Source of the DNA: a virus
Virus record (IMG/VR): IMGVR_UViG_3300025009_000036
Span: 1 to 41,376 of that record
DNA length: 41,376 bases
Direction: 5' to 3' (one strand)
Part shown: positions 1 to 41,376 of the stretch, piece by piece
Layout of the letters: each line of letters opens with the position of its first letter
How positions within the stretch are numbered: the stretch's first letter is position 1
Notes under the pieces: model-generated
Database searches by the model: none
What the model was told of the DNA's origin: nothing
The model's input: the letters and a program-made list of their open reading frames with translations, nothing else
Position numbers and translations under genes: made by a program

Positions 1-127
1 AAGGGGACACGGTACGCAGATGTATACCAGTACATGACCGACAACGGCGGCGATACGCTAATCGCCGCGGATGGCATCCACCCAAACGATGCAGGACACG
101 CGGCAATTGCGGCGGCGTTCCTGGCGG
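1..127. repeat. Terminal direct repeat, left copy (circular-assembly overlap)
   Basis: These 127 bases are identical to 41250-41376, and the coding frame of the SGNH hydrolase gene runs through both copies in register. A length of exactly 127 matches a k-mer size commonly used by short-read assemblers, so I read it as an assembly overlap that shows the molecule is circular or circularly permuted. A true short terminal repeat of the virion DNA would look the same and cannot be excluded. Confidence 0.9.
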
Positions 128-135
128 TGATTTAG
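1..135 (+). CDS. SGNH/GDSL hydrolase receptor-binding protein, 3' end (continues from 39996)
   Basis: This is the last 44 codons, ending with TAG at 133-135, of the gene that starts at 39996 and runs off the right edge. The frame begins at base 1. It contains DGIHPND (bases 70-90), the C-terminal SGNH block V motif whose Asp and His complete the catalytic triad; these correspond to D442 and H445 of the joined 462-residue protein. The rest of the protein is described at 39996. The call relies on joining the two ends through the 127-bp repeat. Confidence 0.85.
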   Translation, partial: KGTRYADVYQYMTDNGGDTLIAADGIHPNDAGHAAIAAAFLAVI

Positions 136-171
136 GGATGCTAATGCGCTTTATTGAATGGAGAATCTAAC

Positions 172-1023
172 ATGATACCGCAAGGCAAAGGTATATTAAT
201 TTGGAAGGGTGTAAACTACGGTTCATTAGCCGAATGCGTTCAGGCCTGCCAGGCTATGGGCCTACGTTGGGTAGGGTTGAAGATCGGAGACGCGGCAGAC
301 GACCGATACCGATCCTTCCCGGACATGACCCAGGCAGTAGCCGCGTTCAGGGCGGCCGGCATAAAAATAGTATTATGGCACTACCTCTATGGTGGAGCAT
401 ACGGCTGGCCGTCACCGGCGGAAGAAGCTAGATATGCCAAGGGCAAGGTATTAGCTTACCAGGCTGACGCCTACGCCATTGACGCAGAACAAGAATACAA
501 GCGCCCAGGAGCAGCCACATACGCCGGCCAGTTCATGACGGCTCTGCAGGGGATAGGCGTAGACGTAGGGCTATTGTCTTACCGCTTCCCGAGCTACCAC
601 CCGGAATTCCCATGGTCCACATTCCTTTCGGGGTGTACATTCCATATGCCCCAGGTGTATTATGGTCCAGGCCGGGCAATCATCGACATTAACCGCAGCA
701 CCACAGAGCTAACAGCCAAGCGCGCTTTGCCTATCGTACCCGTAGGTAGAGCCTACATAGGCGACGGATACGGACTACCAGGCCCAAGCGGGGCCGAGAT
801 TACCAGCTTACTGCAAAGGTCAGTAGAGCTAGGGCAGCCAGGCGCGGGCGCGTGGGCGTTAGACTTTCTACGGTTACACACTGGCGGAGCTGCCAGGCAG
901 GCAGCTATAGCCGCATTCCAGTGGCCCGGAGACGAACCGCCGCCGGCGACGCTCGAAGAACGCTTTGATTACCTTGAAAATTGGATGATAGAATACGGCG
1001 GATACCCAGGATACCCGGAGTAA
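172..1023 (+). CDS. TIM-barrel glycoside-hydrolase-like protein, candidate lysin
   Basis: A 283-residue protein with the alternating hydrophobic strands and helices of a TIM barrel. A strand ends in D104-A-E106, the Asp-x-Glu arrangement used as acid/base in GH25-type muramidases and related phage glycosidases. Cutting peptidoglycan or a surface glycan is an inference from this. The ATG at 172 is preferred over the one at 154 because a GGAG (160-163) sits eight bases before it. It lies between the SGNH receptor-binding gene and the large tail gene, so it could be virion-associated rather than a free endolysin. No other gene here looks like an endolysin, which makes it the best lysis-enzyme candidate. 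The extreme C-terminus is Gly/Tyr/Pro-rich. I could not assign a precise family. Confidence 0.55.
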   Translation: MIPQGKGILIWKGVNYGSLAECVQACQAMGLRWVGLKIGDAADDRYRSFPDMTQAVAAFRAAGIKIVLWHYLYGGAYGWPSPAEEARYAKGKVLAYQADAYAIDAEQEYKRPGAATYAGQFMTALQGIGVDVGLLSYRFPSYHPEFPWSTFLSGCTFHMPQVYYGPGRAIIDINRSTTELTAKRALPIVPVGRAYIGDGYGLPGPSGAEITSLLQRSVELGQPGAGAWALDFLRLHTGGAARQAAIAAFQWPGDEPPPATLEERFDYLENWMIEYGGYPGYPE

Positions 1024-1027
1024 AGAT

Positions 1028-3832
1028 ATGCCACAAGCAGTAGCCAGAACAGCCAAGAGAAAGCATACACACCATTTCAGCCTGTCAGACGGAACCACTA
1101 CCCTTTACTTTAATGCCGTAGACGGCAAGGGCCAGCCCAATCTACGCGCCGCCAAGAGCGTACCATACCCACGTACCACGGTTCAGGTACAAACAGGCGT
1201 AGGCGAGTATTCTCAGCGACGGCTACCCTATGCAGAGATATCGCGGCGCGACTGGTCAGGCGGATTAGGCCTGATGGATGGAGACATAGACGCCACTAAA
1301 TATCTAATGGCATCCAATGTGTGGACCATGAACGAGGGCAAGGCGATATTAGGGCCAATGACATTCCCGGCCTCGATTGCAGGTGCCACGACCTTGACCA
1401 CAGAAGGAAAGATACCGCGAATAAAATTATCAATAGGTGGAGTTCAAACAGATCCACAGGACTTGATTAACTTAGCTCCCCTTACCGATGCTACATTAGG
1501 GGAAATCGGGTGGAGATATGTAGCCGACAAGTTTACAGCCGGGATAACCGCAAGCTACACAGGCATAAGGCTATGGTGTAAGGCCTGGACAATCCCGATG
1601 ACCATAGCACTAAACCCTTTGGACAACTACACCTATTATCCTATCAACCCAGGGACTTTGACAGTAGCCGTATACTCCAATAGCGCAGCAGGCGGCGACC
1701 ACCCAGACGCGGTACTAGCAACCGGATCTATAAACGCCCATCATTTAGCCCTGCACGAAGAATATTTTAAATTCAATACCGCACTTAGCCTGACATCAGG
1801 CACAATATATTGGGTAGTAATATACAGCAGCAACGATGAGGGCTTTGAAGATACAGAAGGATTCCCACAGGTATTAGGGGATGGTGGTATTTTAGGTTAT
1901 CACGGTTATTCTGCACTCAGCCCACTAACAGGCGGAAGCGCCAAGCCTTATTGGAACCTGGTCAGGGACAATCTTGACATAGAGTATGCACGGTTTTTTA
2001 CTTATAAACAGGGCCTATATCTTGTACTGCGCGAAGCCGGAGCAGCCGGCCGCTTGTTCAAGAACGGAGATAGGGGATGCGCAGATGTTAACGCAGACCT
2101 CACCTACCTGGAAGATGCCACCAAGAGTTGGACTAATGACGAGTGGGTAGGGTGTATGGTACGTATTATTGCAGGCGCAGGAGTGGGAGAATATCGCCTG
2201 ATTGTAGACAATGACAGCAACAGCTTGCAAGTATACCCGGACTGGACGACCACGCACAGCGCCACAACCACAGAGTATGTAATAGTTGGGTCTACCAAAT
2301 GGACAGAAATGGCAACCACAGGCTTGGCAGGCGTAAAAGATGTAACCGTATCAGGCAAAGGTGTAGTGTACTTTGCCCAGGGAAGCGCGGCCAATATCCG
2401 TAGAATGGTGGATTACAACAACGCCGGCACATGGACCACGGCATACGCAGACGACAGCACGAACAAGGCAGATTGCATACTTTATACCTATGACCAGCAG
2501 TACAAAGATTCCATATGGCGCGCCCTCAATACTGGACAAGGGAGCATAGCCAGGGCCGACGCCAAGGCATGGGGGACAGACTTGACATTTGGAACGGATA
2601 CAACCATGGGGGGGACAGATGCAGACATAACCGACCTGATAGAGTACGAAGGTAAGATAGCGGTCATGCGAATGGGCAGCATATATATGGTGTATAACAA
2701 CGTTCCCGACAAATTGAGTATTGATTATCAGTACAGGTGGGAGCGACACAACGGAGTCAACCCAAGCGTATGGACGCCTTACCTTGTATTCCCATTCTCA
2801 GGCGGAGTAGAAAGATCCTACAACAACATGGTAGAGGACTTCGGCCCAGAGCGCGGCGGAGGAATGCCCAAGCGTTTCAATGGGATAGTGGCAGACACAT
2901 TCAGTGTAGCCGGCGGAGGCATCATAGCGAAAGACGGCGGAGCCGTTCTAGGTGGAAACAGATACTATGGTGAAATAGAATTAGGAAGCACAAGCGAATC
3001 AGGATGCTACCAATGGAGTGGCGCAGGATGGCATAAGATAGTCACGCCGGGCTGGGGCGCTGGAATGCGCGCAATCGGCTATGCAAATACAGAAGTAGGC
3101 ATACCTGATTTCTTATGGCTATGTACCCGGCAGGGACTTTACTATCAGATAGCTCCCAAAACATGGGATTTTCTTAGCGACTTCGCCTACGATCCAACCT
3201 ATGCCACGGCCATGAGCGGCTATCTTATTACAGGGTTATTCAGTGGCGGAGAAAAGACGCTGCAGAAATACTGGAAGCGCATCACCATGTATGGGAAGCT
3301 GTCCGATACGTCCCACATATCGGCATTCTACCGGACATCAGAACTGATAACCGACGAAGCAAAGAATCACATGGTAGATAGGTTTTCAGATTGGACATGG
3401 GCCGGCTACATGGATAGCAACGCTGAATCAATTGACATTAACGTAGAGTCAAGAGAGATCCAATTTATATTTATACTAGAGCATGACTACCAGCAGACGC
3501 CGGATATATTTAACGCTTTCAATCTTGAATATCTGGTTAGGGTAGAGGCCAGTAACCAGTATATTATCCCGACCCGAGCCAGCGACTACGCCATTAACCG
3601 GCAAGGCGAGTATGAAAACAACACCAGCACCACCACCCTTGTAACAGACGTAAGCGTAATCAGTGCGCAACTTAAGGCATGGGCCAGGGTTATTACTCCG
3701 CTTACACTATGCAGCATATCAGACGACTTTGACAACAAGAGTGTATTGATAGAGCCGCCGGCCATACAGCCGCTATGGTTAGATAGCCAGAGGGAAGCAA
3801 CCCTACTTACCATACAGATGGTAGAAGTATGA
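1028..3832 (+). CDS. Large tail/structural protein (934 aa)
   Basis: A 934-residue beta-rich protein with no signal peptide, transmembrane segment or enzymatic motif that I recognise. Its opening region (about residues 40-110) has the Tyr/Trp/Asp-rich DWSGG...DATKYLMA pattern I associate with phage tail proteins. Residues about 190-270 form a Thr/Ser/Gly-rich beta domain resembling adhesin or 'choice-of-anchor' modules. Around 340-430 is the block GVGEYRLIVDNDSNSLQVYPDW, also typical of phage tail or fibre proteins (inference from style, not from a database match). It starts five bases after the lysin candidate and its stop overlaps the next start (ATGA at 3829). A central tail or tail-needle role in a podovirus-like particle is plausible but unproven. 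Confidence 0.6.
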   Translation: MPQAVARTAKRKHTHHFSLSDGTTTLYFNAVDGKGQPNLRAAKSVPYPRTTVQVQTGVGEYSQRRLPYAEISRRDWSGGLGLMDGDIDATKYLMASNVWTMNEGKAILGPMTFPASIAGATTLTTEGKIPRIKLSIGGVQTDPQDLINLAPLTDATLGEIGWRYVADKFTAGITASYTGIRLWCKAWTIPMTIALNPLDNYTYYPINPGTLTVAVYSNSAAGGDHPDAVLATGSINAHHLALHEEYFKFNTALSLTSGTIYWVVIYSSNDEGFEDTEGFPQVLGDGGILGYHGYSALSPLTGGSAKPYWNLVRDNLDIEYARFFTYKQGLYLVLREAGAAGRLFKNGDRGCADVNADLTYLEDATKSWTNDEWVGCMVRIIAGAGVGEYRLIVDNDSNSLQVYPDWTTTHSATTTEYVIVGSTKWTEMATTGLAGVKDVTVSGKGVVYFAQGSAANIRRMVDYNNAGTWTTAYADDSTNKADCILYTYDQQYKDSIWRALNTGQGSIARADAKAWGTDLTFGTDTTMGGTDADITDLIEYEGKIAVMRMGSIYMVYNNVPDKLSIDYQYRWERHNGVNPSVWTPYLVFPFSGGVERSYNNMVEDFGPERGGGMPKRFNGIVADTFSVAGGGIIAKDGGAVLGGNRYYGEIELGSTSESGCYQWSGAGWHKIVTPGWGAGMRAIGYANTEVGIPDFLWLCTRQGLYYQIAPKTWDFLSDFAYDPTYATAMSGYLITGLFSGGEKTLQKYWKRITMYGKLSDTSHISAFYRTSELITDEAKNHMVDRFSDWTWAGYMDSNAESIDINVESREIQFIFILEHDYQQTPDIFNAFNLEYLVRVEASNQYIIPTRASDYAINRQGEYENNTSTTTLVTDVSVISAQLKAWARVITPLTLCSISDDFDNKSVLIEPPAIQPLWLDSQREATLLTIQMVEV

Positions 3833-4173
3833 GCGACTATTACCCTAACTCTTTTTCGGACCTAGAGTTAAGGGTATATAAAGCCTTGTTAGCTGCAGGA
3901 TGGCCGCCAGATCAGATAGAGAGCCAGGTACCAGTGGCGGGCGGCCGATCAGTAAAGGGCGGCCTGGTGGTAGACTTTGTTTTATATACTCCGCTACCTA
4001 TCCCTATTGTAGTGAACGGAGAGTATTGGCACAGGAATGACGACACCGAACTATTAGAGCTAATCAAGGTTCAGGATGCCTACGGCCAGGAACCCAAGGT
4101 AATATGGGGAGACGACGCCGAGACAGACGAAGAAGCCAGGGCCACAGTATTAAGACTGATAGGAAGGCGATAG
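3829..4173 (+). CDS. PD-(D/E)XK-like (Vsr/DUF559-type) putative nuclease
   Basis: A 114-residue protein with a restriction-endonuclease-like core: D49 in a GLVVDFVLY strand followed by the strand PIVVNGEYWH with E65 and H68. This spacing and the E-x-W-H ending resemble Vsr and DUF559 proteins, in which the Asp and Glu bind metal. A lysine in the usual E-x-K position is missing (E-Y-W), as in Vsr-type proteins, so activity is uncertain. The start overlaps the stop of the tail gene by four bases (ATGA) and the next gene begins directly after its stop. A nuclease-like fold inside a tail operon is unusual. It may act on DNA during entry or assembly, or be a structural derivative. Confidence 0.5.
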   Translation: MSDYYPNSFSDLELRVYKALLAAGWPPDQIESQVPVAGGRSVKGGLVVDFVLYTPLPIPIVVNGEYWHRNDDTELLELIKVQDAYGQEPKVIWGDDAETDEEARATVLRLIGRR

Positions 4174-4686
4174 ATGCCAGATCAGAACAACCCTATCTAT
4201 AGGCTAATGGACAGGCTAGCCAGTGGGAGAATCAGCCCGCAGGAGCGACAGAAACTTATTGGTCTGGCAGGTGGTATAGCTCAGCGGGCTACGCCAGTAG
4301 TTAACTTATATCCGCCCGACTATTTGACTACCCCCCTCACATCTACGGATTGGGATGGAGACGCACGCAGCACCACAGCCAAGACCGAGTTAGATCTATA
4401 CACCGTATTCGGCGCGCCGAAGAACATAAGAGCGGTATATGTTTACACCAAGATCAACGATAGCGGCAGCCTTGCCGGTAATGCACTTCTCATATTATCG
4501 CCAGTAGCCACGGCGAATGTTGGACCCTATATCTCTAAGGCTACAGGCTTTACAGACGATTACATAAAGCATGATGTTGGGTGGATCCCCTGTAACGAGA
4601 ATGGAAACATATACTACCAGATAGCAGCATCAGGGGCCGGGCTAATGGACGTTTGGTTAGAGATTTGGGGATACCAAAGACGGTAG
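4174..4686 (+). CDS. Putative virion structural protein
   Basis: A 170-residue protein with a basic/polar helical N-terminus (about 1-35) and a beta-rich remainder (strands around AVYVYTKI, NALLILSP, YYQIAAS, MDVWLEIWGY). This looks like a small tail or decoration subunit. It begins immediately after the stop of the nuclease-like gene and is the last gene of the late unit: a strong promoter starts eight bases after its stop. I do not recognise a family; the structural role is inferred from position and the beta-sandwich-like pattern. Confidence 0.5.
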   Translation: MPDQNNPIYRLMDRLASGRISPQERQKLIGLAGGIAQRATPVVNLYPPDYLTTPLTSTDWDGDARSTTAKTELDLYTVFGAPKNIRAVYVYTKINDSGSLAGNALLILSPVATANVGPYISKATGFTDDYIKHDVGWIPCNENGNIYYQIAASGAGLMDVWLEIWGYQRR

Positions 4687-4693
4687 CAATCGC

Positions 4694-4722
4694 TTGACAT
4701 CCTACCCATAGTTATATATACT
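4694..4722 (+). promoter_or_regulatory. Sigma70 promoter P1 (early, for RHH regulator)
   Basis: TTGACA (4694-4699) and TATACT (4717-4722) are separated by exactly 17 bp, close to the bacterial sigma70 consensus. The predicted start is near 4729, which gives a short leader containing AAGGAG (4731-4736) before the ATG at 4745. The same -35 and -10 with flanking bases recur at 15560-15588. Confidence 0.88.
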
Positions 4723-4724
4723 AT
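4708..4724. promoter_or_regulatory. Palindromic operator candidate over the P1 -10 box
   Basis: ATAGT-TATATAT-ACTAT is an inverted repeat lying across the -10 element. Its core, AGTTATATATACT, is present base for base in promoter P3 (15576-15588). A repressor bound here would block RNA polymerase. The adjacent ribbon-helix-helix gene is the obvious candidate (inference). Confidence 0.55.
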
Positions 4725-4744
4725 AGGGGAAAGGAGATAGAGCG

Positions 4745-4912
4745 ATGCCAAAACGACAAAACAAAACAAGACTACTCGCAAAGCGCGCCCTTATAGTTTT
4801 GGGCGTAGACTTACGCAAGCGCCTGGCAGACTATTGTAAGGCCAACAGTACAAGTTCAAGCGAAGTGATTCGCAACTTGGTTACCGCCTTCTTAGATGCA
4901 AACGGCGCTTGA
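4745..4912 (+). CDS. Ribbon-helix-helix (CopG/Arc-type) transcriptional regulator
   Basis: A 55-residue basic protein. An N-terminal basic arm is followed by a short strand (RALIVLGVDL, about 14-23) and two helices (RKRLADYCKANS and SSSEVIRNLVTAFLDA). This is the ribbon-helix-helix layout; the Thr/Ser-Ser-Ser-Glu-Val-Ile turn and N-terminal helix cap are typical of the CopG/MetJ/Arc superfamily. Such proteins bind palindromic operators as dimers through the strand pair. It sits directly behind P1 with SD AAGGAG, so autoregulation through the palindrome over the -10 is likely, and the same sequence at P3 makes it a candidate regulator of the 15.6 kb unit. The start is fixed by the SD and short leader. 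Confidence 0.8.
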   Translation: MPKRQNKTRLLAKRALIVLGVDLRKRLADYCKANSTSSSEVIRNLVTAFLDANGA

Positions 4913-4924
4913 TTTAATTAAACC

Positions 4925-4953
4925 GCCGGCCAGGGTGACAAGTCCTGACCGGC
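4925..4953 (+). other. Stem-loop between RHH gene and next gene
   Basis: GCCGGCCAGG (4925-4934) can pair with CCTGACCGGC (4944-4953), with one mismatch and a nine-base loop. There is no following T tract, so it is not a standard intrinsic terminator. It may be a partial terminator, an mRNA-stability element or a processing site that reduces transcription past the regulator gene. Confidence 0.45.
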
Positions 4954-4975
4954 ATTCACGAAAGGATAGGCAGCG

Positions 4976-5425
4976 ATGACCGCCCAACCAAGTATACCAC
5001 AGGCCGAGGCTGAGCAGCAGGCACACAAGCGCACCACCCACAACCCCCGCACCTGGATACCCGAGCGCGTGTTAGACAGCGCCGGCAACGTTCGCTTTCA
5101 GCGCCAGGGCGATAGCGAGTACTGGACAGACTTACTCAGCGGCACGCAGGAGAACACAGAGCATGTACACTGGTATCTTGCACACGCAGACCATGTAGCC
5201 GTAGAGGGCCACTGGAAGGGGATAAGCTGCGTTTTACTTACCTGCCATAACGGCATACTACTGGTAGATGTATTCCGCAACGGAGACGAGATGCGAACCT
5301 ACAAAATCTATGACTGGCACAAGAAAAGCCCGCAGGCCATAGCGCGCCGATACCGCAGGGCAGTAGCTTTGCAGGCCATGTTAGTGGCCCTGGAATTCGG
5401 AGGGGCAGACGTATGGACGGCGTAA
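4976..5425 (+). CDS. Conserved hypothetical phage protein (149 aa)
   Basis: A soluble protein of 149 residues. The N-terminal 40 residues are Gln/His/Arg-rich and likely disordered. The middle (about 50-110) has several beta strands (GISCVLLTCHNGILLVDVF), and the C-terminal helix is rich in Arg and Ala (AIARRYRRAVALQAMLVALEF). No catalytic motif is visible. The SD AAAGGA lies within a recurring upstream string, CACGAAAGGA, that also precedes the genes at 6077 and 15630. Its end overlaps the start of the DnaJ-type zinc-finger gene by 13 bases. Function unknown. Confidence 0.65.
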   Translation: MTAQPSIPQAEAEQQAHKRTTHNPRTWIPERVLDSAGNVRFQRQGDSEYWTDLLSGTQENTEHVHWYLAHADHVAVEGHWKGISCVLLTCHNGILLVDVFRNGDEMRTYKIYDWHKKSPQAIARRYRRAVALQAMLVALEFGGADVWTA

Positions 5426-5619
5426 CCGTAGACTACACACGCCACGGCTGCCCACTATGCAAGGGCGCGGGATGGATGGATTACCATATGTACACCACCG
5501 GCAAGGGAGACCGCGGGCCTTGCTCAGTATGTCAGGGCAAGGGCTACCTTACCGCTAAAGAGTGGGCAGAATTCGCCAAGACCATAAGCCCAAGGACGAT
5601 AACCGATGATCACCCATAA
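5413..5619 (+). CDS. DnaJ-type zinc-finger small protein
   Basis: A 68-residue protein with two CxxCxGxG-type knuckles, CPLCKGAG (about 13-20) and CSVCQGKG (about 37-44). These four cysteines would bind one zinc as in the cysteine-rich region of DnaJ chaperones. There is no J domain, so it is not a full co-chaperone. Phages often carry such minimal DnaJ-like zinc fingers of unknown use. It overlaps the previous gene by 13 bases and the following lipoprotein gene by 14, so all three are probably translated from one message. Confidence 0.72.
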   Translation: MDGVTVDYTRHGCPLCKGAGWMDYHMYTTGKGDRGPCSVCQGKGYLTAKEWAEFAKTISPRTITDDHP

Positions 5620-5782
5620 AATTATACTTATCATCAGCCTTGCGTTAGCCTTACTTGCTCCGCTGAATTCGTGCAAGCGAGAAGAATGCAGGTGGGTAGA
5701 AGTGAAGCAGTACGTATTAGAGAACGGAACAGCCGTACCAGCGACCGCAGCGGCTCCGCTAATCCACAGGGTATGCAGATGA
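5606..5782 (+). CDS. Small predicted lipoprotein (58 aa)
   Basis: A 58-residue product. Residues 1-22 form a signal peptide with a basic start (MITHK), a hydrophobic core of Ile, Leu and Ala, and a lipobox-like LNSC with the candidate lipidated Cys at 23. The mature part is about 36 residues with three more Cys. Its start lies inside the zinc-finger gene and its stop forms an ATGA overlap with the next start (5779), which supports real translation. Possible roles are superinfection exclusion or an outer-membrane spanin subunit. No partner is evident next to it. Confidence 0.6.
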   Translation: MITHKIILIISLALALLAPLNSCKREECRWVEVKQYVLENGTAVPATAAAPLIHRVCR

Positions 5783-6060
5783 AACTACCCTACCCTTTAG
5801 CAGAGCGCACCGTAAAACAATACGTATGTGCAATATGCTGGGGAAACCTTACCCGCGATAAGGTTGACCATGATACCGATGACGTATCATGCCAACAGTG
5901 TGGAGATGCCGGCTTTGTAACCAGAACCTATACCGATGGACGCAAGGGCGAGAGCGGCGGCGAGCTTTCAGAAGTACTGGAAGTATTGTACGAAGCCGGC
6001 GAGATGCCAAGGCCACCCAGGCGACCGACCAAACAAATCATGTCAGACTTAGGATACTAA
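5779..6060 (+). CDS. Zinc-ribbon protein (93 aa)
   Basis: The frame stays open upstream to 5671, but the ATG at 5779 overlaps the lipoprotein stop (ATGA) and is the likely start, giving 93 residues. CAIC (about 17-20) and CQQC (about 38-41) form a CxxC...CxxC zinc ribbon. The C-terminal half is Glu/Gly/Pro-rich with a short helix (SEVLEVLYEAGEM). It is one of about ten tiny zinc-binding proteins in the early regions. A nucleic-acid-binding or adaptor role is possible; no specific function can be assigned. Confidence 0.65.
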   Translation: MKLPYPLAERTVKQYVCAICWGNLTRDKVDHDTDDVSCQQCGDAGFVTRTYTDGRKGESGGELSEVLEVLYEAGEMPRPPRRPTKQIMSDLGY

Positions 6061-6076
6061 CGAAAGGATTAAGACA

Positions 6077-6634
6077 ATGGCTACGCTAGAGACAAAGACT
6101 ATTTCAAACATTCGCGACCTTGACCCATGCTACGACCCAACCAAATATCTACCGGAGGACTGGACAGGTACGGCAATCGATGTACTGAAGGTCGAAGCCT
6201 GCCCCGCGGAGGATCGGCTATGGGTAGTGACGCAATGGCTGGACGACCGGACCAACCGCCTATTCGCGGTATGGTGCGCAAGGCAAGCACTCGCGCTAGT
6301 TGAAAATCCAGACCCGCGCAGCGTCAATGCCTGTGATGTAGCAGAACGCTATGCCAACGGCGATGTAGGAGAAACAGAGTTAGCCGCAGCCTGGGACGCA
6401 GCCAGGGACGCAGCCAGGGCCGCAGCCTGGGACGCAGCCAGGGCCGCAGCCTGGGACGCAGCCTGGGACGCAGCCAGGGACGCAGCCTGGGACGCAGCCT
6501 GGGCCGCAGCCAGGGCCGCAGCCTGGGACGCAGCCAGGGCCGCAGCCTGGGACGCAGCCAGGGACGCAGCCTGGGACGCACAAATCAAACACTTGATCGA
6601 GATGCTAGAGGAGGCCGCAAATGTCACCGATTAA
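6077..6634 (+). CDS. Immunity-like protein with (D/A)AA(W/R) tetrapeptide repeats
   Basis: 185 residues. The N-terminal 100 residues are globular (DRLWVVTQWLDD, RLFAVWCARQALALVENPDPRS, NACDVAERYANG). I recall this pattern from proteins often labelled 'putative immunity protein' in phage and bacterial genomes (memory, not a search). Residues about 103-166 are sixteen tandem tetrapeptides of the type D/A-A-A-W/R, which should form one long Ala-rich helix with Trp and Arg on one face, followed by a short tail. The start at 6077 has AAAGGA upstream, and the 3' end overlaps the next gene by 14 bases. The function of phage members is not established. Confidence 0.65.
   Translation: MATLETKTISNIRDLDPCYDPTKYLPEDWTGTAIDVLKVEACPAEDRLWVVTQWLDDRTNRLFAVWCARQALALVENPDPRSVNACDVAERYANGDVGETELAAAWDAARDAARAAAWDAARAAAWDAAWDAARDAAWDAAWAAARAAAWDAARAAAWDAARDAAWDAQIKHLIEMLEEAANVTD
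6383..6574 (+). repeat. Sixteen tandem 12-bp coding repeats
   Basis: The unit is G(A/C)CGCAGCC(T/A)GG. All sixteen units keep every base except the second (A or C) and the tenth (T or A), so each is one of four versions (DW, DR, AW, AR). There is no synonymous drift at any other position. The frame is kept by the 12-bp period, so slippage would change protein length without frameshift. Confidence 0.95.
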
Positions 6635-7685
6635 AGGTTTGACCGACCGAGGCCTATCCTTCCCAGAGATAGGCAGCATTCGCAAGGGCGCGAAGAAGGA
6701 CCCTAACGCCAACCGCCCAGGCGCAGACCTGAAGTACTTCCGTGTAGAATTCGCAGACGGCGAGACGGAAACGGCATCTAAATTTGCGCTACTCTATGGC
6801 AATCAGCCAGTACGAATCAAGATCATCCTGCCATTCAACGACATTTCCAGAATGTGGGATCCTTACTTAGAAGCCTACACGGCAGGCAGGATGGTAGCAA
6901 GGGCAGACGGCGAAGTATATCTATACCGCCAGGACCTTGCAAGCGGACAGGTAACGAAGGGGGAGCCATACGTAGAAGGAGAGCCGGCCGGCTTTGACTA
7001 CAAAGGCAATCCCGTATTCTGCAAGCACGTAGGCCGGCTGAAAGTAATCATCCGTGAATTGCAGCGGGCAGCCTACCTCACCGTACACACCACCAGCATT
7101 CACGATATTGGCAATATCAGTGATAACTTGGCAGCGTTCAAAGAAATAAACGGCGGAATTCTGGCAGGCATACCCCTGATTCTATCCCGCAGGCCCTTCA
7201 TGATCAGCACGCCCACGGCGGACGGCAATCGCGTGCGCCGGCAGAAGTGGCTAATCACGATCGAAGCTGATCCAGAATGGGTAGGCAGGGCCATGCTATC
7301 TATGGGGAATACAGCTATGCCGGCGCTACCGCCAGGCGTAGAAATCAAAGCCCTGCCAAACGGTAACGATACTGCTCCTGATGTAGCAATCGAGACAGAC
7401 CCAGACGAGGATGACAGCGCCGACGATCGCAGCGAAGAACCGCAGGAAGGTGAGTACAGAGACGAGTTGCCACCCGAGCCAGAGCATACGCCCGCCCCGG
7501 AGCCAGCGCCGCAGGCCAAGGCGCAGCAGATCCAGGCTAACATGTTTGAGAAGCCCACGGCCAGTAGCACAGCCTATTGGAGCGCGGTCTACTCAACAGG
7601 CAAGACACCAGAGCAGGGCCGAGCAGCATTAGAGGAAGCCGGCGGAGACTTTAAGAAAGCCCTGGCTGCCATCGGTGAGAAGTAG
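6621..7685 (+). CDS. Gp3/recombination-directionality-factor-like phage protein
   Basis: 354 residues. The opening MSPIKGLTDRG...EIGSIRKG, then YFRVEFADGE, the KIILPF.D...MWDPYLEAYTAG block and DGE...YLYR resemble the widespread phage family related to the phiC31 gp3 recombination directionality factor. Assignment is from memory of the pattern. No integrase is present, so an excision role is unlikely; many such relatives occur in phages without integrases. Residues about 245-305 are acidic and Pro-rich (likely disordered). The last 40 residues (YWSAVYSTGKTPEQGRAALEE...) look like a small UBA-like helical domain. It overlaps its upstream neighbour by 14 bases and is probably part of the early DNA-metabolism group. 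Confidence 0.5.
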   Translation: MSPIKGLTDRGLSFPEIGSIRKGAKKDPNANRPGADLKYFRVEFADGETETASKFALLYGNQPVRIKIILPFNDISRMWDPYLEAYTAGRMVARADGEVYLYRQDLASGQVTKGEPYVEGEPAGFDYKGNPVFCKHVGRLKVIIRELQRAAYLTVHTTSIHDIGNISDNLAAFKEINGGILAGIPLILSRRPFMISTPTADGNRVRRQKWLITIEADPEWVGRAMLSMGNTAMPALPPGVEIKALPNGNDTAPDVAIETDPDEDDSADDRSEEPQEGEYRDELPPEPEHTPAPEPAPQAKAQQIQANMFEKPTASSTAYWSAVYSTGKTPEQGRAALEEAGGDFKKALAAIGEK

Positions 7686-7836
7686 CAGCTTCCTACCTCC
7701 AACACCAGTACGCATACCCGGCGACCTCTATGACAGCTATTGCCGGGTATGCGAGAATATTACCAAGCATATCCATTCACACAATGGCAAGGGTGTATGC
7801 CTGAAATGTCACCCAGAAAAGGAACCGTACAGATGA
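7675..7836 (+). CDS. Small zinc-binding protein, GTG start
   Basis: A 53-residue reading frame starting at GTG 7675 inside the end of the previous gene and ending at TGA 7834-7836, which overlaps the ATG of the next gene (ATGA). It encodes CRVC (about 23-26) and CLKCH (about 42-46), a CxxC...CxxC knuckle. Evidence for translation is the stop/start overlap and the cysteine spacing. Evidence against is the lack of a clear SD before the GTG, so the exact start is uncertain. Confidence 0.55.
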   Translation: MRSSSFLPPTPVRIPGDLYDSYCRVCENITKHIHSHNGKGVCLKCHPEKEPYR

Positions 7837-9155
7837 TCGCACAACCAGACCCGAATAACCCAGGTGAAGCCATGGCCCACTACCCGAAAGAAAATGCAAC
7901 CGTAGTGCTGCCACCAGACAAACAGACATTTGTTTTCAATTTCTACGCCGGCGGCAGGGTAACGCTATGCTATGTATTCTATAGCAATCACACTGTTTTG
8001 GGAGTAGGCAAGGCGACACGCCACCCGAAGGACACCCACGACTGGCAGACGGCCAAGCGCATAGCAGCCAAGCGCGCGTGTGAAGCCATGTCAGAAATCG
8101 CAGGCGAGAACAAGGAGCAGCGCCGGCACTACAACCAGGAGCTTTACAGCGCGTTCAGAAATCATCTCAGGGAAAGGGAATATGAGAAGAAGCTAGCAGA
8201 CGAATTGCTTAAGCACATCGAAAGCGAAATGTCAGTAGCTTTTCTGAAAGGCTTTACCACTACCGACAAGCCGAAGGAAGAAGATCGGTACAAGTTTCAT
8301 ATCCATACCTTAGATCCCCGCTTATTCCTCAGCCCGCGCACAGACGAAGAACTAAAGGCCGCGATTGAAAATCTCAACAAGCCCCCTTGGCCGATGTTTA
8401 CTATCAAAGACCCAGGCGCAGTAGTAGACACATACGCCGGCCTACCTATCATCGTAAACGACAACCTACCTGACGGAACCATAGTGCTTATAGCAGGGCA
8501 TAGGTACAAGACCACGCCAGGCCCCAAGCCGGAGCCTCCGCAGATGCAGAAAGGGCCGTTCGATTACGGCCACAGGGATGACGCTATGAGGTACATACAG
8601 GCCAGGCTTGACAAAGATGACAGGATTTTAAAGCATCTCAACCCGGAGTACTTCAACCTACACTTCAAACCGGAATGGGCGACGAACCCGAACATTAAGA
8701 TGGACGAGTACAGCAAGATCGACGAGAAACGGCGCGCCACAGAAAAGGCACTCGAGGAACTTTATCAAATGAAATGGGATCCAACGCCGGCCGATATGCA
8801 ACCAAACCAGATCGGATACCTTTTTAAACTGATGCGCCAGAAGGAAAGCGTTATAGCTGACTTACAGCTCCGCCTTGAAGAAGCCAAGCGCATGATTGCA
8901 AGCAGGCAGTCCTACCTCGCCGAAGCATCGACAACTATAAAGGAACTGCGAGAATTCAACGTGAAGGCCACGGCTCAGGTAAAAGAATCCACCGAGAATG
9001 TTGCCCGGTCCAATCGCTTACTTGCCGAGGCCAGCAAGCAGCTTGACGACATGACCAAGGTGATCGAGTACTACAAGACCATGGACCAGGTAAACAAGGA
9101 GCGCATTGAAGCCCTGGAAAACGAGCTTGCTAACTACGGTACAGACGACGAATAA
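7833..9155 (+). CDS. Hypothetical protein with long C-terminal coiled coil
   Basis: The frame is open from 7740, but the ATG at 7833 is favoured: AAAGGA lies upstream and it overlaps the preceding stop (ATGA). This gives 440 residues. Residues 1-90 are a mixed alpha/beta region (FVFNFYAGGRVTLCYVFY). Residues about 90-150 are charged helix. The middle has Pro-rich segments. About 330-435 is a coiled coil with Leu, Glu and Lys spacing (VIADLQLRLEEAKRM, VARSNRLLAEASKQL, RIEALENEL). No catalytic motif is visible. The position after the Gp3-like gene suggests a DNA-processing scaffold, but I do not recognise the family. Confidence 0.6.
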   Translation: MIAQPDPNNPGEAMAHYPKENATVVLPPDKQTFVFNFYAGGRVTLCYVFYSNHTVLGVGKATRHPKDTHDWQTAKRIAAKRACEAMSEIAGENKEQRRHYNQELYSAFRNHLREREYEKKLADELLKHIESEMSVAFLKGFTTTDKPKEEDRYKFHIHTLDPRLFLSPRTDEELKAAIENLNKPPWPMFTIKDPGAVVDTYAGLPIIVNDNLPDGTIVLIAGHRYKTTPGPKPEPPQMQKGPFDYGHRDDAMRYIQARLDKDDRILKHLNPEYFNLHFKPEWATNPNIKMDEYSKIDEKRRATEKALEELYQMKWDPTPADMQPNQIGYLFKLMRQKESVIADLQLRLEEAKRMIASRQSYLAEASTTIKELREFNVKATAQVKESTENVARSNRLLAEASKQLDDMTKVIEYYKTMDQVNKERIEALENELANYGTDDE

Positions 9156-9264
9156 ACCACAGCCGCTAGCCTGTGTGCGGCGGTGTTCCTGGCGTGCGTG
9201 CTGGCGGTGGGTGGGTGGATAGTGGCTGGGTGTGATGCACAACCAAAGTAAAGGAGTGATGACG
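9156..9264 (+). other. Intergenic segment with hairpin and hydrophobic open frame
   Basis: This 109-bp gap holds an imperfect hairpin (CACAGCCGC at 9158-9166 with GCGGCGGTG at 9177-9185) without a T tract. The frame of the upstream gene stays open after its TAA up to TAA 9249-9251 and encodes a hydrophobic segment ending in VAGCDAQPK. No ATG or convincing SD supports it as a gene. The SD for the next gene is AAGGAG at 9251-9256. Confidence 0.35.
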
Positions 9265-9444
9265 ATGAGAACCGTGCATTGTTACGAGTGTCAGCGTGGA
9301 TATGACAAGGAACACAATAGCCAATGTCCGTACTGCGGATGTCAGACCACGCAAGAACAAGCATACGATGACTGGTTGTCAGACGCCCCAGACCCTGACA
9401 TGCCAGAGTCAGAATATGACTGGGGATACGAAGGTGACCAATGA
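9265..9444 (+). CDS. Zinc-ribbon microprotein (59 aa)
   Basis: CYEC (about 6-9) and CPYCGC (about 21-26) form a rubredoxin-like CxxC...CxxC zinc knuckle. The remaining 30 residues are strongly acidic (DDWLSDAPDPDMPESEYDW), which may mimic nucleic acid or make a protein contact. Start 9265 is chosen over 9259 and 9232 because AAGGAG (9251-9256) lies eight bases before it. The stop overlaps the next ATG. Function unknown. Confidence 0.65.
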   Translation: MRTVHCYECQRGYDKEHNSQCPYCGCQTTQEQAYDDWLSDAPDPDMPESEYDWGYEGDQ

Positions 9445-9752
9445 CCCGCGACGAACTGATTCACAAAATATCATACATTGTTCGTGGCGAAGACCTGGAC
9501 AAGGTATTCGCCGTGCGCAATGATATCCTGGACAACAACGACGCGCTGGTGGCAAGGGTAGCGGAGCTGGAAGCGGAGAACGGACGGCTATATCAGTACG
9601 CATCGTACCTTAGATCGTGCGCGCTATCAGGCGAAAGCGACCCGCACGACTTTGATACATTCTCTGGCAAGGTTACTGGCATCAAGATGTACGGCCATAT
9701 GCTAACGCATGAAGAAATAATGGACGAGTTCCTAAAGGGCGACGACGCATGA
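9441..9752 (+). CDS. Hypothetical protein with short coiled coil (103 aa)
   Basis: An acidic 103-residue protein. Residues about 15-55 form a helix/coiled coil (NNDALVARVAELEAENGRLYQYASYL), and the C-terminal 30 residues are a second helical unit (HEEIMDEFLKGDDA). Its start overlaps the zinc-ribbon stop and its stop overlaps the next start, so translation is probably coupled through all three genes. No enzymatic motif. Confidence 0.6.
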   Translation: MTRDELIHKISYIVRGEDLDKVFAVRNDILDNNDALVARVAELEAENGRLYQYASYLRSCALSGESDPHDFDTFSGKVTGIKMYGHMLTHEEIMDEFLKGDDA

Positions 9753-9925
9753 CCACCCTATACATTCCCCTTGACAACGACCGCCAGGCTGAGCTAACCG
9801 TACCCGACGAGCTGAACACCCGCGAGTATTATGACATGCTCCGCTGGATACTCGACCACAAGTACAACCTGATCGAGGTACACATACCGCCTGAGTTTAA
9901 GGTAAAGGGCGCGGCTACAAAGTAA
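9749..9925 (+). CDS. Small hypothetical protein (58 aa)
   Basis: A 58-residue product, MTTLYIPLDNDRQAELTVP at the N-terminus, then a helix (EYYDMLRWILDHKYNL) and a final strand (IEVHIPPEF). The beta-alpha-beta pattern and the ATGA overlap with the upstream gene support it as real. It is the last gene before the promoter and leader RNA of the replication genes. Function unknown. Confidence 0.65.
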   Translation: MTTLYIPLDNDRQAELTVPDELNTREYYDMLRWILDHKYNLIEVHIPPEFKVKGAATK

Positions 9926-9928
9926 ATA

Positions 9929-9937
9929 TGTTATAAT
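9929..9937 (+). promoter_or_regulatory. Extended -10 promoter P2 (leader RNA and replication genes)
   Basis: TGTTATAAT carries the extended -10 TG followed one base later by a perfect TATAAT (9932-9937). The 17-bp-spaced -35 position is not consensus, as is usual for extended -10 promoters. The predicted start is near 9944, which is exactly the first base of the structured leader. Confidence 0.72.
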
Positions 9938-9943
9938 AATTAA

Positions 9944-10044
9944 GCTGAGGGTATAAGGTAGGCAGCGAATCGCCGTTTGTTTCCTGCACCCTCAGCAAGT
10001 GCCTACCGGGAAATAAGCGGCGGTTTGCTATAAGGACAAACAAC
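9944..10044 (+). ncRNA. Structured leader RNA with interlocking complementary segments
   Basis: Three pairs of complementary segments occur in the order a-b-c-a'-b'-c'. Pair a: GCTGAGGGT (9944-9952) with 9988-9996, nine Watson-Crick pairs. Pair b: GGTAGGCA (9957-9964) with 10000-10007, eight pairs. Pair c: 9964-9986 with 10007-10029, 23 consecutive pairs, 18 Watson-Crick and five G-U. Since c cannot coexist fully with a and b, the RNA can adopt alternative folds. In addition GTTTG (10023-10027) can pair with CAAAC (10037-10041), placing the ribosome site AAGGA (10032-10036) in a loop that competes with the base of helix c. It probably controls translation of the replication gene at 10045, or acts as a separate small RNA. 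It matches no RNA family that I can name. Confidence 0.65.
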
Positions 10045-10836
10045 ATGAGTTCTTTTCAATGGTGGCGATCATGGCATGACGCGCCTACTGACCACAAGTG
10101 GCCAGTAGTGGCCGCCCGCGCTGGTGTAAAAGTGGGAGAGGTATCGGCGGTAGCATGGGCGCTGATGGATTACGCGAGCCAGCACAAAGAGCGCGGTACA
10201 GTCATTGGCTTTGATACCGAAGTCTACGCAATTTATTCGGGCTTTCCAGAAGGCGAAGTTATAGCCATCATTCAGGCAATGAGCGACAAGGGTATTATTG
10301 CCGAGGGAAAGTTTACCAATTGGGAGAAACGCCAACCGAAGCGAGAGGACAACAGCACCGAACGTGTAAGGGATTGGCGGGATATGAAACGCAATGAAAC
10401 GCAGTGTAACGCAGATGCAGAAGAAGTAACGTTTGACTCTCCTCTACCTCTACTCTATTCTGACTCTGTATCTGTATCTAACTCTGACTCTGACTCTGAA
10501 TCTACCGCATTTCAAGAAAATTTACTTAGCACCGCATTCGTACAAGCCAGCTCCATTATTCCTCACAGCCTGGACAAGTGGGCAAGAGCATTAGACGCAA
10601 TCAAAAAGACAGGAGCCACACCAGAAGATGTGACCACCGCGGTTACCGAACTTCGGGACAGGGGATACAACATATCCGGCCCATGGTCAATACAGAACGC
10701 GGTAATCATGGCAAAGGGGAAGCGTGAGAGACCACCAAGCCCCGCCAGAAGCAACGGCAAGAAAACATTACAAGAAGATATGGAAGCCCTAAGAAAATGG
10801 GCGGAAGAAAAGGAGTCGCAGGATGTCAACCCCTAA
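10045..10836 (+). CDS. Replication initiator-like protein (O/DnaD-N-like)
   Basis: 263 residues. The N-terminal 100 residues (FQWWRSWHDAPTDHKW..VAARAGVKVGEVSAVAWALMDYASQ...GFPEGEVIAIIQAMSDKGII) have the winged-helix pattern of phage replisome organisers such as lambda O-like or DnaD-N proteins, which bind the phage origin. The middle (residues about 139-154) is a Ser-Asp-rich linker encoded by hexamer repeats. The C-terminal part (about 170-225) is a small helical domain. AAGGA at 10032-10036 precedes the ATG. The next gene, overlapping by 14 bases, looks like its helicase-loader partner, as in O/P pairs. Origin recognition is inferred from family resemblance and neighbours. Confidence 0.65.
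   Translation: MSSFQWWRSWHDAPTDHKWPVVAARAGVKVGEVSAVAWALMDYASQHKERGTVIGFDTEVYAIYSGFPEGEVIAIIQAMSDKGIIAEGKFTNWEKRQPKREDNSTERVRDWRDMKRNETQCNADAEEVTFDSPLPLLYSDSVSVSNSDSDSESTAFQENLLSTAFVQASSIIPHSLDKWARALDAIKKTGATPEDVTTAVTELRDRGYNISGPWSIQNAVIMAKGKRERPPSPARSNGKKTLQEDMEALRKWAEEKESQDVNP
10459..10506 (+). repeat. Hexamer repeats TCTGAC-like within the initiator gene
   Basis: Eight consecutive 6-bp units beginning TCT (TCTGAC, TCTGTA, TCTGTA, TCTAAC, TCTGAC, TCTGAC, TCTGAA, TCTACC) encode Ser-Asp/Val/Asn/Glu/Thr dipeptides. They are preceded by CCTCTA-type units from 10441. In lambda-like phages the origin lies inside the initiator gene, so these are origin (iteron) candidates. A plain low-complexity linker is the alternative. 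Confidence 0.6.
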
Positions 10837-11479
10837 AGATATTGCAGTGATCCTATCGAAGTTCAAGGCGGCGTTCCCGAACTATGACCCTTCGGATATA
10901 GCCTCCGCCGCCGAAGTATGGCACGAGGCACTAGGACACATTGATGCCGACGAACTTAAGGCAGCGGCCATGGCTTGCATGACAGAACAAAACCGCGCCT
11001 TTGCCCCATCGGTAGGTGAAGTCATCGGCGCGGTAATGCGCTTACGTGCTCAGGCATCCGGGCTACCATCGGCGGCCGAAGCGTGGGGACAGATCAACCA
11101 ACCTCGCCTTGTGCGAGACGTGCTTTGCCCTGGTGGAGTAGCACTTTATGAAGATGTGTTTAAGGCGCAAGACAACGGCGCCGAATACAATCGCACGCTA
11201 AAGATGTATCAGCTCCATCGCTTCGACTGTCACGAGTGTAGACAGGAACTGTCACGCCTGGACATTCACCCGTTGGTAGAGCGCGTGGCACGGCAATTCG
11301 GCTGGCCTGACCACTTCCCAGGCGACAACCCAGAGGCAGACAGGGCGCATTTCATCCGAGCCTATGAAACAGAAGTAAGGCGCGAGACCGAGCGGCAGGC
11401 TCAGCCGGAACCCGTACAAAAATATGTGGAGGCTACGAGGAATACCATCAATAGGTTAGCGGAGGGAATGAGGAAATGA
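10823..11479 (+). CDS. Helicase-loader-like replication protein
   Basis: 218 residues. The N-terminal half (ILSKFKAAFPNYDPSDIASAAEVWHEALGHIDADELKAAAMACMTEQNRAFAPSVGEV) matches the helical pattern I know from phage helicase loader/inhibitor (G39P-like) N-domains: a short-repeat helical fold ending in FAPSVGE. A later HRFDCHECRQEL segment could bind metal. The charged C-terminal helix (TRNTINRLAEGMRK) may contact the helicase. With the preceding initiator it would bring host DnaB-type helicase to the phage origin, since no helicase is encoded here. It overlaps its neighbours by 14 and 4 bases. Confidence 0.55.
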   Translation: MSTPKDIAVILSKFKAAFPNYDPSDIASAAEVWHEALGHIDADELKAAAMACMTEQNRAFAPSVGEVIGAVMRLRAQASGLPSAAEAWGQINQPRLVRDVLCPGGVALYEDVFKAQDNGAEYNRTLKMYQLHRFDCHECRQELSRLDIHPLVERVARQFGWPDHFPGDNPEADRAHFIRAYETEVRRETERQAQPEPVQKYVEATRNTINRLAEGMRK

Positions 11480-11838
11480 AACCGAAACTTGACTTATCCG
11501 CCATCGAAGCGCGGGCGAACGCAGCCACGCCGGGAGAGTGGACATACTCGGACGGCAACCCGGATTGGTACTATGTAGAAAAAGACGGGAATCCGTTTGT
11601 GATGATGACGCCGTTGATCGACAACCGCTCGCCAGACCCTATTCGTAAGAATCGCAGAAACAACGCCGCCTTCATCGCAGCCGCCAGAACCGACGTGCCA
11701 GCCCTCACCCGCTACGCACGAGAACTGGAAGCGGAGAACGCAACAATGAAAGCGGCACTAGTCGAATTGTCTGACTGGTACGAATGTGGCTGTATAGCCC
11801 GCCGCGCATTACGAAAGGACGGTGACCAGTATGTGTAA
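11476..11838 (+). CDS. Ead/Ea22-like conserved phage protein
   Basis: A 120-residue protein with the hallmark IEARANAATPGEW (about 8-20), NAAFIAAARTDVPAL (about 62-76) and a following coiled-coil helix (RYARELEAENATMKAALVEL). I know this layout from the Ead/Ea22-type small phage proteins, whose molecular role is not established. The ATG overlaps the preceding stop. The cysteines near the end (ECGCIARRALRKDG) may bind metal. Confidence 0.65.
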   Translation: MKPKLDLSAIEARANAATPGEWTYSDGNPDWYYVEKDGNPFVMMTPLIDNRSPDPIRKNRRNNAAFIAAARTDVPALTRYARELEAENATMKAALVELSDWYECGCIARRALRKDGDQYV

Positions 11839-12067
11839 ACACGGCGATGATGTAGTTTTATATGTGCCTATTCCGGCGGCGCTATCCCATACGGGACAGT
11901 TCCGATGGGACTATAAACCGATCGATGCTTGTATTGCCCCAATTGTCAAGGCGCTGAATGACGCAGGAATTTACACCGCTAATTGTTGTTGTGGGCATGG
12001 CGAAGGAGACGGCGAAATCATTCTGCACGACGGAAGAATTATAACGATCAGGAGAGACAACCAATGA
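11831..12067 (+). CDS. Conserved CxHG / CCGHG phage protein
   Basis: A GTG at 11822 is also open, but the ATG at 11831 fits the AAAGGA at 11814-11819 better and gives 78 residues. It begins MCKHGDDVVLYVPIP and contains WDYKPIDACIAPIVKALNDAGI, CCCGHGEGDGEIILHDGR. The Cys/His clusters at each end suggest a metal site. The pattern recurs in many phage genomes as a hypothetical protein (from memory). Stop and next start overlap (ATGA). Confidence 0.68.
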   Translation: MCKHGDDVVLYVPIPAALSHTGQFRWDYKPIDACIAPIVKALNDAGIYTANCCCGHGEGDGEIILHDGRIITIRRDNQ

Positions 12068-12294
12068 CCGACATAATAGGCCCAACCATAAAAGTAATAC
12101 CAGCACATAGTTATTTATCATGTTTTGGGTGTAAATTCTTTTGGCGGGAAATGATAAAGTCAGGAAAGGACCCGTTATATCAGAGTACTTGCAGCCACCC
12201 CAGGCTTGATGAAATGATAAGTTTCGATGGTAATTTACCAAACGGGGACCACACGCCGAATTGGTGTCCGGCAAAAAAGGACGGCGACAAATGA
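12064..12294 (+). CDS. Cysteine-rich small protein (76 aa)
   Basis: The frame is open from 11983, but the ATG at 12064 overlaps the preceding stop (ATGA) and gives 76 residues. CFGCKFFW (about 20-27), CSHPRL (about 43-48) and NWCPA near the C-terminus provide four Cys and one His for a zinc site. The AT-rich codon choice in the first 100 bases differs from its neighbours. Function unknown. Confidence 0.62.
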   Translation: MTDIIGPTIKVIPAHSYLSCFGCKFFWREMIKSGKDPLYQSTCSHPRLDEMISFDGNLPNGDHTPNWCPAKKDGDK

Positions 12295-12476
12295 CCTACG
12301 ATACCGCCTGTAATCTACGCACATTAGCCGAGCAGACCAGACAGCAGCAGTTATACCAGGCAGCGGCAGCAGCATTCAGCGAGTTAGGGATGACTGCTGC
12401 AGCAGCAAGGATGCAGGACAGAGCAGAGCATTACGAAAAGGAGGAGCGTCATGAAACTGAAACCGCGGAACTATAA
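12291..12476 (+). CDS. Small Ala/Gln-rich helical protein (61 aa)
   Basis: Starts at the ATGA overlap with the previous gene (12291) rather than at the upstream open codon 12261. It is almost entirely helical (TLAEQTRQQQLYQAAAAAFSELGMTAAAARMQDRAEHYEKEE), resembling a single helix-turn-helix tetratricopeptide-like hairpin. The last 26 bases overlap the next gene. No function can be assigned. Confidence 0.58.
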   Translation: MTYDTACNLRTLAEQTRQQQLYQAAAAAFSELGMTAAAARMQDRAEHYEKEERHETETAEL

Positions 12477-12675
12477 GCGGATCAACCGCAGGATTAAGCG
12501 ATACGCCAGGACGATTGCTATGATGAACCCGCGTGATACATCAATGGCCCGCAATCATGCAATTACCCTTGTGGCTTGCGTCGAGATAAACCCACCGGTA
12601 ACAGGCGCAGACCTAGCCGCCTGGATAATTGAGCAGCAGGAGGAGCGCCATGGAAATAACCGCACAGGATATTGA
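12451..12675 (+). CDS. Basic small protein (74 aa)
   Basis: A 74-residue product with a strongly basic N-terminus (MKLKPRNYKRINRRIKRYAR) that could bind nucleic acid, then a neutral helical part (NHAITLVACVEINPPVTGADLAAWIIEQQEE). A strong SD (AAAGGAGG, about 12438-12445) precedes the start. It overlaps both neighbours by about 26 bases. Function unknown. Confidence 0.6.
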   Translation: MKLKPRNYKRINRRIKRYARTIAMMNPRDTSMARNHAITLVACVEINPPVTGADLAAWIIEQQEERHGNNRTGY

Positions 12676-13165
12676 GATAGCTGTAGCTCGCTGGTTTGGT
12701 ATACGTTCGCACGTGATTGTACCTAATCTGTCATGGGGAATGCTTCCCTACGAATGCGATATTGCTGTAATGCCGGTGAAGGGAAGGTATCTTTATGAGG
12801 TTGAAATCAAGGTATCTAAATCAGACCTGATCAGGGACAAAGACAAGCAAAAATGGAAGTGGGGAGGAATATCAAAGGTTAGAAAATTCTGGTACGCGAT
12901 ACCGAAAAAGCTAGAAGGATCGATATCGCACATTCCAGAATTCGCAGGTATATTTATTATCAGCGAGCCGGAATACAGTAGGAAATTTTGTGGAATAGAA
13001 CAGGTAAGAAAACCAAAGCTATTGCAGGCCAAGCCTATGACCGACGAGCAGAGATTTAATCTTGCACGATTAGGAGCCATGCGAATATGGGCATTGAAAG
13101 AGGTGTGTATGAACTACAAAAAAAGGGAGCAAGAGCATGGCAATCCGGCCGGCGGCCCTGTATAA
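12650..13165 (+). CDS. MmcB/VRR-type PD-(D/E)XK DNA-processing protein
   Basis: Start 12650 follows AGGAGGAG closely and is preferred to 12629; 171 residues. The core MLPYECDIAVM...YLYEVEIKVSKSDLIRDKDKQKWKW carries D37 and E52-I-K54, the metal-binding PD-(D/E)XK triad, followed by the Ser/Asp-Leu and Lys-rich helix and the FWYAIPKKL strand seen in MmcB-like DNA-repair/recombination proteins. It probably acts on DNA ends, replication intermediates or host DNA. It lies in the replication/modification block and its 3' end overlaps the next gene by 29 bases. Confidence 0.65.
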   Translation: MEITAQDIEIAVARWFGIRSHVIVPNLSWGMLPYECDIAVMPVKGRYLYEVEIKVSKSDLIRDKDKQKWKWGGISKVRKFWYAIPKKLEGSISHIPEFAGIFIISEPEYSRKFCGIEQVRKPKLLQAKPMTDEQRFNLARLGAMRIWALKEVCMNYKKREQEHGNPAGGPV

Positions 13166-13403
13166 ATACAAGATCGAAGCGCGCACCGAGGCACCCAATG
13201 ACATGGGTTCCTACCGAATCACCTACGACTGCGCTATCGAAATCTGGTTAGCCAGACATCACGAGGACTACCAACAGGCATTAGAGCAGGTCCAGGCATA
13301 CGGAGCTAACACAGTAGCCAAGCAGGAGCCTTGCCATATCCATACACCAAGAATATTCAAACGCCTCGCAACGATATGCGCGACGTGTGGAGTACAGATA
13401 TGA
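13137..13403 (+). CDS. Hypothetical protein (88 aa)
   Basis: 88 residues: an N-terminal strand pair (YKYKIEAR, SYRITYDCAIEIWLARH), a helix (YQQALEQVQAYGAN), then a short C-terminal segment with Cys/His (EPCHIHTP, ICATCGVQI) that could bind zinc. The start is inside the MmcB-like gene behind AAAAAGGGAG; the stop overlaps the methyltransferase start (ATGA at 13400). It may be translationally coupled to the methyltransferase. Function unknown. Confidence 0.55.
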   Translation: MAIRPAALYKYKIEARTEAPNDMGSYRITYDCAIEIWLARHHEDYQQALEQVQAYGANTVAKQEPCHIHTPRIFKRLATICATCGVQI

Positions 13404-14572
13404 AACTCATCTATCAGGGAAACGCCTTACACATTCCACTGGCTAGCGAAAGCATTCAATGTATTATGACAAGCCCGCCGTATTGGAATTTAAGATCATA
13501 CAACACAGGGGAGAACAAACACGCGGAGCTAGGCAGCGAACCCCTTCACGATTGCTTAGGTTGGGCAACAGGCGAGAGCTGCCAGGAATGTTATGTATGC
13601 CACATGCGCCAGGTGTTTAGAGAACTATGGCGCGTGCTAAGAAGGGACGGCACGATTTTCCTGAACCTCGGGGATAGTTATGCAAGCTCATGGGCCAGCG
13701 GTAGACGCAATATTATAGGCAACGGCAGCAGAGATAACCGCATCGATCGACGACCGGGGAACTTGAAAGACAAAGACCTATGCCTAATACCAGAGCGCGT
13801 AGCCCTGGCGCTACAGGCGGACGGGTGGTGGGTGAGGTCAGATATTATCTGGCACAAGCCCAACCCCATGCCTGAGAGCGTGACCGACAGGCCGACAAGG
13901 GCGCATGAGTATGTGTTCCTACTGGCGAAGTCGCAGCGGTACTACTGGGATCAAGAAGCGGTGAAAGAAGTTAAGGCAGAAAGCACGATAGGTGACAGCC
14001 GAAACAATAACAATGGACACCGGCGCGACAGAGATTATCCAGGTAGTGCGAGTAATGGCGGAACGAATTTAGGCGGACCAGATGGAACCCGTAACATCCG
14101 AACTGTGTGGACCATAACCCCTGCCAATTTTAAAGGTGCCCACTTCGCAACTTACCCGCCTAAGTTAGTCGAACGCTGTATCCTCGCAGGGACCAGCGCA
14201 AAGGGAGCTTGCCCTAAGTGTGGTAAGCCATGGGTTAGGGTAGTAAAGACAGAATTCATCCCGCAACAAGGAGTAAGCGAAACCGCACTAATCCGCGGCG
14301 GCAATGGACAAAAGCCAATGGACGATAGCAGCCGTTTGCAAGGCACAAGCAGGGGATCTACACGAACAAACACCACAGGCTGGCGGCCGGCCTGCCAGTG
14401 TGGGATAGATACCACCATTCCCTGTATCGTGTTCGATCCCTTCTCAGGATCGGGCACTACAGCCATGGTAGCAATAGAGCAGGGCCGGCGCGCAATAGGA
14501 GGCGAACTATCACTAGACTACATTCAGCAGAGTAAAGAACGTACCAAGGAACTACAGATAACCCTATTATGA
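13400..14572 (+). CDS. Beta-class DNA methyltransferase (N4-C or N6-A)
   Basis: The frame is open from 13331, but the ATG at 13400 overlaps the upstream stop and places the catalytic motif at the usual distance from the N-terminus; 390 residues. TSPPYW (24-29) is motif IV and DPFSGSGTT (346-354) is motif I, so the order is that of beta-class amino-methyltransferases. FLNLGDSYA and VRSDIIWHKPNPMPES are further conserved blocks. A CPKCGKPW...CQC zinc knuckle lies about 270-335. The TSPPY form is common in N4-cytosine enzymes but also occurs in some N6-adenine ones. No restriction gene is adjacent, so it most likely protects phage DNA from host restriction. Confidence 0.88.
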   Translation: MKLIYQGNALHIPLASESIQCIMTSPPYWNLRSYNTGENKHAELGSEPLHDCLGWATGESCQECYVCHMRQVFRELWRVLRRDGTIFLNLGDSYASSWASGRRNIIGNGSRDNRIDRRPGNLKDKDLCLIPERVALALQADGWWVRSDIIWHKPNPMPESVTDRPTRAHEYVFLLAKSQRYYWDQEAVKEVKAESTIGDSRNNNNGHRRDRDYPGSASNGGTNLGGPDGTRNIRTVWTITPANFKGAHFATYPPKLVERCILAGTSAKGACPKCGKPWVRVVKTEFIPQQGVSETALIRGGNGQKPMDDSSRLQGTSRGSTRTNTTGWRPACQCGIDTTIPCIVFDPFSGSGTTAMVAIEQGRRAIGGELSLDYIQQSKERTKELQITLL

Positions 14573-14585
14573 AAGGACTAAAGAC

Positions 14586-14771
14586 ATGAACGGACTACCC
14601 CTATTCACATGCCTGGTAATACTCTTATTCGTTCTGCTATTCCTATGCTCGATACTGTTTGGCCTTACCCAGGGCGACCTTCAAAAGGGAGCGCCGGCAA
14701 TATTCATCGGCTTTATTGGGTGCATCGTTATGATTATCTTCATGCTAATACTCAGGAAGCCAAAAGGATGA
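14586..14771 (+). CDS. Two-helix membrane protein (holin-like candidate)
   Basis: 61 residues with two hydrophobic stretches, about 5-27 (LFTCLVILLFVLLFLCSILF) and 36-57 (PAIFIGFIGCIVMIIFMLIL), a short polar loop between and a basic end (RKPKG). Its size and topology fit a class II holin, but it lies between the methyltransferase and the PAPS-reductase-like gene rather than with the late lysis genes. It could instead be an early membrane protein affecting the host. AAAGGA precedes the start; the stop overlaps the next start (ATGA at 14768). Confidence 0.68.
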   Translation: MNGLPLFTCLVILLFVLLFLCSILFGLTQGDLQKGAPAIFIGFIGCIVMIIFMLILRKPKG

Positions 14772-15556
14772 TACCCGTACTAGACGCATTCAGTTATGGA
14801 GGCGGAGTACAAAGCAACGGCGCGCTGGTGTTAGCTGCCGAGGGCGAGATAGATTGCAGGCTATTTATATTCTCGAATGTTGGCGAGGATAGCGAGAACC
14901 CGGATACCCTCACCTATGTAGAGAACATAGCCAAGCCCTACGCTGCGGCGCATGGAATTGAGTTTGTTGAAGTGCGACGCAAGAAGACGATTAGACAACA
15001 GGTGGTAGGCGACAACCGGGACATACCTATACCGATGTACCTCGCAAGTGGAGCACCAGGTAACCGTAAATGTACACTGCGCTGGAAGTCTGAGCGCATC
15101 CAAACCTATCTGCGTCGTACCTGGGGGTTTACCAAGCAATCCCCCGCGCTTGTTGGTATTGGATTCAGCCTGGACGAGTTTCACCGCATGAAAACAGACA
15201 AGCCCGGTATGGTCCAGAAGTTATCCTATCCCCTTATAGACCTACGCCTAACGAGAAGGGATTGCATTCAAATTATCAAAGATGCGGGCCTACCTATACC
15301 ACCTAAAAGCTCCTGTTTCTTTTGCCCATTTCATAGCCCCGCACATTGGGCAAGGCTCCGAGCAGAACACCCGGACCTATACGCCGATGCAGTTTACATA
15401 GAGAAGAAGGTAAACGAGAAGCGCAAGAACATAGGCCGAGACACAATGTATATGCACCGCTACATGGTCCCGTTAGACGTAATAGGCGATCAGATGATGT
15501 TAGACCTACCCGATGACGAGGAGTATTACTGCCAGTCAGGTGTATGCTTTGTATAG
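14768..15556 (+). CDS. PAPS reductase / adenine nucleotide alpha-hydrolase family protein
   Basis: Start 14768 overlaps the membrane-gene stop; 262 residues. FSYGGGVQS (8-16) is a PP-loop like those of PAPS reductases, DndC and ATP pyrophosphatases, which adenylate or bind adenylated sulfate. Conserved C102 (KCTLRWKSERI) and C183/C186 (SCFFCPFH) resemble the cysteine pattern of phage and DndC-like members. With the upstream methyltransferase it may join in sulfur-linked nucleic-acid modification or in consuming host sulfur metabolites. No other phosphorothioation (dnd) genes are visible, so a complete Dnd pathway is not encoded here. Confidence 0.75.
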   Translation: MIPVLDAFSYGGGVQSNGALVLAAEGEIDCRLFIFSNVGEDSENPDTLTYVENIAKPYAAAHGIEFVEVRRKKTIRQQVVGDNRDIPIPMYLASGAPGNRKCTLRWKSERIQTYLRRTWGFTKQSPALVGIGFSLDEFHRMKTDKPGMVQKLSYPLIDLRLTRRDCIQIIKDAGLPIPPKSSCFFCPFHSPAHWARLRAEHPDLYADAVYIEKKVNEKRKNIGRDTMYMHRYMVPLDVIGDQMMLDLPDDEEYYCQSGVCFV

Positions 15557-15559
15557 CAC

Positions 15560-15588
15560 TTGACATACAGGCGAAAGTTATATATACT
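15560..15588 (+). promoter_or_regulatory. Sigma70 promoter P3 (second early unit)
   Basis: TTGACA (15560-15565) and TATACT (15583-15588) with a 17-bp spacer. TTGACAT and the 13-base AGTTATATATACT around the -10 are identical to P1 at 4694-4722. The predicted start is near 15595 and the leader ends at the ATG at 15630 with AAAGGA at 15615-15620. It probably shares the RHH operator. Confidence 0.87.
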
Positions 15589-15629
15589 GATAGAGCATAT
15601 CAAACCAATTCACGAAAGGACAATTGACA

Positions 15630-16013
15630 ATGACTACAGATGAGATCGAAATCAAGTTAGAAATTCTGGCAGACCTCCGCCAGGCCATAGCCGACACCGT
15701 TACCCGCAAGGAAGCGGAGAAGGCAGCAGCTTTGCCCGATGAAGTTCTCCAAAAGCTGGAAGAAATCGAGAGCGCGTACGCCCCAGGGCTAGAGGACTTA
15801 GCGTCCCAGGTAGCAGAGCTGGAAGCCAAGATCAAGCCGGCCACGGTAGCAGCAGGGCATACCATTCACGGCAGCCGGCTTATGTGTGTGTTCTTTGCTC
15901 CGCCTGTTAAGTGGAATTCGGAAAAGTTAGCCGGCATGATGGAGTTGATCCCGCAGCTCGCCGGCGCCCGCACCGTAGGCGAACCATCAGCGCAGATCCG
16001 CACCAGGAAGTAG
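15630..16013 (+). CDS. Coiled-coil protein, Gam-like style (127 aa)
   Basis: The ATG at 15630 is preferred to the TTG at 15624 because of SD distance. 127 residues. Residues 1-75 are helical and charged with heptad-like spacing (EIKLEILADLRQAIADTVTRKEAEK, DLASQVAELEAKIK). The C-terminal part (VKWNSEKLAGMMELIPQLAGARTVGEPSAQIRTRK) has the W-x-x-x-x-L...R-x-x-G-x-P-S-x-x-I-R ending I recall from small coiled-coil phage proteins of unknown or nuclease-inhibitor-like function. First gene of the P3 unit, so probably expressed early. Confidence 0.6.
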   Translation: MTTDEIEIKLEILADLRQAIADTVTRKEAEKAAALPDEVLQKLEEIESAYAPGLEDLASQVAELEAKIKPATVAAGHTIHGSRLMCVFFAPPVKWNSEKLAGMMELIPQLAGARTVGEPSAQIRTRK

Positions 16014-16019
16014 GCAAAC

Positions 16020-16109
16020 ATGTGGGCCTGGTTTATTTTCAAAATCATCGAAGGGCTACAGGCAATCATAAGCCTGCTAACCCGTTTGATTGGCGCATTA
16101 TACAAGTAG
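16020..16109 (+). CDS. Very small hydrophobic peptide (29 aa)
   Basis: A 29-residue frame: MWAWFIFKIIEGLQAIISLLTRLIGALYK. It would form an amphipathic or membrane-seeking helix with Trp/Phe at one end and Lys/Tyr at the other. It fills the gap between two genes with only a few bases on either side, which favours translation; the SD (GGAAGTAGG upstream) is weak. Such peptides can disturb membranes or inhibit host enzymes. This is a small-gene prediction with limited support. Confidence 0.45.
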   Translation: MWAWFIFKIIEGLQAIISLLTRLIGALYK

Positions 16110-16111
16110 CC

Positions 16112-16345
16112 ATGTACTTCACACTACCGGATGATACTTTGTGCATACGTGAGGGAGCGACTAAAGGCGTATGGCATGTCGTATCATCCGGTAGTACCTC
16201 AGGCAAGCTAACGTTTTGTCATATAGTTAATTGGGATAGGCCAGAGCACAGGCCATTAGGAAAGATCGGAAAGAAAGATAAGCTATGTGCCACTTGCTTC
16301 CCTAAACACTTTCACTTAGAAACGCAGATGGAGCTAGGACTATGA
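16112..16345 (+). CDS. Zinc-binding small protein (77 aa)
   Basis: The frame is open from 15911; the ATG at 16112, two bases after the preceding stop, gives 77 residues and avoids overlap. LTFCHIVNW (about 33-41) and CATCFPKHFH (about 61-70) supply Cys and His for a zinc site. The first third of the gene is also a 15-bp perfect inverted repeat at the DNA level (16123-16195). The stop overlaps the next start (ATGA). Function unknown. Confidence 0.6.
   Translation: MYFTLPDDTLCIREGATKGVWHVVSSGSTSGKLTFCHIVNWDRPEHRPLGKIGKKDKLCATCFPKHFHLETQMELGL
16123..16195. repeat. 15-bp perfect inverted repeat inside a coding region
   Basis: ACTACCGGATGATAC (16123-16137) is the exact reverse complement of 16181-16195, separated by 43 bases. 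The intervening segment has a nested 6-bp pair, CATACG (16144-16149) with CGTATG (16168-16173). As RNA this would be a long two-tier hairpin near the 5' end of the microprotein gene. Confidence 0.85.
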
Positions 16346-16578
16346 GCGACACACCCAGGATAGTACTCGAAGTAGAAGACGTACCAGTAAAATTCGAGGC
16401 GCACAAGACCCATATTGTAGCCATCTTCCAGGTTGCCAACAACAAAACTTTGGGCATACGCTTTGTATCCCCAGAACATTTACTAGAATTCGCGATGAAG
16501 CTGATGGACATGGCCGCAATCACTTGGCCTGATCACCCATTCATGCAGCAGTACAAGGAGGACCAGGACCATGAGTAA
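16342..16578 (+). CDS. Hypothetical protein (78 aa)
   Basis: An acidic, soluble 78-residue protein with beta strands in the first half (RIVLEVEDVPVKFEA, HIVAIFQVANNKTLGIRFV) and a helical second half (EHLLEFAMKLMDMAAITW). It starts at the ATGA overlap with the preceding gene and ends just inside the next one. No motif is recognised; the small alpha/beta fold could be a single-domain inhibitor or adaptor. Confidence 0.6.
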   Translation: MSDTPRIVLEVEDVPVKFEAHKTHIVAIFQVANNKTLGIRFVSPEHLLEFAMKLMDMAAITWPDHPFMQQYKEDQDHE

Positions 16579-16735
16579 AAACAAATCAAGACGCCGCACC
16601 TGGAAGCAGGTATACACTAAGTTAATCAAGCAGGGCAAAGACCCAAAGGAAGCTGAGAACGAAGCTACACGATCCTCGGGCACGTGGGTTAGCCCTGAGC
16701 ACATGAAAGGCGAGACACGCCAAGGAAAGAGGTAG
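16571..16735 (+). CDS. Basic small protein (54 aa)
   Basis: A 54-residue product, very rich in Lys and Arg (MSKNKSRRRTWKQVYTKLIK, KGETRQGKR) with one predicted helix (DPKEAENEATRSS). The charge suggests nucleic-acid contact. AAGGAGG (16555-16561) lies before the start and it overlaps the previous gene by eight bases. Function unknown. Confidence 0.6.
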   Translation: MSKNKSRRRTWKQVYTKLIKQGKDPKEAENEATRSSGTWVSPEHMKGETRQGKR

Positions 16736-16738
16736 ATC

Positions 16739-17062
16739 ATGCAGCAATACACTAGCTGGAAAGACCCGCAACCAATCATAATCAGGCCGTACCCGGAGCC
16801 ACAATGGGAGCGCCTTACCCCCTACTACCCTTGCCCATGGTGTAAGACGAGCTACATACCAGAAGGTAATGTACTCTCTTGCCCTATGTGTGGAGGCCCA
16901 GGCGAGGATGACATGCCGAAGCTAATCATGTCGCTAACACCAGACGTAGACTGGACACAGCCAGGCGGAGTAGTAAGAATACCGCCGGGAGTACGCAAGC
17001 CGCCCCCACCAGAAGAAGGCTACTACCCTCACCCAGAGACTCTACGCAATTGGAGATTTTAG
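16739..17062 (+). CDS. Zinc-ribbon protein with Pro-rich tail (107 aa)
   Basis: 107 residues. CPWC (about 32-35) and CPMCGG (about 48-53) form a CxxC...CxxC zinc ribbon. The remainder is Pro-rich (RIPPGVRKPPPPEEGYYPHPE) and probably extended. The start follows the preceding stop by three bases. A small nucleic-acid-binding or protein-adaptor role is likely for this family type, but nothing specific can be stated. Confidence 0.66.
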   Translation: MQQYTSWKDPQPIIIRPYPEPQWERLTPYYPCPWCKTSYIPEGNVLSCPMCGGPGEDDMPKLIMSLTPDVDWTQPGGVVRIPPGVRKPPPPEEGYYPHPETLRNWRF

Positions 17063-17064
17063 CC

Positions 17065-17289
17065 ATGGAAAAACATCTTATGTTATGCGACCAATGCAAA
17101 AAGGACATCACCGAACAGCCCAGCAAGTATCGCCTTACCAAAGCGCCCAACCCTGGCGTACGGATGCCGTTTTATTCATTTGACTTTTGCTCCGTCAAAT
17201 GCCTGGAAGCGTGGGCGCAGCAACACCCAGACCCAAAGGATAAGGTAGCTGCCCCGCCCAGACCAGAACCGTGGAGGAAGAAGGCGTAA
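17065..17289 (+). CDS. CxxC / FCSxxCL zinc-finger protein, copy 1
   Basis: 74 residues from the ATG at 17065, which has GGAG eight bases upstream. CDQC (about 9-12) and FDFCSVKCLEAWA (about 40-52) form one zinc site of the pattern C-x2-C...F-C-S-x2-C-L-x2-W-A. The next gene has the same pattern, so the two are tandem paralogues. The C-terminus ends PPRPEPWRKKA; the DNA for this tail recurs at 17858-17879. Confidence 0.68.
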   Translation: MEKHLMLCDQCKKDITEQPSKYRLTKAPNPGVRMPFYSFDFCSVKCLEAWAQQHPDPKDKVAAPPRPEPWRKKA

Positions 17290-17291
17290 AC

Positions 17292-17501
17292 ATGAGAAAG
17301 AACTTATTGATATGCGATGCTTGCCTTAGGGAAATTGAAGGACATGTAGCATTTCACCTAACCATTGGACCTAACGACAATGTGTTAGCAGGCGTAACAT
17401 CACACACCTATGATTTTTGTTCGCTCCGATGCCTGGACAATTGGGCGCGCAAAGATAAAGAGAAGAACAACATTAAAGAAAGGGAATGGAAAGATGGCTA
17501 A
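17292..17501 (+). CDS. CxxC / FCSxxCL zinc-finger protein, copy 2
   Basis: 69 residues starting at 17292 (the 17271 codon upstream is also open, but AAGG at 17279-17282 favours 17292). CDAC (about 9-12) and YDFCSLRCLDNWA (about 44-56) match the preceding protein: same Cys spacing, same F-C-S and C-L-x2-W-A. The C-terminus differs and is charged (RKDKEKNNIKEREWKDG). Paralogue of copy 1; function unknown. Confidence 0.68.
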   Translation: MRKNLLICDACLREIEGHVAFHLTIGPNDNVLAGVTSHTYDFCSLRCLDNWARKDKEKNNIKEREWKDG

Positions 17502-17853
17502 GAGATTGCTCGACGTAGTTGTAGTTTCGGATGTTTCAAATGGAGCAGAGGATAGGATAATATTGTACGCCGACCAGAACGAGAACTTATACGGGAGGCT
17601 CAGGGAAGTAGAGGGCGTTATCTCTATCGAACCTGTTGGTCCCGGCAGGTGCACTCACCGCATTATCTATGATCGTCGATATGATCTATCTGAACTCATC
17701 GTAGAAATCAAGGCCGCCTGTCATGCCAAGCCAGAAGAGGGCGAAGGCGCGATGACGATAAACCTGGAAGAGATCAGGGCGCACCGTCCGGCAAGACTAG
17801 AGGATGTACTACACTTGGCTTACGAAGTGGAGAGATTACGGAATCTTGTGTAA
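17494..17853 (+). CDS. Hypothetical alpha/beta protein (119 aa)
   Basis: The ATG at 17494 follows a GGGA purine stretch and overlaps the paralogue's end by eight bases; 119 residues. Strands RLLDVVVVSDV, DRIILYAD, GVISIEPVG and THRIIYDRRY alternate with helices (LSELIVEIKAACHA; RPARLEDVLHLAYEVERL). The C-terminal part is a helical pair. No family is recognised. It ends the zinc-finger group; a 183-bp spacer follows. Confidence 0.6.
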   Translation: MAKRLLDVVVVSDVSNGAEDRIILYADQNENLYGRLREVEGVISIEPVGPGRCTHRIIYDRRYDLSELIVEIKAACHAKPEEGEGAMTINLEEIRAHRPARLEDVLHLAYEVERLRNLV

Positions 17854-17982
17854 GATACCATGGAGGAAGAAGGTGTAAAGCGCCACCACGAGGCTTGCAG
17901 AAGCCCACAGGAAAGGCGCAGCAAAGCAGGAAGCCTAATCAATGTCACTCTATTCCTGACTGTCCAGAAAATCTAATTAGCC

Positions 17983-18011
17983 TTGATTATCCCAATGTAA
18001 TTAGGTATAAT
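17983..18011 (+). promoter_or_regulatory. Sigma70 promoter P4 (HNH gene)
   Basis: TTGATT (17983-17988) and a perfect TATAAT (18006-18011), 17-bp spacer. The predicted start is near 18018, with SD AGGAGG at 18027-18032 and ATG at 18037, a well-formed short leader. Confidence 0.78.
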
Positions 18012-18014
18012 TAC
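17997..18014. promoter_or_regulatory. Operator candidate over P4 -10
   Basis: GTAATTA-GGTA-TAATTAC is a perfect 7-4-7 inverted repeat covering the -10 box. A further CTAATTAG lies at 17973-17980, just before the -35. A regulator bound here would block P4. It differs from the AGT-N7-ACT palindrome of P1 and P3, so a different protein is implied. Confidence 0.55.
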
Positions 18015-18036
18015 AAGCAGATAATCAGGAGGAAGG

Positions 18037-18696
18037 ATGTCAATCTTGTATCTAGGATACATTCCAGAAGGGCCAGCGGCCAAGCATATCGAAGATGCCA
18101 AGGCCTGCTATAAAACAAAGACCGGACACGACGCAACCGTTATCGTGGTGAAGCCAAATGCCCCACCCGAGTATGATTGCAGCCCGATCGTAGTGCGATC
18201 CCAGAAGGGCATGGCATTCGGGATGCTGCTAACGCATACGATTGGGCCGGACGATGTAAACACACCGGCGCGGCGAGCGATCGAAGAAGATCCCGCTATA
18301 CCGATTGACGAGATACCGGACCTGCCGGTAGATAAGACGGTGAATTTATTTGTTGACTCGCCCAAGCGGTATGAAGCTCCAAGGCGCACGGCGGGTAGAC
18401 CCCAGGCCAGCGGAGGCACATGCCCGCATTGTCTCAGTAAGGTAAAGGACTTTAATCTATTGGGCTGGTGGTGGGGATGGGATAAGGGAATCTACCCACC
18501 GTACTGGGAGGAACTTCGAGATTATGTATTCCAGCGAGACGACTATACTTGCTCCGTGTGTAACAAGAGATTCGGAAAGGGAAAGCTTGTGGCCCACCAC
18601 ATACACCATAAAGAAGATGGTGGAATTGATTCGGCAAGGAACCTGTCTACCATGTGTGTAGATTGTCACCCAGATAATAAGCCAATCATGCCATAG
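18037..18696 (+). CDS. HNH endonuclease
   Basis: 219 residues. The N-terminal 120 residues are a variable alpha/beta region of unknown role. CPHC (about 129-132) begins a Cys-rich part, and residues about 155-215 form the HNH module: YWEELRDYVFQRDDYTCSVCNKRF, then VAHHIHHKEDGG, NLSTMCVDCH. The two CxxC pairs bind structural zinc and the HH plus N-x-x-x-x-C-x-x-C-H residues bind the catalytic metal. It has its own promoter and is followed by a strong terminator, upstream of holin and terminase genes. HNH enzymes near terminase can assist DNA packaging; it could also be a free homing-type nuclease. Confidence 0.82.
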   Translation: MSILYLGYIPEGPAAKHIEDAKACYKTKTGHDATVIVVKPNAPPEYDCSPIVVRSQKGMAFGMLLTHTIGPDDVNTPARRAIEEDPAIPIDEIPDLPVDKTVNLFVDSPKRYEAPRRTAGRPQASGGTCPHCLSKVKDFNLLGWWWGWDKGIYPPYWEELRDYVFQRDDYTCSVCNKRFGKGKLVAHHIHHKEDGGIDSARNLSTMCVDCHPDNKPIMP

Positions 18697-18714
18697 CACC
18701 AACCCGCACCACCT

Positions 18715-18752
18715 AAGATACCGGTATAGACATCTACGCCGGTATCTTTTTT
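18715..18752 (+). terminator. Intrinsic terminator after the HNH gene
   Basis: AAGATACCGG (18715-18724) pairs perfectly with CCGGTATCTT (18739-18748), then a T run to 18752. A ten-bp stem followed by T residues is a canonical rho-independent terminator. It separates the early and replication regions from the late unit. Confidence 0.88.
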
Positions 18753-18755
18753 GAT

Positions 18756-18784
18756 TTGACTTTACACTTGAAAAGAATTATGAT
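18756..18784 (+). promoter_or_regulatory. Sigma70 promoter P5 (late/lysis unit)
   Basis: TTGACT (18756-18761) and TATGAT (18779-18784) with 17-bp spacing. A second weaker combination, TTGAAA (18768-18773) with TATATC (18792-18797), lies just downstream. The SD GGAGGG (18814-18819) precedes the ATG at 18825. It starts directly behind the terminator, so lysis and packaging genes are transcribed independently of the early genes. Confidence 0.75.
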
Positions 18785-18824
18785 GATAGTGTATATCTAA
18801 TCAACCTATTTACGGAGGGAACGC

Positions 18825-19199
18825 ATGAACGCGTTTGAGATCTCAGCTTTTCTAAAGGCAGGACTTAATACGGTGGGAGCAATACTCCCCCTGGTGCTGG
18901 GTCTTGTCACCTACTTTGGGCGCTTGGGTGTCAAGGGACGTTGGCAGTTGGTAACCAGTTTGTTGTCGGGATTGGTGTTTGGTGGTGCCACCATGTACTT
19001 CCAGACAGCTCCGATGTCCGCCGCAGAATGGTTTGGTATTGGGGTGGTCGGTCTAATGACAGGGTTGATTGCCACCGGCGTATACGATACCGGAAAGGAA
19101 ATTGTGTCAAAGGTTTCCGTAAAGACCATTACGGCCGCTGGTGTGGCTGAGGCCGTGGCTGAAGTAAACGCAGCCGAGCAAAGTAATGCCCCGCGATAG
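18825..19199 (+). CDS. Holin-like membrane protein
   Basis: 124 residues with hydrophobic segments at about 15-31 (NTVGAILPLVLGLVTYF), 41-58 (LVTSLLSGLVFGGATMYF) and 69-87 (WFGIGVVGLMTGLIATGVY). A short N-terminus and a polar C-terminal tail (VAEAVAEVNAAEQSNAPR) fit a holin. It is the first gene of the late unit and is followed by an XhlA-like gene, so a role in forming membrane lesions at lysis is likely. Its codon use (GGT, GTG, TTG, GTC rich) differs from the GTA/TTA/AGG-rich neighbours, suggesting separate acquisition. Confidence 0.7.
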   Translation: MNAFEISAFLKAGLNTVGAILPLVLGLVTYFGRLGVKGRWQLVTSLLSGLVFGGATMYFQTAPMSAAEWFGIGVVGLMTGLIATGVYDTGKEIVSKVSVKTITAAGVAEAVAEVNAAEQSNAPR

Positions 19200-19207
19200 G
19201 AGCTTAT

Positions 19208-19396
19208 ATGTCAAAGTCATTACGATCTATGACGGGGCACGAACAGCAAGCCGCAATTAGCCGCCGATTGGCATCAAGCACAAAGGGGCTGGGTTATTGG
19301 GCGGCACACGATGCACGACAAAGAAGCGCCTATAAGTTGTGGTCAAGCCTTGATAATGCAGTGAAGGCGATACTTGCGCCCTACAATCCGCGATGA
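19208..19396 (+). CDS. Small hypothetical protein (62 aa)
   Basis: A 62-residue basic protein (MSKSLRSMTGHEQQAAISRR..., GYWAAHDARQRSAYKLWSS) with two helical segments. It sits between the holin candidate and the coiled-coil membrane protein, preceded by AGGAG. Its stop overlaps the next start (ATGA). It may belong to the lysis cassette, but has no recognised motif. Confidence 0.6.
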   Translation: MSKSLRSMTGHEQQAAISRRLASSTKGLGYWAAHDARQRSAYKLWSSLDNAVKAILAPYNPR

Positions 19397-19785
19397 ACCC
19401 GCCGCAGAAACTACCGGCAGCAATGGTCACAAATGCAGTAATCCTAGACCGTGTAGATGCAGTACTAGTACGAGTGACAAGTATTGAACACAACCAGGCA
19501 GACCTATCAAAGACCACGGCCGACTTCCAACTAGAATACACTAAAGCACACGCAATATTGGACGCCAAGACCACCGCTGCACACACACGAATAGATGCCC
19601 AGGAAAAGGACATCGAAGCCCAGGAGAAGGATATATCCGATCTGGCAAAAGAACTTAAGCTACTCTCAGTTCAGGTAGAGCAGCTTCGTTGGTCCAACAA
19701 ACTACAATCATGGTTCTATGGGATCATCGGGTGCGCGCTACTTATCTGGTTAGTAGGCCAGTTCTTAGGACTAATCAAACCGTGA
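19393..19785 (+). CDS. XhlA-like coiled-coil lysis-associated membrane protein
   Basis: 130 residues. Residues about 15-100 form a coiled coil (ILDRVDAVLVRVTSIEHNQADLS, IDAQEKDIEAQEKDISDLAKEL), with the direct repeat QEKDIEAQEKDI. A transmembrane helix near the C-terminus (about 106-128, WFYGIIGCALLIWLVGQFLGL) is followed by a Lys. This coiled coil plus C-terminal anchor is the layout of XhlA-type proteins that act with holins. An inner-membrane spanin subunit is an alternative, although spanins usually have the anchor at the N-terminus. Confidence 0.65.
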   Translation: MNPPQKLPAAMVTNAVILDRVDAVLVRVTSIEHNQADLSKTTADFQLEYTKAHAILDAKTTAAHTRIDAQEKDIEAQEKDISDLAKELKLLSVQVEQLRWSNKLQSWFYGIIGCALLIWLVGQFLGLIKP

Positions 19786-19806
19786 CCGACAATAAGGAGT
19801 AATAGA

Positions 19807-20049
19807 ATGGACGAACTAACTGAAGGACGAATTGTGCATTTTGTTTTGGAAAGCGGCGAGTGCCGCCCGGCTATCGTCGTAAAAGTGTGGCGCGTTACTG
19901 GTCCCGGTAATATCCAGGACCCGCCCGAAAACGGATGTTGCAACCTGCAAGTTTTCTGTGACAGTGACGCACTTGGGCAGTGGATGACTAGCGTAGTCTA
20001 TTCCGAAGAACCAACCCCCGGAACCTGGCATTGGATCGAGAAGGCGTGA
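19807..20049 (+). CDS. Conserved hypothetical phage protein (80 aa)
   Basis: 80 residues of the type GRIVHFVLESGECRPAIVVKVWRV...CCNLQVFCDSDAL...GTWHWIEKA, a small beta-barrel-like family I have seen in many phages without known function. CCNLQ and ECRPA give three Cys, not arranged as a classical zinc knuckle. AAGGAG precedes the start. The stop overlaps a GTG start (GTGA) of the next gene. Confidence 0.66.
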   Translation: MDELTEGRIVHFVLESGECRPAIVVKVWRVTGPGNIQDPPENGCCNLQVFCDSDALGQWMTSVVYSEEPTPGTWHWIEKA

Positions 20050-20324
20050 CCGACAATGCGCCGGCTACCATCAAACTACACTTTGAAGTGTGGCGTATCA
20101 AGACCCTGGTAGATAACACGATCGAAGTGACCATACACCTGACCGAAGATCAGATACCAGAGGCGGCCATGCTTATGGAATGCCGGCGCATGAGTATAAC
20201 CCTGGAAGCCACGGCAAAAGCCAAGGTCATAGCACAGAAAAACAGGATGGAATTAGAGGATGCGACTAAGAAAGAAGCAGCGCCGAAAGTTATTAGAATG
20301 GGTAAGCGAAGGCCTCAAGACTGA
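20046..20324 (+). CDS. Hypothetical protein (92 aa), GTG start
   Basis: The GTG at 20046 overlaps the upstream stop (GTGA) and is the likely start; an in-frame TTG at 20031 is the alternative. 92 residues: strands in the first half (IKLHFEVWRIKTLVDNTIEVTIHL), then a helix and a basic tail (KVIRMGKRRPQD). It overlaps the terminase small-subunit gene by 65 bases. Position suggests a packaging-associated role; no family is recognised. Confidence 0.55.
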   Translation: MTDNAPATIKLHFEVWRIKTLVDNTIEVTIHLTEDQIPEAAMLMECRRMSITLEATAKAKVIAQKNRMELEDATKKEAAPKVIRMGKRRPQD

Positions 20325-20784
20325 CGAGATAAACGCCAGGGCAGCGGAGTTTATCGAGCCGTTCAAAGTAACATGGCAGCAAGTAGACTGGTATAGAAAG
20401 ACGCGCCGCATTGACATTAAGAATATCCTGGCAGAGGACGAGAAGAACGCACTAACCACCGGCCTTGCACTGAAGGAGAACCGAGTCGCCAAGCTAAAAG
20501 CGCTGGCAGAAATGATGGAGCTTGACTTCGCAGACGAGCTGCTATGGACAGACCAGATCAAGAGTATAGGCAGCGGCTTTAGTGCTCAGGTAGTAGAGTA
20601 TCAGGAGTTCAACGCCGGCGAGGTTACCCAGTACCGAGGTATCCTTGACGACATAGCCAAGGAAGTAGGCGACCGCGTAACCAAGATCAAGAACGAAGGC
20701 GAGCTAACCATTAACATTAACCCCATGAAAGAAGTACTGGATAAGGTGTATGGAGAGCAGGCTAGTACAGACCCAGGAGCTTAA
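20260..20784 (+). CDS. terS: Terminase small subunit-like protein
   Basis: 174 residues immediately before the large terminase gene and overlapping it by 35 bases. The N-terminus (RKKQRRKLLEWVSEGLKTDEINARAAEFIEPFKVTWQQVDWYRKTRR) has the pattern of a DNA-binding helix-turn-helix. It is followed by charged helices (NILAEDEKNALTTGLALKENRVAKLKALAEMMELDF) suited to ring assembly. Small terminase subunits recognise the packaging site and stimulate the ATPase. The call is mainly from position and layout. Confidence 0.75.
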   Translation: MRLRKKQRRKLLEWVSEGLKTDEINARAAEFIEPFKVTWQQVDWYRKTRRIDIKNILAEDEKNALTTGLALKENRVAKLKALAEMMELDFADELLWTDQIKSIGSGFSAQVVEYQEFNAGEVTQYRGILDDIAKEVGDRVTKIKNEGELTININPMKEVLDKVYGEQASTDPGA

Positions 20785-22180
20785 CCCCAGGTCCCTTGAA
20801 AACTACGTAAGAGCAGCGGCAGCAGCCGGCCTACCACGCGGCCAGCTCGAAAACTTTATCGGCCGCGGCTACGTATCACAGCCAAGCCAGCTCCCATTTC
20901 ACGCGCTAGCCAGGCAATCAGATATGCCAGGCGGCCCGGCGATGATAGCGTTAGGGGGATCGAGAGGCGGAGGCAAATCCCATGCAGTAATGGCACAGGT
21001 AGCAATAGACGACTGCCAGCGCGTACCAGGATTGAAGTGGCTATTCCTACGCAAGATCAAGTTAGGCGCGGCCGAGTCTATGTCAGACATAATCCGAAAG
21101 CTGCTGATGTACACACCCCACACCTACGCAGAAAGCACAGACACGGTAGACTTTCCAAGCAACAGTCGCATTCTAATCGGTGGATACAAGGACCCGGGCG
21201 ACATCGACAAGTACATAGGGATCGAGTATGACGGCATAGCGATCGAGGATGCGACGCAGCTATCAGAGAAAAAGATAGTGATGATACGCGGCAGCCTACG
21301 CACAAGCCGGCCGGCCAGCGAATGGATACCCAGGTTATACCTATCGTTCAACCCAGGCGGAATAGGCTGGAGCTACATCAAGCGCACATTCATCACGCCA
21401 TGGAGAGCCGGCGCAGAAACCACCACCCGCTTTATCCCTTCTTCTTACCTCGACAACAAGTTTATCGATGACCGCTACCGTGAATTCTTAGGTGAGCTTA
21501 CCGGAGACTTAGCCAGAGCCTGGCGAGAAGGCGACCTAGATGTATACGAAGGTCAGGCATTCCCCACATTCCGCACCGAGCGCCACGTTATAGATCCATT
21601 CGAGATACCCTATCATTGGCCCAGGTGGAGGGCGATAGATTGGGGATACGCAGCGCCATTCGTTTGCTTATGGTTGACCAAGAACCCAGACAACGGCCGG
21701 ATATATGTGTACCGCGAGTATCACGCTACACTGATGACGGACCCGCAGCAGGCCCGCACCATCAAGAGCCTTACACCGAAATCGGAAAGCATTAGCTTTA
21801 CCTACGCAGATCCTTCGATGTGGGCAAAGAAAAGCCAAGAAGATATAGTCACCAGCACAGCCGATGTATACATGAAAGAAGGTGTATACCTTACCAAGGC
21901 AGACAATGATAGAATCAGTGGTAAGCGAAAGGTAGATAGGTTCCTCGCAGACCTACCGGACGGCAAGCCAGGGCTACTCATATTCAGGAACTGCACTTAT
22001 CTTGCAGAGACAATACCAGAGCTGCCAAGAGACGAGCACAACCCCGAAGATGTTGACAGCCAGGCCGATGACCACGCATATGACACTCTGAAATACGGAC
22101 TAACCAACACAGATATCATGGTAGCAGTACACCAACAGCAGCAGCAAGAAAACCCATGGCTGCAGGTGAAGCACTTTTAG
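20750..22180 (+). CDS. terL: Terminase large subunit
   Basis: 476 residues. Walker A GGSRGGGKS (69-77), Walker B region YDGIAIEDA (160-168), and the coupling segment around LYLSFNPGG. The C-terminal nuclease domain has D in RAIDWGYAAPF, D in FTYADPSMW and D in DDHAYDTLKYG, the RNase-H-like triad. It translocates DNA into proheads and cuts the concatemer. The circular assembly is consistent with a circularly permuted headful mechanism, though cos-type ends cannot be excluded. Confidence 0.93.
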   Translation: MESRLVQTQELNPRSLENYVRAAAAAGLPRGQLENFIGRGYVSQPSQLPFHALARQSDMPGGPAMIALGGSRGGGKSHAVMAQVAIDDCQRVPGLKWLFLRKIKLGAAESMSDIIRKLLMYTPHTYAESTDTVDFPSNSRILIGGYKDPGDIDKYIGIEYDGIAIEDATQLSEKKIVMIRGSLRTSRPASEWIPRLYLSFNPGGIGWSYIKRTFITPWRAGAETTTRFIPSSYLDNKFIDDRYREFLGELTGDLARAWREGDLDVYEGQAFPTFRTERHVIDPFEIPYHWPRWRAIDWGYAAPFVCLWLTKNPDNGRIYVYREYHATLMTDPQQARTIKSLTPKSESISFTYADPSMWAKKSQEDIVTSTADVYMKEGVYLTKADNDRISGKRKVDRFLADLPDGKPGLLIFRNCTYLAETIPELPRDEHNPEDVDSQADDHAYDTLKYGLTNTDIMVAVHQQQQQENPWLQVKHF

Positions 22181-22188
22181 GAGATAAT

Positions 22189-23907
22189 ATGGACCAGCGA
22201 GTAATTGAGTACGCAGAATACTTACGAGGCCTGCACGCCGCACGCAATACCATGTTCAACAAAATGGAACAGATGTACCTTGTTGAGTGGGCAGACGAGG
22301 CAGACGTAAAGAAGAAACTACACAATGCCAAGATAACCAAAAGCCCGGACCCCCGCAACACCTTACTAGGCGCAGTCAGGCTGATGGTAGCAACCGAGCC
22401 AGAGTTTACCGTACCCAGGGACCAGCTAGGCGAAGGCATTCAGGATGATTCGAGTAAGCTAGAGACGGCAGCCAAAACATTATGGACAAGGGCCGGCCGC
22501 CTACGCCAGGCACCAGTACACTATGACCTGGTATTATCCGCCTTACTATTCTCAGAGATGCACATAGCTATCACTTGCACAGCCGACACCCTTGCATTCA
22601 ACAGTCACGCACCGAAGCAGATCAAGCGCAGGATGGAGCAGATAGCAGCCTATACCCCATTCACCTACGACATTTGGGATCCGCGCACAGGCTACCCAGA
22701 ATTCGGGCCGTATGGATTGGCGAGATACTACCGTGAAGTAATCACTACGGCCAACAAAGTGCTGGACGAATTTGGGGAGCCGGCAGTCAAGGCCCTGGCT
22801 AACATGGCATACAGCTCCGAGGTAACGCTATGTCACTGGTGGGATTACGAGAAGCGCATTACCTGGATAAAGAACTTTGACCCGCCATTGATCGAGGAGA
22901 ACAGGGACGATCCATACTTACCTATCGTAGTGCAGTTGGGTGAAGGTTCGCTAATGTTTCAGAAGCCAGAGGACCAGCGCCAGCCCTTCTTATTCACCCT
23001 GGAAAAGGCCGGATTATGGGAGCGCATGAATTTGGCTTTGACCGTGATGAACACGGCGGTATTCTCCTTCGCAGCTAACCCTACCTACTTCGAGAGAGTA
23101 AACAACCCTGATAAACATTTGTTGATCGACTACAACATACCAGGGTTTAAGGTAACACTTGGGCCAGGAGAAGAGTTCGGACCTGTGAATAAAGCTGCCA
23201 TTGATCCGAGCCTAATGCAGATGATGCAAGTAACGCAGGACAAGATACCAGAGAGTACGATGCACGGCCAGGCATTAGGCCAGCCAATGGGGGGAAGTAC
23301 AGCATACTCGACGATAGCCCTACTCAACCAGGCAGGCCGGCTACCACTGGTAATGTTTCAGCGCATGGCATCTAACGCAATAGGTCAGGTCATTCAAACG
23401 TCATTCGAGTGGGCCAAGTACAAGAGCATCGACCATCCCGTATTAGGCGTGAAGGCAAACGAGATACCTGATAACCTGGAAGTATCAGCCCTGCTCGAAG
23501 TAACACTACCGCAAGACAAGCTACAGAATGCCAATGTAGCCGGCCTATTGACCCGCGACCAGGTAGCAAGTCTAAGGTGGATACGTGAAAACGTAATGGG
23601 CATTGGGCAATCAGAAACCATGGACAAGGAAATTATGATAGAGCAGGCAACCAAGGCCATGTTTGCCATGCTCATGCAGGAGATGTTAGCACAGGCACAG
23701 CAGCAGCAAGCACCACAGCCCGGCCCAGGTGGACCACCGCAGCCAGGTATGGAAGGTCAACAGATGCCACCCGGGCAAGAGCAGATGCCCCCAGGTATGG
23801 AGCAGCCGGCAGGTCCAATGGGCAGCCAGGAACTTATGAACCAGCAAGGCGCCATGCCAGGAGAACCCATCCAGGGCGCGCAGCCTTACCCACCCATGGG
23901 AGTGTGA
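22189..23907 (+). CDS. Portal protein
   Basis: The frame is open from 22156, but the ATG at 22189 has AGGAG at 22180-22184 and avoids a larger overlap; 572 residues. It follows the large terminase and precedes head genes, the usual portal position. The sequence has the long mixed alpha/beta portal style (VIEYAEYLRGLHAARNTMFNKMEQMYLVEW..., LALTVMNTAVFSFAANPTYFERVNN) and a Gln/Pro/Met-rich, probably disordered C-terminus (about 500-572). The portal forms the dodecameric ring through which DNA enters. I infer the family from context and size rather than one motif. Confidence 0.8.
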   Translation: MDQRVIEYAEYLRGLHAARNTMFNKMEQMYLVEWADEADVKKKLHNAKITKSPDPRNTLLGAVRLMVATEPEFTVPRDQLGEGIQDDSSKLETAAKTLWTRAGRLRQAPVHYDLVLSALLFSEMHIAITCTADTLAFNSHAPKQIKRRMEQIAAYTPFTYDIWDPRTGYPEFGPYGLARYYREVITTANKVLDEFGEPAVKALANMAYSSEVTLCHWWDYEKRITWIKNFDPPLIEENRDDPYLPIVVQLGEGSLMFQKPEDQRQPFLFTLEKAGLWERMNLALTVMNTAVFSFAANPTYFERVNNPDKHLLIDYNIPGFKVTLGPGEEFGPVNKAAIDPSLMQMMQVTQDKIPESTMHGQALGQPMGGSTAYSTIALLNQAGRLPLVMFQRMASNAIGQVIQTSFEWAKYKSIDHPVLGVKANEIPDNLEVSALLEVTLPQDKLQNANVAGLLTRDQVASLRWIRENVMGIGQSETMDKEIMIEQATKAMFAMLMQEMLAQAQQQQAPQPGPGGPPQPGMEGQQMPPGQEQMPPGMEQPAGPMGSQELMNQQGAMPGEPIQGAQPYPPMGV

Positions 23908-23910
23908 CGT

Positions 23911-24144
23911 ATGCCGCTTACAATTAGAGACGCAGAGATAGCAATACTCTCAGCCAAGGTACAGCTCAAAGAGTTTCAAAGGGAATTCTTAGGCCAGTGG
24001 TATGGTCCGATCGTTGACACCATGATTTCAATCAAGTGGGCGCAGATGACACCGGGCCAACACCTTGCGCTAAGACAGGCCAACCCCCAGGCATATGACG
24101 AAATAGAGGCAAAGGTAATTAAGCTACAGGAAGGAAGAAAATAA
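23911..24144 (+). CDS. Hypothetical protein (77 aa)
   Basis: 77 residues, mostly helical (DAEIAILSAKVQLKEFQREFLGQWYGPIVDTMISIKWAQMT, AYDEIEAKVIKLQEGRK). It begins three bases after the portal stop and shares a base with the next gene's ATG. Small helical proteins at this position are often head-assembly or injection accessory proteins; nothing specific can be seen. Confidence 0.6.
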   Translation: MPLTIRDAEIAILSAKVQLKEFQREFLGQWYGPIVDTMISIKWAQMTPGQHLALRQANPQAYDEIEAKVIKLQEGRK

Positions 24145-24863
24145 TGGCAATCGCATACGAACCCACCAACAGACGCAGCAGGCCCACGTACAAGCCGCAG
24201 CAACGGCAGCCGAAGCCAGTAGCATACCGCGGAGCAGCCGGCAGATCAGCAGGCAGAGGTGGAGGCCGGCAGTATGAGCCAGAAGAAGAACCGAAGGCAC
24301 CGCCATGGGCTACCAAAGACTGGCAGCAACGAGCAAGGGAGCGCAACCAGGCAGACGTACCACAGCGATACAACCCCGTACCCCCGACCAACCCAAGGGC
24401 AGCCGGCCCAGTCCCCACCATGGGGCCAGAGTACGCCGCATGGATGCAGCGAGATAACAGAACCGGCGCCCCACGCTACGGCAGCAGCACCATGCCAGGC
24501 ACGTACCCCCAGGGCATGTACTACCAGGGACAGAAGCCGCCGGCCACCCCATACGGCAACAACTTAGAGCTGATGTATGCCTACCAGAACAGCCCATCAG
24601 GCCAGGCCGCAGCCGCCGGCAGCCAATGGAACATACCGTGGGGAGCCTACGGTAACGACCTGGAAATGATGTACGCCTACCAGGGCGCGCAGCTTGCCGC
24701 CAATCAGGCAGCATTCGCACGCAACTATAAACCTCAGACAGGTGGAGGCGGCTACAGCTACCCAAGATATAGTGGATACGGAGGCGGAGGCGGCTACACT
24801 CCACAGACCTACACCCCCGACATTCCCAAATGGTTATATGGATTGCTCACGTGGAGAATCTAA
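24144..24863 (+). CDS. Gly/Pro/Tyr-rich low-complexity protein
   Basis: 239 residues, strongly enriched in Pro, Gly, Tyr, Arg, Gln and Ala. Most is likely disordered (PTYKPQQRQPKPVAYRGAAG, GGGGYSYPRYSGYGGGGGY). A direct internal repeat, GNNLELMYAYQ and GNDLEMMYAYQ, about 35 residues apart, may be a short binding element. A related string, NDLETAYELHKQ, occurs near the N-terminus of the giant protein. The C-terminus is PDIPKWLYGLLTWRI, and the DNA for TWRI-stop doubles as an SD region (24849-24863). Possibly a virion or assembly linker protein. Confidence 0.55.
   Translation: MAIAYEPTNRRSRPTYKPQQRQPKPVAYRGAAGRSAGRGGGRQYEPEEEPKAPPWATKDWQQRARERNQADVPQRYNPVPPTNPRAAGPVPTMGPEYAAWMQRDNRTGAPRYGSSTMPGTYPQGMYYQGQKPPATPYGNNLELMYAYQNSPSGQAAAAGSQWNIPWGAYGNDLEMMYAYQGAQLAANQAAFARNYKPQTGGGGYSYPRYSGYGGGGGYTPQTYTPDIPKWLYGLLTWRI
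24849..24863 (+). promoter_or_regulatory. Ribosome-site cassette ACGTGGAGAATCTAA, copy 1
   Basis: This 15-base string encodes Thr-Trp-Arg-Ile-stop of the upstream gene and at the same time supplies GGAG for the metallopeptidase ATG at 24867. The identical string is at 25444-25458, and its last 12 bases recur at 159-170. Confidence 0.75.
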
Positions 24864-24866
24864 CGC

Positions 24867-25235
24867 ATGAGAAAACGCAAGATCATTCAGGCGGCATTCG
24901 ATAAATGGTTGAAGCCGCTAGGATTATTGTGGCACGATGGTAGGATTTCATACTATACCGACAAGAAGTCTATCAAGAAAGTTTTTGATAACAAGGATGT
25001 ATGTGCAAAGTGTTGGGCAGACTGGCGGTATGGAACGTTCACAATTGCGATAAACCTACCGGCGTTCAAGGGAATGAGCAGAGAGCAGATAGAGGGGGTA
25101 GTTTTACATGAGCTTTGCCATGTGCTGGTGAATGAGATGCGCGAGGGAGAGATACACCACGAAGAACGGGTAGTAACCGGCCTCACTAAGGCATTCGAGT
25201 GGGTGTACAAGGCCGGCGGCGGAAACCTAGAATAG
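24867..25235 (+). CDS. HExxH zinc metallopeptidase-like protein (122 aa)
   Basis: 122 residues with HELCH at 81-85, the gluzincin/minigluzincin HExxH zinc site, followed by HHEERVV (97-103), whose His or Glu can give the third ligand. The preceding GVVLHELCHVLV helix is typical of SprT/ImmA-like minimal peptidases. Two Cys (VCAKCWADW, about 46-49) lie before it. It may cleave a structural or host protein, for example the neighbouring giant protein; no substrate is shown by the sequence. SD GGAG lies in the ACGTGGAGAATCTAA repeat upstream. Confidence 0.72.
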   Translation: MRKRKIIQAAFDKWLKPLGLLWHDGRISYYTDKKSIKKVFDNKDVCAKCWADWRYGTFTIAINLPAFKGMSREQIEGVVLHELCHVLVNEMREGEIHHEERVVTGLTKAFEWVYKAGGGNLE

Positions 25236-25255
25236 CAACAAGAAAGGAATCTAAC

Positions 25256-25444
25256 ATGTCACCACTAATTGAAGAAGAAGTTTACAGCCAAATGCTAAGC
25301 ACCCTCCAAACCATGAAGGATGCAAAGCCCAACGACCGGAGCGAGAAGGACCGGCGCTATGCAGTAGCCATTACGGAGATGGAGAAGTCTATAGCGTATT
25401 TTGCTTTTTACGTTATGCTCCCTGTCACCAGTCACACCGAGTAA
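25256..25444 (+). CDS. Small helical protein (62 aa)
   Basis: 62 residues from ATG 25256 (SD AAAGGA upstream; the open frame from 25199 overlaps the peptidase gene). Helical with acidic and basic stretches (LIEEEVYSQMLSTLQTMKDAK, RYAVAITEMEKSIAYFAFYVMLPV). It lies between the metallopeptidase and the giant protein and might be a partner of either. Function unknown. Confidence 0.58.
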   Translation: MSPLIEEEVYSQMLSTLQTMKDAKPNDRSEKDRRYAVAITEMEKSIAYFAFYVMLPVTSHTE

Positions 25445-25458
25445 CGTGGAGAATCTAA
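25444..25458 (+). promoter_or_regulatory. Ribosome-site cassette ACGTGGAGAATCTAA, copy 2
   Basis: Identical to 24849-24863, placed immediately before the ATG of the giant gene at 25459. Its GGAG is the likely SD for that gene. Confidence 0.75.
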
Positions 25459-28400
25459 ATGGCACAGACCAACCCAGGCGCAGGCGGAGGCCAGTACAAG
25501 CCCAGGCAATATAGCAACCTACCCAAAACCCCATGGCGAGTGTGGGGGGAGTCACAGGGATTCTACAGGGAGCCGGGACCAAGCGGCCCGCCATCTGCCA
25601 GCCCGTATGTACAGCAATCCCCATGGCAGACGTGGGGAGAATTGCAGGGCTATGCCAGGCCACAGCAGCCACAGCCAGGGCAAGGGTTCTGGGAAGATCC
25701 TATCAGGGTAGTGCGATACCGTAACATGGCAAGGGCTATGCCAGAGAACTGGCAGGCTCCGCAATGGCTGAATATGAACGACCTGGAAACAGCATACGAG
25801 CTGCACAAGCAGACCAATGCAGGCGCACCGGAGTGGGCCTGGAAGCCGTTGCCTACTGACAACCCGGGCCGGCAATTCCTTGCCCTGATGCAACCGCCCC
25901 CAGATGATTTGCTATGGCCGGGGGAGCAGCAGTACTCACAGAACCCACAGTATGCCACCACCATGGGCGCGCCATTACCGCAATTCAGGGAACAAGATGC
26001 GCTATGGGTAGCACGCGCACCCGAGGATATACCTAATCCCGCACACGCAGGGCTAACAGACAACCAGTACAACCAGCTTAAGCCCTGGCAGCAGGGAGCA
26101 GTGGCCCTATTCGCAGGTCCAATACCCGGCATAGGCATGGCTGGGATAACAGGCGCAGCAATAGGCGGCGCACTAGTGCCTGGTATAGGCGCAGCAGTAG
26201 GCGGATTAGCAGCCGGCGGAGCAGCCCTATACGGATACTACAACCCAGAAGGTACAGTAGCAAGCTGGCTTAACGGCCTCGACGCGCCACGTAATGAGCT
26301 ATTCAGATACTTAGGCGTACTACACCAGTTAGGCAACGCCATCGAGGACCCGGAGAAATACGGAACACTCACCGAAGTACTTAGTAATTGGGAAGCGACC
26401 AAGGCGGCCGGCGAATTGTACGATAGAGTATTCTTCACAGGCTGGATGGACCCTACGAATATTCTTGCTATAGCGGGAGGCGATCAGCCAGCACCCGCAG
26501 GATACGCATGGCGATTCGGGGAGATGAACCCAGAGACAGGACTGCCCTACACCGAGCCAGTACAGGTAGAGGAGAAGGGAAAGTACGGTGAAGATGCCCT
26601 AATCGAAGCACGCCAAAGGATTGTACGCGGCGAAGATGCCAACGCAGTAATAGCAGACATCATGCAAAGATATGGCATGTCAGGGCAGGCTGGCGAGTTC
26701 GTTACCGGATTCTTCTTAGACCCCATTGACCGCATACCAGGGATAACAAGTGCAGGCGTACAATTTTACGCAGGTCTAACCGGAAACACCAGACTTGGCA
26801 TAGCGATGGATTTATCAAAAGGCCCGATGGAAGGCGTACAGTTATACGCCAACTTCTTACAGACCCAGGTAAACGCCAGCGATGTTTCAAAGATGGATGG
26901 ATTCTCACGCTGGTTAGCAGGCGTAACACCTGATGGAAATCCAACATGGGCCACAGCTCCGGCAAAGAATAACCCACTAGCATACCTGTTCAGCCTTACC
27001 CCCAAAGCCAGAGCCGATGCCATTGTAAACAATGCCGCTACTAACCTTGCACTTGTATTAGACGTTCAGACGAAAGACCCCAAGGCATGGGTAGACACAG
27101 TACATAAGCTGGTACAGACACCGCACACCCTTGCCAGTGAATTGAGTATGGCAAGTATTGAGAGCGTATCAGGAGCAGCCGTACCCATAGCCTTGAAAGA
27201 CTACTTGCCAGTGATCGACACCTTGTTAGCCAGCTACGAAGCCAACGCCGGCAATCGTATCATGCTTACAAACATAGCTAACGTTCTGGCAATCACGCCG
27301 GCCCAGGTATTAGCCCGCCTATCCAACCCGACCCAGGCAGACATACTACTACGCCAGCTTGTTACCAAGGTAGAAGGACTGGACACCGACCAGGCCAAGG
27401 CTATAACCGCAGCCTACGCAGACAAGAGCCTAACAGGGCAGACATTGACGAAACTTGCCCGCACATTCATAGAGGACAAGCAGCCGCTAGATGCAGACGC
27501 GTTCCTAGCCGACATGTACGTAAGCGCCACCAACCATATGTCAACATGGGCAGCGCAATTCTTCAACGTCAAGCCTGATCCTACATGGAGCCGGCTAGCC
27601 GACACAGTAAAGGCGGCCCAGAGCGCATTAGTATTAGGGTTCAGCCCTACCTATTTTCTCACCAACGTAGTGAGCAACGTTGTAGCTATGTCGGCATCAG
27701 GAGTATTAGGGCTACGATCGACAAAGCAGATCGGCACATTCTGGAATAGATTCGGTATCGTACCTCCACGCCTACGTGCAGGCGTAGGCATAGCAGCACT
27801 TGGAGACACCGCAGACTTTGGACCTATCCAGGCAGCCGGCAGAGTAGAAGGCCCGCTAACAAACATCAAAGAACTATTCTCGCAAAAGACAAAGAGGCTA
27901 CAGATATTCAGCCATTTGTCAGGGGAATTCGAGAAGCTATCCAGCCAGCAGGCATTCACGGCCGGCACAGAAAAGATATGGCGTAAGCTATGGCGCCGCG
28001 GCCTAGGCTTTGACAAGATGAATCCTGAATTAGTCAAGCGATTGTCGGCCATCGACCCCAACCTACCCGCGGTAATCTACGGATCCATTGAGGCCGGCAT
28101 GAACAAGGCCGAGATAGAAGCCGCGCTATGGTCAGGCATGATGAAGCGGACAGCCCAGGAAGCCATACCTATAGTAGCCAACCAGCTAAAGATGTCAGTG
28201 GACGATGTTACAGAAGCACTCGACAACGCCGGTATGCTATCTAAGGAGTTCGCAGACAAGCTAGCCGATGCCAAGACACCGGAGGACATTCGCAATCTGT
28301 TAGCTCAGCAAGAAGAACAGATCCAGAGATACCTTAACGACTTATCGGTAGAAAGAATAGCCGGCCATATTGAGCACGCAAATAACCGCACGACACGAGA

Positions 28401-31400
28401 AGGGCTATACGCGGCCATGGAGATATTTGATAACCTCTCCGAGGCAGATGCCAAGGATTGGTACGATCATTGGGCGCACATGCAGGAAGTAGCCGAGGTA
28501 GCAGCCACAATGGAATTCGGGCAGGCCAGGGCATACTACCGGCAGCAGCTTGCATTAGCTAAACAACGCTGGCAGCGAGTGTACCAGCGTAGATCGGCGC
28601 AGTATCAGGGTATAGCTAAGGCCGTGGGATGGTCCAGCCAAACAGGCGGCGCTTTAGTCCAGCACCTTACCGATAACAATACCAACTGGAATAAGTTCTA
28701 CGCCAAGCGTGACGAGCTATGGAATAAGCACTTCAACACTCAATACAAGAACTCCAAGGAATGGTGGGCCAACTACTACGCAGTGCTCGAAGAACTTGAG
28801 ATAGCCTACAGCGAACACGTATCAGAAGAAGTAAGGGTTAGTGAAGCATTCCATAAGGACCTGGTAAGACTAGCCACGGCACAGGCCGGCCAGATTGTAG
28901 GCAAGGCAGTAGAGACATGGGGTAAAGGCGTAAGGGATATTCGAGATACCATGGGCCGGGATATGCGCGCGCATCGAGCAGCACTAAAGGACATGCGAGA
29001 TCCTAAAGAGCGCCGGGCAGCCTGGACAGAATTCCTAAAGACCGACTACCTTGTAGGCATAGGCGAGATGTTAGCCAAGAACTACGAGGGCGCACGCAAT
29101 ATCTGGAATGAAGCCAGCAAGTACCCTACCGATAGACAGACACCCGTACCAGCACCAGACCTGGACGCTATCAAGCAGGCAGTAGAAGCCAGGCGCGCAG
29201 AGGTAGAAGGCCCGCTAGAAAAGCGGATGAGAGAAGCACAGGAGCGCGCTAGATGGATGGATGATACCTGGAAGATAGCCCAGGAGTATGGCATAGTAGA
29301 GGCAGGCGTAGACGTGCGCGATGTAGGCGGAAGAAGCCGGCTATTAAACACCATCAATAAGTACCTGGAAAATCACAAGGATATAAACGGAGGCAAGAGA
29401 TACAGCTCACTTGAAAGCATACCCCCTGATGAAGCACGCCAGGCCCTTGAATATCGCAAGGGAGATAAAGCCATTGAAGCAGCCAAGGCCGCAGCAGCCG
29501 CAGCCGAGCCGGTTATAAAGATCGAGCCTGTAAGAGTAGATGCCGGCAGGGTACAAGAAAAGATGGACAGCGGTATGAGTAAGGCTGATGCTATCGAAGC
29601 GGTAAGGCGAGAAATGGAGGCCGAAGCTACGGCCAAGCCTGCACCCTTGCCAGAAATCACGGACCTGCAGCGCGCACAGGAGAACCTTGCCAGCGATAAC
29701 CCTTCCAATTACAACTACGGATTAGGACTGGCACGACACCTATCCGCAGATGACAGGGCCAAGCTATCAGCAGAAGTACAGCGCACCTTAGACCTCGCAG
29801 ACATAACCGACGCAGCCATTACAGAACTACGATGGTTAGACCTACCGCCGGACCTGGTAAGGGAAGCCAACGGCATTATCAATTCAGAGCAGACGAGAGT
29901 ATCAGCGGCAGAGCCAAGCTACCAGGGACCAGAAGGCGGCCGTAAATCTACATACCCGGAATGGTGGAATGATGTTACCGATACATACGCCGGCGAGAAA
30001 ACAAAGAAGGCCGCGGTAGCAAAGGCATTGACCGACATAGCCAACGGTAGTAAGCCGCTATACCAGGGCAAGCCATATGCCATGCAGGAGCAGCTAATCA
30101 AGATCGTCACCGAACAGATCCGCATGCTGCCAGAATACAAGAAGGCGATAGGTTATCTGTTCGACCAAGGCCCGCAGATCGAGCGCGCCTTGCGACTAAT
30201 TGAAAGGGACTTTGTAGAACTGGTAGAGATTATTGACCCGACCAAGCCGCAGCCTGGCCTAGAAAACGCATTCGATAACCTAATCATAAACGTTACCAAC
30301 CTGATATTTGACGCGGACAGAGCCGGCGCAGGCGATGACGTTATCAATCCTATCCTTGATCTACAAGACCTAATCATAAAGCGCAGGGACTTCGGGCCGG
30401 ACGACGCAGACGTAAAGAAAGCACAGGGCCATGAGAACGGCATGACCACGGCCAAGCAATTGGATGACCAGGCGCCACCCGAGGAGCCACCCACTACCCT
30501 ATTCCAACGCCGGCAGCCTGGCCAAACGAACATGTTCGCAGAGTCTAACGCCGACCTTCCCTTATTCAGTGGTACACCAGAGGCGGCAGCAGTATCAACA
30601 TTCAGGCCAGCAGAAGCAGCCAGGCAATCAACCTTTGCAGGCATGACACCGGCCGAGTTATCAGCAGCCACACTAGGAGTAACACGCAGGGAATTCAGGA
30701 GCTTGATTGCTCAGCTATTCCTTGCAGGCCAGGACACAGTACTAGCTGGGACCTTTGACGTAGACGCCCAGGCCGATGCAGTATTGAAAATCACGGATGC
30801 CAGGGCCAGCGTATGGGCAAAGCAAACAGGAAGGCCGGCTAATGACTGGTATCAGGCGCACACGGCAGACATAACCGCAGCAGACGAAATGCCAGGTGGA
30901 GCGTTCGCGAGTGACGCTACTCTACTTCAGAAATTCACAGACAGCCCGCTAGCCAAGGCAGCATTCCAGAAGTACGGCGAGACATACAACATCCGTGAAG
31001 CCGGCTACATAATGCCAGATGGTAAGCTACTTGACATGTCAGGCAGGAACGAAGCACAGGGCTACAAAAAGGTAGACGACAAGTACGTACCAGAAGGCCA
31101 GGATTATCTAAGAGACAACCGCAACGTAGACCATAGGGACGTGTGGGATTTATTGCCCGAGGATGTAAGGGCGCGTATAGGTGATGATTACAATGGCCCT
31201 ATTCAATACTTTACCCAGGAGACAGGCGCGGTAAGGATAGACCAGAGAGCCGGCACGATCGATGTCAGAGGCCCGCTATCATCAGAGCAGATACGCATAA
31301 TGGTAGACTACTTTGACGAACCCTGGATTGACGTACACAACAAAGATAACGGCGATTATGTAATGCACATGGAGCCAAAGGGCCGGCGGCAGGTGAAGCA

Positions 31401-34400
31401 GGCGCTAACCCAGATCAGCCAGTACCACACAGGCGAGAGGGCAGCGGCTGACCTTACTACGCTATTCCAATCCAGGCAATCAGACTCGGCCAAGGCAGCA
31501 GTACAATTCCTTGACGACGGCAGGGCAATCATCTACGCATTGAAGCAGCCCGACCTATCCAGCGTTGTTCACGAGTTAGGCCATATATTCAGGCGCGACC
31601 TCACCGCAGAAGATAACGTAATCGCAGCAGAATGGGCCGGCGCAGTAGATAACACCTGGACAGTAGCCGCAGAGGAGAAGTTTGCCCGAGGCTTTGAGCA
31701 ATATCTAAGAGACGGACAAGCACCAACCCCAGGCCTTGTAGAAGTGTTTGCGAAGTTCAAGACATGGTTAGGAAACATCTACGCCAGGCTACGCGGCGCA
31801 CCGCTTGAGGATATAAGCCCGAAGATGCGCGGTGTATACGAGCGCCTGTTAGCAGGAGAGCCGGATACCTACCAGTACAACATTTATACCGACACAGGCC
31901 GGGTAAAGAAAGTACCACAGCAGGCAACGCTATTCCAGAACCCCCCAGATTGGCTACGCACCGAGATAGAGAAGTACAAGAAGATACTGGAAGAAACACC
32001 AGACACCTACGAGAACAGGGGAATACGCGGCAACGCCCAGGAACACATAGACAATTTCACCCAGGAGCTTAACGACCTGGACGGCGACACCTACCAGCAC
32101 GAGGACGGCCGGCAGTTTACCGTAACCAACGATGAACCCAAGGCAGTATTAGCAGAGCTAGGCGAGGTAGACAAAGTAAATCAGGCCGCGCCCATAGACG
32201 AGATGCAGGCCGAAGGATTAGAGAGCTACCGGCCAATCATAAACGGCATGGCAGACTACTGGACGGACCCGGCAAATGCTACTGTCAGCAGGATAGGAGA
32301 CATCAAGACTAAGTTAGACCCAAGCACAGTCACCGACCTACGCAAGTACATGGGTAAGGTGTATGGTCAAATGGGAGACACGAAACTAGCCAGCGTGAAG
32401 TGGGGAGAGAACCGCAGGGACGCGGCACTACTCAACTATCAGCAGCGCACCGGCCTTGATTCCTTTATCACAGCCATGCTCCCCTACCAATTCTGGTATA
32501 CAAGATCAGCACTACAATGGGCGGCCAGGGTAATCGATAAACCATCCTGGTTGTCTAACTACGCCCGTATCAGGCGGCTGCAGAGCGAGAACGAAGTAGA
32601 AGGATACCCGACCCGGCTTAAGAATAAGATCAGGATACCGATGCCATTCCTACCCGATTGGATGGGAGACGCTATCTATATCGACCCTATGAAGCAGCTA
32701 TTCCAATTCGACCAGCTATTAGCACCATGGGCCAGGGAGTACGAGCGCCGAAACATGGAGAACAAGCGCATAGAGGCGGTTATCATAGACTGGTTAGAGG
32801 CGGAGGAGATCAACCATGCAGACGCAGAGCAGGCCATAACAAGCCAGTCCGGCGACCTATGGGATAGAGCTACGGCTCAGGCCAGGAACGACTATGATAC
32901 CGAGACAGTAAACCCGGTAGACTTTATTACCACCATCAGCGGGCTATCACTACCTGTCAATTGGGCCTACCAATATCTACGCGGAACTCCCGAGAACATA
33001 GGGCCGTTACCCATCACCCGCCTTTTGAGAAGCGCAACCGCATTAATGGGAGCTAACGAAGGCCAGGGCATTAACCTCGAAGCCGGCGTACGGCAATCAT
33101 TAGGCCTGCCAGAGTACGACAAGTACGAAGATTACAGGGTTGATCGAATGTTATCTAACATGGCAAAGGAAGGATTGATTACAGCTCAGCAGGCGCAGGA
33201 GGCCATGATAGATAGGACAGGCCCATACTATACCCAGGCCGCTGCCAGGGTAGCACAAATGGGAGCCATCGGAACATTCGGCGGCGGCGTAGTAGGCTTT
33301 GATCTATTCCCAGAAGGCGAGGCAGAACAGCGCGGACTTAAGCTAGAGTATGATGCAGCTTTGAAAGCCAAGTACGAAGGCGGAGACGAAGAAGCCCTTA
33401 ACAAGTTCTGGGAGGCACACCCGGAGTATGAAGCACGCAGGGCAGCCATGCGCGACCCCGAAGAACGGCTACGCAAGTTTATGATAGCCGAAGTGTGGAA
33501 GGCATACCGAGAAGCGCCAGAGCTAACCCAGAAGCAGATGACCGATAAACTAGGCAGCCTGTTTACTGACGCATTCCTGAACACCGATACCCGCAGCTAC
33601 GATAGTATCAACACAGAGACGCTAACACAGTGGGCTAGAGCATTCGGAAGCAGCGTAAACCTCGAAACACAGCCCGACAACCAGCAGGTAACGGCCTTAC
33701 TTAGAGAAGGCCTTGCAGATCCAAAGACAGCCGAGGCCTACCAGTTATACGTGACACAAAGAGATCAGCAGTTCCCAGGCATCTACGATGTACAGAACAA
33801 GCTATACATGCTGGACGGCAAGGCCCAGGAAGTTTACCGGAATCAGCACCCGGAGTATGAGGCCTACGAAATCTGGCGCAACGCGTTCTTAGCTCAGCAC
33901 CCAGACGTTATACCCTTTGCCATAGGCGAGAGTAATAAGGTGTACTACGCCAGGCCAGAAGTACAGCAGTACTACTACCAGTATATGGCCGAGCGTGATC
34001 AGATGTATCCTAACATCATGCAAACGCAGACCGACTACTTTGCCAGGCCAGAGCCGGCACGAGACGCCTATCTTGTGGACCACCCAGAGTTAGTGGAGTA
34101 TTGGGATTGGCGCAGGGAGACCATGACGCAGTATCCCGATATGATTCCATACCTGATGAGCGCCGAGAGTTTAGCCGGCATGGTAGCAAACCCATACGGC
34201 AAAAAAGAGATACCAACAGACCAGCTATCACCGGAGGAATTCAAACAGTTCGACGCTTTACTAATATCCCTACTGTATGGCTACTACTATGCAGGGCAGC
34301 CACTTGACACCGCGGCAAAGAAGATGCTACGTGATATACTTAAGGACAGCGGCAGGGACATGACCTTGCCCGAGTATATTGAATTCATCCGTAATAACTT

Positions 34401-34404
34401 CTGA
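25459..34404 (+). CDS. Giant polyvalent virion protein with metallopeptidase domain (2981 aa)
   Basis: Residues 1-110 are Pro/Trp/Gln-rich with a repeated PW.TWGE(L/S)QG motif. About 215-260 is a Gly/Ala-rich hydrophobic glycine-zipper segment (GMAGITGAAIGGALVPGIGA) that could enter a membrane. The middle is long, helical and coiled. Residues about 1679-2160 contain modules separated by TLFQ motifs (1679-1683, 2000-2004, 2156-2160); the last full module has HELGH at 2038-2042, a zinc peptidase site. About 2750-2900 has internal 75-80-residue repeats. This is the style of 'large polyvalent proteins' found in phages without classical tape measures, probably packaged and injected. It occupies 22% of the genome and follows ACGTGGAGAATCTAA. 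Confidence 0.72.
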   Translation: MAQTNPGAGGGQYKPRQYSNLPKTPWRVWGESQGFYREPGPSGPPSASPYVQQSPWQTWGELQGYARPQQPQPGQGFWEDPIRVVRYRNMARAMPENWQAPQWLNMNDLETAYELHKQTNAGAPEWAWKPLPTDNPGRQFLALMQPPPDDLLWPGEQQYSQNPQYATTMGAPLPQFREQDALWVARAPEDIPNPAHAGLTDNQYNQLKPWQQGAVALFAGPIPGIGMAGITGAAIGGALVPGIGAAVGGLAAGGAALYGYYNPEGTVASWLNGLDAPRNELFRYLGVLHQLGNAIEDPEKYGTLTEVLSNWEATKAAGELYDRVFFTGWMDPTNILAIAGGDQPAPAGYAWRFGEMNPETGLPYTEPVQVEEKGKYGEDALIEARQRIVRGEDANAVIADIMQRYGMSGQAGEFVTGFFLDPIDRIPGITSAGVQFYAGLTGNTRLGIAMDLSKGPMEGVQLYANFLQTQVNASDVSKMDGFSRWLAGVTPDGNPTWATAPAKNNPLAYLFSLTPKARADAIVNNAATNLALVLDVQTKDPKAWVDTVHKLVQTPHTLASELSMASIESVSGAAVPIALKDYLPVIDTLLASYEANAGNRIMLTNIANVLAITPAQVLARLSNPTQADILLRQLVTKVEGLDTDQAKAITAAYADKSLTGQTLTKLARTFIEDKQPLDADAFLADMYVSATNHMSTWAAQFFNVKPDPTWSRLADTVKAAQSALVLGFSPTYFLTNVVSNVVAMSASGVLGLRSTKQIGTFWNRFGIVPPRLRAGVGIAALGDTADFGPIQAAGRVEGPLTNIKELFSQKTKRLQIFSHLSGEFEKLSSQQAFTAGTEKIWRKLWRRGLGFDKMNPELVKRLSAIDPNLPAVIYGSIEAGMNKAEIEAALWSGMMKRTAQEAIPIVANQLKMSVDDVTEALDNAGMLSKEFADKLADAKTPEDIRNLLAQQEEQIQRYLNDLSVERIAGHIEHANNRTTREGLYAAMEIFDNLSEADAKDWYDHWAHMQEVAEVAATMEFGQARAYYRQQLALAKQRWQRVYQRRSAQYQGIAKAVGWSSQTGGALVQHLTDNNTNWNKFYAKRDELWNKHFNTQYKNSKEWWANYYAVLEELEIAYSEHVSEEVRVSEAFHKDLVRLATAQAGQIVGKAVETWGKGVRDIRDTMGRDMRAHRAALKDMRDPKERRAAWTEFLKTDYLVGIGEMLAKNYEGARNIWNEASKYPTDRQTPVPAPDLDAIKQAVEARRAEVEGPLEKRMREAQERARWMDDTWKIAQEYGIVEAGVDVRDVGGRSRLLNTINKYLENHKDINGGKRYSSLESIPPDEARQALEYRKGDKAIEAAKAAAAAAEPVIKIEPVRVDAGRVQEKMDSGMSKADAIEAVRREMEAEATAKPAPLPEITDLQRAQENLASDNPSNYNYGLGLARHLSADDRAKLSAEVQRTLDLADITDAAITELRWLDLPPDLVREANGIINSEQTRVSAAEPSYQGPEGGRKSTYPEWWNDVTDTYAGEKTKKAAVAKALTDIANGSKPLYQGKPYAMQEQLIKIVTEQIRMLPEYKKAIGYLFDQGPQIERALRLIERDFVELVEIIDPTKPQPGLENAFDNLIINVTNLIFDADRAGAGDDVINPILDLQDLIIKRRDFGPDDADVKKAQGHENGMTTAKQLDDQAPPEEPPTTLFQRRQPGQTNMFAESNADLPLFSGTPEAAAVSTFRPAEAARQSTFAGMTPAELSAATLGVTRREFRSLIAQLFLAGQDTVLAGTFDVDAQADAVLKITDARASVWAKQTGRPANDWYQAHTADITAADEMPGGAFASDATLLQKFTDSPLAKAAFQKYGETYNIREAGYIMPDGKLLDMSGRNEAQGYKKVDDKYVPEGQDYLRDNRNVDHRDVWDLLPEDVRARIGDDYNGPIQYFTQETGAVRIDQRAGTIDVRGPLSSEQIRIMVDYFDEPWIDVHNKDNGDYVMHMEPKGRRQVKQALTQISQYHTGERAAADLTTLFQSRQSDSAKAAVQFLDDGRAIIYALKQPDLSSVVHELGHIFRRDLTAEDNVIAAEWAGAVDNTWTVAAEEKFARGFEQYLRDGQAPTPGLVEVFAKFKTWLGNIYARLRGAPLEDISPKMRGVYERLLAGEPDTYQYNIYTDTGRVKKVPQQATLFQNPPDWLRTEIEKYKKILEETPDTYENRGIRGNAQEHIDNFTQELNDLDGDTYQHEDGRQFTVTNDEPKAVLAELGEVDKVNQAAPIDEMQAEGLESYRPIINGMADYWTDPANATVSRIGDIKTKLDPSTVTDLRKYMGKVYGQMGDTKLASVKWGENRRDAALLNYQQRTGLDSFITAMLPYQFWYTRSALQWAARVIDKPSWLSNYARIRRLQSENEVEGYPTRLKNKIRIPMPFLPDWMGDAIYIDPMKQLFQFDQLLAPWAREYERRNMENKRIEAVIIDWLEAEEINHADAEQAITSQSGDLWDRATAQARNDYDTETVNPVDFITTISGLSLPVNWAYQYLRGTPENIGPLPITRLLRSATALMGANEGQGINLEAGVRQSLGLPEYDKYEDYRVDRMLSNMAKEGLITAQQAQEAMIDRTGPYYTQAAARVAQMGAIGTFGGGVVGFDLFPEGEAEQRGLKLEYDAALKAKYEGGDEEALNKFWEAHPEYEARRAAMRDPEERLRKFMIAEVWKAYREAPELTQKQMTDKLGSLFTDAFLNTDTRSYDSINTETLTQWARAFGSSVNLETQPDNQQVTALLREGLADPKTAEAYQLYVTQRDQQFPGIYDVQNKLYMLDGKAQEVYRNQHPEYEAYEIWRNAFLAQHPDVIPFAIGESNKVYYARPEVQQYYYQYMAERDQMYPNIMQTQTDYFARPEPARDAYLVDHPELVEYWDWRRETMTQYPDMIPYLMSAESLAGMVANPYGKKEIPTDQLSPEEFKQFDALLISLLYGYYYAGQPLDTAAKKMLRDILKDSGRDMTLPEYIEFIRNNF

Positions 34405-34433
34405 TTGACTACGGGTGAAAATATTGCTAGAAT
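34405..34433 (+). promoter_or_regulatory. Sigma70 promoter P6 (scaffold and capsid)
   Basis: TTGACT (34405-34410) and TAGAAT (34428-34433), spacer 17, with an extended TG (34425-34426). It lies directly after the giant gene's stop. The predicted start, around 34440, is only about six bases before the scaffold ATG at 34446, so its transcript would be nearly leaderless; read-through messages would still carry the GGAGAG at 34434-34439. Confidence 0.68.
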
Positions 34434-34445
34434 GGAGAGTATGAG

Positions 34446-35174
34446 ATGAGTGACCAGAATAACGGAGCCGCATTCCAGGGAGCCGGCCAGCCCCCGCAGA
34501 CGCCTGTACAGACAGGCGGGAATGATGGTCAACCCCAATTCCTCACACGCCAGGAAGCAGATGCGCTAATCAAAGACGCGGTAGAATCCGCGGTACAGCG
34601 GGCGCAATCGCTTACGGGCAAAGCGGAGAACCGGCTACGCAAAGAATTCCAGGCCAAGAAAGCACAGATGGCCTCGGCTACCAAGATGCTGGAATCACGA
34701 GGAGTGGTTATCACTCCCGAGATAAAGAGCCAGCTTGAAGCCGGGCTACTTGCCGAAACCTTAGCCGAGGAACAGGACGGAGAGCCAGGACCAGGACAGC
34801 CACAACGCCAGGTCACAGGAGCCGACCAAGAAATAGCCGATATTAACCGCCGGGCAATGGAAATGATGAACGAAGCCGGCGTTGTGATCGAAGATAACGA
34901 CGAAGAAGTAAAGCTACTCAGCCACAAAAGCCCCGCAGCTTTTCTCCTATCCGTCGCAAAAGCAATCGAAGCCAAGCAGGCCCGCGCATCATTACCGCCC
35001 AAAGCTCCAACATCAGCCGGAGGCACAGGAGGGATTCCCCCCCAGGCCACGGACCAAGATTACATTCAAGCCATGATGGGAGCAAGAGGCAAGGGCGCGG
35101 CTTACGTGAAGAACATCCGAGAGCAATACAAAGCCAAAGGTGTAGACGTAGACCACATCCCCCTAAGCCCCTAA
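34446..35174 (+). CDS. Scaffolding protein
   Basis: 242 residues, mostly helical and highly charged, located just before the major capsid gene. Residues about 35-105 form a coiled coil (TRQEADALIKDAVESAVQRAQ, RKEFQAKKAQMASATKMLESRG), then an acidic, Pro/Gln-rich linker (EEQDGEPGPGQPQRQ), a second helical unit and a Gly/Pro linker. It ends in a basic helix (MGARGKGAAYVKNIREQYKAKG) of the kind that contacts capsid protein. This organisation and position are typical of phage scaffolds that shape the prohead and then leave it. Confidence 0.78.
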   Translation: MSDQNNGAAFQGAGQPPQTPVQTGGNDGQPQFLTRQEADALIKDAVESAVQRAQSLTGKAENRLRKEFQAKKAQMASATKMLESRGVVITPEIKSQLEAGLLAETLAEEQDGEPGPGQPQRQVTGADQEIADINRRAMEMMNEAGVVIEDNDEEVKLLSHKSPAAFLLSVAKAIEAKQARASLPPKAPTSAGGTGGIPPQATDQDYIQAMMGARGKGAAYVKNIREQYKAKGVDVDHIPLSP

Positions 35175-35192
35175 TGGCGGAGGGATTAGAAG

Positions 35193-36329
35193 ATGACGAC
35201 TTACTTAGGGCAGCAGCACTCTTACAGTAACACGTTGCCCCAGAAGCGGACCGTAACGGACCGCATTATCATGGCCGATGTTGAAAGCATCGTGCCTATC
35301 ACCGTGTTCGGGCTGAACAACGAAAGCAAATTCAACTTCGTCAACACGCCCGGAAAAATGTATGAATGGCTGGAAGATGCCTACGCACCGACCTCGACCA
35401 CGGCCAACGATGCCGATCTTACCAATGACAGCACTATCACGACCGTCACAGTAGCCAGCGGCCCCACGTTCCACGTTGGCGACGTTGTTCAGATCGATAG
35501 TGAGTACATCTGGGTAAGCGCGATTTCAACCAATGACCTTACCGTAGTGCGTAACTACGGCGGAACCCAGGCCACCCATGCAGCCACCAGCACCATGTAT
35601 ATCCGCTACAATGCCCGTTTGGAAGGCGCGAGCGCCAGCGACGGCCCGTTCACCGAAGTTTCCAGCGGGTACAACTACTCTGTAATCATGCACGACCAGG
35701 TAGAAGTATCCCGCTCCGATGAGCGAATCGGGAAGTACGGCATTCCGAGCCTTGTAGATCGATCGATCGACAAGATCATGCAGCAGAACCTTCACGATCT
35801 TTGCCGCGTGCCTTACTACGGCATTCGTGCGGCAGGTTCAGCCACCGCAGCGCGCGGCGCCGGCGGCCTTGACACCTTCATTACCACCAATGTTACCGCG
35901 GCAGCGAGCGCAGCGCTCACCAAAAAGAACATCGAAGATTCAGTAGCTGCAGCTTTCGGCTACGGCGGCCTACCGACCCTGCTCCTGTGCAATACCTGGG
36001 CGCAGCGCAAGATTACGTCTTTCTACGAGGGCGCAGTACGCACCGAGCGTTCGGAAACCATCGGCGGCATTACCATCAACAAGGTACTCACCGGAGTAGG
36101 GTTGACGCTGGATGTCCTGGTAGATCGTTTCTGCCCGACCGATAAAGTCTATATCCTCGACAAGAACTACTGTGGATACCTCACCATCGACCCCTTCTTC
36201 TTCGAGGAATTGGGCAAGACCAAGGACACGGCAGACGGCGGCTATGGCCAGGTGGTAGGAGAATATGGTTGGGTAACCGCTTTTGAGAAGGCACACGCTA
36301 TCATCAGCGGATTCAGCACGACCAGTTAA
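35193..36329 (+). CDS. Major capsid protein, SU10-like (DUF5309 type)
   Basis: 378 residues starting at ATG 35193 after GGAGG. The N-terminal QKRTVTDRIIMADVESIVPITVFGL and the helix/strand pattern through SGYNYSVIMHDQVEVSRSDERIGKYG, then IDKIMQQNLHDLCRVPYYG, match the SU10-type HK97-fold capsid proteins I know. A beta-rich insert (about 75-135, TITTVTVASGPTFHVGDVVQIDSEYIWV) resembles an Ig-like or decoration insert. The C-terminal part has the DVLVDRFCPTDKVYILDKNYCGYL and FEELGKTKDTADGGYGQVVGEYG signature of this family. Codon use is more GTT/ATC/CTC-like than in neighbours, in keeping with high expression. Confidence 0.85.
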   Translation: MTTYLGQQHSYSNTLPQKRTVTDRIIMADVESIVPITVFGLNNESKFNFVNTPGKMYEWLEDAYAPTSTTANDADLTNDSTITTVTVASGPTFHVGDVVQIDSEYIWVSAISTNDLTVVRNYGGTQATHAATSTMYIRYNARLEGASASDGPFTEVSSGYNYSVIMHDQVEVSRSDERIGKYGIPSLVDRSIDKIMQQNLHDLCRVPYYGIRAAGSATAARGAGGLDTFITTNVTAAASAALTKKNIEDSVAAAFGYGGLPTLLLCNTWAQRKITSFYEGAVRTERSETIGGITINKVLTGVGLTLDVLVDRFCPTDKVYILDKNYCGYLTIDPFFFEELGKTKDTADGGYGQVVGEYGWVTAFEKAHAIISGFSTTS

Positions 36330-36340
36330 GGAGGTCAGAA

Positions 36341-37036
36341 ATGACCGTTTCAGCAGTAGCATTCCCCTATTCCAAGCCAGATCCCGCGTTCCATCAGTCC
36401 GGCATGGAGCCGGTTAGCCCGGGCCTAGGCATCTACTATGGCAACGGTACCCCGGACGGTGACAAGGACCCATGGTTAAGCGCGCCGAAAGGCACCTTAT
36501 ACATGGCCCTGAATAACACCGATGATACCGGATGCGTCTACGTAAAGGTTGACGAAGGCGGAGACGATAACGATTGGGTACTACTGGCTATGGCCGGTAC
36601 AGGCACGATCGTTAATGCCGATGTCGCCACCGCCGCCGCTATCGTAGGCAGCAAGCTCGCCACCAACGCCCGCCGGCACTTCGCCAGGTCCAAAACCTTC
36701 AACATTGACAATGGCTCAGGCACGACCGATGATGATGTAATCTTAGTACCATCGGATGGCATCACAATCGTTGCAGTCCGGGCCGTCTATGTCGAAGCCA
36801 CGAACACCGCAGGCGCAGACGGAGCAAACTTCGTTGTAGGTACAACCCTCAGCGATAACGACATTTGCGCCGCTACCGCGCTCCAGGTAAGCAAGGCCGT
36901 AGGATCATACACGGTAGCGACCGTAGTCTCCGGAGCAGTAGCCGCGAACGGAGGTATCTTTGTCCGGCATACCGGCATCGCCGTTACCGAGCCAGGCCAG
37001 TACTATGTACAAATCGAGTTTACGGTAGATGACTAA
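36341..37036 (+). CDS. Head decoration-like structural protein
   Basis: 231 residues behind AAGGAGG, directly after the capsid gene. The N-terminal 85 residues are beta-rich with repeated Gly and Asp (GIYYGNGTPDGDKDPWLSAPKG, GCVYVKVDEGG). The rest is Ala/Val/Thr-rich beta (VSKAVGSYTVATVVSGAVAANGG, QYYVQIEFTVDD), typical of surface decoration or fibre-like head proteins. Acidic with few lysines. Position and composition support the role; no family is certain. Confidence 0.65.
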   Translation: MTVSAVAFPYSKPDPAFHQSGMEPVSPGLGIYYGNGTPDGDKDPWLSAPKGTLYMALNNTDDTGCVYVKVDEGGDDNDWVLLAMAGTGTIVNADVATAAAIVGSKLATNARRHFARSKTFNIDNGSGTTDDDVILVPSDGITIVAVRAVYVEATNTAGADGANFVVGTTLSDNDICAATALQVSKAVGSYTVATVVSGAVAANGGIFVRHTGIAVTEPGQYYVQIEFTVDD

Positions 37037-37686
37037 TGGAGGAAAGGTTAGAGGACTTTCACGATAAGCACGCCGGAGAAACGTGCTTGATAATCGGCAA
37101 CGGCCCGAGCCTCGCAGATATACCCGATGGTTTACTAAGGGCATACCCTAGCTTTGGCAGCAACCTTATCTATCTACGTGAAGGTTTTACGCCTACCTAC
37201 TACGCTACCGCGGACACCAGAGTAATGCGCGAGTACGGTAATGCAGTACTCGCGCATTACTCAGACATACCCAAGTTTATCCCTACGCCAAACCTGGACA
37301 AGTGGGAAGGCCCGAACTTCTTCAGGTTCTACCATCGCCCAGGCCCGCTATGGCCGTTCAACCATGAAAAGATATGGCCGAGGAATTTACTTAGCAAGGA
37401 GGGCATAACCTTTATATCAGTAACGCATGTTTTGATTCAGCTTGCCTACTTCATGGGGTTCACTACCATGCTTTGTGTGGGCCTGGATAACCATCAGCCG
37501 CATGACCATTTCTATGGCTGGGATGAAAATTGTCCAGGCACGCCACCCATTGACTTATGGGATCAGGGATACGGCGAGCTGGCATTAGGCATGGCACCCA
37601 GGGAAATCATAAACCTATCGACACGTACCAAGATCACAACGCTACCACGAAAGGATTTTAGAGACTACTATGACAAGCCCGTATAA
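37036..37686 (+). CDS. DUF115/GT42-like glycosyltransferase-type protein
   Basis: 216 residues beginning MEERLEDFHDKHAGETCLIIGNGPSL: the GNGPSL loop at 21-26 is the nucleotide-sugar binding signature of DUF115/MAF-like and sialyltransferase GT42-like proteins. PTYYATADTRV, NLLSKEGITFISVTHVLIQLAYFMGF and CVGLDNHQPHDHFYGW follow the same family order. It likely transfers a sugar to a virion protein or other acceptor. It shares a base with the upstream stop and overlaps the next, GT2-like, gene by 17 bases. A 17-bp perfect hairpin lies within the gene (37220-37262). Confidence 0.68.
   Translation: MEERLEDFHDKHAGETCLIIGNGPSLADIPDGLLRAYPSFGSNLIYLREGFTPTYYATADTRVMREYGNAVLAHYSDIPKFIPTPNLDKWEGPNFFRFYHRPGPLWPFNHEKIWPRNLLSKEGITFISVTHVLIQLAYFMGFTTMLCVGLDNHQPHDHFYGWDENCPGTPPIDLWDQGYGELALGMAPREIINLSTRTKITTLPRKDFRDYYDKPV
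37220..37262. repeat. 17-bp perfect inverted repeat inside the glycosyltransferase gene
   Basis: GAGTAATGCGCGAGTAC (37220-37236) is the exact reverse complement of 37246-37262, with a nine-base loop (37237-37245). The loop itself repeats GTAATGC from the left arm (37238-37244), so the right arm can pair with either copy. No T tract follows. It encodes residues about 62-76 of the enzyme. Confidence 0.92.
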
Positions 37687-38389
37687 AAAGACAGAGCAGG
37701 ATCGAGCAGTATCAAAGATCATCAAGGCCCTGGACGAAAAGCTACCCGACAAGAAGGCTACGCTACTGACCAGGGACAGCGGCGGAGTAGCCATAGCACA
37801 ACCGCGCACAGTGAAGCTGCGCTATAAAAAAATAGTATGGGGGATACCGTTCGATGAAGTATGCTTTTCAAAGTGGGTAGTAAACCTGCTCCGCTTAAAC
37901 ATGATGCCATGGGATAGCATAGCCACCACGAACAGCACATACTTGCCCGAGGCACGTAACACCATCCATTCGGCATTTCTAGATACAGACGTTGAATATC
38001 TGGCTATGCTCGATAGTGACGTAATACCGCCCCCAGACTTTATAGATCGACTGTTAGCCCACCACCTGCCCATGGTAGGAGGATGGTACAGAAAGAAGGG
38101 AGAGCCGTACAACCCGGTAGTGTACGACTTTGATCACCTGAACGAAAAAGGAATCCCCCGTTATGCAATCAGGGACGAGCCAGGCACAGGCCTGGAAAAG
38201 GTAGACGCAGCCGGCGCCGGATGCTGGCTGATCCACAGAAAAGTGGCCGAGGCTATAGGTAAAGAGCCTTACGACATGGAACACGGCGGCGAAGATTTGA
38301 GAATGTGCGAGAGGGTAAGGGCCGCAGGCTTTGAAATCTATATAGACTGGTCAATTAGTTGCGCACACACAGGAGTAGCGATAGTATGA
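37670..38389 (+). CDS. Family 2-like glycosyltransferase (GT-A fold)
   Basis: 239 residues. FDEVCFSKWVVNLL, then EARNTIHSAFLDTDVEYLAMLDSDVIPPPDFIDRLLAH, has the D115-S-D117 (DxD) metal/nucleotide-sugar motif, and GGWYRKKGEPYNP and GGEDLRMCERVRAAGFEIYIDWSISCAHTG match late GT-A family motifs (ED near the end). It acts with the upstream DUF115-like protein, with which it overlaps. Both lie within the virion gene block, so a capsid, tail or surface acceptor is more plausible than DNA. The acceptor is unknown. Confidence 0.78.
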   Translation: MTSPYKKTEQDRAVSKIIKALDEKLPDKKATLLTRDSGGVAIAQPRTVKLRYKKIVWGIPFDEVCFSKWVVNLLRLNMMPWDSIATTNSTYLPEARNTIHSAFLDTDVEYLAMLDSDVIPPPDFIDRLLAHHLPMVGGWYRKKGEPYNPVVYDFDHLNEKGIPRYAIRDEPGTGLEKVDAAGAGCWLIHRKVAEAIGKEPYDMEHGGEDLRMCERVRAAGFEIYIDWSISCAHTGVAIV

Positions 38390-38760
38390 ACGACCATATG
38401 GAACCCACCAAGTTTAGAGTAAGACTGTTAGTCCAGTACCATAGCAACCTATGGCCCTACGGAGAACCCGGAGACGAGAAGGAATTCACACCCGGAGATT
38501 TCGAGCACCTTTGCAACGACCGCGGCAAGCAGGCATTTCGTTTGCTGCCACCGGAACCGGAGCCAGAGCCAGAGCCGGAACCGGAGCCAGTAATCGCGAA
38601 GGTAGAAGAAGATGCCGTACAAGAGCCAGAAGCAACGGTAGATGCACCAACCCAAGAGCTAGCGCCAGAGCCGGAACCAGAGCCGGAACCCGTTATAGCA
38701 GAAGCCCCGAAGCCAGTCAAAGCGCCAGCCAAAAAGCAGCCGGCCAGGCGGAAGCGGTAA
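38386..38760 (+). CDS. Protein with Pro-Glu repeats (124 aa)
   Basis: Start 38386 overlaps the preceding stop (ATGA); 124 residues. The N-terminal 55 residues are globular (KFRVRLLVQYHSNLWPYGEPGDEKEFTPGDFEHLCND), then two Pro-Glu runs (PEPEPEPEPEPEP at about 56-68 and PEPEPEPEP at about 94-102) separated by an acidic linker, ending in a basic Lys/Arg/Ala tail (KAPAKKQPARRKR). Extended rigid PE repeats and a basic tail suggest a spacer or connector in the virion. It follows the glycosyltransferase pair and could be their target; this is only an inference. Confidence 0.58.
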   Translation: MNDHMEPTKFRVRLLVQYHSNLWPYGEPGDEKEFTPGDFEHLCNDRGKQAFRLLPPEPEPEPEPEPEPVIAKVEEDAVQEPEATVDAPTQELAPEPEPEPEPVIAEAPKPVKAPAKKQPARRKR

Positions 38761-38761
38761 T

Positions 38762-39595
38762 ATGACCACCCTCTATGAGGCCTTGTTTGACCTCGCCAGG
38801 AAGGTGGACTACGTACACAAAGGGAGCTGCACGAGCGACGGCACCACCAGCACGATCGTAGACAGCGCGCTTACTGTGACGTTTCCTGATGCGTCTATCG
38901 TGCCAGGCATTCTATTCATGCCTAGCAGAACGGTAGTTACAGTACAGCCCGACGAGAGCCGGCAGGTAACCGCGTGGACTACCCCTACCATGACCATTAC
39001 GCCAGTACTATCCGCGATATCGAAAAGCGGAAACCCATACTATGTGTGTGGGCCACGGTTCCAACATTCCCAATTAGTGACGGCCATCAACCAGGCCTTA
39101 CTTGCGTTCGGCAAGATACCATTGACGGCTACCTTTGCCGCGGTTGACGATCAGGAAGAATACACTACTACAGATAACGCCAACCTTGCCAAAGAAATTA
39201 TCATGGTGGAAGTAGCTCATGATAGCGCCGCGCCTTACGACTGGCAAATACACCAGGGCTGGCAGCAGATACACCCAACAGCCGTAAGCGGAAACCGTAC
39301 CCTGAAATTCGACCAGGACCAGGCCCCATCCAACACCTACAATATTCGCATTACCTACCTGGATTACCATTCAGAAGTGACCACAGATGCAGGCGTTATC
39401 CATCACCTTGTACCCAGGGAATGGCTATCGTGGGCGGCGGCCGTCGAGGCATGGCGCACACGCGCACAAATCACAATGGGAGACGAACCCATATCAGCGG
39501 TTATGTTCGAAGATGCGAACAAGCATTACCTGATGGAAAACCAGAAACTAAACACAATCAACAGGCAGGCCACCAGCCGCCTATCATCCCTATAG
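38762..39595 (+). CDS. Head-tail connector/adaptor-type structural protein
   Basis: 277 residues. The N-terminal helix (YEALFDLARKVDYVHKG) is followed by Thr/Ser/Val-rich beta strands (STIVDSALTVTFPDASIVPGILFM) and a helical/strand second half ending in REWLSWAAAVEAWRTR...ANKHYLMENQKLN. The overall mix resembles phage head completion or tail adaptor proteins near capsid genes. No classical motif is present. It starts one base after the previous stop and the next gene begins ten bases after its stop. Confidence 0.6.
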   Translation: MTTLYEALFDLARKVDYVHKGSCTSDGTTSTIVDSALTVTFPDASIVPGILFMPSRTVVTVQPDESRQVTAWTTPTMTITPVLSAISKSGNPYYVCGPRFQHSQLVTAINQALLAFGKIPLTATFAAVDDQEEYTTTDNANLAKEIIMVEVAHDSAAPYDWQIHQGWQQIHPTAVSGNRTLKFDQDQAPSNTYNIRITYLDYHSEVTTDAGVIHHLVPREWLSWAAAVEAWRTRAQITMGDEPISAVMFEDANKHYLMENQKLNTINRQATSRLSSL

Positions 39596-39605
39596 GAGTA
39601 ATACC

Positions 39606-39968
39606 ATGTGTGAAATGCAAAACCATATGATACCGGTGACAATTGCAAACGGAGCCAGCGCCAGCGGAGCCGTTGACTTTCGGCCATTTGTCGTAGGCGG
39701 CCTGATCACGCCCGCGGCATGGACGGCGGCAGATATCGCGTTCTTAGTTTCGACAGAGGAAGCCGGCACGTACGCACAGCTCCGCACGCACGACACCGAC
39801 GCGCTTGTTAAGGTGACCGGCATCACGACAGACGCAGCGGACCCCCGCAGGCTACCCCTTGAATTGGCAGGCTGGCCTTGGTTCAAGATCCAATCTGTTA
39901 ACACATCGACAGGAGCAGCGGAGAACCAGGGCGCGGCCCGTATAATCACCCTTGTACTGAAGGGATAA
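39606..39968 (+). CDS. Small beta-rich structural protein (120 aa)
   Basis: 120 residues with beta strands throughout (MIPVTIANGASASGAVDFRPFVVGGLITP, ARIITLVLKG) and an NGASASGAVDF-type segment often seen in small phage structural proteins. It precedes the SGNH receptor-binding gene and follows the connector-like gene, so a tail or head completion role is likely. GGAG precedes the start. Family not recognised. Confidence 0.6.
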   Translation: MCEMQNHMIPVTIANGASASGAVDFRPFVVGGLITPAAWTAADIAFLVSTEEAGTYAQLRTHDTDALVKVTGITTDAADPRRLPLELAGWPWFKIQSVNTSTGAAENQGAARIITLVLKG

Positions 39969-39995
39969 GCCCCAGATGGTAAGGGAGATTAGCAG

Positions 39996-41376
39996 ATGAA
40001 ACTATCACGAAAATTGTTGTTACTGGCGCCGCCCGTCGCCGCGTGGACGCCTGCAAACGACCCCGGTACGTTATTATGGCTGCGCGCTGACGACATTGCT
40101 GGTTCTGATGGCGACGAAATAGGCGCATGGGTGAGCCGGGAAGGTAACGCCTACTCATTTGAGGCGACATTGACCACGCGTCCATTACTCAAATTAGGTG
40201 CAAATGGCATCGGCGGACATCCGGCCTTATTGTTTGACGGCATAAACGATATTCTGCTTTGCACCACAAATATGCTATCGGGTGCATCTGGAACAGTTAT
40301 GGCGGTCTTTAACCTTACGACACCCCTAGCAGACTGGACAAATATATTAGGTAGTTGTGATGAGGCGACAAATAATTATGTAATGGCAATAATGGCACCA
40401 CGAGTGGCTGCTACCGCTCGCCTATCAACGTATCAAAAAAACAATGACATAGTAGATGGTGTAATCGGGTCTACTGCTCTTTCGGCAGCAGCTAACTATA
40501 TAGGCATGTGGCAATCCAGCGGAACTGCCTACGCCCTGAAGCTGAACGGAACAGATCAAGTTATTACTGCGGACCTGGGGGTTGACAACGGCGATTGGTG
40601 GGGAGATACGACCAACCGAGACTCTGTGACGGTAGGCGGGCAAAAAGCTGTAGCAGCGGGTAACTTTTTCAAGGGCTTGCTTGCCGAAATAATTGTCACC
40701 ACATCGGTTAACACCGTAACACAACTGGAGGCGTATCTGGCGAACCGGTATGGCCCTTTTAGCTTGCTAGCCTTCGGCGATTCGATCACTGTAGGCACAG
40801 GAGCCACCGACGCAGCGCACCGGTGGGCAAATATTGTGGCGGCGTCAAAAAATGCAATACTAACAAATGCCGGTATAGCGGCCACAATCCTACAAAACAC
40901 GGTGCAAACCACGGTCGATACCATTGGGGCAGCGGCAGACAATAACGGGCGGGACACATACGCGGCACGCATCACAGCCTATACCGGCGCGCCGTGGTGG
41001 GTATTCATCCTGTATGGGTTGAACGATTTGCGCCTGAACGATGCCGCGATCACGGTCGAAAACTACACCACCGACCTGGGCGCGGTGATAGACGGAATTT
41101 TAGCCGATGGTGTACTGGCTAATCACATTGTGATAGGATCGCCGCCCTACATCCCTGAGGCGAGCTATGCCGCGGGCGCACCCTGGAACGCGGGCACCCG
41201 TGTAAAGCACGCAGCTTACACCGCCGCCTGTGCGGCAGTGGCAACCGCAAAGGGGACACGGTACGCAGATGTATACCAGTACATGACCGACAACGGCGGC
41301 GATACGCTAATCGCCGCGGATGGCATCCACCCAAACGATGCAGGACACGCGGCAATTGCGGCGGCGTTCCTGGCGG
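39996..41376 (+). CDS. Receptor-binding SGNH hydrolase with lectin-like domain, 5' part
   Basis: This gene runs off the right edge and finishes at 135; joined across the 127-bp overlap it encodes 462 residues. The N-terminal 230 residues include a concanavalin/LamG-like beta domain (GIGGHPALLFDGINDILLCTT, TVMAVFNLTTP). From about 255 the SGNH/GDSL catalytic domain begins: block I AFGDS with nucleophile S263, block III-like LYGLNDL with N343, and DGIHPND with D442 and H445. It probably removes acetyl or other ester groups from a host surface polysaccharide during adsorption. GCG-rich Ala codons and other choices differ from the upstream genes, suggesting a recently acquired host-range module. 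SD GGGAG lies 11 bases before the ATG. Confidence 0.83.
   Translation, partial: MKLSRKLLLLAPPVAAWTPANDPGTLLWLRADDIAGSDGDEIGAWVSREGNAYSFEATLTTRPLLKLGANGIGGHPALLFDGINDILLCTTNMLSGASGTVMAVFNLTTPLADWTNILGSCDEATNNYVMAIMAPRVAATARLSTYQKNNDIVDGVIGSTALSAAANYIGMWQSSGTAYALKLNGTDQVITADLGVDNGDWWGDTTNRDSVTVGGQKAVAAGNFFKGLLAEIIVTTSVNTVTQLEAYLANRYGPFSLLAFGDSITVGTGATDAAHRWANIVAASKNAILTNAGIAATILQNTVQTTVDTIGAAADNNGRDTYAARITAYTGAPWWVFILYGLNDLRLNDAAITVENYTTDLGAVIDGILADGVLANHIVIGSPPYIPEASYAAGAPWNAGTRVKHAAYTAACAAVATAKGTRYADVYQYMTDNGGDTLIAADGIHPNDAGHAAIAAAFLA
41250..41376. repeat. Terminal direct repeat, right copy
   Basis: Identical to bases 1-127. Together they show that the assembled molecule closes on itself within the receptor-binding SGNH gene. 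Confidence 0.9.

Follow-up and report, generated by a model that had tools for sequence, protein, structure and literature searches.

What is the structured RNA leader in front of this phage replication initiator for? The window, by which we mean the whole stretch of DNA analysed here, is the record of an uncultivated virus and is 41,376 bases long. Its leader is housed in a 119-bp non-coding gap between a 58-aa open reading frame (ending at 9925) and the start of the initiator gene at 10045. The initiator (10045–10836, + strand) is O-like and matched phrog_3729 (replication initiation protein, E 7.9e-11), and its end is overlapped by the start of a G39P/lambda P-like helicase loader gene (10823–11479, + strand). 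The analysis below leads us to suggest that the ~100-nt 5′ leader may well be a co-transcriptional two-state switch placed before the initiator and helicase-loader genes, a reading to which we give a probability of roughly one half.

The locus and its promoter

A putative extended −10 promoter with no −35 element (TGTTATAAT, 9929–9937, + strand) was recognised by sequence match just before the leader, where the original prediction had placed a promoter of this kind. The motif TGNTATAAT has a single match in the whole window, and this lies in the gap before the leader. As 1.66 matches are expected by chance on both strands, the existence of a match is uninformative, but its position is informative, as the chance expectation is ~0.001 per 60 nt on one strand. 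Deduced from the promoter spacing, the predicted transcript start is 9944.

Within the initiator gene, a CT-rich run of short repeats (CTCTACCTCTACTCTATTCTGACTCTG..., 10438–10504) encodes a Ser/Asp linker and could, as in the lambda O gene, be a replication origin. Elsewhere in the window, the open reading frame at 6077–6634 contains a very GC-rich Ala/Trp/Asp repeat (AAWDAARDAAW...) around 6380–6600; on both strands, no other region of the window is predicted to fold as stably.

Three segments and their complements cross

Segment a (9944–9952; all segments are on the + strand) opens the predicted transcript and is complementary to a′ (9988–9996) over 9 Watson–Crick pairs. Segment b (9957–9964) is complementary to b′ (10000–10007) over 8 Watson–Crick pairs. 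The 5′ arm of helix c (9964–9986) and its 3′ arm, c′ (10007–10029), form 23 pairs, of which five are G-U (at 9967, 9970, 9976, 9979 and 9985). Every pair was re-checked, and the original prediction was correct in the lengths and positions of the three helices, in the five wobbles and in the order a b c a′ b′ c′, which makes the helices cross. Segments b and c have one base in common on each side (9964 and 10007), and because no linker joins b to c on either side, b:b′ and a complete c:c′ are sterically exclusive; a:a′ together with c:c′ is at most a strained possibility.

The end of c′ (GUUUGCU, 10023–10029) is a near-duplicate of GUUUGUU (9975–9981), and both are partners for AGCGAAU (9964–9970). 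Two near-identical strands for one partner are what a strand-exchange switch usually shows. Directly after c′, positions 10030–10041 read AUAAGGACAAAC, which has no U-run, and the Shine–Dalgarno (SD) sequence AAGGA (10032–10036, + strand) begins two bases past c′ and can pair with 10049–10054.

The structure exceeds chance and is specific to one strand

No uninterrupted helix on either strand of the window is longer than helix c (23 pairs; the runner-up has 18), and the longest helix in 1,643,848 bases of related loci, both strands counted, was 19. In 1,500 dinucleotide shuffles of 9944–10044 the longest helix was 16, seen once, and the minimum free energy of the whole leader had a z of −3.6. 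With the 5′ segment and loop of c given, a Watson–Crick helix of at least 9 pairs appeared in 0.2% of shuffles, and a helix of 9 accompanied by a disjoint one of 7 in 0 of 20,000. By all computational tests run, the structure is real.

It had been argued from the five wobble pairs, with a chance of 1 in 7,800, that RNA rather than DNA is under selection here. That figure is inflated and partly circular, because a helix that is extended through allowed pairs departs from Watson–Crick pairing solely by G-U; by our estimate, if a DNA inverted repeat decayed with a bias to transitions, about one-third of the changes would be G-U in any case. The strand asymmetry is a sounder argument for RNA than the wobble count. 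The helix c region folded to −36.8 kcal/mol on the + strand and −20.7 kcal/mol on the − strand, and this strand specificity supports the claim itself.

Two predicted, competing folds of the growing transcript

Growing transcripts were folded from 9944, and the best fold at each sampled 3′ end was used to call between two structures, S1 and S2. S1 (9944–9996, + strand) is an early hairpin of about −27 to −28 kcal/mol closed by a:a′; S2 (9964–10029, + strand) is the 23-pair helix c. S1 was best for each sampled prefix ending from ~9994 to ~10024, and S2 was best from 10027 on, once c′ is complete. Above the a:a′ base of S1, 9958–9962 (within segment b) pairs with 9983–9987 and then 9964–9970 pairs with 9975–9981. 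The 5′ arm of c is thus consumed within S1, where it folds on itself, and pairs with c′ in S2. S1 is a predicted feature absent from the original account, a long hairpin that forms early and has a:a′ at its foot. By closing S1 and burying the 5′ arm of c in this way, a:a′ would give segment a a role beyond crossing.

Both folds were stronger than expected from composition (z −5.05 for S1 and −6.6 for S2; each was matched by 0 of 1,000 shuffles), and 0 of 3,000 joint shuffles reached both. Comparable paired energies occurred in 20 of 41,290 sampled windows, confined to two stretches of 69–79% GC. Of the five bases that wobble in helix c, three (9976, 9979 and 9985) form Watson–Crick pairs in S1, as one would expect of a strand that has to fit two folds. 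S2 and the closure of S1 by a:a′ both persisted when a second parameter set was used and at 25 °C, while the inner pairs of S1 shifted with the parameter set; the last three sets gave identical numbers and were treated as one.

The calculated saddle lies ~30 kcal/mol above S1, in a barrier calculation that takes no account of routes through pseudoknots. Neighbouring structures can exchange strands quickly in vivo by branch migration (PMC2817708), and given this the lifetime of S1 may be short. When transcription begins further upstream, the longer transcript can have its minimum at S1 instead of S2. An upstream stretch (9883–9891, CATACCGCC) can pair with 10019–10027 of c′, and read-through transcripts may prefer S1. 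As a feature that favours S1 this pairing was not significant, with 13% of shuffled upstream sequences doing likewise.

By prediction, then, the leader has two strong and mutually exclusive folds, of which the upstream one forms first, and this places it in the mechanistic class of co-transcriptional switches. The original suggestion of an RNA switch gains support from S1, which is predicted as an independent, above-chance hairpin that competes with helix c. The position of the leader, preceded by the promoter and followed at once by the initiator, also speaks for a switch.

Helix c might instead be a plain RNase III processing site, or a hairpin that protects the mRNA of an early operon, with S1 and the other pairs incidental. 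The early leaders of phages often contain RNase III sites, and 23 uninterrupted pairs, in the longest helix of the window, would make a good substrate. What this explanation leaves unexplained is S1, with its z of −5.05, and the perfect complementarities of a and b (0 of 20,000 shuffles), and we consider it unlikely.

Relatives of the leader and of its initiator

A search of the window with Rfam 15 gave 0 matches at the gathering threshold, confirming that no known RNA family matches the leader; the sub-threshold matches were to microRNA hairpins only and reflect the long stem. No terminator-like site was found near the leader on the + strand. Searches for DNA similarity of the window in phages found nothing, the exact a′-b′ pattern had no match in IMG/VR, and the initiator and terminase, used as single-protein queries, found no close relatives. 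A profile of the initiator N-terminus recovered 552 relatives in IMG/VR (80 of which were kept) and 54 in bacterial genomes. The best of these were 54% identical and have no comparable leader. The leaders of the nearest initiator relatives (L011–L018, L091 and L147–L151) were mostly coding up to the start codon and contained no comparable helix. The leader data therefore come from one sequence, and its pairs rest on prediction rather than on covariation.

In the leader of one initiator relative (L013, 2880–3010), a TTGACA-like promoter accompanies a non-coding gap of 98 nt. Helices of 7 bp in this gap could form a pseudoknot of the type x y x′ y′ that reaches the SD; by a rough estimate it did not exceed chance.

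R1, a covarying RNA family in other phages

Two of the longest helices among the relatives' loci (L067 and L087) lie just upstream of initiators, and L279 provided a third. A search pattern was made from these three, followed by a covariance model, R1. R1 comprises 15 copies of ~125 nt each, all in uncultivated phages: L302 303–420 (−), L304 5011–5141 (−), L306 4143–4264 (−), L307 5175–5304 (+), L308 9366–9488 (−; the same as L087), L310 14476–14602 (−; the same as L067), L311 12887–13011 (−), L312 1901–2029 (+), L316 5790–5918 (+), L318 721–850 (−), L322 1225–1363 (+), L230 747–863 (+), L394 6370–6490 (−), and two in L321, 12569–12687 (+) and 7006–7128 (−), one of which is L279.

A promoter directly precedes R1. 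The loop of its 5′ hairpin carries a (UUGGNNN), which pairs with a′ (NNNCCAA), and b, directly 5′ of c, pairs with b′ in the loop of an inner hairpin, an interaction missing in one of 13 copies (L316). Helix c has ~19 pairs and is followed in nearly all copies by U7-8CG, forming an intrinsic terminator. In an alignment of 13 copies, 97.7% of pair cells were standard and 26 of the 34 pairs showed changes on both sides. The crossing helix a:a′ was 100% paired in these copies, with compensatory changes at both variable positions, and b and b′ from the same copy paired better than permuted combinations (0 of 20,000 permutations did as well). The search pattern limited two positions of the a/a′ motif to classes that also allow mismatches, and the second copy in L321 (UUGGAAU/AUUCCAA) and L394 fall outside these classes; the covariation of R1 is thus not an artefact of the pattern. 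By inspection, in 8 of 13 copies a:a′ closed the best fold of the RNA that precedes c′.

The genes downstream of R1 encode replication initiators (O-like, Phg_2220_C, DUF1376 and Lin1244_N) and, once, recT. In some copies a small open reading frame or an HNH gene lies between R1 and the initiator, and in L316, L318, L322 and L302 the first genes are of other types or have no assigned type. Three copies precede an initiator homologous to that of the window. R1 has the appearance of a terminator that acts conditionally in the early operons of phages.

The copy at L321 7006–7128 (−) is the second in one phage and lies upstream of a recT-like gene, with a motif that is altered and perfectly paired. 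Two operons of this phage therefore start with one and the same element, in the manner of nut or put sites. In L316, L318 and L322 a conserved stretch like ACTCCRCACGTTAGYAAGRGC is found shortly past the U-run of R1, with the first gene ~270 nt further on; this stretch is possibly a second element.

When 12 R1 copies were scanned against Rfam, there was no element match at the gathering threshold. The R1 model found no credible member in 6 bacterial genomes, and neither did the R1 pattern, in two orders, in 794 bacterial genomes, where its two matches were by pattern alone. A similarity search with three copies found none in annotated phages, and a looser pattern returned 98 stretches, from which the model accepted one new member. 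R1 is apparently an undescribed phage RNA family with very strong covariation and no Rfam match in the copies scanned. It mostly heads phage replication operons with several types of initiator, as well as a recT operon in one phage, and is a possible early-operon attenuator. We regard it as the most valuable by-product of the leader analysis.

The leader compared with R1 and with known systems

The window leader is not a member of R1, and has position and principle in common with it: in both, a promoter is followed by two short helices that cross a long last one, and then by a replication gene. The R1 covariance model found none in the window at E ≤ 10, and its best score with filters off was −1.2 bits. 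The UUGGNNN/NNNCCAA motif, which in R1 joins the loop of hairpin 0 with a mid-loop, is not found in the window, where a and a′ are GCUGAGGGU and ACCCUCAGC, and the U-run that follows c′ in R1 is likewise absent. The order in R1 is a b c b′ a′ c′, as against a b c a′ b′ c′ in the window, and R1 has extra hairpins (0, 1 and 2) that the window lacks.

If the R1 elements are attenuators, with a:a′ and b:b′ working against a terminator hairpin, a decayed or divergent one, which has lost its U-run or relies on pausing, could have left such a leader. The succession of promoter, structured leader and replication initiator is the same, and there are again three crossing helices, with b directly 5′ of c and a near the transcript start. 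The differences listed above, including the lack of the UUGG/CCAA motif, of hairpins 0 and 2 and of a U-run, the other order of a′ and b′ and the failure of the R1 model to match, make such kinship improbable in our view. The conserved three-helix arrangement in R1 nevertheless makes the general idea of a switch in the window leader more plausible. It is possible, and here we are tentative, that the window leader and R1 are independent forms of one device, in which crossing helices time or meter the expression of phage replication genes. In such a device, interlocked helices in the first 100–130 nt would fold in the order of transcription, with no protein regulator.

Several known leaders are related in principle. 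In P1 and P7 (C4, RF01695) and in the CI immunity RNAs of P4, complementary a/b segments of phage leaders govern early or replication genes; the window has no Rfam match to C4, whose processing signals and duplicated target were not seen there. Attenuators of the pT181/inc18 type consist of alternative hairpins directly before plasmid replication initiator (rep) genes, but have at their end a terminator that an antisense RNA controls, whereas the window leader has no terminator. The IsrK leader of the Gifsy-1 prophage (isrK-orf45-anrP) can adopt a fold that is active in translation or a silent one (PMC4825925). The window leader resembles it in having two alternative folds, but IsrK has a terminator and a trans-acting short RNA, neither of which was seen here. 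The hairpin and U-run of an intrinsic-terminator attenuator, whether pT181-like or IsrK-like, are thus absent from the window leader. Slow folding serves as kinetic control in the leader of the MS2 maturation (A) gene (Poot et al. 1997, cited in PMC6071253). There an early fold is reported to delay the inhibitory equilibrium fold and to limit expression to young RNA, which is the likeness to the proposed working of the window leader. MS2 is an RNA phage, with long-distance pairing over the SD itself, and its control was shown experimentally, whereas that of the window leader is predicted.

A proposed mechanism and its output

We propose the following course for the two-state switch. Once 9996 has been transcribed, the 5′ end is predicted to fold into S1, with a:a′ closed and the 5′ arm of c buried. 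Next, b′ would capture b from CCUGC (9983–9987), which would bare a toehold at the top of c. Finally, c′ would invade by strand displacement to give S2; the end point of this step is predicted, and its route is one that we infer. The order a b c a′ b′ c′ could then be understood as a sequence of successive strand displacements, in the order of transcription. An RNA or protein that acts in trans could tip the balance between the folds.

In the predicted folds, the ~30 bases before the SD are single-stranded in S1, and in S2 they lie in the 23-bp helix that ends two bases from the SD. We favour S1 as the on state and S2 as the off state, because these bases are free in S1 and in S2 are helical, as in an RNase III substrate; the reverse polarity is possible. 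The least certain part of the proposal is what would follow. In S1 the unpaired bases could serve as a ribosome standby site, and in S2 the helix, so close to the SD, could be a good substrate for RNase III. The initiator would then be made mainly on young transcripts, declining as the leader refolds, and the leader would act as a kinetic limiter. This translational output is weakly grounded. The accessibility of the SD and the AUG is predicted to be equal in S1 and S2, because AAGGAC also pairs with GUUCUU downstream. In both states the SD is predicted to be mostly paired, in a hairpin of 10032–10037 with 10049–10054. The original prediction had the SD in the loop of a small hairpin that competes with the base of helix c; the pairing of the SD with 10049–10054 in both states leaves such competition little predicted effect.

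The remaining explanations fare worse than those considered above. A separate small RNA or an antisense copy-number control element, both raised in the original prediction, would agree with a strong structure of small-RNA size near a replication gene, and with complementary segments that could pair between molecules. However, neither a U-run nor any other terminator follows c′, and the leader continues straight into the SD, so that a separate small RNA is not supported. Antisense control, for which there was no specific evidence, needs an opposing transcript, and the − strand folds much worse. We find either form quite improbable. The inverted repeats do adjoin the replication initiator and could act as DNA, for instance as operators or a replication origin, but the five G-T positions weaken a DNA palindrome and not an RNA helix, the strand asymmetry is strong and three interlocked repeats are unlike any simple dimer site, all of which makes a role at the DNA level very improbable. 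Equally hard to credit is a structure with no function, for although the closest relatives of the initiator have no such leader and conservation is not demonstrable, three separate significant features occur in one 119-bp non-coding gap.

If the two-state switch is true, the timing of phage DNA replication would be set in part by the order of folding in the initiator's own leader RNA. The leader, whose three short complementarities follow one another as transcription proceeds, would also be a designed-looking test case for co-transcriptional strand displacement.
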